Shown here piece after piece: positions 1-64,000 of a stretch of 64,000 nt of DNA. The notes below the pieces were generated by a model that had not been told where the DNA came from, made no database searches, and saw only the letters and a program-made list of their open reading frames with translations. Made by a program: the position numbers and the translations under genes. Source of the DNA: Metabacillus halosaccharovorans (GTDB lineage Bacteria; Bacillota; Bacilli; Bacillales; Bacillaceae). Each line of letters begins with the position of its first letter. Positions within the stretch are counted from its first letter, which is position 1. The stretch covers positions 2,090,290 through 2,154,289 of the forward strand of contig NZ_KV917372.1 in the NCBI RefSeq assembly GCF_002019635.1, written 5' to 3'.

Positions 1-384
1 AGGCTCAATATCTTTCACCATTTCAAATACCAATTGTTCTTGTCTTGGGATAATTCTGCTTTTTCGAATTGGAATGGTATAGCCAATTGTATCAACTGCT
101 AAAATTCCAATTCCATCTGTCACAACAAAACAATAATCAAGTTGGATTCGCTCATGATTTTTACGAATATAAGCCTTTTGAAAAATATCTTTTAATAGAC
201 CAGGTGGTAACTCCGATAAGTTGTTTTCTATGTAGTCGAATAGCATGGAATTTACCTTTAATAGAGGAACCTGATCAAGGAGTTCAACACTGTCATCTTT
301 TCTCCATTCATGAAAATGACAGACATTGTATCCATTCTCTTCACCTTCAAACCAATTTACCCAAACATCATGAAGAAATAACAT
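1..384 (-). CDS. yjbA: YjbA, UPF0736/DUF3603 family protein (3' end cut by window edge)
   Basis: This is the first 128 codons of a minus-strand gene that runs off the left edge. The translation starts [20 protein letters not shown] and continues with segments such as [40 protein letters not shown] and [14 protein letters not shown], which I recognise as the Bacillus YjbA family. The ATG lies about seven bases after a GAGGGG ribosome binding site. The family has no established function. A plus-strand reading frame over the same bases is a shadow. Position next to yjaZ and the fab genes fits the B. subtilis neighbourhood. Confidence 0.9.
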
Positions 385-525
385 ATAAAAACCCCTCACT
401 TCAGTACCATTTGTCAAACAGTATAGGCAAATTTTAGAGAATTTATTCCAATCTATGAAGATTATGCATTGTTTTTTCAGAAGTTTGAACATGTCCTAAC
501 ACATTGTATGAAATTAGGCTTTTTT

Positions 526-1320
526 TTATGATATTTTCTTTACATCCGAATACTTTTTCAGTATTTTTTCAGACGGCATACCTAACATCTGCTTTGTTTT
601 CAGTCCTGTCTTATCCATCAATGTTTTTACAATATGATATCCTACAGAATACCCCAGCATATTTGGATAAAATCCAGTTCCATACATGAGCTGGGAAAAT
701 TTCGAACTTTCTCTGGTCATCTCTTTATTCGGCAGAATCATTCGTTCATAAAATCTTTCACATTGGTCTGAATCATATAAATTCGTCCAATTCGACACAG
801 CCTGTTCGCCAACCATTTCCCTAACCGCATTTTCTGCCAAACCTTCCATTATCACTGTATCAATTATCGTAAACGTATCTTCAGATTTTGTGACAGCAGC
901 CAGTCGGCAAACATGGTGATATTCGTGTAAAAATAAAGACTCAATATCGTCTTTATGTACGTCTTTAGAAAGAAATAAGAATAATTTATTATGAAAAGCT
1001 AAACCAGCTCTTCCCCGGTATTCTCTCTCTATTTTCCGATTGGCTTGATCTATTGGTAACATAAAGATCGGTACATCCGGTCCGTTCCACTCAAGCTTAT
1101 ATCTCTTTGCTAACTTTTTAATATAATGGCCAATTTGCTTTTCTGTCATCTGTTCAATCCATTGATCAATGTTTGCTGGGTGTTTATACATCCCAAATGA
1201 ATTTAGATAGGAAGCAATTTCTCTTTTATTCATTTCGTTAAAATATGGAATTAATTTTTCACAAATCTTTAGTTGCTGTGGTGTATTCTCTAGCCAATCA
1301 ATCGTATTGATTAAACTCAT
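526..1320 (-). CDS. yjaZ: YjaZ, DUF2268 putative zinc metalloprotease
   Basis: The predicted protein of 264 residues has a HEYHH segment (LFLHEYHHVCRL), matching the HExxH zinc-protease signature of DUF2268 proteins. A downstream acidic stretch (IIDTVIMEGLAEN) could supply the third metal ligand, which is inference. There is no signal peptide or membrane segment, so it is probably cytoplasmic. I chose the ATG at 1320 (MSLINTIDWL) rather than one seven codons upstream, because a GGGGGAG ribosome site lies between them. It sits downstream of fabF, as yjaZ does in B. subtilis. Substrate unknown. Confidence 0.85.
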   Translation of the reverse strand: MSLINTIDWLENTPQQLKICEKLIPYFNEMNKREIASYLNSFGMYKHPANIDQWIEQMTEKQIGHYIKKLAKRYKLEWNGPDVPIFMLPIDQANRKIEREYRGRAGLAFHNKLFLFLSKDVHKDDIESLFLHEYHHVCRLAAVTKSEDTFTIIDTVIMEGLAENAVREMVGEQAVSNWTNLYDSDQCERFYERMILPNKEMTRESSKFSQLMYGTGFYPNMLGYSVGYHIVKTLMDKTGLKTKQMLGMPSEKILKKYSDVKKIS

Positions 1321-1429
1321 TATGAACATCTCCCCCTTCATATGTATTCTATGAATTGAAGGATGAACTGTTCTTGATGGAAGTTACCTATTTGTTAATT
1401 TGCCACTATATTATTAATTAAACGATTTC

Positions 1430-1462
1430 GTAAAAAATAAACCCGACACAACTGTCGGGTTT
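1430..1462 (-). terminator. Intrinsic terminator after fabF
   Basis: An 8-bp stem (ACCCGACA at 1441-1448 with TGTCGGGT at 1453-1460, loop CAAC) is extended by A-T pairs and followed on the minus strand by a T-rich run. It lies eight bases past the fabF stop. Confidence 0.9.
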
Positions 1463-1469
1463 ATAAAAA

Positions 1470-2711
1470 TTAAGCATTATATTTCTTAAAAATAATCGTT
1501 GCGTTATGTCCGCCAAATCCTAAAGAGTTACTTAGAGCAGCTCTTACTTCCTGTTTACGGGATTTATTAGGAACATAATCTAGATCACATTCAGGATCTG
1601 GAGTTTGCAAATTAATCGTTGGCGGAATGATACCTTCTTTAATCGCCAAAACACTAAAAATAGCCTCAACTCCACCAGCTGCACCTAGAAGATGACCTGT
1701 CATTGATTTAGTTGAACTTATCGCTAATTTTTTAGCATGTTCACCAAATACCTCTTTTATTGCCAGTGTTTCAAACTTATCATTGTAAGGGGTACTTGTA
1801 CCATGAGCGTTAATATAATCAATATCATCAACTGAAAGGCCGCTACCTTCAACTGCCATCCGCATTGCTCTTGATCCACCCTCACCACCTGGTGCTGGTG
1901 CTGTTATATGGTAGGCATCACCTGTTGCCCCATATCCTACGATTTCAGCATATATTTTTGCTCCTCGAGCTAAAGCATGCTCCAATTCCTCAAGAACAAC
2001 AATTCCTGCTCCCTCACCCATAACAAAACCATCACGATCTTGGTCAAATGGGCGGCTAGCTGTTTTAGGATCCGGGTTTGTTGACAATGCTTTATTAGCA
2101 GTAAATCCTGCAAATGACATTTCAGTAAGAGGTGCTTCTGCTCCACCTGAAATCATCACATCTGCTTCCCCGCGTTCAATAACACGAAAAGCATCTCCAA
2201 TTGAGTTTGTTCCTGTTGCACACGCTGTTACTGTACAGGAGTTAAAACCTTTTGCCCCTAAAGCAATTGAAACTTGACCTGTTGCCATATCCGGGATAAG
2301 CATTGGGACGAAGAATGGACTTACTCTTCTAGGACCTTTTTCTAGAAGTGTTTTATATTGTTGTTCAAAGGTTTCCATTCCGCCAATACCAGAACCGATC
2401 CAAACACCAACACGTGGAGCGATGTCATCTGTGATTTCAAGATTTGCGTCTTTAACAGCCATGAAGGATGCTGCTACTGCATATTGAGTAAAGCGATCCA
2501 TTTTTCTTGCGTCTTTTTTATCCATAAATTGTTCAACATCAAAGTCTTTAAGCTCTGCTGCTACTTTTGCTGCATAGGGCTCTGAATCTATTCTAGTGAT
2601 TGGTCCAACACCTGAAACCCCGTTTATTGCATTTTGCCAAGTTGTTTCTACATCATTTCCAATCGGAGTTACTGCACCCAATCCTGTTACTACCACTCGC
2701 TTTTTTTCCAT
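1470..2711 (-). CDS. fabF: 3-oxoacyl-[ACP] synthase II (FabF)
   Basis: FabF condenses malonyl-ACP with acyl-ACP in each elongation round of type II fatty acid synthesis, in the cytoplasm. The 413-residue length is normal. The Cys-His-His active site is visible: the nucleophile cysteine in [11 protein letters not shown], histidine in [11 protein letters not shown] and histidine in GHLLGAAGG. The N-terminal [15 protein letters not shown] is typical. A GAGGTGAAGG ribosome site precedes the ATG. It follows fabH in the same direction, but 340 bases separate them and a repeat element lies between. It probably shares the FapR-controlled promoter of fabH. Confidence 0.98.
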
Positions 2712-2805
2712 GAACCTTCACCTCATTCTTTGATTATCTCAATTAATTTTTTTGTTGTTTTCGCATACTTTTTTATAAAAAATGCAGTTAAATGTTAAAA
2801 TTTAG

Positions 2806-2935
2806 TTCGTTCCATTGCGCTCCAGACACTCCATGCGCCGGGGAGGAAGCTGAGCCTCCTCGGCTTCGCCTGTGGGGTCTCAGCCTTTCCTCTACTTCCC
2901 GCAGGAGTCGAGTGTCTTCCGCTACATTCCACTAT
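2806..2935. repeat. Imperfect palindromic intergenic element between fabH and fabF
   Basis: This roughly 130-base stretch is richer in G+C than its AT-rich surroundings. Its ends form an imperfect inverted repeat (CCAGACACTC near 2822 against GAGTGTCTTCC near 2910). A second inner pair is GCTGAG at 2849-2854 with CTCAGC. It resembles the small palindromic repeats scattered between genes in Bacillus chromosomes. It lies inside the fabH-fabF transcript, so it could fold in the mRNA. A reading frame across it (2792-2986) has no family features. Confidence 0.6.
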
Positions 2936-3052
2936 AGAGTTACAATATTATTTATTTGCAACAATACTTGCGAAAACAGACAATAACTTTTTATTATTTT
3001 TAAACCTGACTCCAACATCAGATTAACAATCTAGAATCAATCTCTTCTAAGT

Positions 3053-3985
3053 TTATCGACCCCAACGAAGAGCAATTGCTCCCCATGTAAGTCCTCCTCC
3101 GAAACCGACCATTACAATTAAGTCTCCATCTTTAATCTTTCCTGCTTCTACTTCTTCTACTAAAGAAATCGGAATGGATGCTGCTGAAGTATTTCCATAT
3201 TTATGCACGGTTTTAGACATTTTTTCAACTGGAAGCTCTAAACGCTCTCTTGCCGCTTCCATGATTCGAATGTTAGCCTGATGCGGGATTAAGAAGTCTA
3301 CATCTTCTTTTGTTAAACCTGCTTTTTCCAGCACGTTCACACTGGATTCACCCATTTGTCTAACAGCGAATTTAAATACTTCACGACCATTCATAATGAT
3401 GTATTCATCTTGATACAGATGCTTTCCGCCTGTGCCGTCCGCACCTAATTCAAAGGATAGAATTCCTTTTCCTTCACTAACTGGACCAATGACTGCTGCA
3501 CCGGCCCCGTCTCCAAAAAGAACTGCCGTATTACGGTCATCCCAGTCTGTAATTTTTGAAAGTTTTTCAACTCCGACTACTAATACATTTTTATAGGCAC
3601 CAGACTCAACGAATTGTTTAGCTGTAACCATTCCATACATAAAACCTGCACATGCAGCACTTATATCCATTGCAGCTGCCTTTTTTGCTCCTAATTTTTC
3701 TTGTAGCATACATGCAACAGTAGGAAACGGCTGATCAGGAGTCACAGTTGCAACTAAAATCAGATCTAATTCCTCTGCTGAAATTCCAGCATCCTTTAAA
3801 GCTTTTTCCGAAGCAAATGTTGCCATATGTGATGTATCTATTGAATCATCTGCAATGCGGCGTTCTTCTATCCCGGTTCTTGTTCTAATCCACTCATCAG
3901 AGGTATCCACAATTTTTTCTAAATCTGCATTTGTAACAACTTTTTCAGGTGTGTATCGACCGATACCTATTATCCCTGCATTCAT
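3053..3985 (-). CDS. fabH: 3-oxoacyl-[ACP] synthase III (FabH)
   Basis: FabH starts fatty acid synthesis by condensing an acyl-CoA primer with malonyl-ACP; the Bacillus enzymes prefer branched primers. The catalytic cysteine is in [11 protein letters not shown], the histidine in [13 protein letters not shown], and the asparagine in [12 protein letters not shown]. The glycine-rich C-terminus [15 protein letters not shown] is conserved. I place the start at the ATG at 3985 ([16 protein letters not shown], 310 residues), as in FabHA of B. subtilis, preceded by AAAGGGGC. A start 11 codons upstream is possible but less likely. It is the first gene of the fabH-fabF unit. Confidence 0.97.
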
Positions 3986-4061
3986 TTGTACAGCCCCTTT
4001 TATCCATTCATTCTTCACTCATTTATCTTCTACTATTGAAAATCGTATTTTTATATCAATT

Positions 4062-4107
4062 ATTATGACTTGGTACTAATTTTATCTTATTCACTTTTTT
4101 TTTTCAA
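4062..4107 (-). promoter_or_regulatory. fabH promoter with FapR-like operator
   Basis: On the minus strand, TTGAAA (4102-4107) and TAAAAT (4079-4084) are separated by exactly 17 bases, a good sigma-A promoter. Starting inside the -10 box is TTAGTACCAAGTCATAAT (4062-4079), whose left half matches the known FapR operator half-site TTAGTACC and whose right half is degenerate. FapR is the malonyl-CoA-responsive repressor of fatty acid synthesis in Bacillus. The overlap with the -10 box would block initiation. Confidence 0.75.
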
Positions 4108-4206
4108 TATTAATGTTTTTGTACACATGTCTAGACCTTGCTACACTCCCATTCATAAACTAGTAATAGATATGTATCGCAGTTAAACGCAAAGGAGGTG
4201 TAAGAC

Positions 4207-4515
4207 ATGTCTTATGATGAAAAGGATGAAGAAAAGATTGACCTAGATTCACTGTCAGAAGCTACAGAAAAGGAAACCGCAGACACTCCTCCATCCGACC
4301 GCTTTACACAGCTTATGTTCGGAAATAGGGTTCCCAATAAACACAGAGAACAACACAATTCTCAAGAAAAACAAGCAGAAGAACATAATAATGAGGTGAA
4401 CTACTTTACCTTAATGGAGCAGATTGATGATATTATGGGCTCATTAGAAAATTTAAAACCGGTTTTAAAAGAATTTGGACCAATTGTTGATTATATAAAG
4501 AAGAAAATTAAATAA
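4207..4515 (+). CDS. Small acidic protein of unknown function at the yjzB position
   Basis: This 102-residue acidic protein follows a very strong ribosome site (AAAGGAGGTG, about six bases from the ATG) and ends at an intrinsic terminator, so it is likely expressed. The first half is charged and low in complexity; the C-terminal part (YFTLMEQIDDIMGSLENLKP) should form helices. It lacks a signal peptide or membrane segment. It stands between fabH and comZ on the opposite strand, where B. subtilis has yjzB, but I cannot confirm sequence homology. The function is unknown. Confidence 0.8.
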   Translation: MSYDEKDEEKIDLDSLSEATEKETADTPPSDRFTQLMFGNRVPNKHREQHNSQEKQAEEHNNEVNYFTLMEQIDDIMGSLENLKPVLKEFGPIVDYIKKKIK

Positions 4516-4547
4516 AGGCTGCCTGATTGGCAGCCTTTGTTTTTTTA
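4514..4547. terminator. Bidirectional terminator between the 4207 gene and comZ
   Basis: A perfect 10-bp stem (AAAGGCTGCC at 4514-4523, GGCAGCCTTT at 4529-4538, loop TGATT) is followed by a T-run on the plus strand and an AT-rich tail on the minus strand. The two flanking genes converge on it. Confidence 0.92.
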
Positions 4548-4727
4548 TTGAGCATCCTTTTTCCCTAGCTCATATGCTTCTCCCATAACTTTTGTAAATA
4601 GTTCAAGCATTGGTTGGATGGTTTCCATTGATAATTCAATTCCTGATCCTTCTAGCTTTTGCTTTGCTTCAGGTAAGTACTTCATAGCAATTTGCATAAA
4701 TTCCATTGTTTTTGGGTGCTGTTCCAT
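4545..4727 (-). CDS. comZ: ComZ, negative regulator of late competence
   Basis: The 60-residue product contains MEFMQIAMKYLPEAKQKL and a C-terminal MGEAYELGKKDAQ, which match the B. subtilis ComZ family. In B. subtilis ComZ lowers expression of the comG operon. I prefer the ATG at 4727 because AAGGAG lies eight bases upstream; a GTG at 4736 overlaps that ribosome site. It follows med after 24 bases, so the two are likely co-transcribed as in B. subtilis. Confidence 0.9.
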   Translation of the reverse strand: MEQHPKTMEFMQIAMKYLPEAKQKLEGSGIELSMETIQPMLELFTKVMGEAYELGKKDAQ

Positions 4728-4751
4728 TTTATTCACTCCTTTTAATGATTA

Positions 4752-5705
4752 TTATAGTTGATTAGGTAAGAGTCCTGTTTCCTTATACTCTTTGATTGAT
4801 TCCATAACGGTTGATTTGAATTCTTCGTCGACCAGAGGACTGAAGGTACCTAATGAAATCACTCCGTCTTTAAAATCATAATAGAGTTCCCCATTTTTCA
4901 GTTTTCCGTTATCAAATTCCTTTGCGACAACTTCGTACAATTTGTCAACATGTTGAACTGTACTTGTTAACACTGTACCTTTTCCCAGGTCAGATTGATC
5001 TGAAACAAAGCCGATTGCATATAGCCCCTCTTCTTTTAACTTTTCAATCACAGCTATATTATATCCGTCGCCAGCTACATAGACAATGTCTACTCCATCT
5101 TTTATCATTTGATCAAGTAGAGTTAAAGCAATATCCGTATTGTTCCAATCTTGTACATACTGGATATCTAATTCCACATTTTCATTTTGATAGTAAGCAC
5201 CTTCGAAAAAGCCATCAACTTCAGGCTGCCATTCAAAAGCTGCTAAAACTGCCACTTTGTTCGTTTTTGTCATTTCTCCGGCTACCATCCCACCGAAAAA
5301 ACCCATTGCATTTGAATCAAAATTCAAACTTGTAACATTTTCACCATTGGCTTCTCCGTTAAAAACAACAAAGTGAATGTCCGGGTATTCACTACTTATC
5401 TCATTGAAATAATTTGTAAATTCACTTCCATGTCCAAAAATGAGATTTACGCCATTGTTATGAAATTCTTCGATTGCTTCACGTATACCTGCCTCATCAT
5501 TCATGCCTTCTTTGTAATATACGTCGACATTTAATTCCGATTGAATCTTCAACAATCCTTTGTAGCCTTTTGCTCCCCAAACCTTTTCATCAATTGTTTC
5601 TGTAACAAGTAAACCAACCTTTTCGAGTTCCCCCGAAGCTACAGGTTGTCCACAACCAAAAAGCGAAAGAAGAATAATAAGAACAGAACCTAGCTTTAAG
5701 TACAT
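4752..5705 (-). CDS. med: Med, BMP-family lipoprotein that promotes comK expression
   Basis: The protein has a lipoprotein signal with lipobox near LLSLFGC, then a BMP (basic membrane protein) substrate-binding fold: GYKGLLKIQSELNVDVYYKEG, INLIFGHGSEF-type strands, and VAGDGYNIAVIEKLKEEGLY. Length (317 residues from the ATG at 5705) equals that of B. subtilis Med, a positive regulator of comK. A TTG two codons upstream is an alternative start. The lipidation is inferred from the lipobox. It heads a two-gene unit with comZ. A second BMP-type lipoprotein is encoded at 25708-26676. Confidence 0.9.
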   Translation of the reverse strand: MYLKLGSVLIILLSLFGCGQPVASGELEKVGLLVTETIDEKVWGAKGYKGLLKIQSELNVDVYYKEGMNDEAGIREAIEEFHNNGVNLIFGHGSEFTNYFNEISSEYPDIHFVVFNGEANGENVTSLNFDSNAMGFFGGMVAGEMTKTNKVAVLAAFEWQPEVDGFFEGAYYQNENVELDIQYVQDWNNTDIALTLLDQMIKDGVDIVYVAGDGYNIAVIEKLKEEGLYAIGFVSDQSDLGKGTVLTSTVQHVDKLYEVVAKEFDNGKLKNGELYYDFKDGVISLGTFSPLVDEEFKSTVMESIKEYKETGLLPNQL

Positions 5706-5776
5706 GGGCAACCACTTCCTTGTATACTTTTTCCTTCGCTTTTATTTTAGCCTTTCCTGTTTTATTTGTTCAAGCA

Positions 5777-6526
5777 CTAACTATCAAGTCCATAGATCTT
5801 TCTATACATTTTAATACAGGAAATCTGTTCCAATAATCCTTTTTTCATGGATGTTTTGTTTATGATACGGTATCCACCTGATTCAGTTTCTTTTGCATTC
5901 ATTTTTACCTCAACTGAAACTGATTCAATTGTTTCGTCGTTTTGTTCACATAAAAACGAATACACTTTTTGATAATCACCTTTTTCTATGATCTCAACAA
6001 TTGTTTCCGCAGCATCTGTAATAAATATTATCGGCTCTTTAATAATAAGTGTTTTTTTCTGGCCTGCTACACAAGATTTTAAGTGTTGATGAATTTTTTC
6101 ATCTGGTGGTTGAAATGGTCCATAAAGCACCGGTAACTTAAAAAGCGTATAAGATTCCAGTGTTGACGTAAGATACTGATCGTCTTCTTCAATCTGTCTG
6201 AGATCAGGCGCTACATAAAAGTACCGGCTCTTAGTTTCAACTGCTGTCTCAACAGATTTCTCGAAACATAACTGATCTTGATTATGGCTTTTTTCTTTAC
6301 AATAAATTACATGGGTAGCTTCTATGTTTCTCCATTCATGATCTAATGTTAATTCATGAAATAAGGCATTTCTTCCAATCAACAACATTCTTTCATCGAG
6401 TAGAAGCTTTCTTATTTTTGAGGAAGAGTCTAAAAAAACTCCACAAACTTCAATTCCCTCCTCAAGCAACTTTTCACAGATCGCAAACCCAATGTGTGAC
6501 TGTGCTCCAAACACCATCACTCGCAT
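5777..6526 (-). CDS. yjaV: YjaV-like NAD(P)-binding Rossmann-fold protein
   Basis: The N-terminus MRVMVFGAQSHIGFAICEKL resembles the dinucleotide-binding turn of NAD-dependent epimerases, with GxxSHIG in place of the usual GxxGxxG. The central SYTLFKLPVLYGPFQPPDE matches the part after the catalytic region of extended short-chain dehydrogenases. No clear YxxxK catalytic pair is visible, so enzymatic activity is doubtful. The 249-residue size and position upstream of med agree with yjaV of B. subtilis. The substrate is unknown. It may run with yjaU, about 160 bases upstream, although a terminator lies between them. Confidence 0.7.
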   Translation of the reverse strand: MRVMVFGAQSHIGFAICEKLLEEGIEVCGVFLDSSSKIRKLLLDERMLLIGRNALFHELTLDHEWRNIEATHVIYCKEKSHNQDQLCFEKSVETAVETKSRYFYVAPDLRQIEEDDQYLTSTLESYTLFKLPVLYGPFQPPDEKIHQHLKSCVAGQKKTLIIKEPIIFITDAAETIVEIIEKGDYQKVYSFLCEQNDETIESVSVEVKMNAKETESGGYRIINKTSMKKGLLEQISCIKMYRKIYGLDS

Positions 6527-6647
6527 ATCTTTAATTACCTCCTTAAGGACGATATCTTACAATATGCAAAAGATCCTTCATTTAGTATTCCTTTGACAGA
6601 ATGACAAGCCTCGTCGCCTCCTGACATGGGATCCCCCATATATCTAA

Positions 6648-6683
6648 TAAAAAAGCTCAGGTTTTTGAAAACCTAAGCTTTTC
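6648..6683 (-). terminator. Intrinsic terminator after yjaU
   Basis: AAAGCTCAGGTTT pairs with AAACCTAAGCTTT with one mismatch, and the minus strand continues into TTTTTTATT. It lies within about ten bases of the yjaU stop. Confidence 0.8.
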
Positions 6684-6688
6684 TAACC

Positions 6689-7423
6689 TTATAACACTTT
6701 TTCATTTTCTTTAAAAAATCTTATGATTGATTGATTTATACGGTATAAATTGTCACCTAGATGATAAATTAATTGAATAGGATGTTCAGCTTTGTTGCGC
6801 ATTTCCTCATATTTTTTACTGTGATCTTGTGGAGAATAGATCGTACTATTCGTTTTTTGCCAAATTCTCACAGGTATATGAGAAGTTGTGTTTAGTGTTG
6901 GAAGATTTAGAGATGAAACGATTTTTGGATCAACACCATACGCTGCCGAAATTTCCTTTATTAATCGTTTATAAAAAAATTTATGCTCTTTTTCATTTTC
7001 AAGATGGGCTTGGAGGTCAAGGCAAGGATTCATCATGGCGACAGAACGAATCTTTTCAGGTATTTCCTGCATTAATTGTAACCCTGTTAACCCACCCATT
7101 CCATCGATCAATAAATGAATTCGTTGATTTAATATCTCTTTTTTCATGACTAAATGGTATAACTGTTTCGCCATTGTGACTGAACGAGGGCTGCCCCAGT
7201 GGTTTCCATAAAGATTCGAATGAAAGAGTGTATAACCCTGTTTCATTAAATCTGAGATTAATTGATTTCTCCCATAATGTTGGTGCCAAAAACTGGAGGT
7301 TTCATCAACAAAATCTGAACGATCACCAATGATTAATATTCCAAACCCATTTGGTTTAAATGGTAAATGTATTACATTCCATTCTGTCTCAATCTGAAAA
7401 AAGCGTTCCGTTATCGTCATCAC
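6689..7423 (-). CDS. yjaU: YjaU-like alpha/beta-hydrolase-fold protein with altered nucleophile elbow
   Basis: The 244-residue protein has the strand-turn-helix layout of alpha/beta hydrolases: GFGILIIGDRSDF, then TLFHSNLYGNHWGSPRS, and a nucleophile-elbow region reading HLLIDGMGGLTGLQ. Where active enzymes have GxSxGG, this one has IDGMGG, so the nucleophilic serine is replaced by glycine. It is therefore probably not a conventional esterase. Start codon is GTG at 7423, seven bases after AAGGTGG; an ATG at 7420 is the alternative. Synteny with med and yjaV supports the yjaU name, but I cannot prove the orthology. Confidence 0.7.
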   Translation of the reverse strand: MMTITERFFQIETEWNVIHLPFKPNGFGILIIGDRSDFVDETSSFWHQHYGRNQLISDLMKQGYTLFHSNLYGNHWGSPRSVTMAKQLYHLVMKKEILNQRIHLLIDGMGGLTGLQLMQEIPEKIRSVAMMNPCLDLQAHLENEKEHKFFYKRLIKEISAAYGVDPKIVSSLNLPTLNTTSHIPVRIWQKTNSTIYSPQDHSKKYEEMRNKAEHPIQLIYHLGDNLYRINQSIIRFFKENEKVL

Positions 7424-7727
7424 TTGCCCACCACCTTTCTCTTCAATGTCATTTTAATTCTCTATAATGTATGTCTAACTTTTTAAAAAGAATGGGATTG
7501 TATCACGTTTGTTGCAAATATGGACACATCTAAAATGAAAGATTCTATTGCCGCTAACAGCTTTTTCCAACCTTTCGATAGAATTTTCCCCATAAGAATT
7601 TCCTTTAGTTTTATTATTTCATGCAGGTTATGGAGAGTTTATGAACAATTTAAAAAGGTTCTTTTAAAATTGAAATATTTTGTGATAATATATAATAAGA
7701 ACTCGTCTGGAAATTGAGGTGAATGGT

Positions 7728-7919
7728 TTGCGTTTCTTTTGGACATTTTTTTGGGGCTTTTTATTAATTCACATGGCGTCATATGTAGTGAATAATATGA
7801 CAGGTGGTCATTACGATTTTATGACTGCGACAGTTTTATCCGTGATTGCAATCGTTGTCATTTTCATTATTGCTGAGGTTATTCCTAACGAGCCTGTAGC
7901 TAAGCATGATCATCATTAA
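7728..7919 (+). CDS. yjzD: YjzD-like small membrane protein (DUF2929)
   Basis: The product is about 63 residues with two hydrophobic helices: FFWTFFWGFLLIHMASYVV and VLSVIAIVVIFIIAEVIP. The PNEP motif after the second helix and a histidine-rich tail are typical of DUF2929. I prefer the TTG at 7728 (MRFFWTFFW), six bases after GAGGTG. A GTG at 7719 overlaps that ribosome site and would add three residues. A TATAAT at 7691-7696 may be its -10 box. No function is established. Confidence 0.75.
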   Translation: MRFFWTFFWGFLLIHMASYVVNNMTGGHYDFMTATVLSVIAIVVIFIIAEVIPNEPVAKHDHH

Positions 7920-7956
7920 AAAACCTGAGTATTAAAAATGATTCGACTAAAAAACA

Positions 7957-7990
7957 AAAAAACCTACTTCTAACAGTAGGTTTTTTTTGT
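7957..7990. terminator. Bidirectional terminator between yjzD and yjzC
   Basis: AACCTACT (7961-7968) pairs with AGTAGGTT around a TCTAAC loop. A run of eight Ts follows on the plus strand and a run of As precedes, giving a T-run on the minus strand. The genes on each side converge. Confidence 0.88.
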
Positions 7991-8001
7991 TTCTTCATCT
8001 A

Positions 8002-8181
8002 TTAAGGCTTACGTTTATATGTCCATTGACGGTTATGGTTAGCTGTTTCCGGGAAACGGTCTCCAGCCTTCAATTTAATTTGACCAGGATTTTTCACATT
8101 GTCCCCAGTTTCACCTATTTCTACATAAATCCCATTATTAGGGGCTTTTTGTCCTACTCGAAAACGATGTTGTTGTCCCAT
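8002..8181 (-). CDS. yjzC: YjzC family small protein
   Basis: This 59-residue protein is encoded on the minus strand. It starts MGQQHRFRVGQKAPNNGIYV and contains EIGETGDNVKNP and ETANHNRQWTYKRKP, which I recognise as the YjzC family of Bacillus. An AGAGGAGGT ribosome site lies about six bases before the ATG. In Bacillus this family is small and soluble, with no known function. It lies upstream of the arg operon end, as in B. subtilis. Confidence 0.87.
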   Translation of the reverse strand: MGQQHRFRVGQKAPNNGIYVEIGETGDNVKNPGQIKLKAGDRFPETANHNRQWTYKRKP

Positions 8182-8245
8182 TGTTAACCTCCTCTCATTG
8201 CATTACTACTAGTATCTCCATATGGGTTATTTTCATGTAAAGGAC

Positions 8246-8294
8246 CACGGGGACAGGTTCCTCGTCCCGATTGGACGAGGAACCTGTCCCCGTG
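8246..8294. repeat. Perfect 22-bp inverted repeat downstream of argF
   Basis: The arms are 8246-8267 and 8273-8294, separated by a five-base loop (CGATT), with no mismatch. The arms begin CACGGGGACAGG. It lies six bases past the argF stop, so it could act as an operon-end hairpin, although no strong T-run follows on the minus strand. Its GC-rich sequence is unlike ordinary terminators in this window. It may be a copy of a dispersed palindromic repeat. Confidence 0.85.
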
Positions 8295-8299
8295 TCTCT

Positions 8300-9241
8300 T
8301 TATGAAAGTAATTTTTTTAGTAGTGCTTTTTGGACATGAAGTCTGTTTTCTGCTTGTTCGAAGACAGCTGAGTGTTCGCCGTCAATAATGGAGGCTGTAA
8401 CTTCTTCCTCACGGTGTGCTGGTAAGCAGTGTAAGAAATGATAGTCTGCTTTTGCATGCTGAACAAGCTGGTCATTTACTTGGAAGTCTTTGAATGCAAC
8501 CAAACGTTCTTGTTGTTCACTTTCTTGACCCATGCTTGCCCATACATCTGTATAGATAATATCAGCGTCTTTAACTGCCTCAATCGGATCATATGTGATT
8601 GTAATTGTAGCACCTGTTTCTTCTGCAAGCTTTTGAGCTTTCGCTACAATGTCTGCATCAGGTTCATATCCCTTTGGACATCCCAATGAAAAATCCATTC
8701 CGACCTTGGCCGCAGCAATCATTAAGGAATGAGCTACATTATTTCCGTCTCCTAAGTATGCAGTCTTTACACCTTCAAATGTTTCTTTTATGCGGTAAAT
8801 TGTCTTTAAATCTGCAAGTGCCTGACACGGGTGGAAAAGATCTGTTAAACCATTGATTACAGGGATACTAGCATGCTTGGCCAATTCTTCAATTTTATCA
8901 TGACCAAATGTACGGATCATAATCGCATCAACATAGCCGGACAACACTTTCGCTGTATCAGAAACAGGCTCACCTCTTCCTAATTGAAGGTCCTGGCTAC
9001 TTAAAAATAATGCATGACCCCCTAATTGAAGCATTCCTGTTTCAAAAGATACCCGTGTTCTTGTAGATGATTTTTCAAAGATCATCGCAAGTGTTTTTCC
9101 TTGCAGGACAGGTTGAATTGGATTTTCTTCTAATTTAAATGCTTCTTCAATTAAAGCTAAAATTTCCTCTTTACTATAATCAAGTAGAGTTAAAAAATCA
9201 CGTTTTTCGACTGCTGTTTTATTTTTTACATTTATACTCAT
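8300..9241 (-). CDS. argF: Ornithine carbamoyltransferase
   Basis: ArgF joins ornithine and carbamoyl phosphate to give citrulline. The carbamoyl-phosphate-binding motif appears as [12 protein letters not shown] near residues 52-63. Other family motifs are [21 protein letters not shown], and the ornithine loop [20 protein letters not shown] is also conserved. The 313-residue length is normal. It is the last gene of argC-J-B-D-carA-carB-F, 34 bases after carB. Both substrates can be produced by genes in the same operon. Confidence 0.97.
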
Positions 9242-9275
9242 TTCAGCTCACTACCTTCCTTAGCTTAGGCGGAAC

Positions 9276-12200
9276 CTATTGGTTTTTCACCAATGGTTTC
9301 AAAAATTCCTGAATTGAAGATACTTCATCATCAGTGGCAGTAATGGATGTTAAACAAGCGTAAAATGTTGAAAGGTTTGTAAAAAGAAGCATTCCTTTTT
9401 CAATCGCTTGTTGGCGTGCTAATTTCGCTTCATCACTGTCAATCAATGAGACGAAAATGCCTTTTTCTCCCTCAACCCAGGTTTCATACTGATCTGTCAC
9501 AACTTCAAGTCCAACTTCCTTAGCTGTTTTTATCGCCTCATTATCTGTTATATCAAAAAAGACACTTCGTACGTTCTCTAAGTCCTTTGTAAAGATCTTG
9601 CGATAAACTGCCTCTAAATTATTTCCAATACACATTCCTTCACCAGTTGCCTTCATTTCCGGTCCAAGTGTAATATCAACATCATGTAAAGCATGACTGG
9701 AGAAGACCGGATATTTCACCGCCACCATGTTATTAGGCTCTGGGGAGGTTATGTCTAGTTCTGTTATTTTTTTACCGCATAATAAATAGGTAGCATGCTT
9801 AATAATAGGAATACCCGTTACTTTACTAATAATCGGCGCTGTTCTGCTTGCACGTGGATTTACTTCTACAATATAAATTGTATGATCTTTCACTAAGAAT
9901 TGAATATTCATAATTCCACGATAATGCAGTTTTTTCACCAATGCACTTGCGTAGTTAGCAATAACCTGTTTATTTTTGTCCGTCAGGTTTTGAGAAGGAA
10001 GGATGGCTAAGCTATCCCCTGAATGGACACCTGCAGGCTCAACATGCTCAATATATGTTGGAATAAAGGCATCTTGACCATCTGAAATAAGATCAATTTC
10101 TCCCTCAAGTCCTTCAACAAATTGATCAATCAGAACCGGATAAATCATATTTGTATTTTCCGCAAGTAACTTTTCTAAGGTTTCTTCATTATGAACAATG
10201 ACCATACCTTTTCCGCCAATAACATATGATGGTCTAAGAAGCAGCGGGAAACCTATTTCTTTTGCTCCTTTTAATGCCTCATCCGCATTGTTTGCCGTTA
10301 ATCCTGCAGCATGTGGTATGGATAATTCATCTAACAGTTGATAGAACTTGTCGCGATCCTCCAACCAATCTAATGTTTCAGTATCAGTACCAAGCAGCTT
10401 TACACCCGCAGATTCTAATTGTTCAGCAAGGTTAATCGCCGTTTGCCCGCCATACTGGACAATAACAGAATCAATTCCCTCGGAATCAACGATATTTAAT
10501 ACATGTTCAAGCGTAATCGGTTCAAAGTACAATCGATCTGCTGTTTCAAAGTCAGTACTAACCGTTTCCGGATTATTATTTATCATCACAGCTTCATAGC
10601 CTAATTGCTTTAATGCCTTAATTCCATGAACAGCACTATAGTCAAATTCGATCCCTTGACCGATACGTATTGGGCCTGATCCAATGATTAGAATCTTTTT
10701 GTTATTTGTTAAATCAGGCTGTTCATTTTCACCGAAATAGGTAGAATAAAAATAATTCGTACGGGCTTCAAACTCTGCTGCACATGTATCAACATATTTA
10801 TAAGAAGCCTTTACCCCTGCTTGAAGTCTTGCCTTTCGAACTTCAGCTTCAGGAGCATTTAATAATGATGAGATCGTCTTATCAGAGAACCCTTTTTCCT
10901 TCACATTTGCTATAAACTCAGCTTCAAGTGTTGAAATAGTTCTTTCCTGGATTTGCTTTTCCAGATCGATAATTCGTTGGAATATTGAAAGGAAATACAC
11001 ATCCATTTCTGTTTGCTCATGGATTTCTTGTATCGTGCTCCCTTTTCTTAATAGCTCCATCACTGCAAAAAAGCGGCGATCATCTGTTTTATTCATGACT
11101 GCTTTTAATTCATCAATGGATAAATCTTTTAGCTCTGGCAGGTGTGTACCGATATTGTCCAGTTCTAGAGAGTCACATGCCTTTTGAATAGCTGCTTCGA
11201 GATTACGCTCAATCGCCATAACTTCACCAGTTGCCTTCATTTTAGTCCCCAGCTTACGGTCAGCCTTATTAAACTTATCAAAAGGCCATCTTGGGAACTT
11301 CACAACAACATAGTCAAGCGCTGGCTCGAAGCTTGCGTACGTACTCATCGTTAGAGGATTTTTCAATTCTTCCAATGTATATCCTACTGCAAGCTTTGCA
11401 GCAATTTTTGCAATTGGATAACCAGTTGCTTTTGATGCTAATGCAGATGATCTGCTGACCCGTGGATTTACTTCAATAACATAGTATTGTTTGCTATTAG
11501 GATCTAACGCTAATTGAATGTTACATCCACCGATCACACCAAGTGCTGAAACAATTTTAACGGCTGCACTTCTTAGCATATGGTAATCTTGATCTGTTAA
11601 TGTTTGTGAAGGTGCAACAACAATTGAGTCACCTGTATGAACACCAACAGGATCAATATTTTCCATATTACATACAGAAATACACGTTCCTTTATGATCA
11701 CGAATCATTTCATATTCTACTTCTTTAAAGCCGGCAATACTTTTTTCAATTAAACATTGTGTAATCGGACTTGCTTGCAAACCACTTCTTACGAGCTTTT
11801 TAAACTCTTCAAGATTTGAAGCAATTCCGCCGCCTTTCCCGCCAAGTGTATAGGCAGGTCTGATGATAATTGGGAACCCGATTTTATTAGAAAATTCAAG
11901 GGCTTCCTCTAATGTGGTAACAATGGAGCTCTCAGGGATAGGTTCATTTAAATCATACATTAATTGACGGAACTCATTTCGATCCTCACCTTTACGGATC
12001 GAATCAATAGAAGTTCCTAATAATTGCACACCATATTTCTCTAGAACACCTGCTTCATGAAGTTCCATTGCCAGGTTAAGCCCGGTTTGACCACCTAAAG
12101 ATGCAAGTAAGCCATCCGGTTTTTCTTTGGCGATAATTTTTGTTAAACTTTCCACTGTTAATGGTTCAAAATACAAAACATCTGAAAATTCCTCATCTGT

Positions 12201-12365
12201 CATGATGGTTGCAGGATTGTTATTAACAAGAACGACTTGGTAGCCTTCTTCCTTTAAAGCCAGACAGCCTTGTGTACCTGCATAATCAAATTCTGCGGCC
12301 TGCCCGATCACAATAGGGCCGGAACCAATAACAACAATTTTCTTGATAGACTGATTTTTAGACAT
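9276..12365 (-). CDS. carB: Carbamoyl-phosphate synthase large subunit, arginine-specific
   Basis: CarB forms carbamoyl phosphate from bicarbonate, ATP and the ammonia delivered by CarA. The two homologous ATP-grasp halves are visible, each opening with a matching motif: KKIVVIGSGPIVIGQAAEFD near residue 9 and KKILIIGSGPIRIGQGIEFD near residue 545. The C-terminal domain is shorter than in pyrimidine-pathway paralogs. I chose the ATG at 12365 (MSKNQSIKK), nine bases after AAAGGAG, giving 1029 residues. It overlaps the end of carA by eight bases. Its place in the arg operon indicates the arginine-specific enzyme. Confidence 0.97.
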   Translation of the reverse strand: MSKNQSIKKIVVIGSGPIVIGQAAEFDYAGTQGCLALKEEGYQVVLVNNNPATIMTDEEFSDVLYFEPLTVESLTKIIAKEKPDGLLASLGGQTGLNLAMELHEAGVLEKYGVQLLGTSIDSIRKGEDRNEFRQLMYDLNEPIPESSIVTTLEEALEFSNKIGFPIIIRPAYTLGGKGGGIASNLEEFKKLVRSGLQASPITQCLIEKSIAGFKEVEYEMIRDHKGTCISVCNMENIDPVGVHTGDSIVVAPSQTLTDQDYHMLRSAAVKIVSALGVIGGCNIQLALDPNSKQYYVIEVNPRVSRSSALASKATGYPIAKIAAKLAVGYTLEELKNPLTMSTYASFEPALDYVVVKFPRWPFDKFNKADRKLGTKMKATGEVMAIERNLEAAIQKACDSLELDNIGTHLPELKDLSIDELKAVMNKTDDRRFFAVMELLRKGSTIQEIHEQTEMDVYFLSIFQRIIDLEKQIQERTISTLEAEFIANVKEKGFSDKTISSLLNAPEAEVRKARLQAGVKASYKYVDTCAAEFEARTNYFYSTYFGENEQPDLTNNKKILIIGSGPIRIGQGIEFDYSAVHGIKALKQLGYEAVMINNNPETVSTDFETADRLYFEPITLEHVLNIVDSEGIDSVIVQYGGQTAINLAEQLESAGVKLLGTDTETLDWLEDRDKFYQLLDELSIPHAAGLTANNADEALKGAKEIGFPLLLRPSYVIGGKGMVIVHNEETLEKLLAENTNMIYPVLIDQFVEGLEGEIDLISDGQDAFIPTYIEHVEPAGVHSGDSLAILPSQNLTDKNKQVIANYASALVKKLHYRGIMNIQFLVKDHTIYIVEVNPRASRTAPIISKVTGIPIIKHATYLLCGKKITELDITSPEPNNMVAVKYPVFSSHALHDVDITLGPEMKATGEGMCIGNNLEAVYRKIFTKDLENVRSVFFDITDNEAIKTAKEVGLEVVTDQYETWVEGEKGIFVSLIDSDEAKLARQQAIEKGMLLFTNLSTFYACLTSITATDDEVSSIQEFLKPLVKNQ

Positions 12366-13428
12366 AAAGTATATCTCCTTTTGCAACTGCGACTAACTCT
12401 AAAAATTCATCGAAGATCCATTCACTATCTGAAGGTCCCGGATGTGCTTCGGGATGAAATTGCGCTGTTAAAACTGGTAAACTTTTATGTGATAACCCTT
12501 CAATTGAATCATCATTAATATGATAAAAACGCATCGATAAATCTGTATCTTTTAAGCTCTCTTTAATGACAACATAACTATGGTTTTGAGATGTCATGAA
12601 GACTTTATTTGTTTTAAGATCAAAAACAGGTTGGTTTGCTCCTCTATGTCCAAATAATAGTTTTGTCGTTTTAGCACCGAAAGATAGAGCAATTAATTGG
12701 TGACCTAAACAAATTCCTAATGTCGGGTAAGCAGAAACAACTTTTTTAATTTGACTAAAGTAGCTTGATAATTGCTCAGGATCTCCAGGGCCATTTGATA
12801 ATAAGACACCATCAGGCTTTAAATCACCTATTTGGTCCATCATTTTAAATGGGACAGTCGTGACTTTACAGCCTCTATCTAATAAGGATGTAAGTATTGA
12901 TTTCTTATATCCAAAGTCTACTAATGCAATATGCTTTTCCCCATTCCCATATGTTTCAAGCTTATCTGATACAACTTCAAATACTCCATCTTCGAAAATG
13001 GTACTCGGCTTTTCAGATAATGCAGACTTTGACGTAATTGTAGCTGCCATTGATCCGTGATTTCTGATTTTTTTCACCACTGCCCGGGTATCAATATGAT
13101 GAATAATCGGGATGTTCCACTTTTCCAAATATTCTTTAAAGCTATACTGTGCTTCATAATGAGAATATTGTGATGTACACTCATAGATTACAACTGCTTT
13201 AACCTGCGGCTTTTTACTTTCATCATCACTTATATTGACACCGTAATTCCCGATCAACGGGTAAGTGAATACAACAATTTGATTTTTATAAGAAGGATCA
13301 GTTAGTACTTCCTGATAACCTGACATTCCTGTAAAAAATACGATTTCTCCGTTTATATCCTTGGAAGACCCGTGCTCTAGTTCTCCTGCATAAACTGAAC
13401 CATCCTCTAAATGGAGATATCCTTTCAT
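12358..13428 (-). CDS. carA: Carbamoyl-phosphate synthase small subunit, arginine-specific
   Basis: CarA is the glutamine amidotransferase that supplies ammonia to CarB. The N-terminal CPSase domain begins MKGYLHLEDGSVYAGELEHG. The class I glutaminase domain has the nucleophile cysteine in TLGICLGHQLIALSFGAKT and the histidine-glutamate pair in TAQFHPEAHPGPSDSEWIF. It has 356 residues, slightly shorter than pyrimidine CarA. It is transcribed with argD upstream, after a gap of about 100 bases, and overlaps carB. Confidence 0.97.
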   Translation of the reverse strand: MKGYLHLEDGSVYAGELEHGSSKDINGEIVFFTGMSGYQEVLTDPSYKNQIVVFTYPLIGNYGVNISDDESKKPQVKAVVIYECTSQYSHYEAQYSFKEYLEKWNIPIIHHIDTRAVVKKIRNHGSMAATITSKSALSEKPSTIFEDGVFEVVSDKLETYGNGEKHIALVDFGYKKSILTSLLDRGCKVTTVPFKMMDQIGDLKPDGVLLSNGPGDPEQLSSYFSQIKKVVSAYPTLGICLGHQLIALSFGAKTTKLLFGHRGANQPVFDLKTNKVFMTSQNHSYVVIKESLKDTDLSMRFYHINDDSIEGLSHKSLPVLTAQFHPEAHPGPSDSEWIFDEFLELVAVAKGDILYV

Positions 13429-13530
13429 CTGCTTACACCTCGTTTGTCTTTAATTCTACTCAATTCCCTAATGGATAATTATTTAAACATAAGTATTTTT
13501 ATTCAATCACTTGTAAAAAAAATGCTCGAA

Positions 13531-14691
13531 TTAATGAGCTCCCACCGAATAATCCACTGTCGAGAAAACATCTCCTATTACTTTTACCGCTATATCGATT
13601 TCTTCATAAGAAACAGTTAATGGTGGAAGTAAACGAATAACATTAGGACCAGCCGGCAGAACAAGTAGCTTTTGCTCTCTTAACTGATTAATGATTTCGG
13701 ATACTTGTTCCTTACATTCAATCCCGATTAGGAGTCCTTTTCCGCGAACATCATTTACAAGTGGATGCTTTCCTACTAAATTATTCAACTTACCTATTAA
13801 ATAGTTACTTTTTCCTTCCACTTCTTTTAAAAATTCTTCATCAAAAATTTTCTCTAATGTCACTTTTGCAGCAGCCATGGCAATTGGATTACCTCCAAAG
13901 GTAGATCCATGGCTTCCAGCCTGAAATGTTTCGATAAGCGATTTCTGACCGATCATTGCACCAACTGGCAACCCACTACCAAGACCTTTTGCAGATGTAA
14001 TAATATCAGGCTTAATTCCAAAATGCTGATAACCAAATGGCTTACCAGTTCTGCCGATTCCTGTTTGAACCTCATCTATAATAAGTAATGCACCGATCTT
14101 CTGACATGTTTCTGCTATTTTTTCAATAAATTCTTTGTCAGCTGGAACGACTCCGCCTTCACCTTGAACAACTTCAAGCATAATGGCTGCCACATCAGTT
14201 CCAAGCTCATCTAATGCTTCCACATTGTTAAAGGTGAGGTACTGGAATGTTTCGAGTAAAGGTCCAAAGCCTTGTTGAATTTTCTCTTGACCTGTTGCAG
14301 ACATTGTCGCAAACGTTCTGCCGTGAAATGATTGTAAGAACGTAACGATCTTATGTTTACCAGTATGCTTTCTTGCCAGTTTAATCGCAGCTTCATTTGC
14401 TTCAGCTCCACTGTTACAGAAAAACACTGCATCTCCATCACTAGCTTCGACTAGAAGCTTTGCTACTTCTTCTTGAATAGGCTGGTGAAATAAATTGGAC
14501 ATATGCAAGTATTTTGTAAGCTGCTCTTGCACAGCATTTGATACTTCTTCATTGGCATGACCGAGGTTACAAACGGCAATACCTGAAATAAAGTCCAAAT
14601 ATTTTACATCATTCACATCTGTTACCCATGAACCCTTTGCTTCTTTAATGGTTACGTCCCAGCGTGCATATGTTGGAAATAAATAACTCAT
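13531..14691 (-). CDS. argD: Acetylornithine aminotransferase
   Basis: ArgD is a class III PLP aminotransferase that makes N-acetylornithine from the semialdehyde. The family motifs are [48 protein letters not shown], and the PLP lysine in [32 protein letters not shown] is also typical. The 386-residue length fits. Its ATG overlaps the argB stop by four bases (ATGA), suggesting translational coupling. Confidence 0.97.
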
Positions 14692-15470
14692 GATGACAAG
14701 ACCTCCTTCTCACTCACAATTTTCGTTCCCTTAAAAGCATCTTTTTCAATGAAAGCTTGCTGACCACTTACTATCATGACTTCCTGACAAATATCTGAAA
14801 GTGTGGAAACAGCTGATTCCACCTTAGGGATCATTCCACCTGTAATGATTTCATTCTTTATCAGTTCATCAATTTGAGACGGTGTTACGGTCTCAATGAC
14901 TTCCTTTTCTTTATTTAAAATACCTGGTACATCTGTTACAAATAAGAATTTTTCTGCTCCAACTGCATTTGCAATTGCTGCAGCTGCTAAATCAGCATTA
15001 ACGTTAAGGGTATCATGTGTTTCAGTACTTGCAAGTGGCGCTACAACAGGAATATAGCCATTATCCATCAGTAATTCTACAGCTGCTGTATGAACTGATG
15101 TTACTTTCCCCACCATACCTAAGTTTTCTTGGTCCAAGAAACCCGCTAGTAATAGTTGATCATCAGTCCCGGACAATCCAATCGATTTTAATCCCTTTTC
15201 GTTCAACAGCCTTGTTAGGTGCTTATTAATCTTTCCGGCTAACACCATTTCAGCAACTTCAAGTACCTCTTCTGTTGTCTTACGTTGACCATTGTAGAAT
15301 TCGGTTTCTATTTTTAAAGCTTTCAGCATGTTCGTGATATCAGGACCGCCACCGTGTACGATCAACACCCTCCAGTTTGAGGAAATCAATGCTTGTAAAC
15401 TATGAAAAAAAGACTCTGACAATTGGTGAACAGTACTACCGCCACATTTTAATACAACTGTTTTTGACAT
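14688..15470 (-). CDS. argB: Acetylglutamate kinase
   Basis: ArgB phosphorylates N-acetylglutamate in the second step of the acetyl cycle. The amino-acid-kinase fold shows as [17 protein letters not shown] at the start and [15 protein letters not shown] near residue 37. [18 protein letters not shown] and [14 protein letters not shown] are further family motifs. With 260 residues it is of the short class without the N-terminal helix of arginine-inhibited kinases, so feedback inhibition by arginine is unlikely (inference). It lies 11 bases after argJ. Confidence 0.97.
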
Positions 15471-15481
15471 AACAATCTCCC

Positions 15482-16738
15482 TTACGTTCTATAGCTTGCG
15501 TTTATCTTCACGTAATCATATGTTAAATCACAGCCCCACGCTTTTCCTTTTTCCTCTCCGACACCAAGATGAACTGTAATCTTTACTTGATCTTGTTTTA
15601 AGTATTCTGAGGCAACTTCCTCTGAAAATGATTGAGGACGATTATCTGTAAATAAACAGATATCTCCTAAGTAAATATCAATACTCTCAGGTTCAACTTG
15701 TGCTTCACTATAACCTACTGCACAAATAATTCTTCCCCAGTTTGCATCCGCTCCGTAAACAGCTGTTTTGACTAGGCTTGATCCGACAATCTTTTTGGCA
15801 ACAACATTTGCTTCCTGCTTTGTTTTTGCTCCAGTTACCTCTACTTCAATTAGCTTTGTTGCCCCTTCGCCATCTTTAGCAATTTGTTTCGCTAACTCTT
15901 CACTAACTTTATGAAATGCTGTTTTAAAATCCTTCCATCCTGGGTGTTGCTCGTTTAACAGCTCATTTTCAGCCAGCCCATTTGCCATGACCAATACCAT
16001 ATCATTTGTGGATGTATCACCATCAACTGTGATTTGATTATATGTTTTATCTGTTGTTTTACTTAAAAGTGCCTGTAGTGATGCAGAGTCAATCTTTGCA
16101 TCTGTTGTCACAAAAGAAAGCATCGTTGCCATGTTTGGATGAATCATCCCTGAACCTTTAGCCGCACCACCGATGGTAACCGTTTTTCCATCAATTTCAA
16201 TTTGATAGCATGATGTTTTCATAACCAAGTCAGTTGTTAAAATGGCTGTTTGAAAGGCTTCAGCAGCTTCATATGTTGAATGGGGTTTTAGCTGCTCGAT
16301 CCCAGACCGAATTTTATCCATTTTTAAAAATTCCCCAATTACACCTGTAGATGCAACCGCAACATAATGAGGTTTGATGTTAAACAGGTCTGCAGTTCTT
16401 TCTCTCATCTCATAAGCATCTTTTAATCCTTGTTCTCCTGTACACGCATTCGCATTTGCACTATTGACGATAATTGCTTGCAACAATTCCTCTTCAGCGA
16501 TGCTTGCCTGCGTTACTTTTAGCGGAGCTGCCTGGAAATGACTTTGGGTATAAACGGCTGCACAATTTGCTGGTACCTCACTGTAGATAACACCCAGATC
16601 ATTTCTTGAATATCTGAGTCCGGCATGAACACCGTCACTTGAGAATCCTTTCGGTGTTACAATAGATCCATTTTCAATTTTTGTAATAGCAGATGTTTCT
16701 TTTGCTTGTAGCACTTCTTTTTCCTCCCTGGTTGTCAT
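15482..16738 (-). CDS. argJ: Glutamate N-acetyltransferase / amino-acid acetyltransferase (ArgJ)
   Basis: ArgJ recycles the acetyl group from N-acetylornithine to glutamate. The precursor cleaves itself before a conserved threonine, seen here in GSGMIHPNMATMLSFVTTDA (between Ala and Thr). The C-terminal ADANWGRIICAVGYS is conserved. I use the ATG at 16738 (418 residues); a TTG two codons upstream is possible, and the ribosome site (AGAGAG) is weak for both. Monofunctional and bifunctional forms cannot be told apart by eye. No separate argA is seen in the window. Confidence 0.96.
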   Translation of the reverse strand: MTTREEKEVLQAKETSAITKIENGSIVTPKGFSSDGVHAGLRYSRNDLGVIYSEVPANCAAVYTQSHFQAAPLKVTQASIAEEELLQAIIVNSANANACTGEQGLKDAYEMRERTADLFNIKPHYVAVASTGVIGEFLKMDKIRSGIEQLKPHSTYEAAEAFQTAILTTDLVMKTSCYQIEIDGKTVTIGGAAKGSGMIHPNMATMLSFVTTDAKIDSASLQALLSKTTDKTYNQITVDGDTSTNDMVLVMANGLAENELLNEQHPGWKDFKTAFHKVSEELAKQIAKDGEGATKLIEVEVTGAKTKQEANVVAKKIVGSSLVKTAVYGADANWGRIICAVGYSEAQVEPESIDIYLGDICLFTDNRPQSFSEEVASEYLKQDQVKITVHLGVGEEKGKAWGCDLTYDYVKINASYRT

Positions 16739-16823
16739 GATCAACTCTCTTTTACAATGACATTGGTTTAGTCAATTTGCCCCTTCTTAGAGTCTGACCT
16801 TCCATTTCATCTGCAAAATAGTC

Positions 16824-17861
16824 TTATGGATAAATAGGTGCAAAATACAAGCCGGTTGTTTCCTCATAACCGTTCATTAGGTTGAAATTTTGAACCGCTT
16901 GACCTGCTGCACCTTTCATTAAATTGTCTATTACTGAAACGATAGTGATTCTGCCTGTTCGTTCATCAAGCTTTACCCCGATATCACAGAAATTTGACCC
17001 GTACACCTCTTTTGTTGAAGGAAATACATCCTGCTCACGAATACGAACAAATGGTGATTCCGCATAATAGCTTTTATATAAATCTAGTAATTTTTCCGTT
17101 GTATATGAATCTTCTACACTTGCATAAATGGTTGCCATAATTCCACGTGTCATTGGAATCAAATGTGTTGAAAAAGAAATAGCACCAACTGCTTCATTTA
17201 AAGAATGAAGGGCTTGCTCAACTTCCGGAACATGCTGATGTTCATGTACTTTATAAATTTTCACATTATCATTTACTTCAGGATAGTGGAATGCCTGTGA
17301 TGCATTGCGTCCTGCACCAGATACACCGGTTTTCGCATCAACAATTATTGATTTGACATCAATGATTTTGTTTTGGACAACAGGTGCCAAGCCTAAAATC
17401 GTTGCTGTCGGAAAACAGCCTGGATTTGCAAGAATATCAGCATTCATTATTTCTTCTTTATGAAGTTCAGACAGGCCGTATACAGCATGTTCCAAAATAT
17501 CATCTGATACACATGGTCGCTTATACCATTGCTCATAAGCTAATCGATCTTTTAACCTCAAGTCACCGGATAGATCGATTATCCTTACATTTGATCCTTG
17601 AAACTTTGGTGTTAAGTCTCTTGAAACTCCAGGTGGTGTTGCAAGAAACAAAAACTGTATGTCTCTTTTTATTTCTTCAACATTGATATCTCGCAATATA
17701 TGATTACTTAATTGATATAGATGGGGAAACGAGTTGCTATATGGAACATCCATTTCTGAAGATGAGTAAAGTATACATTCTTCTACATGTGGATGATTGG
17801 ATAATATACGATATAATTCGACTCCACCGTATCCTGTGGCACCGATAATTCCGACCTTCAC
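16824..17861 (-). CDS. argC: N-acetyl-gamma-glutamyl-phosphate reductase
   Basis: ArgC reduces acetylglutamyl phosphate to the semialdehyde with NADPH. The N-terminus MKVGIIGATGYGGVELYRIL carries the nucleotide-binding glycines, and the catalytic cysteine is in LANPGCFPTATILGL near residue 148. HEHQHVPEVEQ supplies the conserved histidine. I choose GTG at 17861 (345 residues) because it matches the usual family start and lies after AAGGTGA; the reading frame also opens with a TTG one codon earlier. It is the first gene of the arg operon. Confidence 0.97.
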   Translation of the reverse strand: MKVGIIGATGYGGVELYRILSNHPHVEECILYSSSEMDVPYSNSFPHLYQLSNHILRDINVEEIKRDIQFLFLATPPGVSRDLTPKFQGSNVRIIDLSGDLRLKDRLAYEQWYKRPCVSDDILEHAVYGLSELHKEEIMNADILANPGCFPTATILGLAPVVQNKIIDVKSIIVDAKTGVSGAGRNASQAFHYPEVNDNVKIYKVHEHQHVPEVEQALHSLNEAVGAISFSTHLIPMTRGIMATIYASVEDSYTTEKLLDLYKSYYAESPFVRIREQDVFPSTKEVYGSNFCDIGVKLDERTGRITIVSVIDNLMKGAAGQAVQNFNLMNGYEETTGLYFAPIYP

Positions 17862-17910
17862 CAAATCACCTTCTCTTAAGTTCGTTATCTAAATTATTTC
17901 TCAATTATAA

Positions 17911-17964
17911 ATATGTATAAAAATAAAATCAAGTGTATAAATAATATTTTTGCTAATTTTTCAA
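17911..17964 (-). promoter_or_regulatory. Candidate argC promoter with ARG-box-like repeats
   Basis: On the minus strand TTGAAA (17959-17964) and TTTATA (17936-17941) are 17 bases apart. Two similar AT-rich repeats, seen on the plus strand as ATATGTATAAAAATAAAA (17911-17928) and AAGTGTATAAATAATATT (17931-17948), lie on and just after the -10 box. They loosely resemble the ARG boxes bound by AhrC in Bacillus. The region is so AT-rich that chance matches are likely. Confidence 0.4.
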
Positions 17965-18324
17965 AAAAATCACGTAAATGAAAGGATTTATGAGAAACTA
18001 CATGTATTCAAACGACATTATATATATGCATTTAATTGTATAAAAAGTTTGAAAATTGAATAGGTATTACATATGTATAAGTTATTTGAATAGTCAGAGT
18101 CTGGTTTATCTTTGCATATTCTATGCTTTGATATTGGGGGTGTGATAATTTTAGGGATTGAACTGTTCCTAACAACCTAATAGTTTATATCCATATTTAA
18201 CTAGGAACAAACATCTTTTTTTAAAAAAGCAATTAGAAAAACACGACTTACCGCCAAGAATGGCGGAAGTCGATGTCTTTTCTTATACTTTAATGCTTTA
18301 GTATAGTTAAACTTTTTTAAGTAC
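17965..18324. other. AT-rich gap between argC and yitW with one GC-rich hairpin
   Basis: No convincing gene lies here. A hairpin at 18244-18272 pairs CGACTT-CCGCCA with TGGCGG-AAGTCG around an AGAA loop, with one bulged base. On the minus strand it is followed by a short T-run, so it could be a second terminator for the yitV-yitW direction. On the plus strand a 12-codon frame starts with GTG at about 18141, directly after GGGGG (reads MIILGIELFLTT). It is too short to call. Confidence 0.5.
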
Positions 18325-18362
18325 AAAAAAAGTAACCCTTCTACCAATGTATAAGGATTACT
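18325..18362 (-). terminator. Intrinsic terminator after yitW
   Basis: AGTAACCCTT (18331-18340) pairs with AAGGATTACT (18353-18362) with one wobble, followed by seven Ts on the minus strand. It lies about ten bases past the yitW stop. Confidence 0.85.
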
Positions 18363-18372
18363 CTCGAACGTT

Positions 18373-18681
18373 TTATTGAATGCCTAATGCGATTTTTGCT
18401 ATTCTTGACATTCTGTCTTTTGACCATGGCGGACTCCAGACGATGTTTACTTCTGTGCTTTTTACTTCCGGTATATCTTGAAGGGCTACTTTGATTTGTT
18501 CAACAATGGTAGCTGCCAGTGGACATCCCATTGAAGTTAGTGTCATTGTAACAATGGTATAACCCTCATCATCCCTTTCCACATCGTATACTAAACCAAG
18601 ATTGATAATGTCTACTCCAAGCTCCGGGTCGACAACTGTTTCTAACGCACCATAGATATTTTCTTTTAGTAATTCATCCAT
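18373..18681 (-). CDS. yitW: YitW, MIP18/DUF59 family iron-sulfur assembly protein
   Basis: The 102-residue protein is a single DUF59 domain: ETVVDPELGVDIINLGLVYD at the start, then TMTLTSMGCPLAATIVEQIK with the conserved cysteine, and VNIVWSPPWSKDRMS near the end. Members of this family (SufT, PaaD, MIP18) help mature Fe-S proteins in the cytoplasm. The size equals that of B. subtilis YitW. It follows yitV by 84 bases in the same direction. Confidence 0.92.
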   Translation of the reverse strand: MDELLKENIYGALETVVDPELGVDIINLGLVYDVERDDEGYTIVTMTLTSMGCPLAATIVEQIKVALQDIPEVKSTEVNIVWSPPWSKDRMSRIAKIALGIQ

Positions 18682-18765
18682 ATTTAAACGCTCCTTTCAG
18701 ATAGTTGGTATATTGAGTATAGTAAAAGATTGAAGCCAAAGAAAGCATTCTGCTTCTACCGAATA

Positions 18766-19533
18766 TTATAAATACCTTTCAAACCATTCGACCAATGCCT
18801 GAACACCTTGTCTTGATACTTTGTGATCTGCTAGCGGATCTGCTATGAATTGAAGTTTTTCGGGTTCTTTTTCATACATTGGGACAATATCTTTATAAAA
18901 TTGATATGTTGGAGCAAATGGGACAACCTGGTCACGTTCACCATGCCAGAAAAGCAATGGGCGGTTTTGTAGTTTCTCTGTTTGAAGACTTAAGTCAAAT
19001 GGCTGTAGTATTGCAAGCTGTTCTTCAATTTCTTCGTTTGAAAGAGGAATTTCCGCTCCGCTTTGCTTTAACGAGTAAAGCTGACTTTTAAGAAGTTCTG
19101 TATAACAAGGGCTTCCCATTAAACTAACAGCTGCTTTTATCCAATCATATTGTGTCAGTGCACCTAATGTTGTAATCCCGCCCATTGAAGTACCCGCGAG
19201 TCCTATTCGGTTAGAATCAATTAATTGATTTATTTCAAAGTATTCCTTAATTTTCGTTACTTCATTTATTTCATTTAAAACAATTTTCCAGAACCTGAAG
19301 GCAAGCTCCTTCGTACCATACTGTTCACTTCTTTCTCCATGATACAATGCTTCCGGAAGTGCAACCCTGAACCCCTTTTCAGCTAAATAATAAGCAATAT
19401 GGAGGTTATTTTCCTTGGCACTTGTAAAACCATGAATAAACATCACGAAAGGTGTTTTTGCCTCTCTTAATGACTCTTTAACAACATGTAATGTCGGTAT
19501 TCCTTCTATATGTAACTTCTCAACAATAATCAC
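18766..19533 (-). CDS. yitV: YitV, alpha/beta-hydrolase family esterase
   Basis: The 255-residue protein has the full catalytic triad layout: nucleophile serine in GLAGTSMGGITTLGAL (near residue 117), aspartate in LFWHGERDQVVPFAPT, and histidine in ADPLADHKVSRQG. It has no signal peptide. The GTG at 19533 follows AGGAGG by about ten bases. Length and neighbours fit YitV of B. subtilis, a predicted esterase of unknown substrate. Confidence 0.87.
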   Translation of the reverse strand: MIIVEKLHIEGIPTLHVVKESLREAKTPFVMFIHGFTSAKENNLHIAYYLAEKGFRVALPEALYHGERSEQYGTKELAFRFWKIVLNEINEVTKIKEYFEINQLIDSNRIGLAGTSMGGITTLGALTQYDWIKAAVSLMGSPCYTELLKSQLYSLKQSGAEIPLSNEEIEEQLAILQPFDLSLQTEKLQNRPLLFWHGERDQVVPFAPTYQFYKDIVPMYEKEPEKLQFIADPLADHKVSRQGVQALVEWFERYL

Positions 19534-19615
19534 GTTAATTGCGCCTCCTAGTTATATTCCCACTAAATAAGTGTAACATGTAGACATAAAACTTGGAAAA
19601 AAGATACACTAATAA

Positions 19616-19875
19616 AGAAAAGCGGAGCGCCCGTTCAGCGACGTATGAACTGGAGCAATCCGTATGAGATATAGGAAACACGAAGAGCGATAGCGATTCG
19701 ATGTTGACTTATCGTAAGGAGGAGTGTGAAGTTCACTAGTCGCTGGGCGCTGGAGCAATCCGTATGAGATATAGGAAACACGAAGAGCGATAGCGATTCG
19801 ATGTTGACTTATCGTAAGGAGGAGTGTGAAGTTCACTAGTCGCTGGGCGCTGGAGCTAGACACCACACTAAGTAA
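19616..19875. repeat. Dispersed repeat carrying an exact 100-bp tandem duplication
   Basis: Bases 19651-19750 and 19751-19850 are identical over 100 positions. The block starts with AGAAAAGCGGAGCGCC and ends with GGCGCTGGAGCTAGACACC, the same kind of ends seen at 37516, 49884 and 52420. Another left-end fragment (AAGCGTAAGCGCCCACTTG) lies at 19897-19939 just before yitU. A minus-strand frame across the repeat (19609-19866) only reflects the duplication. The gap between yitV and yitU is otherwise empty. Confidence 0.9.
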
Positions 19876-19967
19876 GAAATGTTTACTTCCTATCCGAAAG
19901 AAAAGCGTAAGCGCCCACTTGACGTATGAACTCGGGCAACAAAATTTATTGTAAAGAAGGAGACGTT

Positions 19968-20780
19968 ATGGATACAAAATCTTATTTAATCGCTTTAGAT
20001 TTAGATGGGACACTTTTAAAAGATGATAAGACCATTTCAGCTTATAACAAAGAAATCATTAAAAAAGCAAAGGAAGCTGGTCATATTGTTTGTATCGCAA
20101 CAGGAAGACCATTCCGTTCAAGCTCCGTTTACTATGAAGAGTTAGACTTATCAACACCGATCGTCAACTTTAATGGTGCATATGTTCACCATCCAAAAGA
20201 CAATAATTGGGGAACCTACCATACTACCCTTGATTTAGAAGTAGTGAAAGAAATCATCACTGTTTCTGAAAAGCATAACCTACATAATGTATTAGCTGAA
20301 ATTATTGATGATGTATATTTCCATTATCACGATGAAAAGCTACTTGATGTTTTTAGCATGGGAAATCCAAATACGACAATTGGAGACTTGCGTCAGAACT
20401 TAAGTGAAGATGTAACAAGTATTCTTATTCATGCAGCTGAAGAAGATGTTGAGAAAATAAGAACTTATTTATCAGATGTTCATGCAGAGGTTGTTGACCA
20501 TAGAAGATGGGCTGCACCATGGCATGTTATTGAAATCATACGGGCAGGAATGAATAAAGCGATTGGCTTACAAAAAATTGCTTCCCACTACAATATTCCT
20601 CAAGATCGCATTATTGCCTTTGGTGATGAAGATAATGACTTGGAGATGCTTCAATATGCAGGTCATGGCGTCGCAATGGGTAATGCAACAGATGAAGTAA
20701 AAAATGTAGCAAATAAAAAAACAAAAACGAATGAAGAAGATGGAATTGCTTGCTACTTAAAGGAAGTACTATCCCTTTAA
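19968..20780 (+). CDS. yitU: YitU, Cof-type HAD-superfamily phosphatase
   Basis: HAD motif I is LIALDLDGTLLKDDKTIS at the start, motif II falls in IVCIATGRPFRSS, and motif IV is IIAFGDEDNDLEMLQYAGHG near residue 220. The large cap insertion marks the Cof/IIB subfamily, which dephosphorylates small metabolites such as sugar phosphates or FMN. I take the ATG at 19968 (270 residues), after AAGAAGGAG; an upstream ATG falls inside the repeat fragment. B. subtilis YitU has been reported to act on flavin intermediates; that role here is inference. Confidence 0.88.
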   Translation: MDTKSYLIALDLDGTLLKDDKTISAYNKEIIKKAKEAGHIVCIATGRPFRSSSVYYEELDLSTPIVNFNGAYVHHPKDNNWGTYHTTLDLEVVKEIITVSEKHNLHNVLAEIIDDVYFHYHDEKLLDVFSMGNPNTTIGDLRQNLSEDVTSILIHAAEEDVEKIRTYLSDVHAEVVDHRRWAAPWHVIEIIRAGMNKAIGLQKIASHYNIPQDRIIAFGDEDNDLEMLQYAGHGVAMGNATDEVKNVANKKTKTNEEDGIACYLKEVLSL

Positions 20781-20851
20781 ACTAAAGAAACTCGGGGAAA
20801 ATGAGATACATTTTGCCATCTATAATATTTGCAGGATCGTACAAAATAATC

Positions 20852-20880
20852 TTGACGCAAGAGAAAGGCGTCACTATTTT
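20852..20880 (+). promoter_or_regulatory. Sigma-A-type promoter before two small genes
   Basis: TTGACG (20852-20857) and TATTTT (20875-20880) are 17 bases apart, and the first start codon lies 17 bases further on. Such a short leader leaves room for only the ribosome site. The spacer also holds a GACGC/GCGTC inverted pair. Confidence 0.5.
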
Positions 20881-20897
20881 AAAGGGGGGCTTTTTCA

Positions 20898-21050
20898 ATG
20901 GGTAAACGTAACAAATCAAAACGTTTTGTACAACAAGGCAAAGATACAGTTACTAAGCACGATGAGAGGTTCCCTTACCATTCAACACTTTCTGAATCAG
21001 AACAACAAAAAATGAGTAAAACTGACGACAGTATGCTTGGAGGCTTTTAA
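20898..21050 (+). CDS. Small basic protein of unknown function (50 residues)
   Basis: The product begins MGKRNKSKRFVQQGKDTVTK and ends SMLGGF. It is hydrophilic, basic at the N-terminus, and has no membrane segment. A strong AAAGGGGGG ribosome site precedes the ATG. Its TAA stop is directly followed by the ATG of the next gene. Small basic proteins like this are common in spore formers, but I cannot assign a family. Expression is supported by the promoter and ribosome site. Confidence 0.75.
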   Translation: MGKRNKSKRFVQQGKDTVTKHDERFPYHSTLSESEQQKMSKTDDSMLGGF

Positions 21051-21245
21051 ATGACAAATCCATTATTCCAACAAGCACGTGAAGCTGTCGCATATGCCGA
21101 TTCGGTTGCATCAGGGTCTGCACAGGGTGATAAATATGAAGCTGTTATGAAAGCAAAAAATGCCCTGTCATCTGCATTTGCTAATAGCACCGATGCTGAA
21201 AGAGCTCAACTAAGAGAGTTTCAGCAAAAAATCGACTCCATTTAA
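21051..21245 (+). CDS. DUF3813-like small protein
   Basis: The 64-residue protein (MTNPLFQQAREAVAYADSVA) contains DKYEAVMKAKNALSSAFAN and ends in REFQQKIDSI; I recognise it as the DUF3813 family of Bacillaceae. It is soluble and probably helical. The ATG abuts the previous stop (TAAATG), and a GGAGG in the end of the previous gene serves as its ribosome site, so the two are likely coupled. Function unknown. Confidence 0.8.
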   Translation: MTNPLFQQAREAVAYADSVASGSAQGDKYEAVMKAKNALSSAFANSTDAERAQLREFQQKIDSI

Positions 21246-21250
21246 CCAAG

Positions 21251-21291
21251 ATGGACTGCCCTTCGTTTAATTGTTTGGAGGGACAGTCCAT
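21251..21291. terminator. Shared hairpin at convergent gene ends
   Basis: ATGGACTGCCC (21251-21261) pairs with GGGACAGTCCAT at the other end. The stop codon of the minus-strand lipoprotein gene sits in the loop, so one arm is the 3' coding end of that gene. T-runs are weak on both sides. Confidence 0.6.
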
Positions 21292-21743
21292 TCCCTTTCT
21301 AAACTGAGATTATCGGACTTATGTGATAAAATGGATACTTTTGCTTTATATTGTCCAGGCGGCAATGGATCATGATTCCATGTTTCTTCCCACTCCATAT
21401 TCTCTCCAGACTTTAGTAAGGCTGTCTCTAGTGCCTGTGAAAACATTTTTCCTTTTGAATAGGTAAATACTTCTTCCCCCTTATCATTGGTTACTATAAT
21501 TTCATATTTTTGACTACTATGAAATTCAAGCTTTTTCAACTGATCTGATCGATTTGTTAAAGAAATAATAAATTGAGTTTCATTGGATAATGGTATAACT
21601 TGAAAATCCACCTCAAGCTCTTTACTCATTACTTCCTGCACCTCCACCTCTTGATTCATCTCCTCAGCATCGCCATTTCTTTCAGATGCACAACCTGTCA
21701 ACAGGGATAAAACACCCACAATTAGAAATAATATCCATTTCAT
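21267..21743 (-). CDS. BsuPI-domain lipoprotein
   Basis: The 158-residue protein has a lipoprotein signal with lipobox SLLTGC near residue 18, then a charged linker and a beta-rich domain: VIPLSNETQFIISLTNRSDQ, FHSSQKYEIIVTNDKGEEVF and WNHDPLPPGQYKAKVSIL. This matches the BsuPI domain first described in the intracellular proteinase inhibitor Ipi of B. subtilis, encoded near yitT and yitS there. Here the domain would be exported and lipid-anchored, unlike Ipi. It lies eight bases after yitT, so co-transcription is likely. Confidence 0.82.
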   Translation of the reverse strand: MKWILFLIVGVLSLLTGCASERNGDAEEMNQEVEVQEVMSKELEVDFQVIPLSNETQFIISLTNRSDQLKKLEFHSSQKYEIIVTNDKGEEVFTYSKGKMFSQALETALLKSGENMEWEETWNHDPLPPGQYKAKVSILSHKSDNLSLEREWTVPPNN

Positions 21744-21751
21744 TTAAGTAC

Positions 21752-22594
21752 CTATTCCTTTCTAAAGAACCCAAATATCCCTGTTGTTTGAACAATATTT
21801 GTAAATGCATTCGGATCTTCTTCTTTAATTATTTTTTCGAGATCATATAATTCATATCTCGTAATAACAATAATAAGCATATCTCTCGGTTCATTCGTAA
21901 ACGCTCCTTTTGCAGGAATCATCGTTATCCCTCTGACCAAACGAGAATGTATGGCCGCCTTTAACGAATCAGCCTTTTTCGTAATGATCATTGCGGTTAG
22001 TTTGGCATGTCTTGTATGGATAGCATCAATCACCCTAGTTGACACATAAAGTGCTACCAACGTATACAACGCCTTTTCCCATCCATATAATAAGCCCGCA
22101 GTTAGAATAATGATTGAGTTAAATAAAAAGAAATACGTCCCAACCGGCTTATCTTTCATCCGCGATAGAATCATAGCAATGATATCTAAACCTCCTGTTG
22201 ATGCACCATACTTCAATGTAATTCCAACACCAACAGCTACTATCACACCACCAAAAACAGCATTTAGTAAAATATCACCTGAGAATGAATGTAAAGGTAC
22301 AATTCCTAAAAAAACAGTTGTTGCTGCAACACTAAAGAAGCTGTATAAAGTAAAAGATCTCCCCACTTTTAACCATCCTAAAATAGCAACGGGTATATTC
22401 AAAAGTAATAATAACACACCAGTCGAAATAAAAAATGGTGTATATTCCTCAAGTATACTTGAGAGAAGCTGGGCAATGCCTGTAAAACCACTTGCATATA
22501 CATTTGCAGGAATTAAAAACATATTTAACCCAACAGCATTTAAAAAAGCACCTATAATAACCACGATAATTTTCATTGTCTCATTTTTTAGCAT
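21752..22594 (-). CDS. yitT: YitT family integral membrane protein (DUF161 + DUF2179)
   Basis: The 280-residue protein has about five or six hydrophobic helices in its first 200 residues (IIVVIIGAFLNAVGLNMFLI, GVLLLLLNIPVAILGW, AVFGGVIVAVGVGITL) and a soluble C-terminal DUF2179 domain (ITKKADSLKAAIHSRLVRGI). The loop KYGASTGGLDIIAMIL is characteristic of the YitT/YvjA group. These proteins are widespread in Firmicutes and lack a firm function. It lies divergent from yitS. Confidence 0.92.
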   Translation of the reverse strand: MLKNETMKIIVVIIGAFLNAVGLNMFLIPANVYASGFTGIAQLLSSILEEYTPFFISTGVLLLLLNIPVAILGWLKVGRSFTLYSFFSVAATTVFLGIVPLHSFSGDILLNAVFGGVIVAVGVGITLKYGASTGGLDIIAMILSRMKDKPVGTYFFLFNSIIILTAGLLYGWEKALYTLVALYVSTRVIDAIHTRHAKLTAMIITKKADSLKAAIHSRLVRGITMIPAKGAFTNEPRDMLIIVITRYELYDLEKIIKEEDPNAFTNIVQTTGIFGFFRKE

Positions 22595-22693
22595 GCATTC
22601 TCCTCCTTACTTATTTCTATCCTTGCTCTAGTTTTTCCCAACTTTGCTCCATTTGAATACAAAGATTGTTTTTTACCTTTAGAATGATAAAGT

Positions 22694-22885
22694 GAGACTT
22701 CCATCCCTACTGATGGTTAGCGAAACTTATCGGATCTTTACGGGCAGTTATCTCCCATTTCATCTTCTTTGTTTCTCCCGAATTCTTGAAGTTGGAGTTT
22801 TACTGCCCGTTAAGAATGGGATATATCGAGACTTCCATCGGTGGGGTGAAGTGAGAGTTGTACTGCCCGTTAAGGTGGGATAAAC
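22694..22885. repeat. Direct and inverted repeats between yitT and yitS
   Basis: TACTGCCCGTTAAG occurs twice exactly 60 bases apart (22801 and 22861), each after a GAG-rich stretch and before TGGGAT. GAGACTTCCATC occurs at 22694 and 22829. TTACGGGCAGTTA near 22738 is the inverse of the first motif, so a long hairpin can form. Nothing protein-coding is convincing; the frames at 22692-22883 and 22760-22966 are built from the repeats. Confidence 0.7.
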
Positions 22886-22954
22886 TAAACATATAAAGAT
22901 TTGATTTACATATAACGATTCGATCTTATAATTCGAATGTAAAGAGGTGTTAAA

Positions 22955-23812
22955 ATGAATGTACACATTTTAGCTGATAGTGCTTCAGATTTGCCCATTG
23001 AGTTTTTTGAAGAAAACTCTGTGACATTTCTTCCTTTAAGTGTCGAAATTGATGGGAAACAACTGGAGGACCAAAAAGAAATTAAACCAAAAGAAATTTA
23101 TGATTCCATGCGATCTGGAACAGTAGTAAAAACCTCTCAAATATCACCTTCATTATTTAAAGATGTATTTACTGACCTGGCTAAAAAGGGAGTTCCCAGT
23201 TTATATGTATGTTTTTCATCAGAGCTTTCCGGTACATACCAAACAGCAATGATGATTCGAAATGAAGTGATTGAGGATTTCCCGGAATTTGAGTTATCCA
23301 TTATTGACTCTAAGTGTGCTTCATTAGGTTGCGGTTTAGCGGTTAAATACGCAGTTGATTTGGCCGGTAGCGGAAAATCTCTTTCTGAAATAGAAACAGC
23401 TGTAAAAGCTTATTGCAAAAAGGTTGAGCATATTTTCACAGTTGATAATTTAGAATACTTAGCCCGTGGCGGCAGAATCAGCAAAGCATCTGCTTTTGTT
23501 GGCGGTTTGTTGAATATTAAGCCCCTCCTTCATGTTGAAGATGGAAAGCTAATTCCACTCGAAAAAGTCAGAGGACGGAAAAAAGTGTTCAGAAGGATCA
23601 TTGACATTATGAAAGAGCGAGGGGTCAACCTCGAAAATCAAACAATCGCCATTAGCCATGGTGATGATGAAGAAGCTGCCAATGAAATGAAGGCATTAAT
23701 TCAAGAAGCCTTTTCACCTAAAGAGATTTATGTGAATCTTGTTGGCGCCGTAATTGGAGCTCATTCAGGTCCTGGAACACTGGCGATTTTCTTCTTAAAT
23801 GATGAGGAATAA
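22955..23812 (+). CDS. yitS: DegV family fatty-acid-binding protein (YitS)
   Basis: The 285-residue protein starts MNVHILADSASDLPIEFFEE. It carries the DegV fold motifs TVVKTSQISPSLFKDVF, SSELSGTYQTAMM, DNLEYLARGGRISKASAFVG and GAHSGPGTLAIFFL. DegV (FakB) proteins bind a fatty acid for phosphorylation by FakA; that role is family knowledge. An AAAGAGGTG ribosome site precedes the ATG. The gene stands alone, divergent from yitT. Confidence 0.9.
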   Translation: MNVHILADSASDLPIEFFEENSVTFLPLSVEIDGKQLEDQKEIKPKEIYDSMRSGTVVKTSQISPSLFKDVFTDLAKKGVPSLYVCFSSELSGTYQTAMMIRNEVIEDFPEFELSIIDSKCASLGCGLAVKYAVDLAGSGKSLSEIETAVKAYCKKVEHIFTVDNLEYLARGGRISKASAFVGGLLNIKPLLHVEDGKLIPLEKVRGRKKVFRRIIDIMKERGVNLENQTIAISHGDDEEAANEMKALIQEAFSPKEIYVNLVGAVIGAHSGPGTLAIFFLNDEE

Positions 23813-23873
23813 CACATAGGAGCATTTTGGATTGGGAATGATAAGCTTACATTCGTTTGAAAGGAGCTTCATC

Positions 23874-24005
23874 ATGCCACATACTAGTGATAATGATAAA
23901 AAAGCACAAGACAACAATGCGAAACGCCATGAGAAAAATATGATGCGGGAAAAAAACCGCCAAAAAGGCGAAAGACAATATTCTAAAAAAACAGATCATA
24001 TCTAA
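23874..24005 (+). CDS. Small hydrophilic DUF3941-like protein (43 residues)
   Basis: The product MPHTSDNDKKAQDNNAKRHE continues with KNMMREKNRQKGERQYSKKT. It is very hydrophilic and resembles the short DUF3941 proteins of Bacillus, which I recall only from memory. An AAAGGAG ribosome site lies eight bases upstream, and a strong terminator follows directly. No function is known. Confidence 0.72.
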   Translation: MPHTSDNDKKAQDNNAKRHEKNMMREKNRQKGERQYSKKTDHI

Positions 24006-24052
24006 AGCAAAAAGGGTGATTCTTTTGTAAGAACCACCCTTTGCTTTATTTT
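24006..24052. terminator. Bidirectional terminator between the small gene and the chemoreceptor gene
   Basis: AAGGGTG-TTCTT pairs with AAGAA-CACCCTT around a TTGT loop, with GCAAA/TTTGC extending the stem. T-rich tails follow on both strands, and both flanking genes end at it. Confidence 0.88.
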
Positions 24053-25698
24053 AATTTAAAATAATTCATCGTTGACTGCAGGTCATCAGTAAGCTTTCTT
24101 AACTTCTCAACCTTATCCACTATTTTTTCAAAAGCAGATAGCTGCTCTGTCGTAGAGGCGGAAATTTCTTCGTTTCCTGCTGCCGTTTCCTCCACTACCG
24201 CACTAATGCTTTCCACACTATTTAAAACCTGTTCGCCAAACTGTTTGGAGGTATTCATTCCTTCTACTAAAGAAGTGAGCCTCACCATCATTTCATCTAC
24301 ACGATCACCGATCTTAGTAAATGCCTCTGTTGTTGTATTCATAGACTGCTGCTGATCATCTGCAATGAACACACCTTCTTGAACAGCTTGTCTAACATCT
24401 GAAATTCCTTCTTTAATTTTAGCGACCATGTTGAAGATGTGCTTTGTCGAATTGGTTGCTTCTTCTGCCAATTTTCGAACCTCATCTGCTACAACGGCAA
24501 AGCCTTTTCCTGCTTCTCCAGCTCGTGCAGCCTCAATCGCAGCGTTTAAAGCTAACAGATTTGTTTGATCCGCTATACCTGAAACGGTTTTTGCCATATC
24601 CTCAATTTCAGTTGTATATTCCGCAAATGTTTTGGTTGCTGTATCTATCTGTTGACTTGTTTGCTGATTTTTCATCATTAATGTTCGTTGGACTTCAATT
24701 GCACCTTGTCCATCTGTTATCACTGATACAACCTCAGTTCCAAATGAAACAGATTCTTCTGATGTCCGGACGTTTTCTTTAAAGTTGTTGTCCAATTTCT
24801 CAATTAATGTTACAGCATCTTGTAAGTCACTGGAAATACTTTGTGTTCCAATAGACATTTCATTTGTTGAAATCGCCACTTGATTTGTTATAGCTGTTAG
24901 CCCTTTATTCTCTGTTTCTAAATCCCTTGCGAAACTTTCGACATTCCTACTTGCTGTTTCAATTGAAAATAATAATTCTTTCAGCTGTTCAACCATTTGT
25001 GTAAAGGACTTGTTTAGTGAACCTAATTCGTCCTTTCCCTCGTAGGTAATTGTGTCAACAATAAGATTTCCGGAAGCAATCGCTTTTGCATTTTTAGATA
25101 ATTGCTTCAGAGGGCGGGTAATTGAATTCGTTATTTTCATCGTGATAAAGATGGATAAACCGATTAAAACAATACTCCCAACAATGGCTGAGATAATAAC
25201 ATAAGAAATTTGATTCGCTAATTTTGTTTGCAAGGCGGAATATTGCTCATTTGCGTATTCATTTAAAAGATGAATATCGTTTAGTACTCCATTCAACCGG
25301 ATAGACTGTCGCTTTGCTTCAGGACCGCCTTTATTTTCCAATGCAGTATTCGCTTCAGCTTTCCACTCCTCATATTTAGAGGTTGCCTTTTTTAATGTAT
25401 CAACACTTTTTCCATAGGTGACTTCTCTTTCTAATTCTGTTAATAGTTCATTACTATTTGAAATGCTTACCAAGACCTCTTCCTTTTGTGCATCTGTTCC
25501 TGAGACAGAAAAGTTATCTAGTCCCTGCTTTGTAGCATTCATCTCAGCTTGAAGCTTTTGTATATTTAATAAAGTGTTTACTTCACCCTGGTTGGATGAT
25601 TGAATTGAAAGCATATTAAAAATAATATACGCAATCATGATAATAGCAATGATTAGTACACTCATTGAATTAAATAATATCTTTTTCTTAATGGTCAT
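24046..25698 (-). CDS. Methyl-accepting chemotaxis protein
   Basis: The 550-residue receptor has a first membrane helix near residues 8-28 ([18 protein letters not shown]) and an external domain of about 130 residues predicted as a helical bundle. A second membrane helix near 166-188 is followed by a HAMP domain ([20 protein letters not shown]) and the cytoplasmic signalling hairpin, whose tip reads [20 protein letters not shown]. It should relay ligand signals to CheA and CheW. It lies nine bases after a BMP-type binding lipoprotein gene, suggesting that it senses the liganded binding protein (inference). Confidence 0.95.
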
Positions 25699-25707
25699 AG
25701 TATCCTC

Positions 25708-26676
25708 CTAGCTGTCAGTTGATAGTTTCGTTTTCCATTCTTCGATAATGTCTTGTTGTTCTTTGGAAAATGGAAATACCCTTAGAGGAGCAAGACCTAT
25801 TCCATCGTCCTCTATCCCTAATTCAATATGTCCTGATTGTACTTTCCTGTTCTTTATTAACTGTTCAGCAAGTTGATACATCGCCACATCCACATTTTTT
25901 AACATGGATGTCACAACTGCCTTTTCAGCATAAAAATATTGGTCACTGTCTACACCGATTGCTAATACTTTGTTAGCTTGAGCTTCTTTCAACATACCAA
26001 CACCCGTAAACCCTGCTGCGGCATATAAGACATCCACATCGTTTCGAATCATTTCACGTGCTAACTTTGCACCTAATTGGTCATTACCAAAGTCACCTGC
26101 ATATGTGACATCAACTTGTATTGATGGATTAATAGATGTTGCCCCTTCTATAAAGCCTTCCTCAAATTTATTAATAAGAGGAACATCATCTCCGCCAATA
26201 AATCCAATTTTATTAGTTTGAGTCGTTAAAGCTGCAACAACCCCAACCAAATAACTTCCTTGATCTTCTTTAAATGTAATAGATGTTACATTTTTTAATT
26301 CTGAAATTGCATCTATTAAGACAAATTGCTGATCCGGATATTTTTGGGCGACCTTTTCAAGCTCTTCTTGAACCATATATCCAAGACCGACAATAATATC
26401 ATGATCCTCTTCTACTAGTTCGGTTAACCCTTTTTCATAAGTTCCCGAATCCTTTAATTCCCGGTAATCAAATCTTATTCCAAGTTCATCTCTTGCTTTT
26501 ATCAATCCATTAAAAGCTGAATCACTAAAGGATTGGTCGCCCAAGCCTACATCAGACAGCATAATCCCAATCTTAACCTTTTCATCTACTTTACTAGCTG
26601 CCTCCTCTTGGGAACAACCTGCTATCATGAAAATGAATATGAATCCCAACATGGATGCTATTTTCTTGATGATCAT
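25708..26676 (-). CDS. BMP-family substrate-binding lipoprotein (Med-like)
   Basis: The 322-residue protein has a lipobox at FMIAGC and a BMP/PnrA-type binding fold: KVKIGIMLSDVGLGDQSFSD, then VGLGYMVQEELEKVAQKYPD, TNKIGFIGGDDVPLINKFEE and VLYAAAGFTGVGML. PnrA-like proteins bind nucleosides for ABC uptake, but no transporter genes are next to it. It heads a two-gene unit with the chemoreceptor, so a sensory role is more likely. It is a distant relative of Med at 4752-5705. The start follows AGAGAGG. Confidence 0.9.
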   Translation of the reverse strand: MIIKKIASMLGFIFIFMIAGCSQEEAASKVDEKVKIGIMLSDVGLGDQSFSDSAFNGLIKARDELGIRFDYRELKDSGTYEKGLTELVEEDHDIIVGLGYMVQEELEKVAQKYPDQQFVLIDAISELKNVTSITFKEDQGSYLVGVVAALTTQTNKIGFIGGDDVPLINKFEEGFIEGATSINPSIQVDVTYAGDFGNDQLGAKLAREMIRNDVDVLYAAAGFTGVGMLKEAQANKVLAIGVDSDQYFYAEKAVVTSMLKNVDVAMYQLAEQLIKNRKVQSGHIELGIEDDGIGLAPLRVFPFSKEQQDIIEEWKTKLSTDS

Positions 26677-26749
26677 TTTAACAACCTCTCTTTACTAACT
26701 ATTCTTACATCTTTAGTTGTATCGGTCATAAAGATAGATTTTTAAGGCT

Positions 26750-26800
26750 TTTTACAAATAAAAAATGGTTTTCACTCCATAGTTACAAGTGAAAACCATT
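26750..26800 (-). terminator. Intrinsic terminator after yitL
   Basis: A perfect 13-bp stem (AATGGTTTTCACT at 26764-26776 with its complement at 26788-26800) is followed on the minus strand by TTTTTATTTG. It lies eight bases past the yitL stop. Confidence 0.92.
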
Positions 26801-26807
26801 ACATTAC

Positions 26808-27671
26808 TTATTCGTTGTTTTCTTCTTCTTTAAAGTACGTCCAACCATCTTTTTGATACACACGATCGTTTTTCATTAGATGGCCTAATGCCCTTTTAAA
26901 AGCTCCCTTACTAAGGTTAAATCTTTCCTTTATGTCATCAGGGTCGCTTTTGTCAGTGAATGGCATCGCACCATTTCTTTCTTGCATGTAGGCATAAATT
27001 CTCTCCGCATCACCACTTAGTGCTTCATGCTTTCGAGGGAGTAGAGAAACATTAATTGTTCCATCCTCTTTTACATCAATGACTCTTCCGGTCACCGTCT
27101 CGCCCAGCCTTGGTTCAACCACGCGCTGTGATGAATGAATAAACCCTTTATATCCTTCTTCTGTTAATATAAATGAACCTGCTACAATCATTCGGTAAAC
27201 TGTCCCTATTACCTCTTTATTAAACATCGTGCGGTCTGCTTCCTTCATAAGCGGCTCAACGATTTCCTCTGTAGCTAACCGAACAAAAAAACGACCGTTG
27301 CCTGATACTTTTAATGTACAATAAAGCTTGTCCCCAACGTTTGGCCAAACTTCTCTCAAATAAGGAAGATGATCTTTCGCGACAAGAGCATCTTTGCTAA
27401 GACCGATATTCACGAATGCACCCATATCTTCTACGATATCTACGACCTCAACCCAACCATATGTATCTTCTGTAATGTATGGTTTTTTCATTGTGGCATA
27501 TAGTCGATCTTGTGCATCAACACCAAAGAAGACCTCAATCTTCTCTCCTTCTTCTATTTCTCCAATGACTTCGTTATTATGTAAAAGCACCCGTTCATTT
27601 CCATCTGTTAGAAAATAACCAAAATCTACCTTTTCATCTATTGTTAATGTTGCAAATGTACCTGGGATCAT
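26808..27671 (-). CDS. yitL: CvfB/YitL, S1-domain RNA-binding protein
   Basis: The 287-residue protein is made of S1-like domains and a C-terminal winged helix. The central S1 unit reads YGWVEVVDIVEDMGAFVNIG, a third is near GKGFIHSSQ-type sequence, and the C-terminus FNLSKGAFKRALGHLMKNDR is the winged helix. CvfB of Staphylococcus aureus, the family reference, affects virulence gene expression and binds RNA. The ATG at 27671 follows AGAGAGG. It is divergent from yitK/yajQ. Confidence 0.92.
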   Translation of the reverse strand: MIPGTFATLTIDEKVDFGYFLTDGNERVLLHNNEVIGEIEEGEKIEVFFGVDAQDRLYATMKKPYITEDTYGWVEVVDIVEDMGAFVNIGLSKDALVAKDHLPYLREVWPNVGDKLYCTLKVSGNGRFFVRLATEEIVEPLMKEADRTMFNKEVIGTVYRMIVAGSFILTEEGYKGFIHSSQRVVEPRLGETVTGRVIDVKEDGTINVSLLPRKHEALSGDAERIYAYMQERNGAMPFTDKSDPDDIKERFNLSKGAFKRALGHLMKNDRVYQKDGWTYFKEEENNE

Positions 27672-27791
27672 ATATATATCCTCTCTTTCTTCTTTCTGTA
27701 AGAAAATTCTTTTAACATCACTTCAAAAGTTGTGATCATTGTTATATTTTACTATAATCAACCTATATTATATACGTAATGGAGGATAATT

Positions 27792-28283
27792 ATGGCCAAA
27801 GATAGTTCATTTGATATTGTATCAAAGATTGAGTTTCCGGAAGTGACGAACGCGATTAATATTGCAATGAAGGAAATAGCAACAAGATATGACTTCAAAG
27901 GTAGTAAAAGCAACATCTCATTAGAAAAAGAAGAGCTTGTTTTAGTTTCTGATGACGAGTATAAACTTGAGCAATTAAAAGATGTTCTTATTTCCAAATT
28001 AATTAAACGAAATGTACCAATTAAAAATATTTCGTATAAAAAAGTTGAGAATGCTTCAGGAGGGACTGTCCGTCAAAGAGCTGAACTCGTTTCAGGTATC
28101 GACAAAGATAACGCTAAAAAAATTAACAGCATTATTAAAGACAAAGGCTTAAAAGTAAAATCTCAAATCCAAGATGATCAGATCCGTGTTACAGGTAAAA
28201 GTCGTGACGAACTCCAACAGGTGATTGCCGCAATCAGAGAAGCTGATTTACCAATCGATGTACAATTTATTAATTACAGGTAA
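27792..28283 (+). CDS. yitK: YajQ family (UPF0234) nucleotide-binding protein
   Basis: The 163-residue protein [20 protein letters not shown] has the family motifs [39 protein letters not shown] and [20 protein letters not shown]. YajQ proteins bind nucleotides or RNA; a cyclic-di-GMP role is reported in Xanthomonas. Its ribosome site is GGAGGATAATT and its stop is followed by a terminator. In B. subtilis the equivalent is yitK, next to yitL and yitJ. Confidence 0.95.
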
Positions 28284-28295
28284 CATAGTTTTATT

Positions 28296-28329
28296 AGAGC
28301 TAACTCAAATGAGTTCAGCTCTTTTTTCT
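28296..28329 (+). terminator. Intrinsic terminator after yitK
   Basis: AGAGCTAACTC (28296-28306) pairs with GAGTTCAGCTCT (28311-28322) with one mismatch, followed by a T-run. It lies 13 bases past the stop. Confidence 0.9.
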
Positions 28330-28523
28330 ACCTCAAATATTAAAAGCATAATTTCCTTCTCCCTTCATATTTTTATAAAGGCTCCAACAAAACATCAACC
28401 AAAAACTTCCACATACTAAGTAAAATTTGACAAACTGTTAATTTACTATTGATATTTTTCTAAATATTAGATAAATTAGTTGTAATACTTTTTCACACGT
28501 TAAAGGTTATATGAAAATTTCAT

Positions 28524-28946
28524 ATCTTATCAAGAGAAGCAGAGGGACTGGCCCTATGAAGCTTCAGCAACCGGTCAATAACGAGTGAAGTCTGGTGTAC
28601 AATGATTGACTAAGTCAAGAACACTGAACTAGGTTATTTTCTTTTAGCACAGAAAAGTAAATAAAAATGAATCGAACAAAGCGCTCTTGTTTGTTCGAAG
28701 CATTTTTATTTATTTTTCCAAGGCTTGCTATTCAAGCCGCAGCAAGCGCACGCTTGCTGTGCTAAAAGAAAATACGCATCACTATTTAAGAAGTGTTTTA
28801 GTCTTACCCGTCAATCAATTCCCCACACCCCACCAAGACTTCTGCGAGTGCCAAGGTGCTAATTCCAGCTAAGCATGTAAGATGCTTGAAAGATAAGGAG
28901 AAGCTAATAATGATTAAAGCCTTCTTCCTAAAGAAGGCTTTTTTAA
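28524..28946 (+). promoter_or_regulatory. SAM-I (S-box) riboswitch with very long P3, plus terminator
   Basis: The conserved core is present in two halves. The 5' half (28526-28574) holds CTTATCAAGAGA, GAGGGACTGGCCC and TTCAGCAACCGG. The 3' half (28851-28897) holds CCAAGGTGCTAATTCCAGC, a P4 hairpin (AAGCATGTAAGATGCTT) and the P1 partner GATAAG. Between them are about 276 bases, where normal S-boxes have a short P3. The P3 arms pair over 28587-28625 and 28792-28842. The platform is a strong terminator (28916-28941, then Ts); GGAGAAG at 28897-28903 can pair with CTTCTTCC as antiterminator. High SAM should stop transcription of yitJ and metH. Confidence 0.93.
28635..28774. repeat. MITE-like inverted-repeat element in the riboswitch P3 arm
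   Basis: Bases 28635-28652 and 28757-28774 are perfect 18-bp inverted repeats, beginning TATTTTCTTTTAGCAC. The element therefore begins and ends with TA, as expected for elements that duplicate a TA target. Inside are an AT-rich hairpin (28653-28669 with 28701-28717, with CGAACAAA/TTTGTTCG nested) followed by T-runs, and two small GC-rich hairpins (28722-28738 and 28742-28757). No coding capacity. It could alternatively be a native tip of the P3 arm. Confidence 0.65.
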
Positions 28947-29004
28947 TTTCCTTTATCCAAAACAATGTTTACCTATTAATCATATAGATCGGAGGCTTCA
29001 TTCA

Positions 29005-30858
29005 ATGAGTTTTTTAGAGGATTTAAAACATAACATTTTAATTGGTGACGGTGCGATGGGTACAATGCTTTATGCCCATGGTGTTGATCGTTGCTTTGAA
29101 GAATTGAATCTATCAAGACCTGAGGATGTCCTTGCTGTTCATCAAGCGTATATAGAAGCTGGCGCAAACTTAATTCAAACAAACACATATGGTGCTAATG
29201 ATATCAAGCTTTCAAGATATGGATTAGAGGATGAAATCAGACAAATTAACAAAAAAGCAGTTGAAATTGCCAAAAAAGCTGCTGATCAATCCACATATGT
29301 ATTTGGCACAATTGGCGGAGTCAGATCTTTTAAAAAGAGTGCACATAGTATTGAAGAAGTGAAACGAAATTTTAGAGAGCAGCTCTTCCTCCTTCTAAAC
29401 GAAGATGTAGATGGTCTTCTTCTTGAAACCTATTATGATATGGAAGAAATGAAAACAGTTCTTCAAATTGCCCGCAAGGAAACGAACAAGCCCATTATTG
29501 CAAATGTTTCCCTTCATGAAGCCGGTGTCCTGCAGGATGGAACGTCAGTGAAAAATGGTCTCACTCTTCTTGAAGACCTTGGTGCAAATGTTGTTGGCTT
29601 AAACTGTCGCTTAGGTCCTTACCATATGATTCAATCTTTAGAAGAGGTTCCAATACCAAATGAGGCCTATTTATCTGTTTTTCCAAACAGCAGCTTACCT
29701 GCACTAATTGAAGGGAATCTTGTCTATGAATCTGATGAAACGTATTTCAAGGAAAGTGCTCTAAAATTCAGAGATCAAGGTGTGAGATTAATAGGCGGAT
29801 GCTGTGGAACTACACCTAGGCATATTAAAGCAATGGCTGAAGCAGTATCAAACTTATCCCCTGTTACAACAAAACAGGTTAAAGTTCCTGCAACATCTCA
29901 ACTGCATGTACAGGAACATCAAGTCACATCTCCAACTCCGCTTGAGGATATTGTTCAAGAGAGACGTTCTGTTATTGTCGAATTAGATCCCCCTAAAAAA
30001 CTGGGTATGGAGAAATTCCTTGAAGGTGCAGAAGCCCTTCACAATGCAGGAATCGATGCTTTAACACTTGCAGATAACTCATTGGCTTCACCAAGAATTA
30101 GTAACTTAGCTGCCGGAATCTTAGCAAAAGAAAAAACCGGGGCAAGAACATTAATTCATATTACATGCCGTGATCGGAATTTAATTGGTCTTCAATCACA
30201 TCTCATGGGCCTACACTCACTTGGGATGTCAGATATATTAGCCATCACAGGTGATCCATCTAAAATTGGTGATTTCCCAGGGGCTACATCTGTATATGAT
30301 GTGTCATCATTTGACCTTATCAGTTTAATTAAACAATTTAATAAAGGTGTATCCTATTCCGGAAAACCGCTTGGACAACAAACAAACTTCTCTGTAGCGG
30401 CAGCATTCAACCCTAATGTACGTCACTTAGATAAAGCTGTAGTCAGACTAGAAAAGAAAATTGCTCATGGTGCTGATTACTTTATTTCTCAGCCACTATA
30501 CTCAAATCAGCAAATTATCGATGTATATGAAGCAACACGAAACTTGCAAGCTCCGATTTATATCGGGATTATGCCATTAACATCAAGCCGAAATGCCGAA
30601 TTTATTCATAATGAAATTCCTGGTATTAAACTATCTGACTCTATTCGTGAAAAAATGGCTTCAGCCGGATCAGATAAAGAACAGGCACGCCAAGAAGGCC
30701 TTGCCATTGCAAAAGATTTAATTGATACAGCCTTCGAACTGTTCAATGGTATTTATTTAATTACACCGTTTTTACAATACGACCTTACAGTGGAGTTAAC
30801 AAATTACATCCATGAAAAGGAAAAACAGCGAGCTGAAAGGAAGATTACACATGTGTAG
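29005..30858 (+). CDS. yitJ: Bifunctional homocysteine S-methyltransferase / methylenetetrahydrofolate reductase (YitJ)
   Basis: The first ~300 residues form a homocysteine methyltransferase domain with the zinc cysteines in [11 protein letters not shown] and [13 protein letters not shown]. The rest (from about residue 315) is a MetF-like flavin TIM barrel: [53 protein letters not shown]. It should reduce methylene-THF to methyl-THF and may move methyl groups to homocysteine. The 617-residue size is normal. It is preceded by the SAM riboswitch and overlaps metH by eight bases. Confidence 0.95.
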
Positions 30859-33800
30859 CATCAACAAAGAGCTAGAAAAACGAATCCTTGTCCTGGATGG
30901 TGCGATGGGGACAATGATTCAAGCAGCAAACCTGTCTCCTGAAGATTTTGGCGGAGAAGATTATGATGGATGTAATGAATATCTTACATTGACTTCACCA
31001 AAGACGATTGAAACCATTCACGAAGCCTATTTGGAAGCCGGATCAGATATTATCTCTACCAATACCTTTGGGGCTACAAGTCTTGTTTTGGATGAGTATG
31101 ATCTAGGACGCCTGGCTTTAGAGTTAAACATTGAATCTGCTAAAATAGCGAAACGTGCCGCTGAAAAATACTCAACACCTGAAAAGCCCAGATATGTCGC
31201 AGGTGCGATGGGACCAACAACCAAAACACTTTCAGTTACAGGTGGAACAACATTTGATACATTAGTCGAAAATTATGAAGAACAAGCAAGAGGCTTAATC
31301 ATAGGAGGAGCAGATTTGCTCCTTCTCGAAACAAGCCAGGATATGTTAAACGTTAAAGCTGGATTTTTAGGAATTAAAAAAGCCTTTGAAGACACAGGCA
31401 AGGAACTTCCCTTAATGATTTCCGGAACGATTGAACCTATGGGTACTACTCTGGCAGGTCAGGATATTGAAGCATTTTATGTATCATTAGAACATATGAA
31501 GCCACTTTCAGTCGGATTAAACTGTGCAACCGGACCTGAATTTATGACAGACCATATTCGTACACTTTCCGGTTTAGCTAATACAGCTGTTAGCTGTTAC
31601 CCGAATGCAGGCTTACCTGATGAAGAGGGAAATTATCATGAATCACCAGAATCACTCGCGAAAAAGCTTGTTGCTTTTGCAGAACAAGGCTGGCTGAATC
31701 TAATTGGCGGATGCTGTGGGACTACACCAGAACATATCCGTGCTATTACTGAAGCAGTTTCAACCATTACTCCACGAAAAATCGAAGAAGTCTCGACTGG
31801 TCACACAGTATCCGGAATCGATGCCCTACTTTACGAAGATGGAATGCGGCCTTTATTCGTTGGTGAACGTACAAATGTTATTGGTTCCCGTAAATTTAAA
31901 CGTCTGATTGCAGAAGGCAAAATAGAGGAAGCATCTGAGATAGCAAGAGCACAAGTCAAAAGTGGTGCCCATGTTATCGATATTTGCCTGGCTGACCCCG
32001 ATAGGGATGAGCTTGAAGATATGGAAGTATTCATACAAGAGGTTGTGAAAAAAGTCAAAGCTCCACTTGTTATTGACTCCACAGATGAGAAAGTAATTGA
32101 ACGGGCGCTAAAATACTCTCAAGGTAAGGCGATCATTAACTCTATTAACCTTGAGGATGGCGAAGAGCGTTTTGATGCAATCGTTCCGCTTGTCAAAAAA
32201 TACGGTGGCGCATTAGTCGTTGGAACAATAGATGAAGTGGGAATGGCCCTAACAGCAGAAAAGAAACTTGAAGTGGCGATTCGCTCTCACGACCTTCTCG
32301 TCAAAAAGCATGGACTAAAGCCGAGTGATTTGATATTTGATCCACTTGTATTCCCGGTAGGAACCGGTGACGAGCAATATATTGGTTCGGCAAATGAAAC
32401 TGTTCGCGGTATCCAGCTTATTAAAGAAAAATTACCTGAATGCTTAACGATATTAGGCGTTAGTAATGTTTCTTTCGGACTTCCTCCTGTTGGACGCGAA
32501 GTTCTGAATGCTGTTTACTTGTACCACTGTACACAGGCCGGGCTCGATTATGCAATTGTTAACACGGAAAAATTAGAAAGATTTGCTTCGATTCCTAAAG
32601 AAGAAATACAAATGGCTGAAGATCTTTTATTTAAAACAACAGACGAATCATTGGCTAAATTTACTGCCTTCTACCGCGGTAAGAAAAAAGAAGACAAAAA
32701 GCCTCTTCAAAACCTTACCTTGGAAGAAAGATTAGCAAGCTATATCGTAGAAGGAACAAAAGAAGGCCTTATTCCAGATTTAGAGTTAGCATTAAAAAAA
32801 TATCCTGTGCCTCTTGATATCATTAACGGACCATTAATGGAAGGTATGGCTGAAGTCGGGGTATTATTCAATGATAACCAATTAATCGTTGCAGAGGTTC
32901 TCCAAAGTGCCGAGGTCATGAAAGCATCTGTTTCCTATCTCGAGCAATTCATGGAAAAACGCGATGATAGCGGAAAAGGTAAAATCCTTCTTGCTACAGT
33001 AAAAGGTGATGTACATGATATCGGTAAAAATCTGGTTGATATTATTTTAAGTAATAATGGCTATAGAGTAATCGACCTTGGCATCAAAGTAACACCACAA
33101 ACATTAATTCAAGCTGTAAAGGATGAAAAACCGGATCTTATCGGTTTATCCGGCTTACTTGTTAAATCAGCACAGCAAATGGTGATCACTGCTCAGGACT
33201 TACACAAAGCAAACTGTGAGTTACCAATTTTGGTTGGTGGTGCAGCATTATCACGGAAATTCACGAGAATGAAAATTGCACCTGAATATAACGGTCCTGT
33301 TGTCTATGCAAAGGATGCAATGGATGGCTTATCTTTAGCTAATCAATTACGCACAACACCTGAAATATTCGCTGCAAAAGAAGCTGCCGTAACAGAAGAG
33401 GCAAAACTAAAGAACTCTCAAGCACAAAGTGTTACGGAACTACTAATCAAGCGTGGAACTGTAAATGAGGCGCCAATTTTTACGCCTGTTGATACAAAGC
33501 GTCATATACTCAAGGATATCTCCCTTTCCCACATTATTCCTTATGTAAATATGCAAATGCTTATCGGTCATCATCTGGGATTAAAAGGGAAAATCAAGGA
33601 ATTAGTCCAAAAGAAAGACCCTAAAGCGGTCGAGCTTGTTGAATTGATACAGGAGCTTTTAAAAGATGGAGCCAAACAGAAATGGTTCAAACCAGCTGCG
33701 GTCTATCAATTTTTCCCATCGTATAGTGATGGAAATAAGCTTCATATCCTTGATCCGGAAAATACAGATAGAATCGTACAAACTTTTGATTTTCCAAGAC

Positions 33801-34273
33801 AGGAGAAACTGCCGCATCGCTGTATTTCCGACTATGTTCGTCCGAAACAAAAAGACGGATTTGACTATGTGGCCATGTTTGCCGTTACTGCAGGAAGTCA
33901 AATTCGTGAGCTTGCCCAAGGATTTAAAGAACAAGGTGACTATTTAAAGAGTCACGCTGTTCAGGCACTTGCTTTGGAGCTTGCAGAAGGGTTAGCTGAA
34001 CGTACTCATCAACTCATTCGTGACCGCTGGGGCTTCCCTGATGCACCAGATTTCACAATGGACCAGCGCTTCTCAGCCAAATACCAAGGACAGCGCTACT
34101 CCTTTGGATATCCGGCTTGTCCTGATCTTGAAGATCAAGAAAAGTTATTTAACCTTATTCGTCCAGAGGACATCGGCATTCAGCTAACAGAAGGTTTCAT
34201 GATGGAACCAGAAGCATCGGTAACAGCCATAGTTGTTGCACATCCGGATGCGAAATATTTTAATGTTATGTAA
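30851..34273 (+). CDS. metH: Cobalamin-dependent methionine synthase (MetH)
   Basis: The 1140-residue protein has all four modules. The homocysteine domain (about 1-310) shows [10 protein letters not shown] and [13 protein letters not shown]. The folate domain (about 330-600) opens [20 protein letters not shown]. The B12 domain (about 640-870) has [19 protein letters not shown], whose histidine binds cobalt. The SAM-dependent activation domain (to the end) contains [14 protein letters not shown] choose the ATG at 30851 (MCSINKEL), seven bases after AAAGGAAG; an in-frame ATG at 30812 lies inside yitJ. It shares the riboswitch of yitJ and needs cobalamin. Confidence 0.97.
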
Positions 34274-34280
34274 GGTATGT

Positions 34281-34310
34281 GCCCTAAAACAATGTTTTAG
34301 GGCATTTCTT
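34281..34310 (+). terminator. Intrinsic terminator after metH
   Basis: A perfect 10-bp stem (GCCCTAAAAC at 34281-34290, GTTTTAGGGC at 34294-34303, loop AAT) followed by ATTTCTTT. It starts eight bases past the metH stop. Confidence 0.88.
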
Positions 34311-34336
34311 TATCTAAACCTGTACTTCTTCATAAA

Positions 34337-34985
34337 CTTGCAAAATTGGGTACGTCGAGAACCATAAAACGGGCAAATTGAGATCCTGCTTCAGTATGGG
34401 GAGCCATTTAATCGATCCCTACTCAGGAATGACCGTGAAATGGCGGTTGCAAAAAAATCGGGAAGGTCGCAAGAATAAACTATATACCTGCAAAAATATG
34501 CTCTGACTTGCAAAAATACAGACAAAGTTGCAAAAAAAACATAGGAACTTGCAAAATTGGGTACATCGAGAACCTTAAAAGCGGGCAAATTGGGATCTTG
34601 CTTCAGTATGGGGAGCCATTGAAATTGATCTTTACTCAGGAATGACCGTGAAATGGCAGTTGCAAAAAAAATCGGGAAGGTTGCAAGAATAAACTATATA
34701 CCTGCAAAAATATGCTCTGACTTGCAAAAATACAGACAAAGTTGCAAAAAAAACATAGGAACTTGCAAAATTGGGTACGTCGAGAACCTTAAAAGCGGGC
34801 AAATTGAGATCTTGCTTCATTATTGTCAGCCATTTAATCGATCCCTATTCAGGAATGATCGTCAAATGGCGGTTGCAAAAAAATCAGGAAGGTTGCAAGA
34901 ATAAACTATATACCTGCAAACAACGCTCTGACTTTTGCAAAAAATGGAGACAAAGTTGCAAAGGAACATTTTTCCTTCAATTCTG
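34337..34985. repeat. Three tandem ~212-bp non-coding units with phased TTGCAA tracts
   Basis: Units start at 34337, 34548 and 34762, each with CTTGCAAAATTGGGTAC, so the periods are 211 and 214 bases. The third is the most diverged. Each unit contains a GCCATTT...AAATGGC inverted pair and then a run of TTGCAA-like tracts. In unit 2 these start at 34660, 34681, 34702, 34722, 34742 and 34763, that is every 20 or 21 bases. Unit 1 has the same spacing from 34447 to 34549. Frames crossing the array are repeats of one another and lack ribosome sites. I see no gene from metH to azoR. Confidence 0.92.
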
Positions 34986-35118
34986 CTTAACATGCTATCC
35001 ACTTCCTAATAAATCTATCAAGTTGCAAGATTTGACGTCCATCTCCCCAAAATCTCATCCTTTTGACTGACCTTTTCTTCTACCAAATACGTTATAATTT
35101 TCCGCATAGACAATATTG

Positions 35119-35196
35119 TTGACACATTCACCAATATTCATTAAAATCAAACTTATGCAGATTAGTATGTATAGCAACATCTTTTAGTAAAACTAA
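35119..35196 (+). promoter_or_regulatory. azoR promoter and candidate operator
   Basis: TTGACA (35119-35124) and TAAAAT (35142-35147) are 17 bases apart, a near-consensus sigma-A promoter. It leaves a leader of about 135 bases before the azoR start. The leader contains a palindrome TTTAGTAAAACTAAA (35182-35196), and TAGCAAC and GTTGCTA arms that could pair around it. Confidence 0.6.
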
Positions 35197-35289
35197 ATGA
35201 ATTTGAGATACTTGAATTTTCAGTAGTTGCTACGCCAACAAATAAATCATTGCAACTGAGTTGCGATCAAAGTTAATGGAGGAATTTAT

Positions 35290-35916
35290 ATGTCAAATGT
35301 ATTATTTATTAAAGCAAATTCTCGCCCTGCAGATCAGGCTGTAAGTGTTAAACTATATGACGCTTTTGTACATTCTTACAAAGAAACTCACAAAGAAGAT
35401 ACAATCACAGAGCTTGATTTATTCCAAGAAAACCTTCCTTACTATGGAGTGGATGCAATTAACGGTATGTTTAAGCGTGCAAGAGGAATGGAATTAACAG
35501 CTGAAGAAGAAAAAGCTGCAAATTTAGTTCAAAAATACTTGGATCAATTCGTTGCAGCTGATAAAGTTGTATTCGCATTCCCACTTTGGAACTTCACTGT
35601 TCCAGCTGTTTTACACACATACATGGATTATTTATCACAAGCTGGTACAACATTCAAATATACACCAGAAGGCCCTGTAGGCTTGCTTTCAGAGAAAAAA
35701 GTAGCTCTTTTAAATGCTCGTGGCGGCGTATATTCAGAAGGTCCAGCTGCTGCTGTAGAAATGTCTGTTAACTACGTTAAAAATGTATTGGCATTCTGGG
35801 GAATCACGAATACAGCTGATGTAATCGTTGAAGGACATAATCAATTCCCGGATCGTGCAAACGAGATTATTGAAGACGGTATCCGTCAAGCTGCTGAATT
35901 AGCAAGCAAATTCTAA
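35290..35916 (+). CDS. azoR: FMN-dependent NADH-azoreductase / quinone reductase (AzoR)
   Basis: The 208-residue protein is a flavodoxin-fold reductase. MSNVLFIKANSRPADQAVSV supplies the flavin phosphate loop, FAFPLWNFTVPAVLHTYMDY is the family signature near residue 97, and LLNARGGVYSEGPAAAVEMS follows. It should reduce azo dyes and quinones with NADH. The start follows GGAGG. It has its own promoter and terminator, and a MarR gene lies just downstream. The codon-regular, AT-light wobble positions suggest good expression (inference). Confidence 0.92.
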   Translation: MSNVLFIKANSRPADQAVSVKLYDAFVHSYKETHKEDTITELDLFQENLPYYGVDAINGMFKRARGMELTAEEEKAANLVQKYLDQFVAADKVVFAFPLWNFTVPAVLHTYMDYLSQAGTTFKYTPEGPVGLLSEKKVALLNARGGVYSEGPAAAVEMSVNYVKNVLAFWGITNTADVIVEGHNQFPDRANEIIEDGIRQAAELASKF

Positions 35917-35927
35917 TTTTAGACTCT

Positions 35928-35960
35928 AAAAAGCGAGTGATAACACTCGCTTTTTTATAT
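35928..35960 (+). terminator. Intrinsic terminator after azoR
   Basis: GCGAGTG (35933-35939) pairs with CACTCGC (35944-35950), extended by five A-T pairs, loop ATAA, then a T-run. Confidence 0.92.
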
Positions 35961-35999
35961 ACTCATTCTTCTCTATCTAAGTACTTTTCTCCCATAAAA

Positions 36000-36028
36000 T
36001 TGACAATATAGTAACTTCTTACTAAACT
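36000..36028 (+). promoter_or_regulatory. marR-gene promoter with a palindrome in the spacer
   Basis: TTGACA (36000-36005) and TAAACT (36023-36028) are 17 bases apart. The spacer holds a perfect inverted repeat TAGTAA-CTTC-TTACTA (36009-36024), placed so that a bound repressor would cover the promoter. This fits autoregulation by the MarR protein encoded next. Confidence 0.6.
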
Positions 36029-36068
36029 TACATTAATGATATCTAGAATGATTAGGAGTTTACCGAAC

Positions 36069-36500
36069 ATGACACTCTCGCTAAATGACTTAATTAGCAT
36101 TTTTATCCACCAAACTGATTTAGAGCTCACAGGATATATAAAAAATAAATTAGTACCTTTTAATATTGCTCCTGAACAGAATTTGATTATGATGTTACTT
36201 TGGGAAAAAGATGGACTTAGTCAAAATGAGGTTGCATGTAAACTAGATAAAGATAAAACAAACATTGCAAGAATGGCTTTTGGACTTGAGCAAAAAGGGT
36301 TTGTAAAAAGAATAAATTGTCCAAAGGACCGTCGTGTTCAGCGATTATATTTGACAAAAGAAGGGTTGGAATTAAAAGAACATATCATCCCTATTGCCAC
36401 CCAGTTTAATTCGCTTCTTTGTCAAGATATAACAAATGAAGAACTGAAACAGATACGACAAATATTATGTAAAATGAGAGCAAATTTAAGGAATTCATGA
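36069..36500 (+). CDS. MarR family transcriptional regulator
   Basis: The 143-residue protein has the MarR winged helix: IAPEQNLIMMLLWEKDGLSQ, then NEVACKLDKDKTNIARMAFG as recognition region, and the wing CPKDRRVQRLYLTKEG. I take the ATG at 36069, after AGGAG; an in-frame ATG at 36036 would lack a ribosome site. MarR repressors of Bacillus often control quinone- and azo-reductases, so the upstream azoR is a likely target. The palindromes upstream of both genes support this but do not prove it. Confidence 0.9.
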   Translation: MTLSLNDLISIFIHQTDLELTGYIKNKLVPFNIAPEQNLIMMLLWEKDGLSQNEVACKLDKDKTNIARMAFGLEQKGFVKRINCPKDRRVQRLYLTKEGLELKEHIIPIATQFNSLLCQDITNEELKQIRQILCKMRANLRNS

Positions 36501-36502
36501 TA

Positions 36503-36531
36503 AGAAGCCTGAAACCAGGCTTCTTTTTTTG
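36503..36531 (+). terminator. Intrinsic terminator after the marR-type gene
   Basis: AGAAGCCT (36503-36510) pairs with AGGCTTCT (36517-36524), loop GAAACC, followed by seven Ts. The stem starts just past the stop. Confidence 0.9.
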
Positions 36532-36556
36532 TTTACTTTAATGAACAAGTGGGAAT
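36531..36556 (+). promoter_or_regulatory. Candidate sigma-B promoter
   Basis: GTTTAC (36531-36536) and GGGAAT (36551-36556) are 14 bases apart, close to the sigma-B consensus (GTTTAA, GGGTAT). The gene downstream resembles general stress dehydrogenases, which are sigma-B controlled in B. subtilis. Confidence 0.55.
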
Positions 36557-36643
36557 AGAAATACCAGACTACAACATCATGAACATACTTTTAGATTTTC
36601 TTCACATAATAGGTAAACGATAATACTATAGGAGGTAAAAACT

Positions 36644-37516
36644 TTGAGTAATAATCAAAATCAACAAAAACAAACATTACCGCCACAGCACCAGGATGTT
36701 CAGCCCGGACATGAGGATTTGATGAATCCAAAACCTACATTTGATGATCAATCATATACCGGAAGTGGGAAATTAAAAGATAAAGTGGCCATTATTACAG
36801 GTGGAGACAGTGGAATTGGACGAGCAGTTGCAGTTTTTTTTGCGAAAGAAGGAGCTAATGTTGTCATTTCCTATTTAGATGAGCAAGAGGATGCTGAGGA
36901 AACCAAAAAACATATAGAAGCAGAAGGTCAAAAATGCCTGCTTGTTTCTGGAGATATTGGTGATGAAACTGTATGTCAGCAAGTTGTAGCAAAAACAGTT
37001 GAAACTTTTGGACAAGTAGATATCTTAGTAAATAATGCAGCTGAACAACACCCACAAAAAGGAATTGAAGATATTACAAGTGAACAGCTGGAACGAACTT
37101 TCAAGACAAATATTTTCTCGTTTTTCCATTTAACAAAAGCTGTCCTTCCTCATTTCAAAAAAGGAAGTGCGATTATTAACACCTCTTCTGTAACGGCATA
37201 TGCCGGAAATGAGCAGTTAATTGACTATTCTTCAACAAAAGGTGCGATTACTGCGTTTACTCGTTCGTTGGCCCTTAATCTTGCCGGTAAAGGAATCCGC
37301 GTGAATGCAGTGGCTCCAGGTCCAATTTGGACACCACTTATCCCATCTACGTTCCCGGCAGATCAAGTTGCAACCTTTGGGGCAAATACACCTATGAAGC
37401 GACCTGGACAACCTGAAGAACTTGCACCTGCTTACGTATTTTTGGCTAGTGATGATTCCTCTTATATGTCAGGGCAAACACTTCATGTGAATGGTGGAAA
37501 AATTGTTAATGGTTAG
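36644..37516 (+). CDS. Short-chain dehydrogenase, general-stress type
   Basis: The 290-residue protein has a long polar N-terminal extension, then the classical SDR parts: KVAIITGGDSGIGRAVAVFF near residue 48, DILVNNAAEQHPQ with the NNA motif, INTSSVTAYAGNEQLIDYSS with serine and the YSSTK catalytic pair, and GIRVNAVAPGPIWTPLIPST. This layout matches B. subtilis stress proteins such as YdaD and YhdF. It starts with TTG eight bases after GGAGG. Substrate unknown. A candidate sigma-B promoter lies upstream. Confidence 0.9.
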   Translation: MSNNQNQQKQTLPPQHQDVQPGHEDLMNPKPTFDDQSYTGSGKLKDKVAIITGGDSGIGRAVAVFFAKEGANVVISYLDEQEDAEETKKHIEAEGQKCLLVSGDIGDETVCQQVVAKTVETFGQVDILVNNAAEQHPQKGIEDITSEQLERTFKTNIFSFFHLTKAVLPHFKKGSAIINTSSVTAYAGNEQLIDYSSTKGAITAFTRSLALNLAGKGIRVNAVAPGPIWTPLIPSTFPADQVATFGANTPMKRPGQPEELAPAYVFLASDDSSYMSGQTLHVNGGKIVNG

Positions 37517-37655
37517 AAAGCGCAAGCGCCTTGATCAGGCCCGACAAGCATAAGGCGATTTGGAATATAAGGGGTTTTTTGCTTTCAAATCCAAATCCCC
37601 TTATGACCTAAGGGCCTAGGCGCTGGAGCTGGACACCAACACTAAGTACAGAATT
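37516..37655. repeat. Dispersed GCGC-ended repeat after the dehydrogenase
   Basis: The element begins AAAGCGCAAGCGCCTTGATC immediately after the dehydrogenase stop and ends GGCGCTGGAGCTGGACACC, then ACTAAGTAC. Its outer arms (GCGCCT with AGGCGC, GGCCC with GGGCC) pair. An inner AT-rich block (GGAATATAAGGGG against CCCCTTAT) forms another hairpin. It shares its ends with the elements at 19616, 49884 and 52420. Confidence 0.85.
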
Positions 37656-37683
37656 TTATGCTTAGCTATCATTATAAAACAAC

Positions 37684-37712
37684 AGGGACTGTTCTAATGA
37701 ACAGTCCCTTTC
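37684..37712 (-). terminator. Hairpin after the GH13-like gene
   Basis: A perfect 11-bp stem (AGGGACTGTTC at 37684-37694 with GAACAGTCCCT at 37699-37709, loop TAAT). The minus strand then reads TGTTGTTTT, a modest T-run. It lies seven bases past the stop of the minus-strand gene. Confidence 0.75.
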
Positions 37713-37716
37713 TATA

Positions 37717-39060
37717 TCAAGACTTCTGCTTTCCTTTTCTATAAGCCATGACCAAAAATAAAATAAACAATGTCGGAACAATGATAAAGACACTGATAAA
37801 TGGTATATTTAATCCCGTCTTATCTTTTATTTCATATACTTCTGCAATTTCACGATCTATGATGAACTCGTATTCGCCATTTTCTTCTTCAAAAGTGTCA
37901 CCTGTTAGCAAACCTTCAAGCTTGTTATCTTTAGCTATTTCAGCAGCAGGTATTTTTACCTTTTGAGTCTCAGTCGTATTATTAATAGCAACAATCAGGG
38001 ACTCATCCTGATAGGATCGTTTAAAAATAATCATACCGTCCTTTTCATATAAAACTTCATAATCTCCTCTTGTTAGAGCAGGGAACGTTTTTCTTAAAAC
38101 TGAAAGCTTTCCTAAATACTCAATCAATTCTTCATCTGATTGAAAGTTCATTAAAGGACGGTTTGTCGGCGGCTCTCCTCCATCGACAGCAATTTCTGAA
38201 CCATAATAAACGAACGGAGTTCCCGGGATCGTATACATATAGGAGAAAGCCATTTTCAACCGAACACCCGGATGCTGATTATTTTCGATGGCATGTCTTG
38301 TAAAGCGGACTGTTCGATCATTATCAACATATGTACTTAGTAAAGGTGATGACTTGGCTACAATCTCAGTTATTGGTAGAAAAGATTGATCAACATTCGA
38401 AAATACACTTGCTGTTTCTTCATAAAAAGATTGATTCAGAATAGAATCAAACCCATTTTCTAGATAAGAAGAAACATTCTCATCCTTTGATTCAATTGAT
38501 CCTACTAAGTAAAAATCCTCTTTGAGTTCTTCTATGTCCTTGTGAAACTGATTCCAGACACTCACATTGATACTGTCTGCTTGTTCGATATAGTACCCAT
38601 CTACATTGGTTTCATTTATCCACCATGATGCTGTTTGTGTAAGATTTTGGTCGATCTCACCGTAATCTAACAGTATATTCATATCAAGCTTGTGAGCTTC
38701 TTCAACAAGTTTTTTTACATCTTCAACCGTCCCTGCATGCTCGTCCATTGTTTTCACTTCAACTGCATTATTTTCTTCATTAAAAATCGGGGAAAGTATG
38801 ATCGAGGTAAATCCCATTTCATGAATATACTCAATTTTCTTAGTAATTCCTTCAATATCTCCTCCATGATAAGCAGTTGGATCCTCAAAATTGAGATCAC
38901 TACCATCATTTTTAGAGTTTCCGTTATTAAATCGGTCAACGACAACATAGTAAGCAATTTCATCTTGCCATGCCCTCTCTTCTTTTTCAGCAGCATTCAC
39001 GGGAATTGCTCCTAAAAGAAGAAATAGAATAAGCAAAAATTTGCCAGCTCTTTTAAACAT
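37717..39060 (-). CDS. Membrane-anchored GH13-like protein without catalytic residues
   Basis: The 447-residue protein has a signal peptide (GKFLLILFLLLGAIPVNAA), an amylase-type barrel and a C-terminal membrane helix (FISVFIIVPTLFILFLVMAY) with a basic tail. GH13 landmarks remain: YYVVVDRFNNGNSKND, AYHGGDIEGITKKIEYI, and GTPFVYYGSEIAVDGGEPPT. The active-site motifs are lost. The DxVxNH region reads DYGEID, the nucleophile region reads VDGYYIEQAD rather than GxRxD, GE reads GSIE, and the NHD motif reads VDNDRTVRF. It is probably a non-catalytic surface protein, perhaps binding glucan. Confidence 0.85.
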   Translation of the reverse strand: MFKRAGKFLLILFLLLGAIPVNAAEKEERAWQDEIAYYVVVDRFNNGNSKNDGSDLNFEDPTAYHGGDIEGITKKIEYIHEMGFTSIILSPIFNEENNAVEVKTMDEHAGTVEDVKKLVEEAHKLDMNILLDYGEIDQNLTQTASWWINETNVDGYYIEQADSINVSVWNQFHKDIEELKEDFYLVGSIESKDENVSSYLENGFDSILNQSFYEETASVFSNVDQSFLPITEIVAKSSPLLSTYVDNDRTVRFTRHAIENNQHPGVRLKMAFSYMYTIPGTPFVYYGSEIAVDGGEPPTNRPLMNFQSDEELIEYLGKLSVLRKTFPALTRGDYEVLYEKDGMIIFKRSYQDESLIVAINNTTETQKVKIPAAEIAKDNKLEGLLTGDTFEEENGEYEFIIDREIAEVYEIKDKTGLNIPFISVFIIVPTLFILFLVMAYRKGKQKS

Positions 39061-39408
39061 CTTGGTCCGTTCCTCCTATATTCTATATCTCTACGTTCTT
39101 AAGAGTATCGCTTTGTGTCATATACCGTCAAATTTTATTTAGATTCTTTCAATTTTTTAGTAATGCTGTTTTAGGTTTCGAATAGTTTCCAGTATCACCC
39201 AGTTGGATTTCAATTGCTTGTTTGGTTTACCATGAGATTCCCCTAAATTTGGCAGTGTCTAGTACGGTGGAAGAAGAAAAAGTTATGCTGCTAATCACCT
39301 CCATTACATGAACGCATCTTTTTTCATGTATAAAATACATAATCGTTCCAGTATAAAATTAGTATTAATGTGCAAATTAGTATTATTTAGATGAAGGGAT
39401 CACATACT
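39061..39408. other. Gap before the gerA-type operon
   Basis: This AT-rich stretch separates the divergent GH13-like gene and the germination operon. It contains an inverted pair around TTTCATGTATAAAATACATAA (near 39322). I looked for a sigma-G promoter for the operon but found no convincing -35 and -10 pair. Confidence 0.4.
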
Positions 39409-40743
39409 ATGGATCGATTAGTTGAAGAAATACAATCTGTGCTTGGAAATAATGAAGATTTTGTTCAGTCAAGGGATTATCTTGCTGATACATCTGTTAT
39501 CCTATTAGGTTTTAGTACTCTAGTTGATTTTACAAAAACCAAAATGACCCTCCAAAAGCATTCAGACAGTTTCATTTCTCAAGATAGGCCTTCTGATGAT
39601 TTATGGTGTTCAATAGGTAAACTAATCGAAGGTGATGTTAAGGAAGCTATTTCATCCATATATGTAGGCAAACTAGTTATTATTATCGAGAATACCAGTC
39701 GATTTATCATTATGGATCCTGTATCTAAACAACTAGATCGTTCCATTGAGTCGCCTTCAAATGAAAATGTAATTCAAGGTCCATTAAATTCTTTTACGGA
39801 GAATATTGATATAAATATCGGTATTGTCCGTAAACAAGTGAACTCGAATGAACTACACTTAAAAACATACTCAACAGGGCACAATGTAAAAAAAAAACTT
39901 TCCTTGTTTTATATAGACGGCAAAGCTGATACTAAATTATTAGACAACCTTATGGAACATATTGAAAAGAATATTAATATGGAGATTGATGATTTGCAAG
40001 GATTATCAAATATGATGGGTTTTCGAAGCTGGGACGCAGTTTCGAAATTTAATACAACTGAATTGCCTCTTTATGCCGTTCAATTTCTGAAAAAAGGAAG
40101 AGTTATTCTTTTTGTGGATCAATTCCCTTTTGCGCTTATTCTTCCTAGCCATCTATTAGATATGTTCATTCTTGAAAATGATCGAAATTTTCCTCTCCCC
40201 ATAATGGTTTCCATTCGATTCGTAAGAGTTATTGGTCTTTTGGTTACGCTGATCAGTCCTGGTTTGTATGTAGCACTTGTTGCAGTTAATCCTGAAATTT
40301 TACAGATACAGCTTGCCTTGTCTGTTGCCCAGAGCCGTGAAGGAGTTCCATATCCTGCATTAGTCGAAATTATTCTCATGCTTGTTATTCTTGAATTAAT
40401 TTTGGAAGCTAGTGTCAGGCTCCCTAAATCCATTGGACCTACGATTACAATGGTCGGAGGGATTATTCTAGGACAAGCTGTTGTTGAAGCTAAATTGGTC
40501 AGCAATCTCCTAATTATTATTCTTGCAGCTACTACCATTGCCAATTCAACAATTGTCGGTTTTCAAAACTCTGTTTCCATCAGATTATTTAAATATGTCA
40601 TTGTGTTTCTTGCATCCATTTTCGGCTTATTAGGCATTGTAGCAGGCCTTGTATTAATTGGAGCTTACTTAGCGAGTATCAACACCTATGGTAGGTCCTA
40701 TCTAGACATAAACATGAAAGGGACTGAAAACAACAGTGAATAA
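39409..40743 (+). CDS. GerA-family spore germination receptor, A subunit
   Basis: The 444-residue protein has a soluble N-terminal part (about 1-230) and a C-terminal part with about five membrane helices: FVRVIGLLVTLISPGLYVAL, VEIILMLVILELILEASVRL and VIVFLASIFGLLGIVAGLVL. The family motifs GREGVPYPALVEI-like sequence (SREGVPYPALVEI) and SVRLPKSIGPTITMVGGIIL are clear. It should sit in the spore inner membrane with the B and C subunits. I take the ATG at 39409, nine bases after AAGGGA. It overlaps the next gene by eight bases. Which germinant it senses cannot be told. Confidence 0.93.
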   Translation: MDRLVEEIQSVLGNNEDFVQSRDYLADTSVILLGFSTLVDFTKTKMTLQKHSDSFISQDRPSDDLWCSIGKLIEGDVKEAISSIYVGKLVIIIENTSRFIIMDPVSKQLDRSIESPSNENVIQGPLNSFTENIDINIGIVRKQVNSNELHLKTYSTGHNVKKKLSLFYIDGKADTKLLDNLMEHIEKNINMEIDDLQGLSNMMGFRSWDAVSKFNTTELPLYAVQFLKKGRVILFVDQFPFALILPSHLLDMFILENDRNFPLPIMVSIRFVRVIGLLVTLISPGLYVALVAVNPEILQIQLALSVAQSREGVPYPALVEIILMLVILELILEASVRLPKSIGPTITMVGGIILGQAVVEAKLVSNLLIIILAATTIANSTIVGFQNSVSIRLFKYVIVFLASIFGLLGIVAGLVLIGAYLASINTYGRSYLDINMKGTENNSE

Positions 40744-41812
40744 AAGTTTACATGTCATGATATTATATATTTTAAGCCATTTGGGACTCATTTTCTTTAT
40801 GTACCCGGGAAATATAATTTCAAGTACAGAGCAGGGCCACTGGCTTCCAATTCTATTAGGAATAATTGTTCATTTTACTTTTTTATTTGTTTATATGAAG
40901 GGACTAAGTTTCTTTCCAAAAAAAGATATTATTACGATCTATACAGAGTTTGGAAAAGGTAAAGCTCTCCTATTTCTTATCCCTATTTTCATTTATTTCA
41001 TTATGATTTTATTAATAACCGTACGTGCGTACGCAGAAATTATTACAATCGTCTTTTTATCCAACACTCCCATATGGGCCATCATGTTATTATTACTATC
41101 TATCTCAACTTATATTGCTTCAAATGGAGTTGAAGTCATTTTTCGTACAGGGTTTCTCTTATCCATCCTATTTCTTCCGATCATTTTATTTATCTTCTTT
41201 ACTTCTTTTCAAAATGTTGATTGGAGATATGCCATCCCTTTTGATACTGATTTTCGATTCATTACAAAACGTCCCTACTTAGAAAGTTTTTTTGCCTTCT
41301 CTGGAGGGTTTCTGTTTCTTGGCTTTATTCAACCCTATTTCTCTTACAGTAGAAAATCGATTTTATGGGCAGCTGCAATCCTGATTCCTTTTTTTATATT
41401 TTCTGTTTATATCCCCATTCTTACATTTGGGCAGGCCACTTCGGCAACAACATTCCTCCCTTATGTTGTTGTGGTAGACGCCATAAATATTAATTGGTTG
41501 ATGTTTGATAGGGTCACCATGTTTTTTTTGTTAAGTTTACTATCTTTTATTATGCTTTACCTATCTCTCGTGACATGGAAAACACTCCGAATATTAAGTC
41601 ATTACATTCCATCGATCAAACCAGTTAATCAGGTGATCACAGTTTCAGTAGTAGTGTATTTTTTATGTTTCTTGATTCCGGGATGGGAGGATATTGAAAA
41701 GCTATTTTGGTGGAATACTTTTTTACGATTTTATATCTTAATAGCAGTTCCCTTATCTATCTATTTCTTTGGATCTCGTATTAAGAGGAAGGGTAAAAAT
41801 GAAACCATATAA
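40736..41812 (+). CDS. GerA-family spore germination receptor, B subunit
   Basis: The 358-residue protein is almost entirely hydrophobic with about ten membrane helices, as in GerAB and other members of the APC-like germination permeases. Characteristic stretches are FFMYPGNIISSTEQGHWLPI near the start and FLPYVVVVDAININWLMFDR near residue 245. The start is GTG inside the end of the A gene. In GerA receptors the B subunit binds the germinant amino acid. It overlaps the C-subunit gene by 14 bases. Confidence 0.92.
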   Translation: MNKSLHVMILYILSHLGLIFFMYPGNIISSTEQGHWLPILLGIIVHFTFLFVYMKGLSFFPKKDIITIYTEFGKGKALLFLIPIFIYFIMILLITVRAYAEIITIVFLSNTPIWAIMLLLLSISTYIASNGVEVIFRTGFLLSILFLPIILFIFFTSFQNVDWRYAIPFDTDFRFITKRPYLESFFAFSGGFLFLGFIQPYFSYSRKSILWAAAILIPFFIFSVYIPILTFGQATSATTFLPYVVVVDAININWLMFDRVTMFFLLSLLSFIMLYLSLVTWKTLRILSHYIPSIKPVNQVITVSVVVYFLCFLIPGWEDIEKLFWWNTFLRFYILIAVPLSIYFFGSRIKRKGKNETI

Positions 41813-42878
41813 TTTAATGTCAAAAGCGACTATCGTTTTTTGTTTATTTTTGCTAATTCTCCCCCTAAGCGGCTGCTGGGATAATAGGGATATCAATCAC
41901 CGAGTGCTACCTGTAGTCCTTGGTGTATCTTTGATTGACGAACAATACAGGGTATTCTTAGAGATTCCTGATCCTGAAAAAGATACAACAAATATCAAAA
42001 TTATATCCGGAACAGGAGAAACAATTACAAAAGCGGTCGATACAATAAGCAGAAATTTAGAGAGCAGTGTAGACTTACTTCATGTAAAACTAATATTGAT
42101 TGATCGGAAAACTGCTGAAGAAGGGGTGAAAGATATTATCGCCGGCTTTATGCGATCGCGAGAAGTATCACCAAAAGCATTAGTGGCTATATGCAATCAG
42201 GATATAGATGAGTTTTTTTCAAAACTGTCAGATTTAAAGGAAATTCATGGAACTGCCATGTTCGATTTTTTTGAAAAAAATGCAGGATGGAATCCTGATA
42301 TCGCTCTTACAAGGATATGGGAGGTATACCGTAGTATCCATTCTTATACACGTGATGTTGCGATCCCTCTAATTGTTACTGGCAAAATGACAGCAATTGA
42401 ACAATCAGGTTCAGCTGTAATAAAGAATGGAAAGATGGTAGAACAAATCAGTGCTGATGAAACTCTGCTATTTAATTCTTTTGACGGAGAAAGCACCAAT
42501 GGTAACATTGAAGTTTTGAATCATGCAAGTGTTATGATCATTGGCAATTCTATGCGCCATAAAAGCGAATTAATTGATAAGCAGCCTATTTTGCAAAGCC
42601 GTATCAATTTAAAAGTCGTCATCCTTGAAACAAGAGGAAACGCCTCTTCGACATTAGTTAAGAAGGAATTGAACAAACTCTTAACCGACAGATTTAATAA
42701 TATGTTTGCCAAAATACAAAAGAGTGAAGCCGATATTTTAGGTATAGGTCAGTTTTACCGCAACAAACTGACTCGAAAAGAATTAAAAAATTGGAGATCG
42801 GTATACTATCCAAATATGAAAATGAATATTCAATTCCACATTGACATTCAAAATGAAGGATACTTAAAAACAACATAA
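41799..42878 (+). CDS. GerA-family spore germination receptor, C subunit (lipoprotein)
   Basis: The 359-residue protein has a lipoprotein signal with lipobox LPLSGC followed by WDNRDI, the typical start of mature GerAC proteins. Later family motifs are AVDTISRNLESSVDLLHVKL and FVRSREVSP-like sequence (FMRSREVSPKALVAI). The C-terminal region ends KNWRSVYYPNMKMNIQFHID. I take the ATG at 41799 after AAGAGGAAGGG; an upstream frame start at 41769 would lie in the B gene and spoil the signal peptide. It completes the A-B-C receptor. Confidence 0.92.
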   Translation: MKPYNLMSKATIVFCLFLLILPLSGCWDNRDINHRVLPVVLGVSLIDEQYRVFLEIPDPEKDTTNIKIISGTGETITKAVDTISRNLESSVDLLHVKLILIDRKTAEEGVKDIIAGFMRSREVSPKALVAICNQDIDEFFSKLSDLKEIHGTAMFDFFEKNAGWNPDIALTRIWEVYRSIHSYTRDVAIPLIVTGKMTAIEQSGSAVIKNGKMVEQISADETLLFNSFDGESTNGNIEVLNHASVMIIGNSMRHKSELIDKQPILQSRINLKVVILETRGNASSTLVKKELNKLLTDRFNNMFAKIQKSEADILGIGQFYRNKLTRKELKNWRSVYYPNMKMNIQFHIDIQNEGYLKTT

Positions 42879-43049
42879 TAGGAAAATGTCAGTAGAATAG
42901 TTATACCTCCTTTTTGTATTTAATTTATATCTCGAACAATAATTAGAAATTATGGTCAAGATATAAAATAAATACATTTCCCTTGTATCTCCTGTTTATA
43001 ATTGGAGAAACCTTATTCTTACAAATTCATTTAAGATAAAGGAGTCGTC

Positions 43050-44804
43050 ATGCTGAGAGAAGCTATTTATCATCGTCCGGGAGGCCAATTTGCTTATCCT
43101 ACTTGTGATGGGTCTTTTCAAATTCAACTTCGAACAAAGCATCAAAATGTTAACTCCGTCAATCTTCTATATGGAGATCCATTTGAATTTGATCAGGAGA
43201 ACTGGAAGTCTACATCATCACAAATGTTGCATAGTGGTACAGATGGATTATTTGATTACTGGTCCGTTACTGTTTTCCCACCACAAAAGCGTCTTAGGTA
43301 TGCCTTTCATTTAAAAAGCGACGAGTCGGAGCTCTTTTTCACAGAAAAGGGATTTACCGATCATGTTCATAAAGATTTTTCTGCCTATTTTTGCTTGCCT
43401 TACTATCATCGTTCAGATGCCTTTAAAGCACCTGAATGGGTAAAAAATACAGTCTGGTATCAAATATTTCCAGATCGATTTGCAAATGGAGATACTTCAA
43501 ATGACCCTGCAGGAACATTAGCATGGAACAGCATAGAACCTGCCTCAGACTCTATTTTTGGAGGTGATTTACAAGGTGTCATCCAGCATTTGGATTATTT
43601 AGTAGACCTGGGAATCAACGGAATTTACTTTACCCCGCTCTTTCGTGCTCATTCAAATCATAAATATGATACGGTGAATTATTTCGAAATAGATCCGCAA
43701 TTTGGAAGCATACAAGATATGAAGGAAGTTGTTAAGGAGTGCCACGCAAGAGGAATTCGTGTCATGCTTGATGCGGTTTTTAATCATTGCGGGCAGGACT
43801 TCCCTCCGTTTCAAAATGTGTTGCAACATGGAGAAGCATCACCATATAAGGATTGGTTCCATATAAGCTTTTCATCAACTGGTGATATACAGTATGAAAC
43901 CTTTTCCTTTGAAAAATCAATGCCGAAGCTGAACACTCAACATCCTGAGGTTCGCAAACTTTTGTTTGATGTTGGGCAATTTTGGATAAGAGAATGTCAC
44001 ATTGATGGATGGAGGTTGGATGTGGCGAATGAGATTGACCATCAATTTTGGAAAGATTTTCGTCAGGTGATAAAACGTGATCACCCTGATGTGTATCTAG
44101 TTGGAGAAGTATGGCACGATGCGATGCCTTGGCTTGACGGGGATCAGTTTGATGCTGTGATGAATTATCCTTTCGCACAACTTCTTCACCAATTTTACGC
44201 ATATAATGTGATAAATGTTGAGCAATTTACTAAGTCATTACAACACTATTTACACCAATATCCAAAACCTGTTTATCATACATTATTTAATATGGTAGGA
44301 AGCCATGATACACCAAGAATCGTAAATCTTGCAAAGATGAATAAGCAAAAAGTTAAGCTGTTATCCGTTTTTCAGTTTAGCTTCTATGGTTCACCTTCGA
44401 TTTACTATGGAGATGAAATTGGCTTAACTGGAGATCAGGATCCCGGATGCAGAAAGTGTATGGAATGGGATAATTCAAGACAGGATCAGGACATGCTAAC
44501 ATTCATGAAAAGATTGATACACCTGCGAAAGCAATATCCTGTTCTCGGAAATGACGGGGAATTTCAGCTCTTATCTTATGATATCAACCAAAACTCTATT
44601 TGTTATCAAAGAGAAAATTCCACAGAACTTGTCATTGTTGTCATGAATAATCATCCTGAAAAGCAAACGATTTTGCTTCCGTTACAACTTAAAGACCGTA
44701 CGATTTTTGATCTTTGGCTCTCAAAAGAATTTGCTGCACATTCCGATCAGCTTTCTGTCACACTTGATGGCTATGACTTTACCCTTTTGCTTATTAAGAA
44801 ATAA
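43050..44804 (+). CDS. Neopullulanase / cyclomaltodextrinase-type GH13 enzyme
   Basis: The 584-residue protein has an N-terminal starch-binding-like domain (about 1-125), the barrel and a short C-terminal sheet domain. Catalytic motifs are intact: DAVFNHCG near residue 240, nucleophile aspartate in IDGWRLDVANEID (about 323), acid glutamate in VYLVGEVWHDA (about 352) and aspartate in MVGSHDTPRIV (about 419). The N-terminal domain marks the GH13_20 group, which cleaves maltodextrins inside the cell; there is no signal peptide. The ATG follows AAAGGAG. No sugar transporter genes are adjacent. Confidence 0.92.
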   Translation: MLREAIYHRPGGQFAYPTCDGSFQIQLRTKHQNVNSVNLLYGDPFEFDQENWKSTSSQMLHSGTDGLFDYWSVTVFPPQKRLRYAFHLKSDESELFFTEKGFTDHVHKDFSAYFCLPYYHRSDAFKAPEWVKNTVWYQIFPDRFANGDTSNDPAGTLAWNSIEPASDSIFGGDLQGVIQHLDYLVDLGINGIYFTPLFRAHSNHKYDTVNYFEIDPQFGSIQDMKEVVKECHARGIRVMLDAVFNHCGQDFPPFQNVLQHGEASPYKDWFHISFSSTGDIQYETFSFEKSMPKLNTQHPEVRKLLFDVGQFWIRECHIDGWRLDVANEIDHQFWKDFRQVIKRDHPDVYLVGEVWHDAMPWLDGDQFDAVMNYPFAQLLHQFYAYNVINVEQFTKSLQHYLHQYPKPVYHTLFNMVGSHDTPRIVNLAKMNKQKVKLLSVFQFSFYGSPSIYYGDEIGLTGDQDPGCRKCMEWDNSRQDQDMLTFMKRLIHLRKQYPVLGNDGEFQLLSYDINQNSICYQRENSTELVIVVMNNHPEKQTILLPLQLKDRTIFDLWLSKEFAAHSDQLSVTLDGYDFTLLLIKK

Positions 44805-44812
44805 CTATCTTG

Positions 44813-45673
44813 TTATCTCCTTAGAATGACCTTTCGATATTCAATTGGTGTGAGACCTTCCATTTTCTTAAATAGTTTTGAAAAGTAAGTGGAATCCAAA
44901 ATCCCCACTTCTTTTGAGATATTAGCGATCTTTTGATCTGTAGTGGCTAACAATCTTTTTGCTTGATTCATCCGATATCTATTTAAATAATGATTTGGCG
45001 TCTCACCAACAATTTTTTGCATACAACGAGTAATATAATCCGGGTGAAAATGGATAGCATTTGCAAGATCCTCCATTTTCACCTCATCTCTGTAATGTGC
45101 TTGAATATAAGCTACCACTTCTTCTACTACATTTTCGGCAGCAGAAGGGATTTTGCATGCTTCCTTTTGGAGGTGCAATAGAAACTCCTGAAAAAACAAT
45201 TGCTGCCTTAATTGATAATCAGGTGTTTGATGATCAACATGTAATATTTGGTGAAAAATGGTTTCTACAAAGCTTGTATTCTCTATTTCCCCATAACATG
45301 GAATGGACAGCCTATAAGAAGGAGGGTGTTCATAGTCTCCTTCAGATTCATGAATATCAGCCCAATTTGTAATCCCTTCTTCTACAATTTCATAGTTTGT
45401 GGGAATTATAAAATGAAACCAATAATATTCAGATTTCACCTGACAGCCTTTATGACCGAAATGTTCAAACCCTGGAAGTAAAATGATATATTGGCCCTTG
45501 CCAATTGAGTAAGGAATACGATCTTCTGTTAGATATAATTCCCCTGATTTTACATAAATCAAGTCAAGCACCGTAAATGTACGACGAAAATGTTTTTTAT
45601 CCTTTTCAAAAACAGCATATCCTCCTTTAATCAAGGTTGGAAAGGCCGGTACCTGAAACTGTATATGTGACAA
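44813..45673 (-). CDS. AraC family transcriptional regulator
   Basis: The 286-residue protein has an N-terminal cupin-like sensing half (GELYLTEDRIPYSIGKGQYI, LPGFEHFGHKG) and a C-terminal pair of helix-turn-helix motifs: MEDLANAIHFHPDYITRCMQ and IANISKEVGILDSTYFSKLF, followed by KKMEGLTPIEYRK. It starts with TTG at 45673. It converges with the neopullulanase gene, nine bases apart, so it may regulate sugar use, but nothing in the sequence proves this. Confidence 0.92.
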   Translation of the reverse strand: MSHIQFQVPAFPTLIKGGYAVFEKDKKHFRRTFTVLDLIYVKSGELYLTEDRIPYSIGKGQYIILLPGFEHFGHKGCQVKSEYYWFHFIIPTNYEIVEEGITNWADIHESEGDYEHPPSYRLSIPCYGEIENTSFVETIFHQILHVDHQTPDYQLRQQLFFQEFLLHLQKEACKIPSAAENVVEEVVAYIQAHYRDEVKMEDLANAIHFHPDYITRCMQKIVGETPNHYLNRYRMNQAKRLLATTDQKIANISKEVGILDSTYFSKLFKKMEGLTPIEYRKVILRR

Positions 45674-45794
45674 GCCGCATCATCCTCTAAGTCGTATTTC
45701 TCCAAATTATATCGTAATCTTCTCTTTCTATTATACTGCAATCTATGTAAACTTATTAAGTATTATCGACATGTAGTAAAGGAGGTAGATGAAA

Positions 45795-47153
45795 ATGTCT
45801 ACTTTAAGACAAGATCGTAAAATGACATTATTTGCATTAACCTGGCCCATCTTTATTGAAATCATGCTTCATATGTTAATGGGAAATGCTGATACATTGA
45901 TGCTCAGTCAATATTCTGATAATTCTGTAGCAGCTGTCGGTGTTTCCAATCAAATCTTATTTCTCTTAATCGTGATGTTTGGGTTTATTGCGACAGGAAC
46001 AACCATTCTTGTTGCTCAATATATAGGTGGAAATCAGTACAAAAATGCGAAAGAGATATCATCTGTTTCTCTTTCTGCAAATCTTTTATTTAGTATTCTC
46101 ATTAGTGTTGTGATTGTCATTGCAAGTGAAGATATCCTGCAATTGATGAATTTACCACAGGAGCTAATGCCTGAAGCAACTTTTTATTTACAGGTTGTTG
46201 GAGGATTTTCTTTTCTTCAAGCTTTAATTATGACTGCTGGTGCCATTCTTAAAAGCCATGGATATACGAAGGATTCTATGTACCTGACGATCGGGATGAA
46301 TTTGATTAACGTGATCGGAAACTATTTATTTATTTTTGGACCATTTGGTATTCCGGTGTTAGGTGTTCAAGGTGTTGCAATCTCAACAGTTGTATCCCGT
46401 TTTATTGGGTTACTCGTTATCCTTTATATTTTAAAGCAACGTGTTCACTTTACTCTCAATCTAAAAGACTTGTTCAAGTTGCCGGCACACCATATTAAAA
46501 AGCTCCTTCATATCGGTATCCCGACTGCCGGTGAACAATTGTCATATAATACATCACAAATGGTGATTACCTTTTTCATCACCATGATTGGAACAGAGGC
46601 ATTAACAACAAAAGTATATGCCCAAAATCTTATGATGCTCATTTTATTATTCAGTTCAGCTGTAAGTCAGGGGACTCAAATTTTAATCGGCTATATGGTG
46701 GGAGCCAAGGAATATGATCATGCATACAAAAGATGCTTACAGAGCCTGCATTATGGGATCGTTATTTCCACACTGATGGCGATCGTCTTTACTTTATTCT
46801 CTGATCAATTGCTTGGCATCTTTACATCAAATGAAAGAATTCTGGAAGTTGGCGGGACTTTAATATTGCTCACTATCTTACTTGAGCCTGGAAGAGCATT
46901 TAATATGATTATTATCGGTTCTTTAAGAGCAGCGGGAGATATTCGATTCCCTACCTATATAGGCATTCTCTCGATGTGGGGTGTTAGTGTTCCAATCGCC
47001 TATGTGCTGGGCATTCATTTTGACCTGGGTCTTATCGGAGTATGGATTGCCTTTATAACGGACGAATGGGTGAGAGGAATCATTATGTATTATCGCTGGA
47101 AATCAAAGGCATGGCAGGGAAAACGATTTTCTCAGGAAGCAATTGTTTCGTAA
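45795..47153 (+). CDS. MATE family efflux transporter
   Basis: The 452-residue protein has about twelve membrane helices in two similar halves. The first half shows TLFALTWPIFIEIMLHMLMG, NADTLMLSQYSDNSVAAVGV and GTTILVAQYIGG; the second shows GIPTAGEQLSYNTSQMVITF and SQGTQILIGYMVGAKEYD. These are MATE signatures; such proteins export drugs or metabolites with Na+ or H+. I take the ATG at 45795 because GGAGG is too close to the ATG at 45789. Substrate unknown. Confidence 0.93.
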   Translation: MSTLRQDRKMTLFALTWPIFIEIMLHMLMGNADTLMLSQYSDNSVAAVGVSNQILFLLIVMFGFIATGTTILVAQYIGGNQYKNAKEISSVSLSANLLFSILISVVIVIASEDILQLMNLPQELMPEATFYLQVVGGFSFLQALIMTAGAILKSHGYTKDSMYLTIGMNLINVIGNYLFIFGPFGIPVLGVQGVAISTVVSRFIGLLVILYILKQRVHFTLNLKDLFKLPAHHIKKLLHIGIPTAGEQLSYNTSQMVITFFITMIGTEALTTKVYAQNLMMLILLFSSAVSQGTQILIGYMVGAKEYDHAYKRCLQSLHYGIVISTLMAIVFTLFSDQLLGIFTSNERILEVGGTLILLTILLEPGRAFNMIIIGSLRAAGDIRFPTYIGILSMWGVSVPIAYVLGIHFDLGLIGVWIAFITDEWVRGIIMYYRWKSKAWQGKRFSQEAIVS

Positions 47154-47180
47154 GCTACGTAAATATTTATATCTAATAAT

Positions 47181-47237
47181 AAGGCCAGATCATCGATATC
47201 ACACTATATGTGTGATCCAAGGATCTGACCTTTTTTG
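47181..47237. terminator. Terminator between the MATE gene and asnO
   Basis: AAGGCCAGATC (47181-47191) pairs with GATCTGACCTT (47222-47232) with one mismatch. Inside is ATCACAC paired with GTGTGAT. A T-run follows on the plus strand, and the flanking genes converge here. Confidence 0.85.
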
Positions 47238-47259
47238 TATTTATTATTCTCTTAATCTC

Positions 47260-49110
47260 TTATCTTTCATCAATATCAATTGAATAGCTGTCAAACCATA
47301 CATGAATTTGTGCTAAATGAGCTAGAAGCTGTGGACCTGACATTAATTGGCCGAACCATGGAACCTGGAATGCCTTCCCCTCTGTTTCAATTATATCGTT
47401 GAGCTTTTGCTTGTTGAGAAGTTCATGCAATATGGAATCCTTCCCATCCACAAGGGATAACAGCCAATTTTTCACTAATCTCGTATACTCAGGGTTATGT
47501 GTTTTCGGATAAGGACTTTTCTTCCGATAGAGTACCTCATTTGGCAAAATTCCTTCTAATGCTTTTCGAAGAATGCCTTTTTCACGGTCACCATACATTT
47601 TCATGTCCCAAGGAATATTCCATACATACTCAACAAGACGATGATCGGCAAATGGAACACGAACCTCCAAGCTTGCCCCCATACTCATTCGATCTTTTCT
47701 ATCCAATAAATTTGTCATAAACCAATGTATATTTAAATAAAAGAGTTGTCGTCTTTTTGCTTCAATTTCTGATTCACCTTCAAGCAATGGTGTTTCATTT
47801 AATGTTTCCTGATGCCGAGCCTGAACATATTCATGTAATTGTAATTTATTTTGCCATTCAGGTTTTAATAATGACATCCTTTCATCTGTTGAACGCATCC
47901 ACGGAAAGCCGGAGCTGGCTAAATCTTCAGGACGGTGAAACCATGGATATCCCCCAAAAATTTCATCTGCACATTCACCTGATAGACCTACAACAAAGTC
48001 ATTTTTTATTTCACGGCAAAACCAAAGCAATGATGAATCAACATCAGCCATACCCGGAAGGTCACGGACAGATGTAGCTTCGATGAGATGGTCCACTAAC
48101 TCTTGTTGAGTAATTACACAGCGATGGTGAACAGTATTGAATTCGTCACTCATTTTTTGAATCCATGGGCCATCCGAGTTTGGCTGAAACTCATTAGCCT
48201 TAAAAAACTTCTCATTATCCTCATAATCTATTGAATACGTATGAAGCTGCCCCTTCCCTTCTTTCCTGTAATGTTCGGCAGCAATTGCTGTAATAGCACT
48301 GGAATCCACGCCGCCTGAAAGGAATGTACAAAGTGGTACATCTGAAACCAGTTGTCTGGTTACTGCATCCGTAAATAAAGTGCGTACCTTTTCTGATGTT
48401 TCTTCTACAGAATCTTCATGAGGTTTGCTTTCAACATCCCAATAGCGCCATTTTTTCAAGCCGTTTTTCGTATATACTAATGCATGTGCCGGACGGAGCT
48501 CATCAATGCCTTTAAATACACCTACACCTGGTGTACGAGCCGGACCAACGCCAAATATTTCCGATAAACCTGTTTTATCTAATTTCGCCGAAACCGATGG
48601 ATGTGCCAGAATCGCTTTAAGCTCTGAGCCAAAAAGAAGTGAGCCATTTTCTTCCTTATAAAATAAAGGTTTTACCCCTAATCGATCTCTTCCAATAAAA
48701 AGTTTTTCCTTTGATGTGTCCCAAACTGCAAAAGCAAAAATCCCATTTAATCGATGGACACATTCTTCTTCCCATTCTATATATGATTGGAGGAGCACCT
48801 CTGTATCGGAATGTCCTTTAAATGTGTACCCCTTTGCAAGAAGTTCTCTCCGAATATCCTCTGTATTATAAAGCTCTCCATTATAGCAAATGGTATAAGT
48901 GTGACCATTCTTTGTTCTTGTCATTGGCTGAATACCACCAGCCGGATCAACAACGACTAAACGTTTATGACCGAACAGCACATGGTCTTCTCCCCAAATA
49001 TTTGTATCGTCTGGTCCCCTTTTGGATAAAGTTTCAGCCATCTTTTTAATGGTTTCTCTTTCCGTGCGTATATGTCCCTTAAAGTTAACCCACCCTGTGA
49101 TTCCACACAT
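47260..49110 (-). CDS. asnO: Asparagine synthetase (glutamine-hydrolysing), AsnO type
   Basis: The 616-residue enzyme makes asparagine from aspartate, ATP and glutamine. The N-terminal glutaminase has its cysteine at position 2 (MCGITGWVNFKGHIRTERET) and RGPDDTNIWGED. The synthetase domain has the ATP pyrophosphatase loop in CTFLSGGVDSSAITAIAAEH near residue 265. KSPYPKTHNPEYTRLV is typical of this branch. B. subtilis has three paralogs; size and location next to yisN point to AsnO, which is linked to sporulation there. Confidence 0.88.
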   Translation of the reverse strand: MCGITGWVNFKGHIRTERETIKKMAETLSKRGPDDTNIWGEDHVLFGHKRLVVVDPAGGIQPMTRTKNGHTYTICYNGELYNTEDIRRELLAKGYTFKGHSDTEVLLQSYIEWEEECVHRLNGIFAFAVWDTSKEKLFIGRDRLGVKPLFYKEENGSLLFGSELKAILAHPSVSAKLDKTGLSEIFGVGPARTPGVGVFKGIDELRPAHALVYTKNGLKKWRYWDVESKPHEDSVEETSEKVRTLFTDAVTRQLVSDVPLCTFLSGGVDSSAITAIAAEHYRKEGKGQLHTYSIDYEDNEKFFKANEFQPNSDGPWIQKMSDEFNTVHHRCVITQQELVDHLIEATSVRDLPGMADVDSSLLWFCREIKNDFVVGLSGECADEIFGGYPWFHRPEDLASSGFPWMRSTDERMSLLKPEWQNKLQLHEYVQARHQETLNETPLLEGESEIEAKRRQLFYLNIHWFMTNLLDRKDRMSMGASLEVRVPFADHRLVEYVWNIPWDMKMYGDREKGILRKALEGILPNEVLYRKKSPYPKTHNPEYTRLVKNWLLSLVDGKDSILHELLNKQKLNDIIETEGKAFQVPWFGQLMSGPQLLAHLAQIHVWFDSYSIDIDER

Positions 49111-49319
49111 TTACATATCATCTCCCTCATCTGTTTACAATCCATGTTATATATTCTCACGCCAATTACTCCAACAGGTGTACCTAGTCTATGCCCATGA
49201 CATACCAATGTTGAATTGTCCTAATCAAAATATCCATGCATAAACTTACTCACTTTTGTCTAAAACGAATAACAACACAAAATCTACTACAATACTCGTG
49301 TCATTTGGAGGTAAATATC

Positions 49320-49883
49320 ATGTTTCCATTAAAACGGACAGATCTGCTATTAAACCAAAAACGTTCGTATTTAACCGGACTGATCGAAGTAGCGAATGAT
49401 CAGTACGTCATTTATGATGATATGAATGATGAGCTTCTTTTATTAGATGAGATTAACAATTCCCATATAGAAATTTTGCAATCTACAGGGTGGAAAACCG
49501 GGGTATGGATAGGTTTGGGTAAGATTAAAACAAATACGGGGACTTATTCAGTCAATGATGGTGATACTGTTCGCGTACGAAAAAAACTACCGGTTGCACT
49601 GGATGAAATGCTAAAGGAACTACAAGATGAGACATTTGTCAGGCTAATTAAGCAAATTAACTCACTTGGCTTCTCACCTTATGACTGTATTTATTCATAT
49701 AACCAATTATTATTTCTTGAAAATCGCGTTCATAAAAAAGGAGTATCTTTTTATCAGCTGGACAATGAAGAATGCATACTCGGAATTCAACACCATTTTG
49801 AAAGAGGGGTTCACTCCTCAGACAGGCTGGAAATGACAACAAGCCTTGGAGAGAGAAGATTGGTTTGCAGTAAATTTTATTAG
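49320..49883 (+). CDS. yisN: YisN-like DUF2777 family protein
   Basis: The 187-residue protein starts MFPLKRTDLLLNQKRSYLTG eight bases after GGAGG. An upstream ATG in the same frame at 49236 lacks a ribosome site. Features are YVIYDDMNDELLLLDEINNS, VRVRKKLPVALDEMLKEL and a cysteine near the end. It is soluble and without a recognised catalytic motif. Position divergent from asnO is that of yisN in B. subtilis; I assign the family from memory with moderate certainty. Confidence 0.7.
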   Translation: MFPLKRTDLLLNQKRSYLTGLIEVANDQYVIYDDMNDELLLLDEINNSHIEILQSTGWKTGVWIGLGKIKTNTGTYSVNDGDTVRVRKKLPVALDEMLKELQDETFVRLIKQINSLGFSPYDCIYSYNQLLFLENRVHKKGVSFYQLDNEECILGIQHHFERGVHSSDRLEMTTSLGERRLVCSKFY

Positions 49884-50112
49884 AAAAGCGCAAGCGCCTT
49901 GGTCATCGCCGTACAAACTGGAGGAGCATCGACTAAAGATTTAGGAAACACGGTAAGCGAAGCGAATCGATGTTGACTTAACGTAGGGAGATGATCTGAA
50001 GTTTGATAGGCGATAGGCGCTGGCAGTCAAAACCCGCGACGTCCTGTCGCATTGACTGCACTTGCACATCCTGTGCTTCGGAGCTAGACACTAAAACTAA
50101 GTACAAAATTCT
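49884..50112. repeat. Long dispersed GCGC-ended repeat after yisN
   Basis: It starts AGAAAAGCGCAAGCGCCTTG at the yisN stop and ends CTTCGGAGCTAGACAC, then ACTAAGTAC. The first half (GGAAACACGGTAAGCG, TCGATGTTGACTTAACGTA) matches the duplicated unit at 19651. The second half (GGCGCTGGCAGTC, CGCGACGTCC, GCACTTGCAC) matches the element in the gerP locus at 52420. It is therefore a composite of modules. Confidence 0.87.
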
Positions 50113-50132
50113 ATATTATCTTACCTGTGAAC

Positions 50133-50170
50133 AAAAAAAATGCCTCCTCATAAGAGAAGGCATTTTTTGT
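50133..50170. terminator. Terminator before the yisL stop
   Basis: AATGCCTCCTC pairs with GAGAAGGCATT with one mismatch around ATAA. T-runs follow in both directions, serving yisL on the minus strand and possibly yisN on the plus strand. Confidence 0.82.
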
Positions 50171-50171
50171 T

Positions 50172-50531
50172 TTACGAAAAGCTCCAAATTCCTAATGGTA
50201 AACGCATTCCTAATAAAATCGTAAGAATCACAACAATCACAAATTGAATCCAAAATACTCTTGTTGGCTTACCTTTTTTCAAGCGGACTAATACCATTTC
50301 CATTGCTCCAATGGTCCAAACACCCAAGATCATTTTCGCAATGTATTCGCCATCTATCTTATAAATAGCTGATACAAGCAAACCACCTGTCACAATAATT
50401 AAAATGTAAAATAATCTTAGAACCATATGTACAATTTTAGACGGCTTTTCTTTTCCAGACTTATACAGCGAGTGTGCGACAAAGAATAAAATAATCGCAA
50501 CAACCCAGGTTGTTATGTGTGCATGTGTCAT
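50172..50531 (-). CDS. yisL: YisL, UPF0344 (DUF1516) membrane protein
   Basis: The 119-residue protein has four membrane helices: ITTWVVAIILFFVAHSLY, LRLFYILIIVTGGLLVSAIY, AKMILGVWTIGAMEMVLVRL and FWIQFVIVVILTILLGMRLP. The sequence MTHAHITTW at the start is typical of UPF0344. No function is established. The synteny with yisK and asnO matches yisL in B. subtilis. Confidence 0.88.
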   Translation of the reverse strand: MTHAHITTWVVAIILFFVAHSLYKSGKEKPSKIVHMVLRLFYILIIVTGGLLVSAIYKIDGEYIAKMILGVWTIGAMEMVLVRLKKGKPTRVFWIQFVIVVILTILLGMRLPLGIWSFS

Positions 50532-50644
50532 ATTTTTTTCCTCCTTAAACAGATCACAGACAACCCTATTTTAGCATGATTTACTGTAAATATTAAAAAA
50601 TAAACATGAAAAGAATGAACTTCCTGTGAATATTAGAATCCTAA

Positions 50645-50680
50645 AGTAAAAAAGAAGTCAAATCCATAGACTGACTCCTT
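50645..50680 (-). terminator. Intrinsic terminator after yisK
   Basis: On the minus strand AAGGAGTCA pairs with TGACTTCTT, allowing one wobble pair, and is followed by TTTTTTACTTT. It lies about nine bases past the yisK stop. Confidence 0.75.
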
Positions 50681-50688
50681 CAATTTCC

Positions 50689-51591
50689 TTACCCTGACAC
50701 CGTATTGCGCAATGTTCCGATTACCTCAACCTCGATTTCTATCACATCACCCGGTTGTAGAAATTTAGGCGGCTTAAATCCTTTTCCTACTCCAGCAGGA
50801 GTTCCTGTTGCGATGATATCTCCCGGCTCTAATGTTGTTCCTTGTGAAATTGTTGAAATGATATGTTCAATTGAGAAAATCATATCCTTTGTATGACCAT
50901 CTTGTCTTATTTCATCATTCACTTTTGTTTTTATGGTAAGATCATATGGATTTGAGATTGCAGATTTATGAACTAAGTACGGACCAATTGGACAAGAAGT
51001 GTCTAAGCTTTTGCCCAATAGAAATTGCTTATGCTGTGCTTGTAAATTTCGCGCTGTAATATCATTAACAATCGTATAGCCAAATACATAGTCCATTGCT
51101 TCTGCCTCGCCAATACGCTTTCCCTTTTTGCCTATTACAATCGCTAATTCACCCTCGTAATCCAATTCTGTTGTGATATGGGAATGTGGATCAATTTCTT
51201 GTTCATGGCCGATGACGGTCGTCGGTGCCTTTGAAAAAAGCATCACATGCTTCGGTATATCTTCTTCCGTTCCCATTTCAATCGCATGCTCCCGGTAATT
51301 CTTTCCTACACAGAATATGTTTTTTGCCGGCCTTGTTATGGGAGCTAAAATAGTCACATCAGATCTCGCATATACATAGCTTTCCACCCTGTCTGCATCC
51401 TTCAACTTATCGACGATTTGCTTAACATTTTGAACAAATTTATCACCTAAAGCAACACATTCGACTAATGTATTTGGAAAAGAGGTCATTTCAAAGATTA
51501 CCTGTTCCGCTTTATGTATGTCGATTATTTTTTCTTCATGTAATAAACCAACAAAGGGCTCATTATGTATAATAGCTGTCACAAATTTCAC
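50689..51591 (-). CDS. yisK: YisK, fumarylacetoacetate hydrolase family enzyme
   Basis: The 300-residue protein has the FAH fold: NIFCVGKNYREHAIEMGTEE, then the metal-binding DYEGELAIVIGKKGKRIG, VFGYTIVNDITARNLQ and the C-terminal PGDIIATGTPAGVGKGFKPP. These motifs are complete, so it should be active. B. subtilis YisK is reported to decarboxylate oxaloacetate and to associate with the cell-shape protein Mbl. Length and position agree with yisK. Confidence 0.9.
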   Translation of the reverse strand: MKFVTAIIHNEPFVGLLHEEKIIDIHKAEQVIFEMTSFPNTLVECVALGDKFVQNVKQIVDKLKDADRVESYVYARSDVTILAPITRPAKNIFCVGKNYREHAIEMGTEEDIPKHVMLFSKAPTTVIGHEQEIDPHSHITTELDYEGELAIVIGKKGKRIGEAEAMDYVFGYTIVNDITARNLQAQHKQFLLGKSLDTSCPIGPYLVHKSAISNPYDLTIKTKVNDEIRQDGHTKDMIFSIEHIISTISQGTTLEPGDIIATGTPAGVGKGFKPPKFLQPGDVIEIEVEVIGTLRNTVSG

Positions 51592-51829
51592 TGTTTTTCC
51601 TCCCTCATTCGTTCGTGCTATAACAAAGCTTTTTAGTTTTACCTTCCCTTTTTCGTTTTATGTTCAGATCTAGTTATGTTCTATATTCGCTATAAAGAAG
51701 AGGATTTCCTTTTGTAAATTTTTGTATAATTTTAGGATATTTTATCATTTATACGCTTTTCATTATGTAAACATTGTATAATATTCTTGTCCAATACTCA
51801 TAGAAATTAGCGAAATGGAGAATATCATA

Positions 51830-52003
51830 ATGCCAGTGAATGAAATTGAACGTAAGAGACAGCAATTAATTAAAACAGCTCTACATTATGGAATTAATTC
51901 AACTAAAACCATTCAGTGCAGTCAAGAGTTAGACTTATTGCTTCTACAAGAAATAAAAGGACTTAACAAAGAAACATTAAAAGGAAATTCCCGAAATGTT
52001 TAA
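51830..52003 (+). CDS. yisI: Spo0E-like sporulation regulator (YisI type)
   Basis: The 57-residue protein has the aspartyl-phosphate phosphatase signature of the Spo0E family, IQCSQELDLLLLQEI, after a first helix with a basic RKRQQLIKTALHYG. Such proteins dephosphorylate Spo0A and delay sporulation. I choose the ATG at 51830, nine bases after GGAG; the frame also has an ATG at 51815 that overlaps that site. The position between yisK and gerPA matches yisI in B. subtilis. TATAAT at 51777-51782 may belong to its promoter. Confidence 0.75.
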   Translation: MPVNEIERKRQQLIKTALHYGINSTKTIQCSQELDLLLLQEIKGLNKETLKGNSRNV

Positions 52004-52082
52004 CAATGAAGTCCAATGTTTCCCTTCCAATTTATCATGATCGATAACGATCTCTTCAACACTTATTTTTCTCCCCATTGTT

Positions 52083-52111
52083 CACACCCTTTCCACCTGC
52101 TTCATATTCTA
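52083..52111 (+). promoter_or_regulatory. Candidate sigma-K promoter of the gerP operon
   Basis: CATATTCTA (52103-52111) fits the sigma-K -10 consensus CATANNNTA, with a CACAC about 16 bases upstream as -35. In B. subtilis gerP is transcribed late in the mother cell by sigma-K. Confidence 0.55.
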
Positions 52112-52175
52112 AAACTAGGTAATTGTCACAAATGTTCTCTCTTGTTTTTCATTTTCAAGCCAAAGGATGTTAAAA

Positions 52176-52397
52176 ATGCCAGCTATTGTAGGAGCTTTTA
52201 AGGTAAATAGTGTAGGAACAAGCAGCATTGTGCATGTTGGAGATGTTATTACCATTTCTCCTCATAGTGAGGTTAAGACATTTGCAGGTGCAGGTTCATT
52301 TAATACAGGTGATGGATTGAACATATACAATCAAAACTCAGTCACAAATACGTATGATAACGATGTAATTGACCAGCCAAGCACCGGAAACTTCTAA
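52176..52397 (+). CDS. gerPA: Spore coat permeability protein GerPA
   Basis: The 73-residue protein [20 protein letters not shown] matches the GerPA/GerPF family, with [20 protein letters not shown] and a C-terminal [13 protein letters not shown]. GerP proteins let germinants pass through the spore coat; mutants germinate poorly. The start at 52176 is eight bases after AAAGGA; an upstream ATG at 52167 overlaps the site. It is the first gene of gerPA-PB-PC-PD-PE-PF. A repeat lies between it and gerPB. Confidence 0.9.
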
Positions 52398-52419
52398 CCC
52401 ATTTCATAACCTTCAGAAC

Positions 52420-52605
52420 AAAAGCGCAAGCGCCTTGATCAGCCTCAGGCAAATAAGCCGATTTAGAATAGAAGGCGTTCTATGCCTTCAATTCTAAATC
52501 GGCTAGACCCTAGAGGGGCTAGGCGCTGGCAGTCTAAGAACGCGACGTCCATCTCCACGACTGCACTTGCACGTCCTGCGCTTCGGAGCTGGATGTCTCG
52601 CACTT
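52420..52605. repeat. Dispersed GCGC-ended repeat between gerPA and gerPB
   Basis: It begins AAAAGCGCAAGCGCCTTGATC-like sequence 22 bases after the gerPA stop and ends CTTCGGAGCTGGATG. An inner hairpin pairs GCCGATTTAGAATAGAAGG with CCTTCAATTCTAAATCGGC almost perfectly. The part after GGCGCTGGCAGTC repeats the end of the element at 49884. It separates gerPA from gerPB by 264 bases, where I would expect near-contiguous genes. Confidence 0.88.
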
Positions 52606-52661
52606 ATCCACAGTTCAAAGTATTTTATAGTTTCCTAAGCAAAAACAAAGGAAGTGTAATG

Positions 52662-52901
52662 ATGAATTTTTATATTAATCAATCAATCTGTATTAATTAC
52701 CTCCGAGTAGATGCAGTTAGTAACTCTTCGGTATTGCAGATTGGGAGTGCAGGTATGATTAAGCCTTTATCAAATTTGTATAATACCGGCGGCTTTTATC
52801 AACCGGCACCTCAAATTGAAACAGCAACGCCAACAGGTGTTCAATCACCTTCCGCTGAAGGTCTTGTTGTTCCATTAACCTCGCCTACTTCCGCCTCATA
52901 A
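52662..52901 (+). CDS. gerPB: Spore germination protein GerPB
   Basis: The 79-residue protein starts MNFYINQSICINYLRVDAVS and contains SSVLQIGSAGMIKPLSNLYN, which is diagnostic of GerPB. A second ATG lies directly before it; AAAGGA spacing permits either. A proline- and threonine-rich C-terminus follows. It should act with the other GerP proteins in the coat. The gene comes after a repeat insertion. Confidence 0.92.
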   Translation: MNFYINQSICINYLRVDAVSNSSVLQIGSAGMIKPLSNLYNTGGFYQPAPQIETATPTGVQSPSAEGLVVPLTSPTSAS

Positions 52902-52915
52902 ATGTTCTAGGCATT

Positions 52916-52944
52916 CACCCATTTTTCATTGTGTGCATACACTA
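52916..52944 (+). promoter_or_regulatory. Possible internal sigma-K promoter before gerPC
   Basis: CATACACTA (52936-52944) fits CATANNNTA and CACCC lies about 16 bases upstream. A similar CATATTGTA (54212-54220) precedes gerPF. These could give the distal gerP genes their own promoters, but short motifs of this kind occur by chance. Confidence 0.35.
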
Positions 52945-52988
52945 TGTGTAACAACTGTTGAGCGAGAAACAAAGGTGGGTGAATAACT

Positions 52989-53594
52989 TTGAACTATAAC
53001 GATATGATGAATTATTTACAGCAAATGCATCATTATGTTCAGCAGCAAGACAAAATGATTCAACAACTTACCAAACAAATAACAGGTCTTCGCACTGACA
53101 TAGAAAAATTAAAAAATCAACCTGTCACAAATATTGAAAGAATCGAATATAAATTCGATCAATTAAAAGTAGAACAACTTGATGGTGTGTTAAATATTGG
53201 ACTAAATCCAACCGATCCTGATCAAATTGATAACTTTGAGGTTCAACAAAACGGAATGAATGTAAATGGAGGTCAACAACAGCTTCGTGATCAATTGTTA
53301 AAAAAATGCTCACATGATATTCATCACTTTTTAAGTCATGATTGTGCTCAATATATTCATCATGCCGAAAAACAATATGATTTAAAGCTTGATGAACCTC
53401 ATCGTCAGCATATTATCGCAGATATTCGAAAACAAATTGATAGTCGAATTCAATATTACTTAAATCTTCAGCCTTTAACGAATCAGGACTCTCTTGAAAC
53501 TAAGAAACAGGAAATTTTCGCTTTAGTGAAAAAGGATGTTGAGAATTCCATTAATCATTTTTTACAGCACTTACCTAAAGATTCTGTTCAATAA
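52989..53594 (+). CDS. gerPC: Spore germination protein GerPC
   Basis: The 201-residue protein begins with a coiled-coil segment rich in glutamine (MNYLQQMHHYVQQQDKMIQQ, LTKQITGLRTDIEKLK), followed by NIERIEYKFDQLKVEQLDGV and LNIGLNPTDPDQIDNF, which are typical of GerPC. It starts with TTG after AAAGGTGGGTGA. The C-terminal half is helical, with repeated histidines. It is the largest GerP protein; its contacts are unknown. Confidence 0.92.
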   Translation: MNYNDMMNYLQQMHHYVQQQDKMIQQLTKQITGLRTDIEKLKNQPVTNIERIEYKFDQLKVEQLDGVLNIGLNPTDPDQIDNFEVQQNGMNVNGGQQQLRDQLLKKCSHDIHHFLSHDCAQYIHHAEKQYDLKLDEPHRQHIIADIRKQIDSRIQYYLNLQPLTNQDSLETKKQEIFALVKKDVENSINHFLQHLPKDSVQ

Positions 53595-53609
53595 GGAGTG
53601 ACTTTTTTT

Positions 53610-53786
53610 ATGATTTTTACAGTTGTGAATCGGAATATAGAGGTTGGAAATATCCGTGTCGTCGGGGTAGCGAGTTCATCAGTTTTCCTTATTGGTGATA
53701 CACAAACCATTTCGCTATCAACTATCTTTGATACGCCTCCTGAATCTCTAATTATCGGTCCGCTTGTACCGTTGGCGCCACAGTGA
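53610..53786 (+). CDS. gerPD: Spore germination protein GerPD
   Basis: The 58-residue protein MIFTVVNRNIEVGNIRVVGV contains ASSSVFLIGDTQTISLSTIF, the GerPD signature, and ends IIGPLVPLAPQ. The ATG at 53610 is 11 bases after AAGGAG; a GTG at 53598 overlaps that ribosome site. Its stop overlaps the gerPE start by four bases (GTGA). Confidence 0.92.
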   Translation: MIFTVVNRNIEVGNIRVVGVASSSVFLIGDTQTISLSTIFDTPPESLIIGPLVPLAPQ

Positions 53787-54157
53787 TTAATCGTCAGTCA
53801 AATGTTTCATCAGCTTATGTAAATTCTGTCGGGCTAAGTTCTGTTTTTCAGATTGGTGATTCTTTTCAGATAAAGCCTACAACAAATGTCCTGGCCGTAC
53901 AGCGTGAGGAGGAAAGGTTTTTCGACTATGAAGGAGATACATCTATGTTTCAAGCCTTTCAGGAAGAAATTCCTCAACCGATTATCTATGAAGCGATAAC
54001 AACGAATTTTTTCCATGAAAAACCAACGATCAATGTTTCTTTTGTTAATATTGCAGCACTTTCAAGTTCTGCTGTTTTTCACATTGGATCAACAAAAGAT
54101 ATTATAGCTGAGGCCAGAGTGAAACATATCCGACAATTAAAGGGTGAAAACGGATAG
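53783..54157 (+). CDS. gerPE: Spore germination protein GerPE
   Basis: The 124-residue protein has two related segments, SAYVNSVGLSSVFQIGDSFQ near the start and VSFVNIAALSSSAVFHIGST near the end, linked by an acidic stretch. This internal repeat of the SS-VF-IGD motif is shared with GerPB and GerPD and is the mark of GerPE. It starts with GTG inside the gerPD stop, so translation is coupled. Confidence 0.9.
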   Translation: MINRQSNVSSAYVNSVGLSSVFQIGDSFQIKPTTNVLAVQREEERFFDYEGDTSMFQAFQEEIPQPIIYEAITTNFFHEKPTINVSFVNIAALSSSAVFHIGSTKDIIAEARVKHIRQLKGENG

Positions 54158-54251
54158 AGAAAGGCCCGGTATATGTTTTTAGTGTAGTCAGAACATATTT
54201 AAAAAACCCAGCATATTGTAATGTAGTAGTAAACTATAAAGGATGTTTTAT

Positions 54252-54470
54252 ATGCCAGCAATTGTCGGTCCGATTAAGATTAATCATGTAGGTGGAGGCG
54301 TAGTTAATTTTGGTGACACGTTCTATCTTGCTCCAAAAAGCCAGTCAAAGTCCGCCTCAGGGTCTGGCGGGGGAAGCACAGGTGATTTCCATATTATTAA
54401 TAATGGAATAAGTGCTACAAATTTAATTGATCCTGATGTAGCCGATCAAAACATGGTTGCTAATAATTAA
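54252..54470 (+). CDS. gerPF: Spore coat permeability protein GerPF
   Basis: The 72-residue protein MPAIVGPIKINHVGGGVVNF has the same fold as GerPA, with FGDTFYLAPKSQSKSASGSG, a glycine-serine loop, and DPDVADQNMVANN at the end. Its start at 54252 follows AAAGGATG. It is the last gerP gene and is followed by a terminator. A 94-base gap separates it from gerPE. Confidence 0.92.
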   Translation: MPAIVGPIKINHVGGGVVNFGDTFYLAPKSQSKSASGSGGGSTGDFHIINNGISATNLIDPDVADQNMVANN

Positions 54471-54483
54471 ACAGAATGTTAAA

Positions 54484-54517
54484 AGAGGAGGATGTTGTTA
54501 CAGCATCCTCCTTTTAT
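54484..54517 (+). terminator. Intrinsic terminator of the gerP operon
   Basis: AGGAGGATG (54486-54494) pairs with CATCCTCCT (54504-54512), with a short internal pairing in the loop, followed by TTTT. Confidence 0.88.
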
Positions 54518-54534
54518 CAGGATTTAAAACAGTA

Positions 54535-54568
54535 AAAAAATGGTCAAGCAGTAACCTTGACCATTTTT
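54535..54568 (-). terminator. Intrinsic terminator of the yisB-side transcript
   Basis: AATGGTCAA pairs with TTGACCATT (around 54539-54565), and the minus strand continues in a T-run. It overlaps the end of the yisB remnant. Confidence 0.85.
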
Positions 54569-54875
54569 AACGCCTTTTTTGTTTCCGTTCATTTGATTTT
54601 CTCGTTTGAACCAACTTTGTTGATGGTTGCTTACGAATCCATTTAATGAAGCTTTTGAGTTTTTCATCTTGTTTTAACTCTTGGATTGTTGAAAGCCTCG
54701 CTGCTAATTCCTCGTTCGTATAGAGTGCATGAACTTGCTTATGGCAGGCTATACAGAGCTTGGCTGTCGGTAAAAAGGTTCCTCCCATTTCCTTAGGTGT
54801 TAAATGGTGAATGGTTGTTTCAACCTCTTCTCTTTCACATAATTAACATGTACCGATTTCCTTTTTCTTCCCCAT
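54567..54875 (-). pseudogene. yisB: YisB, HNH nuclease gene interrupted by a stop codon
   Basis: Read from the ATG at 54875, the frame gives MGKKKEIGTC, then TAA (54843-54845), then LCEREEVETTIHHLTPKEMG and the rest of a normal YisB: KLCIACHKQVHALYTNEELA and KWIRKQPSTKLVQTRKSNER. The stop sits inside the first zinc CxxC (C-stop-L-C). A single base change from GAA or CAA would explain it. The only in-frame ATG after the stop (54788) drops the first zinc cysteines and the HH of the HNH motif. It lies next to sbcC, as in B. subtilis. Confidence 0.82.
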
Positions 54876-54897
54876 GTCTTCTTCAATCCTTTTAGCA

Positions 54898-57800
54898 TTA
54901 GAGAGATTCTAAATAAACAGAAGTTCCTTTTCCGGAAGGTTCGGCCGGTTCGACAATTAGTTTCCTTTGTAATCTGGCCCTTAATTCCTGGACATGACTT
55001 ATTACTCCAACTGACAGGTTTTGTGCTTGAAGCTTTTCCAGTGCTGAAATCACAGTATCAAGTAACTCAACATCAAGTGTACCAAATCCTTCATCCAAGA
55101 AGAAAAATTGAAGCGGGTATTCTCCCCTTAATTGAATTTGAGTTGATAATGATAACGCCAGAGCTAAAGATGTGAGGAAGGTTTCCCCACCGGACAGTGT
55201 TGAAACAGGACGTCTGACTCCGCCATTTGCGTCATCTCTCATGATGAAGCCACCTTGAGAATCCACTTCGATTGCATAGCGGCCACGTGTTAACAGTGAC
55301 AAACGCTCAGAAGCATCACGACTGACTTGCTGCAGCTGTTCTTCTGCCACATATTCTACAAAGCTATTTCCTTTGAATACTGATTGAAGCTTTTCAAGTT
55401 TTTGCAGCATGTCATCAAGTTCTTTTTGCTTATTCTCAATAGCTGTAAAACGTTCATGTTTTTCAAGGAGCACGTCTAATGCATTTATTGCCGCTCCTTT
55501 ATTTGCAACAGCTTCGTCTGTTTGCATCTTCATCTCATGTCTTATCATTTTGATATGATCCCATTGCTCTTGTGTGACAGCTTTTCCCTCTAATTTATCT
55601 TCGATTCGGTTTAAGTCTGTGTTAAGTTGTTTCATTTTATCCTTAAAAGCTTCTATTTTCAGTTTCATTTGTTGTCTTTCATCAGAAGATAATAGAGAAG
55701 CCAGTGTTTCTTCGATCGTTAAAAAGTCTGTGTCATGTTTGGCTTGTTCCCAGGCTTTCTCAGACTCTTCAACTTGTCTCGCTGCTTGGTTTAATGATTT
55801 TTCATGTGCTGTTTGTTCACTTTGCAGTGTATGAAGCTCGTTTGACTCTTTTTGCCATAATTGATATAAATTATTTTCTTTCTCTATCAGATTCTTAATT
55901 TGTGATTCAGTTTCCTGAATCTGTGCGGCAATGGTCATCTCAGTTGTTATTCCATTTAGCATTTCTTCCTTATCCTTGACGGATGAACGACGATTTTGCA
56001 ACGTTGCATTTAATGCAATTTGCTGCTCTGTTAGTTGCTGATTCATCTGTTCTTGTTCTTTCACTAAAGCTTGTTGTTCTTCAATAAAGGAGAAGCTTTT
56101 TTGAATTCTTTCTGTTAGCAGTTCATTGGCAGCATCTTTATCAGAGATTTCTTGTTGTTGCTTTTCAACCTCTTCAAAAGGGATCACAGCGAATTTCTCA
56201 TTATAATAAGACAAGCTTTGTTCATAGCTTTCCTTGTATGAATTCACCTTAACTTCCCACTCTTTTGCATCTAAAAGCGCTGAGGAAATACTGTCTTTCC
56301 TTCTTATTTCCTCTTTCTGGCATTCGCGGTACAGTTTTACCAATTTCTCTATAACATCTCTTACTTGTAAATAATCCTGGGTAAGGCGTTTGAATTCAGT
56401 TTGCAGAAGGTGAGACATTTGTTCAATTGATGCATCCTGAGCATTTTGGAGTATTTCGTTTACTTGAATATCTTCTGTTTGTTTCACTGCTTGCAAAAAT
56501 TCAAATTCTGAAACAAGCTGCTCTGATAAACCTTCCGCCTTCACCTTTAAAGATTGTGGCTCATGACCTAACATTTGCAGCTGTTCAAGCTGCTGCTTCA
56601 TTGATTCTGACAGACTTTCCAGCTTGTCATAATCTAATTCAGCATGAACAGGACTAGGATGTTGACAAGATCCACAAACCGGACAAGGCTGACCTTCTTT
56701 TAAATCCTTAACTAACTCATACGCAAGTTTTTTGCTTTTCGCCTTTTCTTCTTCTTTTACGGCTTTTTCTACTCTATTTTTAGCCATTGAAACTGTCTGC
56801 TTATATTCATTTTCCCGCTCAGCTACAAAATAATAAAGCTTATTTAACTCACGAAACTGTGTTATTAACTGTTGTTTATTTCTTTGTAATTGCTCGGTAG
56901 TTAAACCGTCTTTCTCTTTTTCTATCTGAATAGCTTTTGTTTTTCTATTTAGTAATTCAGCTGTTTCAACATATTGCTGCTTACTTCTAAGTACATGTTG
57001 TTTCGCATCTATGGCACCACGTACTTGATCACGATCCTTTGTCGTCACCACATTGTTTTGTTGCTCATCTTTTAATACTTGTTGCTTATTAACCGCTTTT
57101 TCCACTAACTGTTGAGCCTTTAATAATAATGTCTGATGATGTTGCCGCTGATTTTGCAGGTTAACGTACTCTTTTTCTGCTTCCTGAAGCAGCTTTCGCT
57201 CCTGTTCAAGCTCCTCTTCAACCTTTTGCAACTGTAATAGTTTCTCACGCTTTGATACAAGCAATGGTTCCTGTTCCGCTTTTTCCGCCCGAATTCCCTC
57301 GTACTCCCGACTTGTTGTTTCGTACTTTTCTTTCATTTTTTCATAGCTTTTTTTAGCAGTAATCAAGTTAATTTCTGCTTCATTTTTTTCCTTTTTCCGT
57401 GCCTGAAGGGCTTCGGCATACGGTCTTAAAGCCTCTGCTTCCTCTGCAGACTTCAATTGTATTTCTAAAGCGGCAATTTGTTCTTCTGCTTTTTTTACAG
57501 ACAGCTTTTCTTTTTCAATTTCTTCCTTTTCCAATTGCAAATTCCAAAGAGTTTGTTTTTGCTCAAAGTCTTTTGTGACACTTTCTAACTCTTTTTGACG
57601 CTTTTCTAACAAAATTTTTGCTTCGTTCACATGATTTTTCGCTTCTTCAACTGCCTCGACTGACGCATCACCTAAACCTGTTTTTTCTGCCTCCAGTTCA
57701 TTTCGTTCAATACGGGTTGAAGCTAAGCGCTTTTTTAACTTTTTCAGCAATTGATCACCATATTGCTCTAGATGGAATAAACGCTGAAGCATTTGCCTTC

Positions 57801-58296
57801 TTTCTGCCCCTTTTAAAGATAAAAATTCAGCAAATTTACCTTGCGGCAGCACAACGGCACGTGTAAAATCATCAATTGTCAGTCCGAGCAATCCATAGAT
57901 TTTTTCATTTACATCAACCGCCTTGTCAGCCAGAACTATATGTTCTTCATCCTCTTCAATTAATCGGCATATAGCTGTTTTCACTCTAATATCATCTGTT
58001 CGTTTAAACACACGTTCAACGATATACCTTTTCTTTGCTGAAGCATTTTCAAGTTCAAAGGTGAAAGAAACCGATAGCTGATCTTCCGCATGATTAAGGA
58101 TGCCGTGTGTATTGTTCATCGCCCGCTCCACTTTTCCATATAAAGCAAGTGTCATGGCATCTAAAATGGATGATTTTCCGCTTCCGGTTGGACCAAAAAT
58201 TCCGAAAATCCCTCCATCGCAAAGAGAATCAAATTGAATGGTCTGCTTTTCACGAAAACTATGCAAACCGGCAACACTTAATGAAATAGGCTTCAT
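54898..58296 (-). CDS. sbcC: Exonuclease SbcC subunit (Rad50-like ATPase)
   Basis: The 1132-residue protein has the Walker A at GIFGPTGSGKSSILDAMTLA near residue 31. It has long coiled coils on both sides of a zinc-hook CPVCGSC near the middle, then the signature VSTLSGGETFLTSLALALSL and Walker B FFFLDEGFGTLD. With SbcD it clips DNA ends and hairpins. Its start overlaps the sbcD stop by four bases. The gene order addA-sbcD-sbcC agrees with B. subtilis. Confidence 0.97.
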   Translation of the reverse strand: MKPISLSVAGLHSFREKQTIQFDSLCDGGIFGIFGPTGSGKSSILDAMTLALYGKVERAMNNTHGILNHAEDQLSVSFTFELENASAKKRYIVERVFKRTDDIRVKTAICRLIEEDEEHIVLADKAVDVNEKIYGLLGLTIDDFTRAVVLPQGKFAEFLSLKGAERRQMLQRLFHLEQYGDQLLKKLKKRLASTRIERNELEAEKTGLGDASVEAVEEAKNHVNEAKILLEKRQKELESVTKDFEQKQTLWNLQLEKEEIEKEKLSVKKAEEQIAALEIQLKSAEEAEALRPYAEALQARKKEKNEAEINLITAKKSYEKMKEKYETTSREYEGIRAEKAEQEPLLVSKREKLLQLQKVEEELEQERKLLQEAEKEYVNLQNQRQHHQTLLLKAQQLVEKAVNKQQVLKDEQQNNVVTTKDRDQVRGAIDAKQHVLRSKQQYVETAELLNRKTKAIQIEKEKDGLTTEQLQRNKQQLITQFRELNKLYYFVAERENEYKQTVSMAKNRVEKAVKEEEKAKSKKLAYELVKDLKEGQPCPVCGSCQHPSPVHAELDYDKLESLSESMKQQLEQLQMLGHEPQSLKVKAEGLSEQLVSEFEFLQAVKQTEDIQVNEILQNAQDASIEQMSHLLQTEFKRLTQDYLQVRDVIEKLVKLYRECQKEEIRRKDSISSALLDAKEWEVKVNSYKESYEQSLSYYNEKFAVIPFEEVEKQQQEISDKDAANELLTERIQKSFSFIEEQQALVKEQEQMNQQLTEQQIALNATLQNRRSSVKDKEEMLNGITTEMTIAAQIQETESQIKNLIEKENNLYQLWQKESNELHTLQSEQTAHEKSLNQAARQVEESEKAWEQAKHDTDFLTIEETLASLLSSDERQQMKLKIEAFKDKMKQLNTDLNRIEDKLEGKAVTQEQWDHIKMIRHEMKMQTDEAVANKGAAINALDVLLEKHERFTAIENKQKELDDMLQKLEKLQSVFKGNSFVEYVAEEQLQQVSRDASERLSLLTRGRYAIEVDSQGGFIMRDDANGGVRRPVSTLSGGETFLTSLALALSLSTQIQLRGEYPLQFFFLDEGFGTLDVELLDTVISALEKLQAQNLSVGVISHVQELRARLQRKLIVEPAEPSGKGTSVYLESL

Positions 58297-59474
58297 GCTT
58301 CATCACCTTCCTCTTGCACCTCATCCTGATTTACCAGTTCCAAAAACAGCTTAATAAGCTCGTCTTCAGGTTTTGCTCCACCTGTTTGTTTTTCATAAAA
58401 CTGTGTAAACAATTGATCGATTGGCAGATTTGCTTGTCTAGTTGCAGCTACTTCTTGTTCCGCCTGGAAAACAGGACGAATATGGATAAATCCTGGATGC
58501 CATTTTCGTAATCGATGGATTTCTTCAATAGATAATGTGCTTGTTAAGTGTATTTCTAAATCAATCCAAGCTGTTGAATCTCTTCCTTCATCAAGCCATT
58601 GATGAACCTGACTAATTCCATCGGTCGCCTTCCATTTCACTAACGGCTTTCCGGATGATAACGGAATTTCTTTCATGACAACCGGTTGGTTTGGTTCAGC
58701 ATCAAGAATTGTAACCGATTTGGTATAGCCGATTTCCGAAAAACTATATGCAAGCGGAGAACCAGAATATCTTGTCAACGTACTTGCACGCTTCATATTT
58801 TGCGGGCGATGCAAGTGACCTAATGCTACATATTGAGCGGCTTGAGGCATACTTGTTGCCGCAACAGTATATGCTCCGCCTACTTCGATTGGCCGCTCAG
58901 AATCAGAAGAGCTTCCACCTGCTACATGAATATGGCTCATGGCAATATTGACTGTATCTTGCTGAAATTGCTTACTCATGATTGAAAATAAATCACGAAT
59001 TCGTTCATCATATTTATTTCGAAGGAGAACTTCATCGTGTTCCTGTGATAACACTTGTTCAAGGCGTGCTTCAGAAGGGTAAGCCAGTGCCGCAACCATC
59101 ATTTGTTGGTTCACTGCAGGTATATCTACTTTAATAACCTCCGTCTTCGGATATCCTATTAAATGAATGGAATGATTACCAGCCAAAGGAGATGCAGCAG
59201 ATAATCGATCCGGATTATCATGGTTTCCTGCAATGACAACAATGGGACGTTTGCCATGGTCCGATAATCTGGATAGTCCATCATAAAATAATTGTTCAGC
59301 CGCAGCAGGCGGGTTCACTGTATCAAAGGCATCTCCGGCCATTAAAATGGCATCAACCTTTTCTTCCTCTACTATTCTGACAAGCTCGTCAATAAATTGA
59401 GCCTGTTCTGCCAGCCGGCTCCTTCCTTCAAGAGCTCGACCCAGATGCCAATCTGCCGTATGCAATAAGCGCAT
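58293..59474 (-). CDS. sbcD: Exonuclease SbcD subunit (Mre11-like nuclease)
   Basis: The 393-residue protein carries the metallophosphoesterase motifs in order: MRLLHTADWHLGRALEGRSR, DAILMAGDAFDTVNPP, VVIAGNHDNPDRLSAAS, NIAMSHIHVAGG and YVALGHLHRPQNM. These coordinate two metal ions for DNA cleavage. It is 94 bases downstream of addA. SbcC and SbcD form the complex that opens hairpin and blocked ends. Confidence 0.97.
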   Translation of the reverse strand: MRLLHTADWHLGRALEGRSRLAEQAQFIDELVRIVEEEKVDAILMAGDAFDTVNPPAAAEQLFYDGLSRLSDHGKRPIVVIAGNHDNPDRLSAASPLAGNHSIHLIGYPKTEVIKVDIPAVNQQMMVAALAYPSEARLEQVLSQEHDEVLLRNKYDERIRDLFSIMSKQFQQDTVNIAMSHIHVAGGSSSDSERPIEVGGAYTVAATSMPQAAQYVALGHLHRPQNMKRASTLTRYSGSPLAYSFSEIGYTKSVTILDAEPNQPVVMKEIPLSSGKPLVKWKATDGISQVHQWLDEGRDSTAWIDLEIHLTSTLSIEEIHRLRKWHPGFIHIRPVFQAEQEVAATRQANLPIDQLFTQFYEKQTGGAKPEDELIKLFLELVNQDEVQEEGDEA

Positions 59475-59568
59475 TTGTAAACATTCCTTTCTGGTCTGTT
59501 TTCCACTTGAATAGCAAGAGCAATCGGCATTAGACCGATTGCACTCATGTTTTTCAATGAACTTTTTT

Positions 59569-62500
59569 CTACATGTTGATCAAATAACCACCATCAAAGA
59601 AAAACAAGTACTTTTCCTGAAGAGGGCGGTGCAGTATATCTTCCACTGCCTTTGTATATAAATCTATCTGTATACGATAGCGGTCCTTTAATATTTCTTC
59701 AACAGCTATTCTGTCTTGATTAAAGCGTCCTTTGATTGTATCTGTCTTATAATCTAGCAAAACAGTTCCCTGTTCATCCTCAAATAAACAGTCAATGACA
59801 CCTTGTATTAAGATTGGCTCATCTTTCATATCTTTATAAAGCTGATCAGCGTCTAATGCGTAGCTAAATGGAACCTCACGATAAACATGTCTCGCATGTA
59901 CCATTCTTTGACCAAGATCTGAAGAGAAAAAGGAAGTGATTTGATTCACATCAATTACTTTGGCCAGCTCAGGAGTAAGAATCTCCCTTTGAACAAGCTC
60001 TTCTATCTTTTGTGTGATGGTTTTTTCTGTTATTTCCGCTTGAAGATCAATATGCTGCATGACAGCATGCATCGCTGTTCCTCTCTCCGCCGGAGTAATA
60101 GACTTTGTTTGCATAAAACCAGGTCGATTAAAAAGAAGTGATTGTGCATCCGTCTTTTTTATCAGCTGCTGATCACTATATTCATCTTGAACTTCACGCT
60201 GTCTTTTTAATTCTGTGACCGATTGCTTTGATCTGCTCACTGTTGCCTGTTTATAAGGATAAAACCATGAAAGCTGATGCTGAACGGCTTCCTTCAATTC
60301 ACTCTCAATTGATACAGTTTCACCTTCTCGAATGGAAGTCAGAAGCTCATGATTTAATTCCTGCTCGGCTTTAAATGTTTCTTTCAGCTCTTCCCCTTTT
60401 ACGTTTTCAATGGTCCAACGTGATGGATGTCCTGCAATGTCGTCATTAAAACAAATTTGTCCTTCACTAAGTACAATACAATCTTTATGACGAATTAACG
60501 CCGGGCCAATCCAATCCAAATAGCTTTTCGCTTTTGCACGTTCAAAGTCAGGTAGCAGCCATTCTGTATGTGAAAGATGATTTCTCCAATTTGTCATTGT
60601 TTTATCAGGGTCCTTTAACGTCCCCAACAAGTAGAGCTTTTCTTTTGCACGAGTAAGTGCGACATAGAGGACACGCATTTCCTCTGCAAGAAGCTCCATT
60701 CTCATTTTTTTCTTTAATGCAATATATGGTAATGTTGGGTAACTAACACGCAACTTAGGATTGATCAACTTTGTGCCGAATCCCAGCTCTTTATCAAGCA
60801 AATATTTTTTATTTAAATCCATCATATTAAATTGCTTGGAAAGACCTGCAACGAATACAACCGGAAACTCCAATCCTTTACTACTATGAATAGTCATTAA
60901 TCTGACAACATCCTCCTGCTCACCAAGAGCACGAGCTGCCCCTAAGTCATCCCCGCGATCCTGCATTCTTTCAATAAAACGTAAAAAGCGAAACAAACCT
61001 CTAAAAGATGTTGCTTCATATTGTCGTGCCCGATCATATAGTGCACGGAGGTTTGCTTGACGCTGCTTACCTCCAGGCATACCGCCAACAAAATCAAAAA
61101 ACTTTGTATCACGGTAAAGCTGCCAAATTAAATCAGAAACAGAACCTTTTCTCGCTAAGTCACGCCATCCTTGTAAAAGCTCAATAAATGGGTTTAGTTT
61201 ATGAAATAATTCTTGATGATCCTGTTCTTCAGTTACAATGAATGCTTTCACAGCATCATAAAACGTACCTTTTCGATCATAGGTTCGAATTAATGCTAAC
61301 TCATTTTCACTTAGTCCGACAACAGGTGAGCGTAATGCCGAGGCTAATGGAATATCCTGAAATGGATTATCGATAATTTTTAGAACAGAAAGCATAATGG
61401 CTACTTCTGTTGCTTCAAAATATCCATTTGACAGATTCGCGTAGACCGGTATTCCAGCCTGTTTGAACTCCTCCATTATTTGCGGGGCCCATGGCATAGA
61501 ACGAAGGAGAATCACCACATCTCGATATGTGATATTTCGTGTACCACCGATTCCCCGATCATAGATTTGAAACTGTTCATCTATTAGTGTTTTAATCTTT
61601 TTAGCCATTAATCTTGCTTCAAGTTGAACGGTTTCCAACTCTTGCTCATCAAAAACGCCTTCAGCATCTGCTTCTTCCTTCTCAGAAGCGGTGTCTTCAC
61701 CACCACGTTCAATGAGTAAGAGTTCAGTATTCATCTGCCGGTTCTCCGGATAATCAGCTCCGAGCTTTAATTCTGCATCATGATCATATACGATCTCTCC
61801 TACTGTCTCACCCATAATTTGCTTAAATAAATAGTTTGTTCCATCAAGAACTTCTGAACGGCTTCGAAAGTTCTTTGATAAATCAATTCGCATTCCGGTA
61901 TTTTCCGGCACTTGTGTAAATCGTTTATACTTACTTAAAAAGAGAAAAGGCTCCGCTAATCGGAAACGATAGATTGATTGTTTGACATCTCCTACCATGA
62001 AAAGATTTCCTGTAGCTTCCTCATCCTTTGTGACAAATTTCAAAATAGATTCCTGCACAAGATTTGTATCCTGGTATTCATCAACTAATACCTCTACAAA
62101 CTGTTGTTTATAATAAAGAGCCGCTTCACTTGGTTGCCCTTCTTCTGTTTGAAGAATTTGCAGGCAATAATGCTCCAAATCCGCAAAATCAACAATGCCT
62201 TTTTCCTTTTTCATGCCTTCATAACGGTCTGCAAACTGCTGAACAAGAGAAACTAGCTTTTTCACTACAGGTTTTAAGTGTTGGAAGTCTTGAATATATG
62301 CTGCCAGCGGTCGTGTAAAAAGTTCATCCCGAAGCTGTTCAATTTGCTTTTTGGCTGCATTCCGTAATGCCGTCACTTGATCTGTAAGGCTTTTATCATA
62401 TTGATCACCTTTTACAATTTTTGCACGAGTCATTTTGAATTTTTTTAGTTGTTCTCCTAGCAAATCCCATGAATCCTTATGTGTAAGAATCTCAGCAATC

Positions 62501-63294
62501 TGTTTTAAATCATCCTCTAAATTTTCGGCTCTCGGGGCCGGGCCTGCCGGCTGCTTTGTGAGTTCCATAGCTTGTAACAACTGGTCTTTTGCCCCTGTTA
62601 GCTGCATGTCAATATCCTGCAAAAGATACGTAATAAACGGCAATGAATTCACTTCATTTTCATCAATATCGTACATTTCTGTAAGCTGATCAAGCCAAAC
62701 AGATGGTGTTGGATGTGATCTTGAAAAAAAGTAAAGTTCCCGTATTAATGACTGAAGTTCCATATCACTTCGATCTGATGTATATCGATCAACTAAGTCA
62801 AAGAACTCTTCATTCTCTTCTCTGCTATATTCCTCTTCAAACATTTCATCAAGAACCTCATCAATCAGTAATTGGCCCTCAGTTTGATCAGCGATGCGGA
62901 AGCTTGGATCAATGTTAATCAAATAATAGTACTTCCGGACAACCTGTAAACAAAATGAATGTAATGTTGAAATAGATGCCTTATTAAGCAATGTAAGCTG
63001 TCTTCGTAAATGTAGTGATGATGGATTCTCTTTTAGCGCCTTTTCGAGCGCTTCACCAATTCGGCTCCTCATTTCAGCAGCGGAGGCATTTGTGAACGTA
63101 ACGACTAAAAGAGAATCTACGTCAACAGGGTTTTCCCGATTTAAAATCTTCCGGATGATTCGCTCAACTAAGACAGCTGTTTTCCCTGAACCGGCTGCAG
63201 CTGCAACTAAAATATCCTGTCCGCTAGCCACAATTGCTTTCCATTGATCATCAGTCCATTGGCTATTTTCCGGTTTTGGAATTAGTTCACTCAT
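59569..63294 (-). CDS. addA: ATP-dependent helicase/nuclease subunit AddA
   Basis: The 1241-residue protein is a UvrD-type helicase with a C-terminal RecB-type nuclease. The Walker A is [18 protein letters not shown] at residues 31-48. Later helicase motifs are [38 protein letters not shown] and [20 protein letters not shown]. The nuclease motif is [14 protein letters not shown] near residue 1170. With AddB it processes double-strand breaks for recombination until it meets a Chi site. It overlaps addB by eight bases. Confidence 0.98.
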
Positions 63295-64000
63295 GACGCC
63301 CTGCCTCCTCTCTTAGTTTTCTTAGTACTTCATCATTTTTCTCACTTTTTAGGATACGGAAATTGTTTTCCTCTAATGATTCATCAAATTGGCAAACCGA
63401 TCTATATTCACAATACGTACATGGCATTTTATCTTTTAGCTTGTATGGACTAATATCGGTCACACCATCGGTAATATTGGTGCCTATTTTCTTAAATGTT
63501 GAACGAACATGGTTACGCAACAGCTCAAACTCATCTTCACTCGCTATAGCAGAAGTTGAACGGAATCCTCCATCCTTTTTTAAGCCTGCTGCAATTATAT
63601 TTGACGTGTTTCCTTCCGTTAATGTGTTATCCATTAATTTAACGGCTTCTTCATCACCTAATAAGAGACCCTTCATTTTAAACTTCTTAAAAATTTCATC
63701 GTCAAGCTTTTCTTCCGGCAAAAGAGTTGATGCTTGAATCATCGGATCATGCACATGGAAATACAATACACCTGCAGGGGTCGCCTTCACGCCAAGCCAA
63801 GAATGCGAATTTGAAATAATAACGTCTAAATATGTGAGCATTTGCAGTGCTAATCCGTAATACACTTCGGAAAGCTGAACATTTTTTTCACTTGATTTAT
63901 AGTCAACAATTCGCAATAACACACCATTTGAACCTGTTGCTTTATCCACACGATCAATTCTCCCTGCAACCTCCATCGTGCAGCCGTTCGGCAATGTAAA
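63287..64000 (-). CDS. addB: ATP-dependent helicase/nuclease subunit AddB (C-terminal part)
   Basis: Only the last 237 residues lie in the window; the gene enters from the right edge. The AddB nuclease motif is [11 protein letters not shown] near the start of this part, and the cluster cysteines appear as [13 protein letters not shown] near the end. The fourth cysteine should be upstream, outside the window. AddB forms the Chi-scanning partner of AddA. Its stop overlaps the addA start, so the two are coupled. Confidence 0.95.

Follow-up and report, generated by a model that had tools for sequence, protein, structure and literature searches.

SAM-I (S-box) riboswitches feature a kink-turn in P2 and a pseudoknot between the P2 loop and J3/4, and the peripheral arms of riboswitches are usually regarded as spacers that tolerate filler. 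In Listeria, SreA and SreB are trans-acting SAM riboswitches, SreA acting on prfA; the likeness to the leader described here is that, by our prediction, a SAM-terminated leader could act as a separate RNA. SreA is not known to have a tip domain of the present kind. The closest described system is Rfam family RF00162 as found in Bacillus subtilis yitJ, with which the locus shares the P1-P4 order, the core letters, the terminator platform, and the downstream methionine/SAM genes. It differs from an ordinary SAM-I riboswitch in its P3, which is 293 nt long and carries a conserved four-way-junction end, compared with roughly 30-50 nt (the ordinary S-box spans we measured were 47-51).

Two further systems invite comparison. 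Riboswitch ‘variable insertions’ are described by Barrick and Breaker (2007, PMC2258182) as long nonconserved insertions; the Metabacillus arm resembles them in being a large, self-folding peripheral insertion that leaves the core intact, but differs in that its tip is conserved in both sequence and structure and is common to several riboswitches. The spermidine riboswitch, according to PMC10853860, is a SAM-I variant with changed ligand-contacting letters. Here, too, a SAM-I scaffold has been altered within a bacterial lineage, but in Metabacillus the core is ordinary and the periphery has changed. A literature search, covering little of the subscription literature, found no earlier conserved P3 domain in SAM-I.

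The S-box leader and its P3 arm

The window analyzed here is a stretch of 64,000 nucleotides of Metabacillus halosaccharovorans DNA (contig NZ_KV917372.1, positions 2,090,290 to 2,154,289). A SAM-I riboswitch with its terminator occupies positions 28525-28941 of the window, upstream of a yitJ-type gene followed by metH. The features of the locus are as follows.

28427-28456, + strand: promoter-like site (TTGACA, 18, GATATT), by consensus only (10/12), ~70 nt 5' of the aptamer
28525-28531, + strand: P1 5' strand, partner 28892-28898 (sequence reading, Rfam alignment)
28532-28566, + strand: J1/2 and P2 of the SAM-I aptamer (Rfam alignment; near-identical in 21 relatives)
28567-28575, + strand: P3 base, 5' strand, pairing with 28850-28859 (fold, pair probabilities 0.76-0.94)
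28582-28587, + strand: CGAGTG, a nearly invariant motif in the 5' strand of the P3-proximal internal loop, with its repeat at 28845-28850 in the 3' strand (17-sequence P3 alignment)
28587-28634, + strand: P3 rod, 5' strand, with helices at 28587-28597, 28603-28614, and 28618-28625 (fold, duplex versus shuffles)
28635-28774, + strand: tip domain, a closing stem and three hairpins forming a four-way junction (fold, covariation, homologues)
28635-28648, + strand: tip closing stem, 5' strand, partner 28761-28774 (mean pair probability 0.99; 6/16 pairs changed on both sides)
28652-28718, + strand: hairpin A, 18 + 9 pairs (fold; 10/18 pairs of the lower stem changed on both sides)
28722-28738, + strand: hairpin B (GGCTTG/CAAGCC), its helix invariant among yitJ and metI copies
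28742-28757, + strand: hairpin C (GCAAGC/GCTTGC), present in metK copies too
28775-28845, + strand: P3 rod, 3' strand (fold)
28850-28898, + strand: aptamer 3' half, i.e., the 3' strand of the P3 base, J3/4, P4 (28871-28876/28882-28887), and the P1 3' strand at 28892-28898 (sequence, 21 relatives)
28895-28931, + strand: candidate antiterminator, in which the terminator 5' arm pairs with the P1 3' region (28881-28930 folds at -7.5 kcal/mol)
28916-28947, + strand: intrinsic terminator, 11 pairs and T-run
29005-30858, + strand: bifunctional homocysteine S-methyltransferase/methylenetetrahydrofolate reductase, yitJ type (NCBIfam NF006396, 890 bits, cut-off 453)
30812-34273, + strand: methionine synthase metH, next in the operon (NCBIfam TIGR02082, 1232 bits, cut-off 1010.85)

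Directly upstream of the leader lies a YajQ-family gene (27792-28280; NF003819, 208.9 bits), and elsewhere in the window, at 50012-50077, there is a Bacillaceae-1 RNA (RF01690, 37.2 bits, cut-off 35).

The RF00162 (SAM) model matches positions 28524-28621 at 46.5 bits, slightly above the gathering score of 44.4. The 5' half agrees with the model letter by letter, after which the model closes wrongly, at 28621, on fortuitous matches within the arm. Thus, scoring by the Rfam SAM-I model, which a preliminary description made from the sequence had proposed as a check, puts the leader over the cut-off without closing the whole aptamer. Read from the sequence and compared with 21 relatives, the true aptamer 3' half comprises CCAAGGTGCTAATTCC, P4, and GATAAGG at 28851-28898. 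The RF00162 core (P1, J1/2, P2; P3 3' strand, J3/4, P4, P1) is therefore represented in full, with the 5' half recognized by the Rfam alignment and the 3' half by the relatives, including those with a short P3, and the sequence of P2 is ordinary. Both S-box halves and the normal terminator (28916-28941) that had been described at the outset are thus in place. Computation also predicts a mutually exclusive terminator and antiterminator, formed by pairing of the P1 3' region with the terminator 5' arm, and the NF006396 gene and metH downstream point to control of methionine/SAM genes. Judged by the sequence and pairing of both halves, the terminator, the downstream gene, and relatives with a shorter P3, the feature is a SAM-I riboswitch, and SAM-dependent termination of the ordinary S-box kind is very probable.

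What sets this leader apart is the P3 arm, which spans 293 nt (28567-28859). The preliminary description was right about the enlargement, whereas its size of about 276 bases falls short. The leader (28524-28890) folds at -126.5 kcal/mol, compared with a mean of -82 (sd 4.24) for shuffled sequences (z -10.5; none of 100 shuffles as low), which bears out the folding check suggested earlier. The three pairings listed there all belong to the minimum-energy fold of P3, exactly where they had been placed: 28587-28593/28836-28842, with a mean probability of 0.96, accompanied by 28594-28597/28831-28834 (0.55); 28603-28610/28810-28817 (0.98); and 28618-28625/28792-28799 (0.97).

From base to end, the fold divides the arm into four zones: the P3 base; an internal loop bearing CGAGTG on each strand; a rod interrupted by internal loops, the largest being 28598-28602/28818-28830; and the tip. 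The arm had been called a continuous rod, and it is indeed closed and mostly paired; the internal loops break strict continuity. The CGAGTG on the two strands of the basal loop (28582-28587 and 28845-28850) is nearly invariant across yitJ and metI arms, and the loop is possibly a structured one. The tip (28635-28774, ~140 nt), which agrees with the earlier expectation of a separate structure at the end of P3, consists of a 14-pair stem that closes over hairpins A (18 + 9 pairs), B (6 pairs), and C. A direct view of the 17-row P3 alignment reveals a conserved base, a drifting rod, and a conserved tip. Duplexes of the two rod strands were compared with 200 shuffles: in 12 of 18 arms, at most three shuffles were as low, and the rods of two yitJ arms (G002 and G006) were no better than shuffles (53 and 62 of 200 as low); whole-P3 covariation of the rod was left out of the counts, the alignment being unreliable there.

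Distribution and conservation of the tip

In the window's own genome (G000), a search with the distal part of the arm turned up a single further good match (84% over 79 bases, E 2e-17), which is in another SAM-I leader, upstream of a metI-type gene (NF006095, 394.7 bits on a 222-residue fragment, below the full-length cut-off of 585). The metK S-box of this genome has a 247-base span that likewise contains a closing stem and three hairpins, a diverged copy of the tip with sequence kept in hairpin C; it scores 34.4 bits on RF00162, under the cut-off. Altogether, the genome has 10 SAM rows, three of them expanded (yitJ, metI, metK), two with spans of 49 and 51, and five that match the whole Rfam model in 105-145 bases.

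We extended the comparison to 21 Metabacillus genomes (e.g., niabensis, litoralis, bambusae, crassostreae, fastidiosus, and malikii), hereafter the genus. The tip was found by blastn in 15 of these genomes, and SAM-I halves flank it on both sides at all 24 loci examined; the remaining six of the 30 blastn rows are opposite-strand matches or fragments of the same places. A covariance model of the tip built from 18 sequences (R1) had matches in 18 of the 80 family genomes searched, each of them a member of the genus, and in none of the 59 family genomes outside it. The 56 rows of this search correspond to 31 places (grouped by hand, 25 rows being the opposite strand of the same palindrome), every one of which is an S-box P3 arm of yitJ, metI, or metK. 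With its strict filters, the genome search passed over three metK copies (in G000, G003, and G019) that reach 54.7, 59.2, and 57.6 bits, respectively, when compared directly with R1. In the order, four of 397 genomes matched, namely the window's own and three with weak matches (E 0.004-0.009) that, on inspection, are terminator-like hairpins with no S-box around. Similarly, a pattern for hairpin C hit 17 places in the 21 genomes, 16 of them inside S-box P3 arms (reversed control, 0), and all 13 places hit by a hairpin B pattern lie within R1 tips (control, 0). The presence of the same arm in independent assemblies of relatives, as the proposed comparison of leaders brought out, rules out misassembly.

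Beyond chromosomal leaders, the tip was unmatched in a plasmid search, the exact core of hairpin A was absent from IMG/VR, and a phage search with the whole leader returned two records whose match is confined to the aptamer part. Rfam families searched in the tip at E up to 10 gave chance-level matches only, and a tRNA-like match was not found, ruling out a known Rfam domain and a tRNA-like element.

Several lines of evidence speak to how the tip is maintained. In 18 aligned tips, 97.2% of cells hold standard pairs, and 17 of 55 pairs have changed on both sides. The covariation score is 0.227, compared with 0.081 for shuffled alignments (0/500 as high), and sliding the partners gives no more than 0.066. 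Helices B and C are almost without variation among these tips and are neutral as evidence of pairing; moreover, MAFFT does not correctly match hairpin C of the yitJ copies to that of the metI copies, which makes the helix C counts weak. The kind of mismatch tolerated is also informative, since RNA accepts G-U, whose counterpart on the opposite DNA strand is A-C. A model-fitted alignment of 33 tips, which may lean towards the model, has G-U outnumbering A-C by 28:6 distinct changes and 43:11 cells (p 0.0002; 25 opposite-strand or split rows of 58 were dropped). The MAFFT alignment gives 11:4 distinct changes and 13:8 cells, or 10:2 and 12:3, respectively, without four frayed or misaligned pairs. 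Strand-biased mutation could contribute to this excess.

Between species, tips are 85-91% identical (gaps excluded, and partly reflecting transfer, given the exchange of P3 arms between species), compared with 37-42% at yitJ fourfold sites in eight of ten pairs and 63% and 90% in the two closest pairs. Non-coding flanks exceed fourfold sites as well (62-100% for the 100 bases upstream, 77-98% for the stretch before the gene), and the contrast is therefore weaker when drawn against them. Most conserved letters of the tip belong to helices and to the apical portion of A; the loops are short and variable. The tip, covarying and 85-91% identical, does not behave as a nonconserved insertion, a description that fits the middle of the rod. 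In all likelihood, the tip is selected as RNA. Because it is restricted to S-boxes, covaries, favors G-U, and is more alike than synonymous sites, we conclude from sequence comparison that the tip is a conserved RNA domain rather than filler, a mobile element, or a misassembly. The preliminary suggestions that the insertion is not random filler, and that the leader is an unusual expanded riboswitch, are strengthened by a conserved tip domain common to several S-boxes of the genus.

Variants and history of the arm

P3 spans range from 48 to 393 over 62 leaders. In the genus, 14/21 yitJ, 17/20 metI, and 10/21 metK leaders have a span (P2 to 3' half) above 200, leaving seven of 21 yitJ leaders with a span below 200; in other genera of the family, eight of nine yitJ leaders have spans of 40-135. 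Across the 21 yitJ leaders, the core, P4, and terminator are nearly constant while the P3 span goes from 63 to 393. Thus, the large arm is unnecessary for keeping the core, and SAM control is probably ordinary.

Arm length does affect annotation. Full leaders of relatives with a short P3 (G013, G014, and G018) score ~81 bits on RF00162, compared with 43-53 for expanded leaders, whose low score is thus due to the insertion. In 13 genomes, eight of 131 SAM rows fall under the Rfam cut-off, and seven of the eight are expanded leaders, so routine annotation misses such leaders. A separate SAM-like leader in another genome (L150, G008:C1:4232640; 31.6 bits) has a 3' half unrecognizable by the pattern used and precedes what we take, from its first residues, to be a gene resembling cysH; it may be a degenerate or variant S-box.

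Placed on the yitJ tree, the expanded metI arm occurs in most of the genus and is absent from the deepest branch (G009) and the outgroups measured, and the yitJ and metK arms are more scattered, having contracted or been replaced in places. By sequence, yitJ tips group together, as do metK tips, both apart from metI tips; thus, the copies follow the gene and not the genome. Arms have also moved between lineages: in three yitJ leaders (L031, L033, and L034; window 28585-28850), the P3 arm was exchanged and the surrounding elements were not. For instance, the window's genome and G019 are 100% identical in promoter, aptamer halves, and terminator and 88% in the P3 arm, and the P3 arms of G019 and G003 are 98% identical with yitJ fourfold sites at 60%. 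The simple reading of these sequences is recombination anchored in the aptamer halves.

Individual arms depart from the common architecture in several ways. Hairpin A of the G005 yitJ arm (L032:1048-1271) holds an extra insert of ~84 nt that folds as two hairpins. In the yitJ P3 of G012 and G008 (L039, L040), the tip is replaced by one other long hairpin (TTGTTTTCTATCCGCATC...), and tips are therefore replaceable. Hairpin A is lost, with B and C kept, from the metI leader of G012 (L143) and the metK leader of G015 (L172). Several species have no tip, which is thus dispensable.

Candidate roles of the tip

We lean, by a little, towards reading the locus as an ordinary SAM-I riboswitch whose P3 rod delivers a separate conserved RNA domain with a docking or processing role, as the sequences suggest. 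Bound SAM would hold P1 and allow the terminator to form, as in ordinary S-boxes, and the tip would not touch the termination decision. Instead, it would serve as a shared docking or processing site for methionine-gene leaders, the candidate partner being a protein or else a nuclease that is specific for double strands and acts on the long hairpin A, and would thereby decide what becomes of the terminated leader or the mRNA. The specific assignment of the tip as a docking or processing site, and not a sensor or trans-acting RNA, is tentative; we prefer it over a sensor or a base-pairing RNA because the conserved letters are in helices, the loops are short and variable, and the rod is variable. 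Evidence against it comes from the many leaders in which the tip is missing (the seven short yitJ arms) or replaced (G008 and G012), and the loss of hairpin A from the G015 metK and G012 metI leaders argues against a role resting on that hairpin.

The strongest rival, in our estimation doubtful, is tolerated growth: P3 would accept any self-contained hairpin, mutation by template switching would create palindromes and keep them perfect, selection would act only against misfolding of the aptamer, and the tip would have no job. This accounts well for the variable lengths and the losses, given spans of 48 to 393 in 62 leaders, hairpins that differ between lineages, the extra two-hairpin insert in the G005 hairpin A, and repeated loss of the tip on the tree; long riboswitch insertions have precedents in PMC2258182. 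Left unexplained are the conservation, the excess of G-U, and the fact that the tip is restricted to S-boxes. The insertions in PMC2258182 are termed nonconserved, whereas here there is hardly any change in helices B and C or the apical portion of A, and this near-invariance persists despite near-saturated synonymous sites. Repair of palindromes by mutation is blind to the strand, yet the mismatches favor G-U by 28:6, and one architecture recurs in three separate S-boxes.

A bolder proposal, which we deem unlikely, is that Metabacillus has equipped three methionine S-boxes with the tip as a further functional RNA domain, a receptor or effector through which one partner reads or processes all three leaders together.

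The remaining explanations fare worse. A second sensor, in which the tip would be an aptamer for another ligand, a tRNA, or a protein and the leader a two-input switch, is improbable. A conserved four-way junction on an arm whose base is part of the SAM pocket (PMC10853860) would suit such a device, but the Rfam and tRNA-like searches gave nothing above chance, the conserved letters are mostly helical and not in junctions or loops, and the rod between tip and aptamer varies in sequence and length. We give equally small weight to a trans-acting RNA, in which the SAM-terminated leader would be a stable small RNA and the tip would act on other RNAs or titrate a protein: termination would release a highly structured RNA of ~450 nt, with Listeria SreA acting on prfA as the precedent, but the tip has no conserved single-stranded seed, its loops being short and variable. 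A DNA-level element, with palindromes A, B, and C as operator sites of a DNA-binding protein or as cruciforms, is very improbable; B and C are indeed invariant perfect palindromes, but the other helices have an excess of G-U over A-C, and the sites fold as one nested structure with a covarying closing stem.

A mobile palindromic (MITE-like) element that landed in P3 is scarcely credible. The terminal inverted repeats, the inner palindromes, and the presence or absence between relatives recall such elements, but copies at unrelated places are not what we found, since all 31 R1 places in the genus are S-box P3 arms, as are 16 of 17 hairpin C places. Together with the lack of plasmid matches, the lack of an exact hairpin A match in IMG/VR, and the phage matches to the aptamer only, this led us to reject a MITE or phage cargo. 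A short leader peptide was rejected by eye and has a negligible chance of being correct: an ATG in hairpin A (28667) opens a frame, M-x-R-T-K-R-x-x-L-F-E-A-F, in several aligned copies, but this stops at once in L033, L034, and L073, the ATG is absent from one metI copy (L081) and from the metK copies, and no ribosome-binding site is seen upstream.

Returning to the reading of the tip as a separate domain carried by an ordinary SAM-I riboswitch, a well-studied riboswitch here has on its arm a domain whose conservation is comparable to that of parts of the aptamer, and a single genome has it in three leaders. Such a domain suggests a second job for this piece of RNA. Within the genus, the tip is known only from S-box arms. 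The long, short, swapped, and partly deleted arms form a natural deletion series around a near-constant aptamer and terminator, and the effect of a peripheral domain on a riboswitch is therefore directly testable. If a second domain has indeed been grafted onto these leaders, each would be a riboswitch whose rod ends in a second, built-in input or output.
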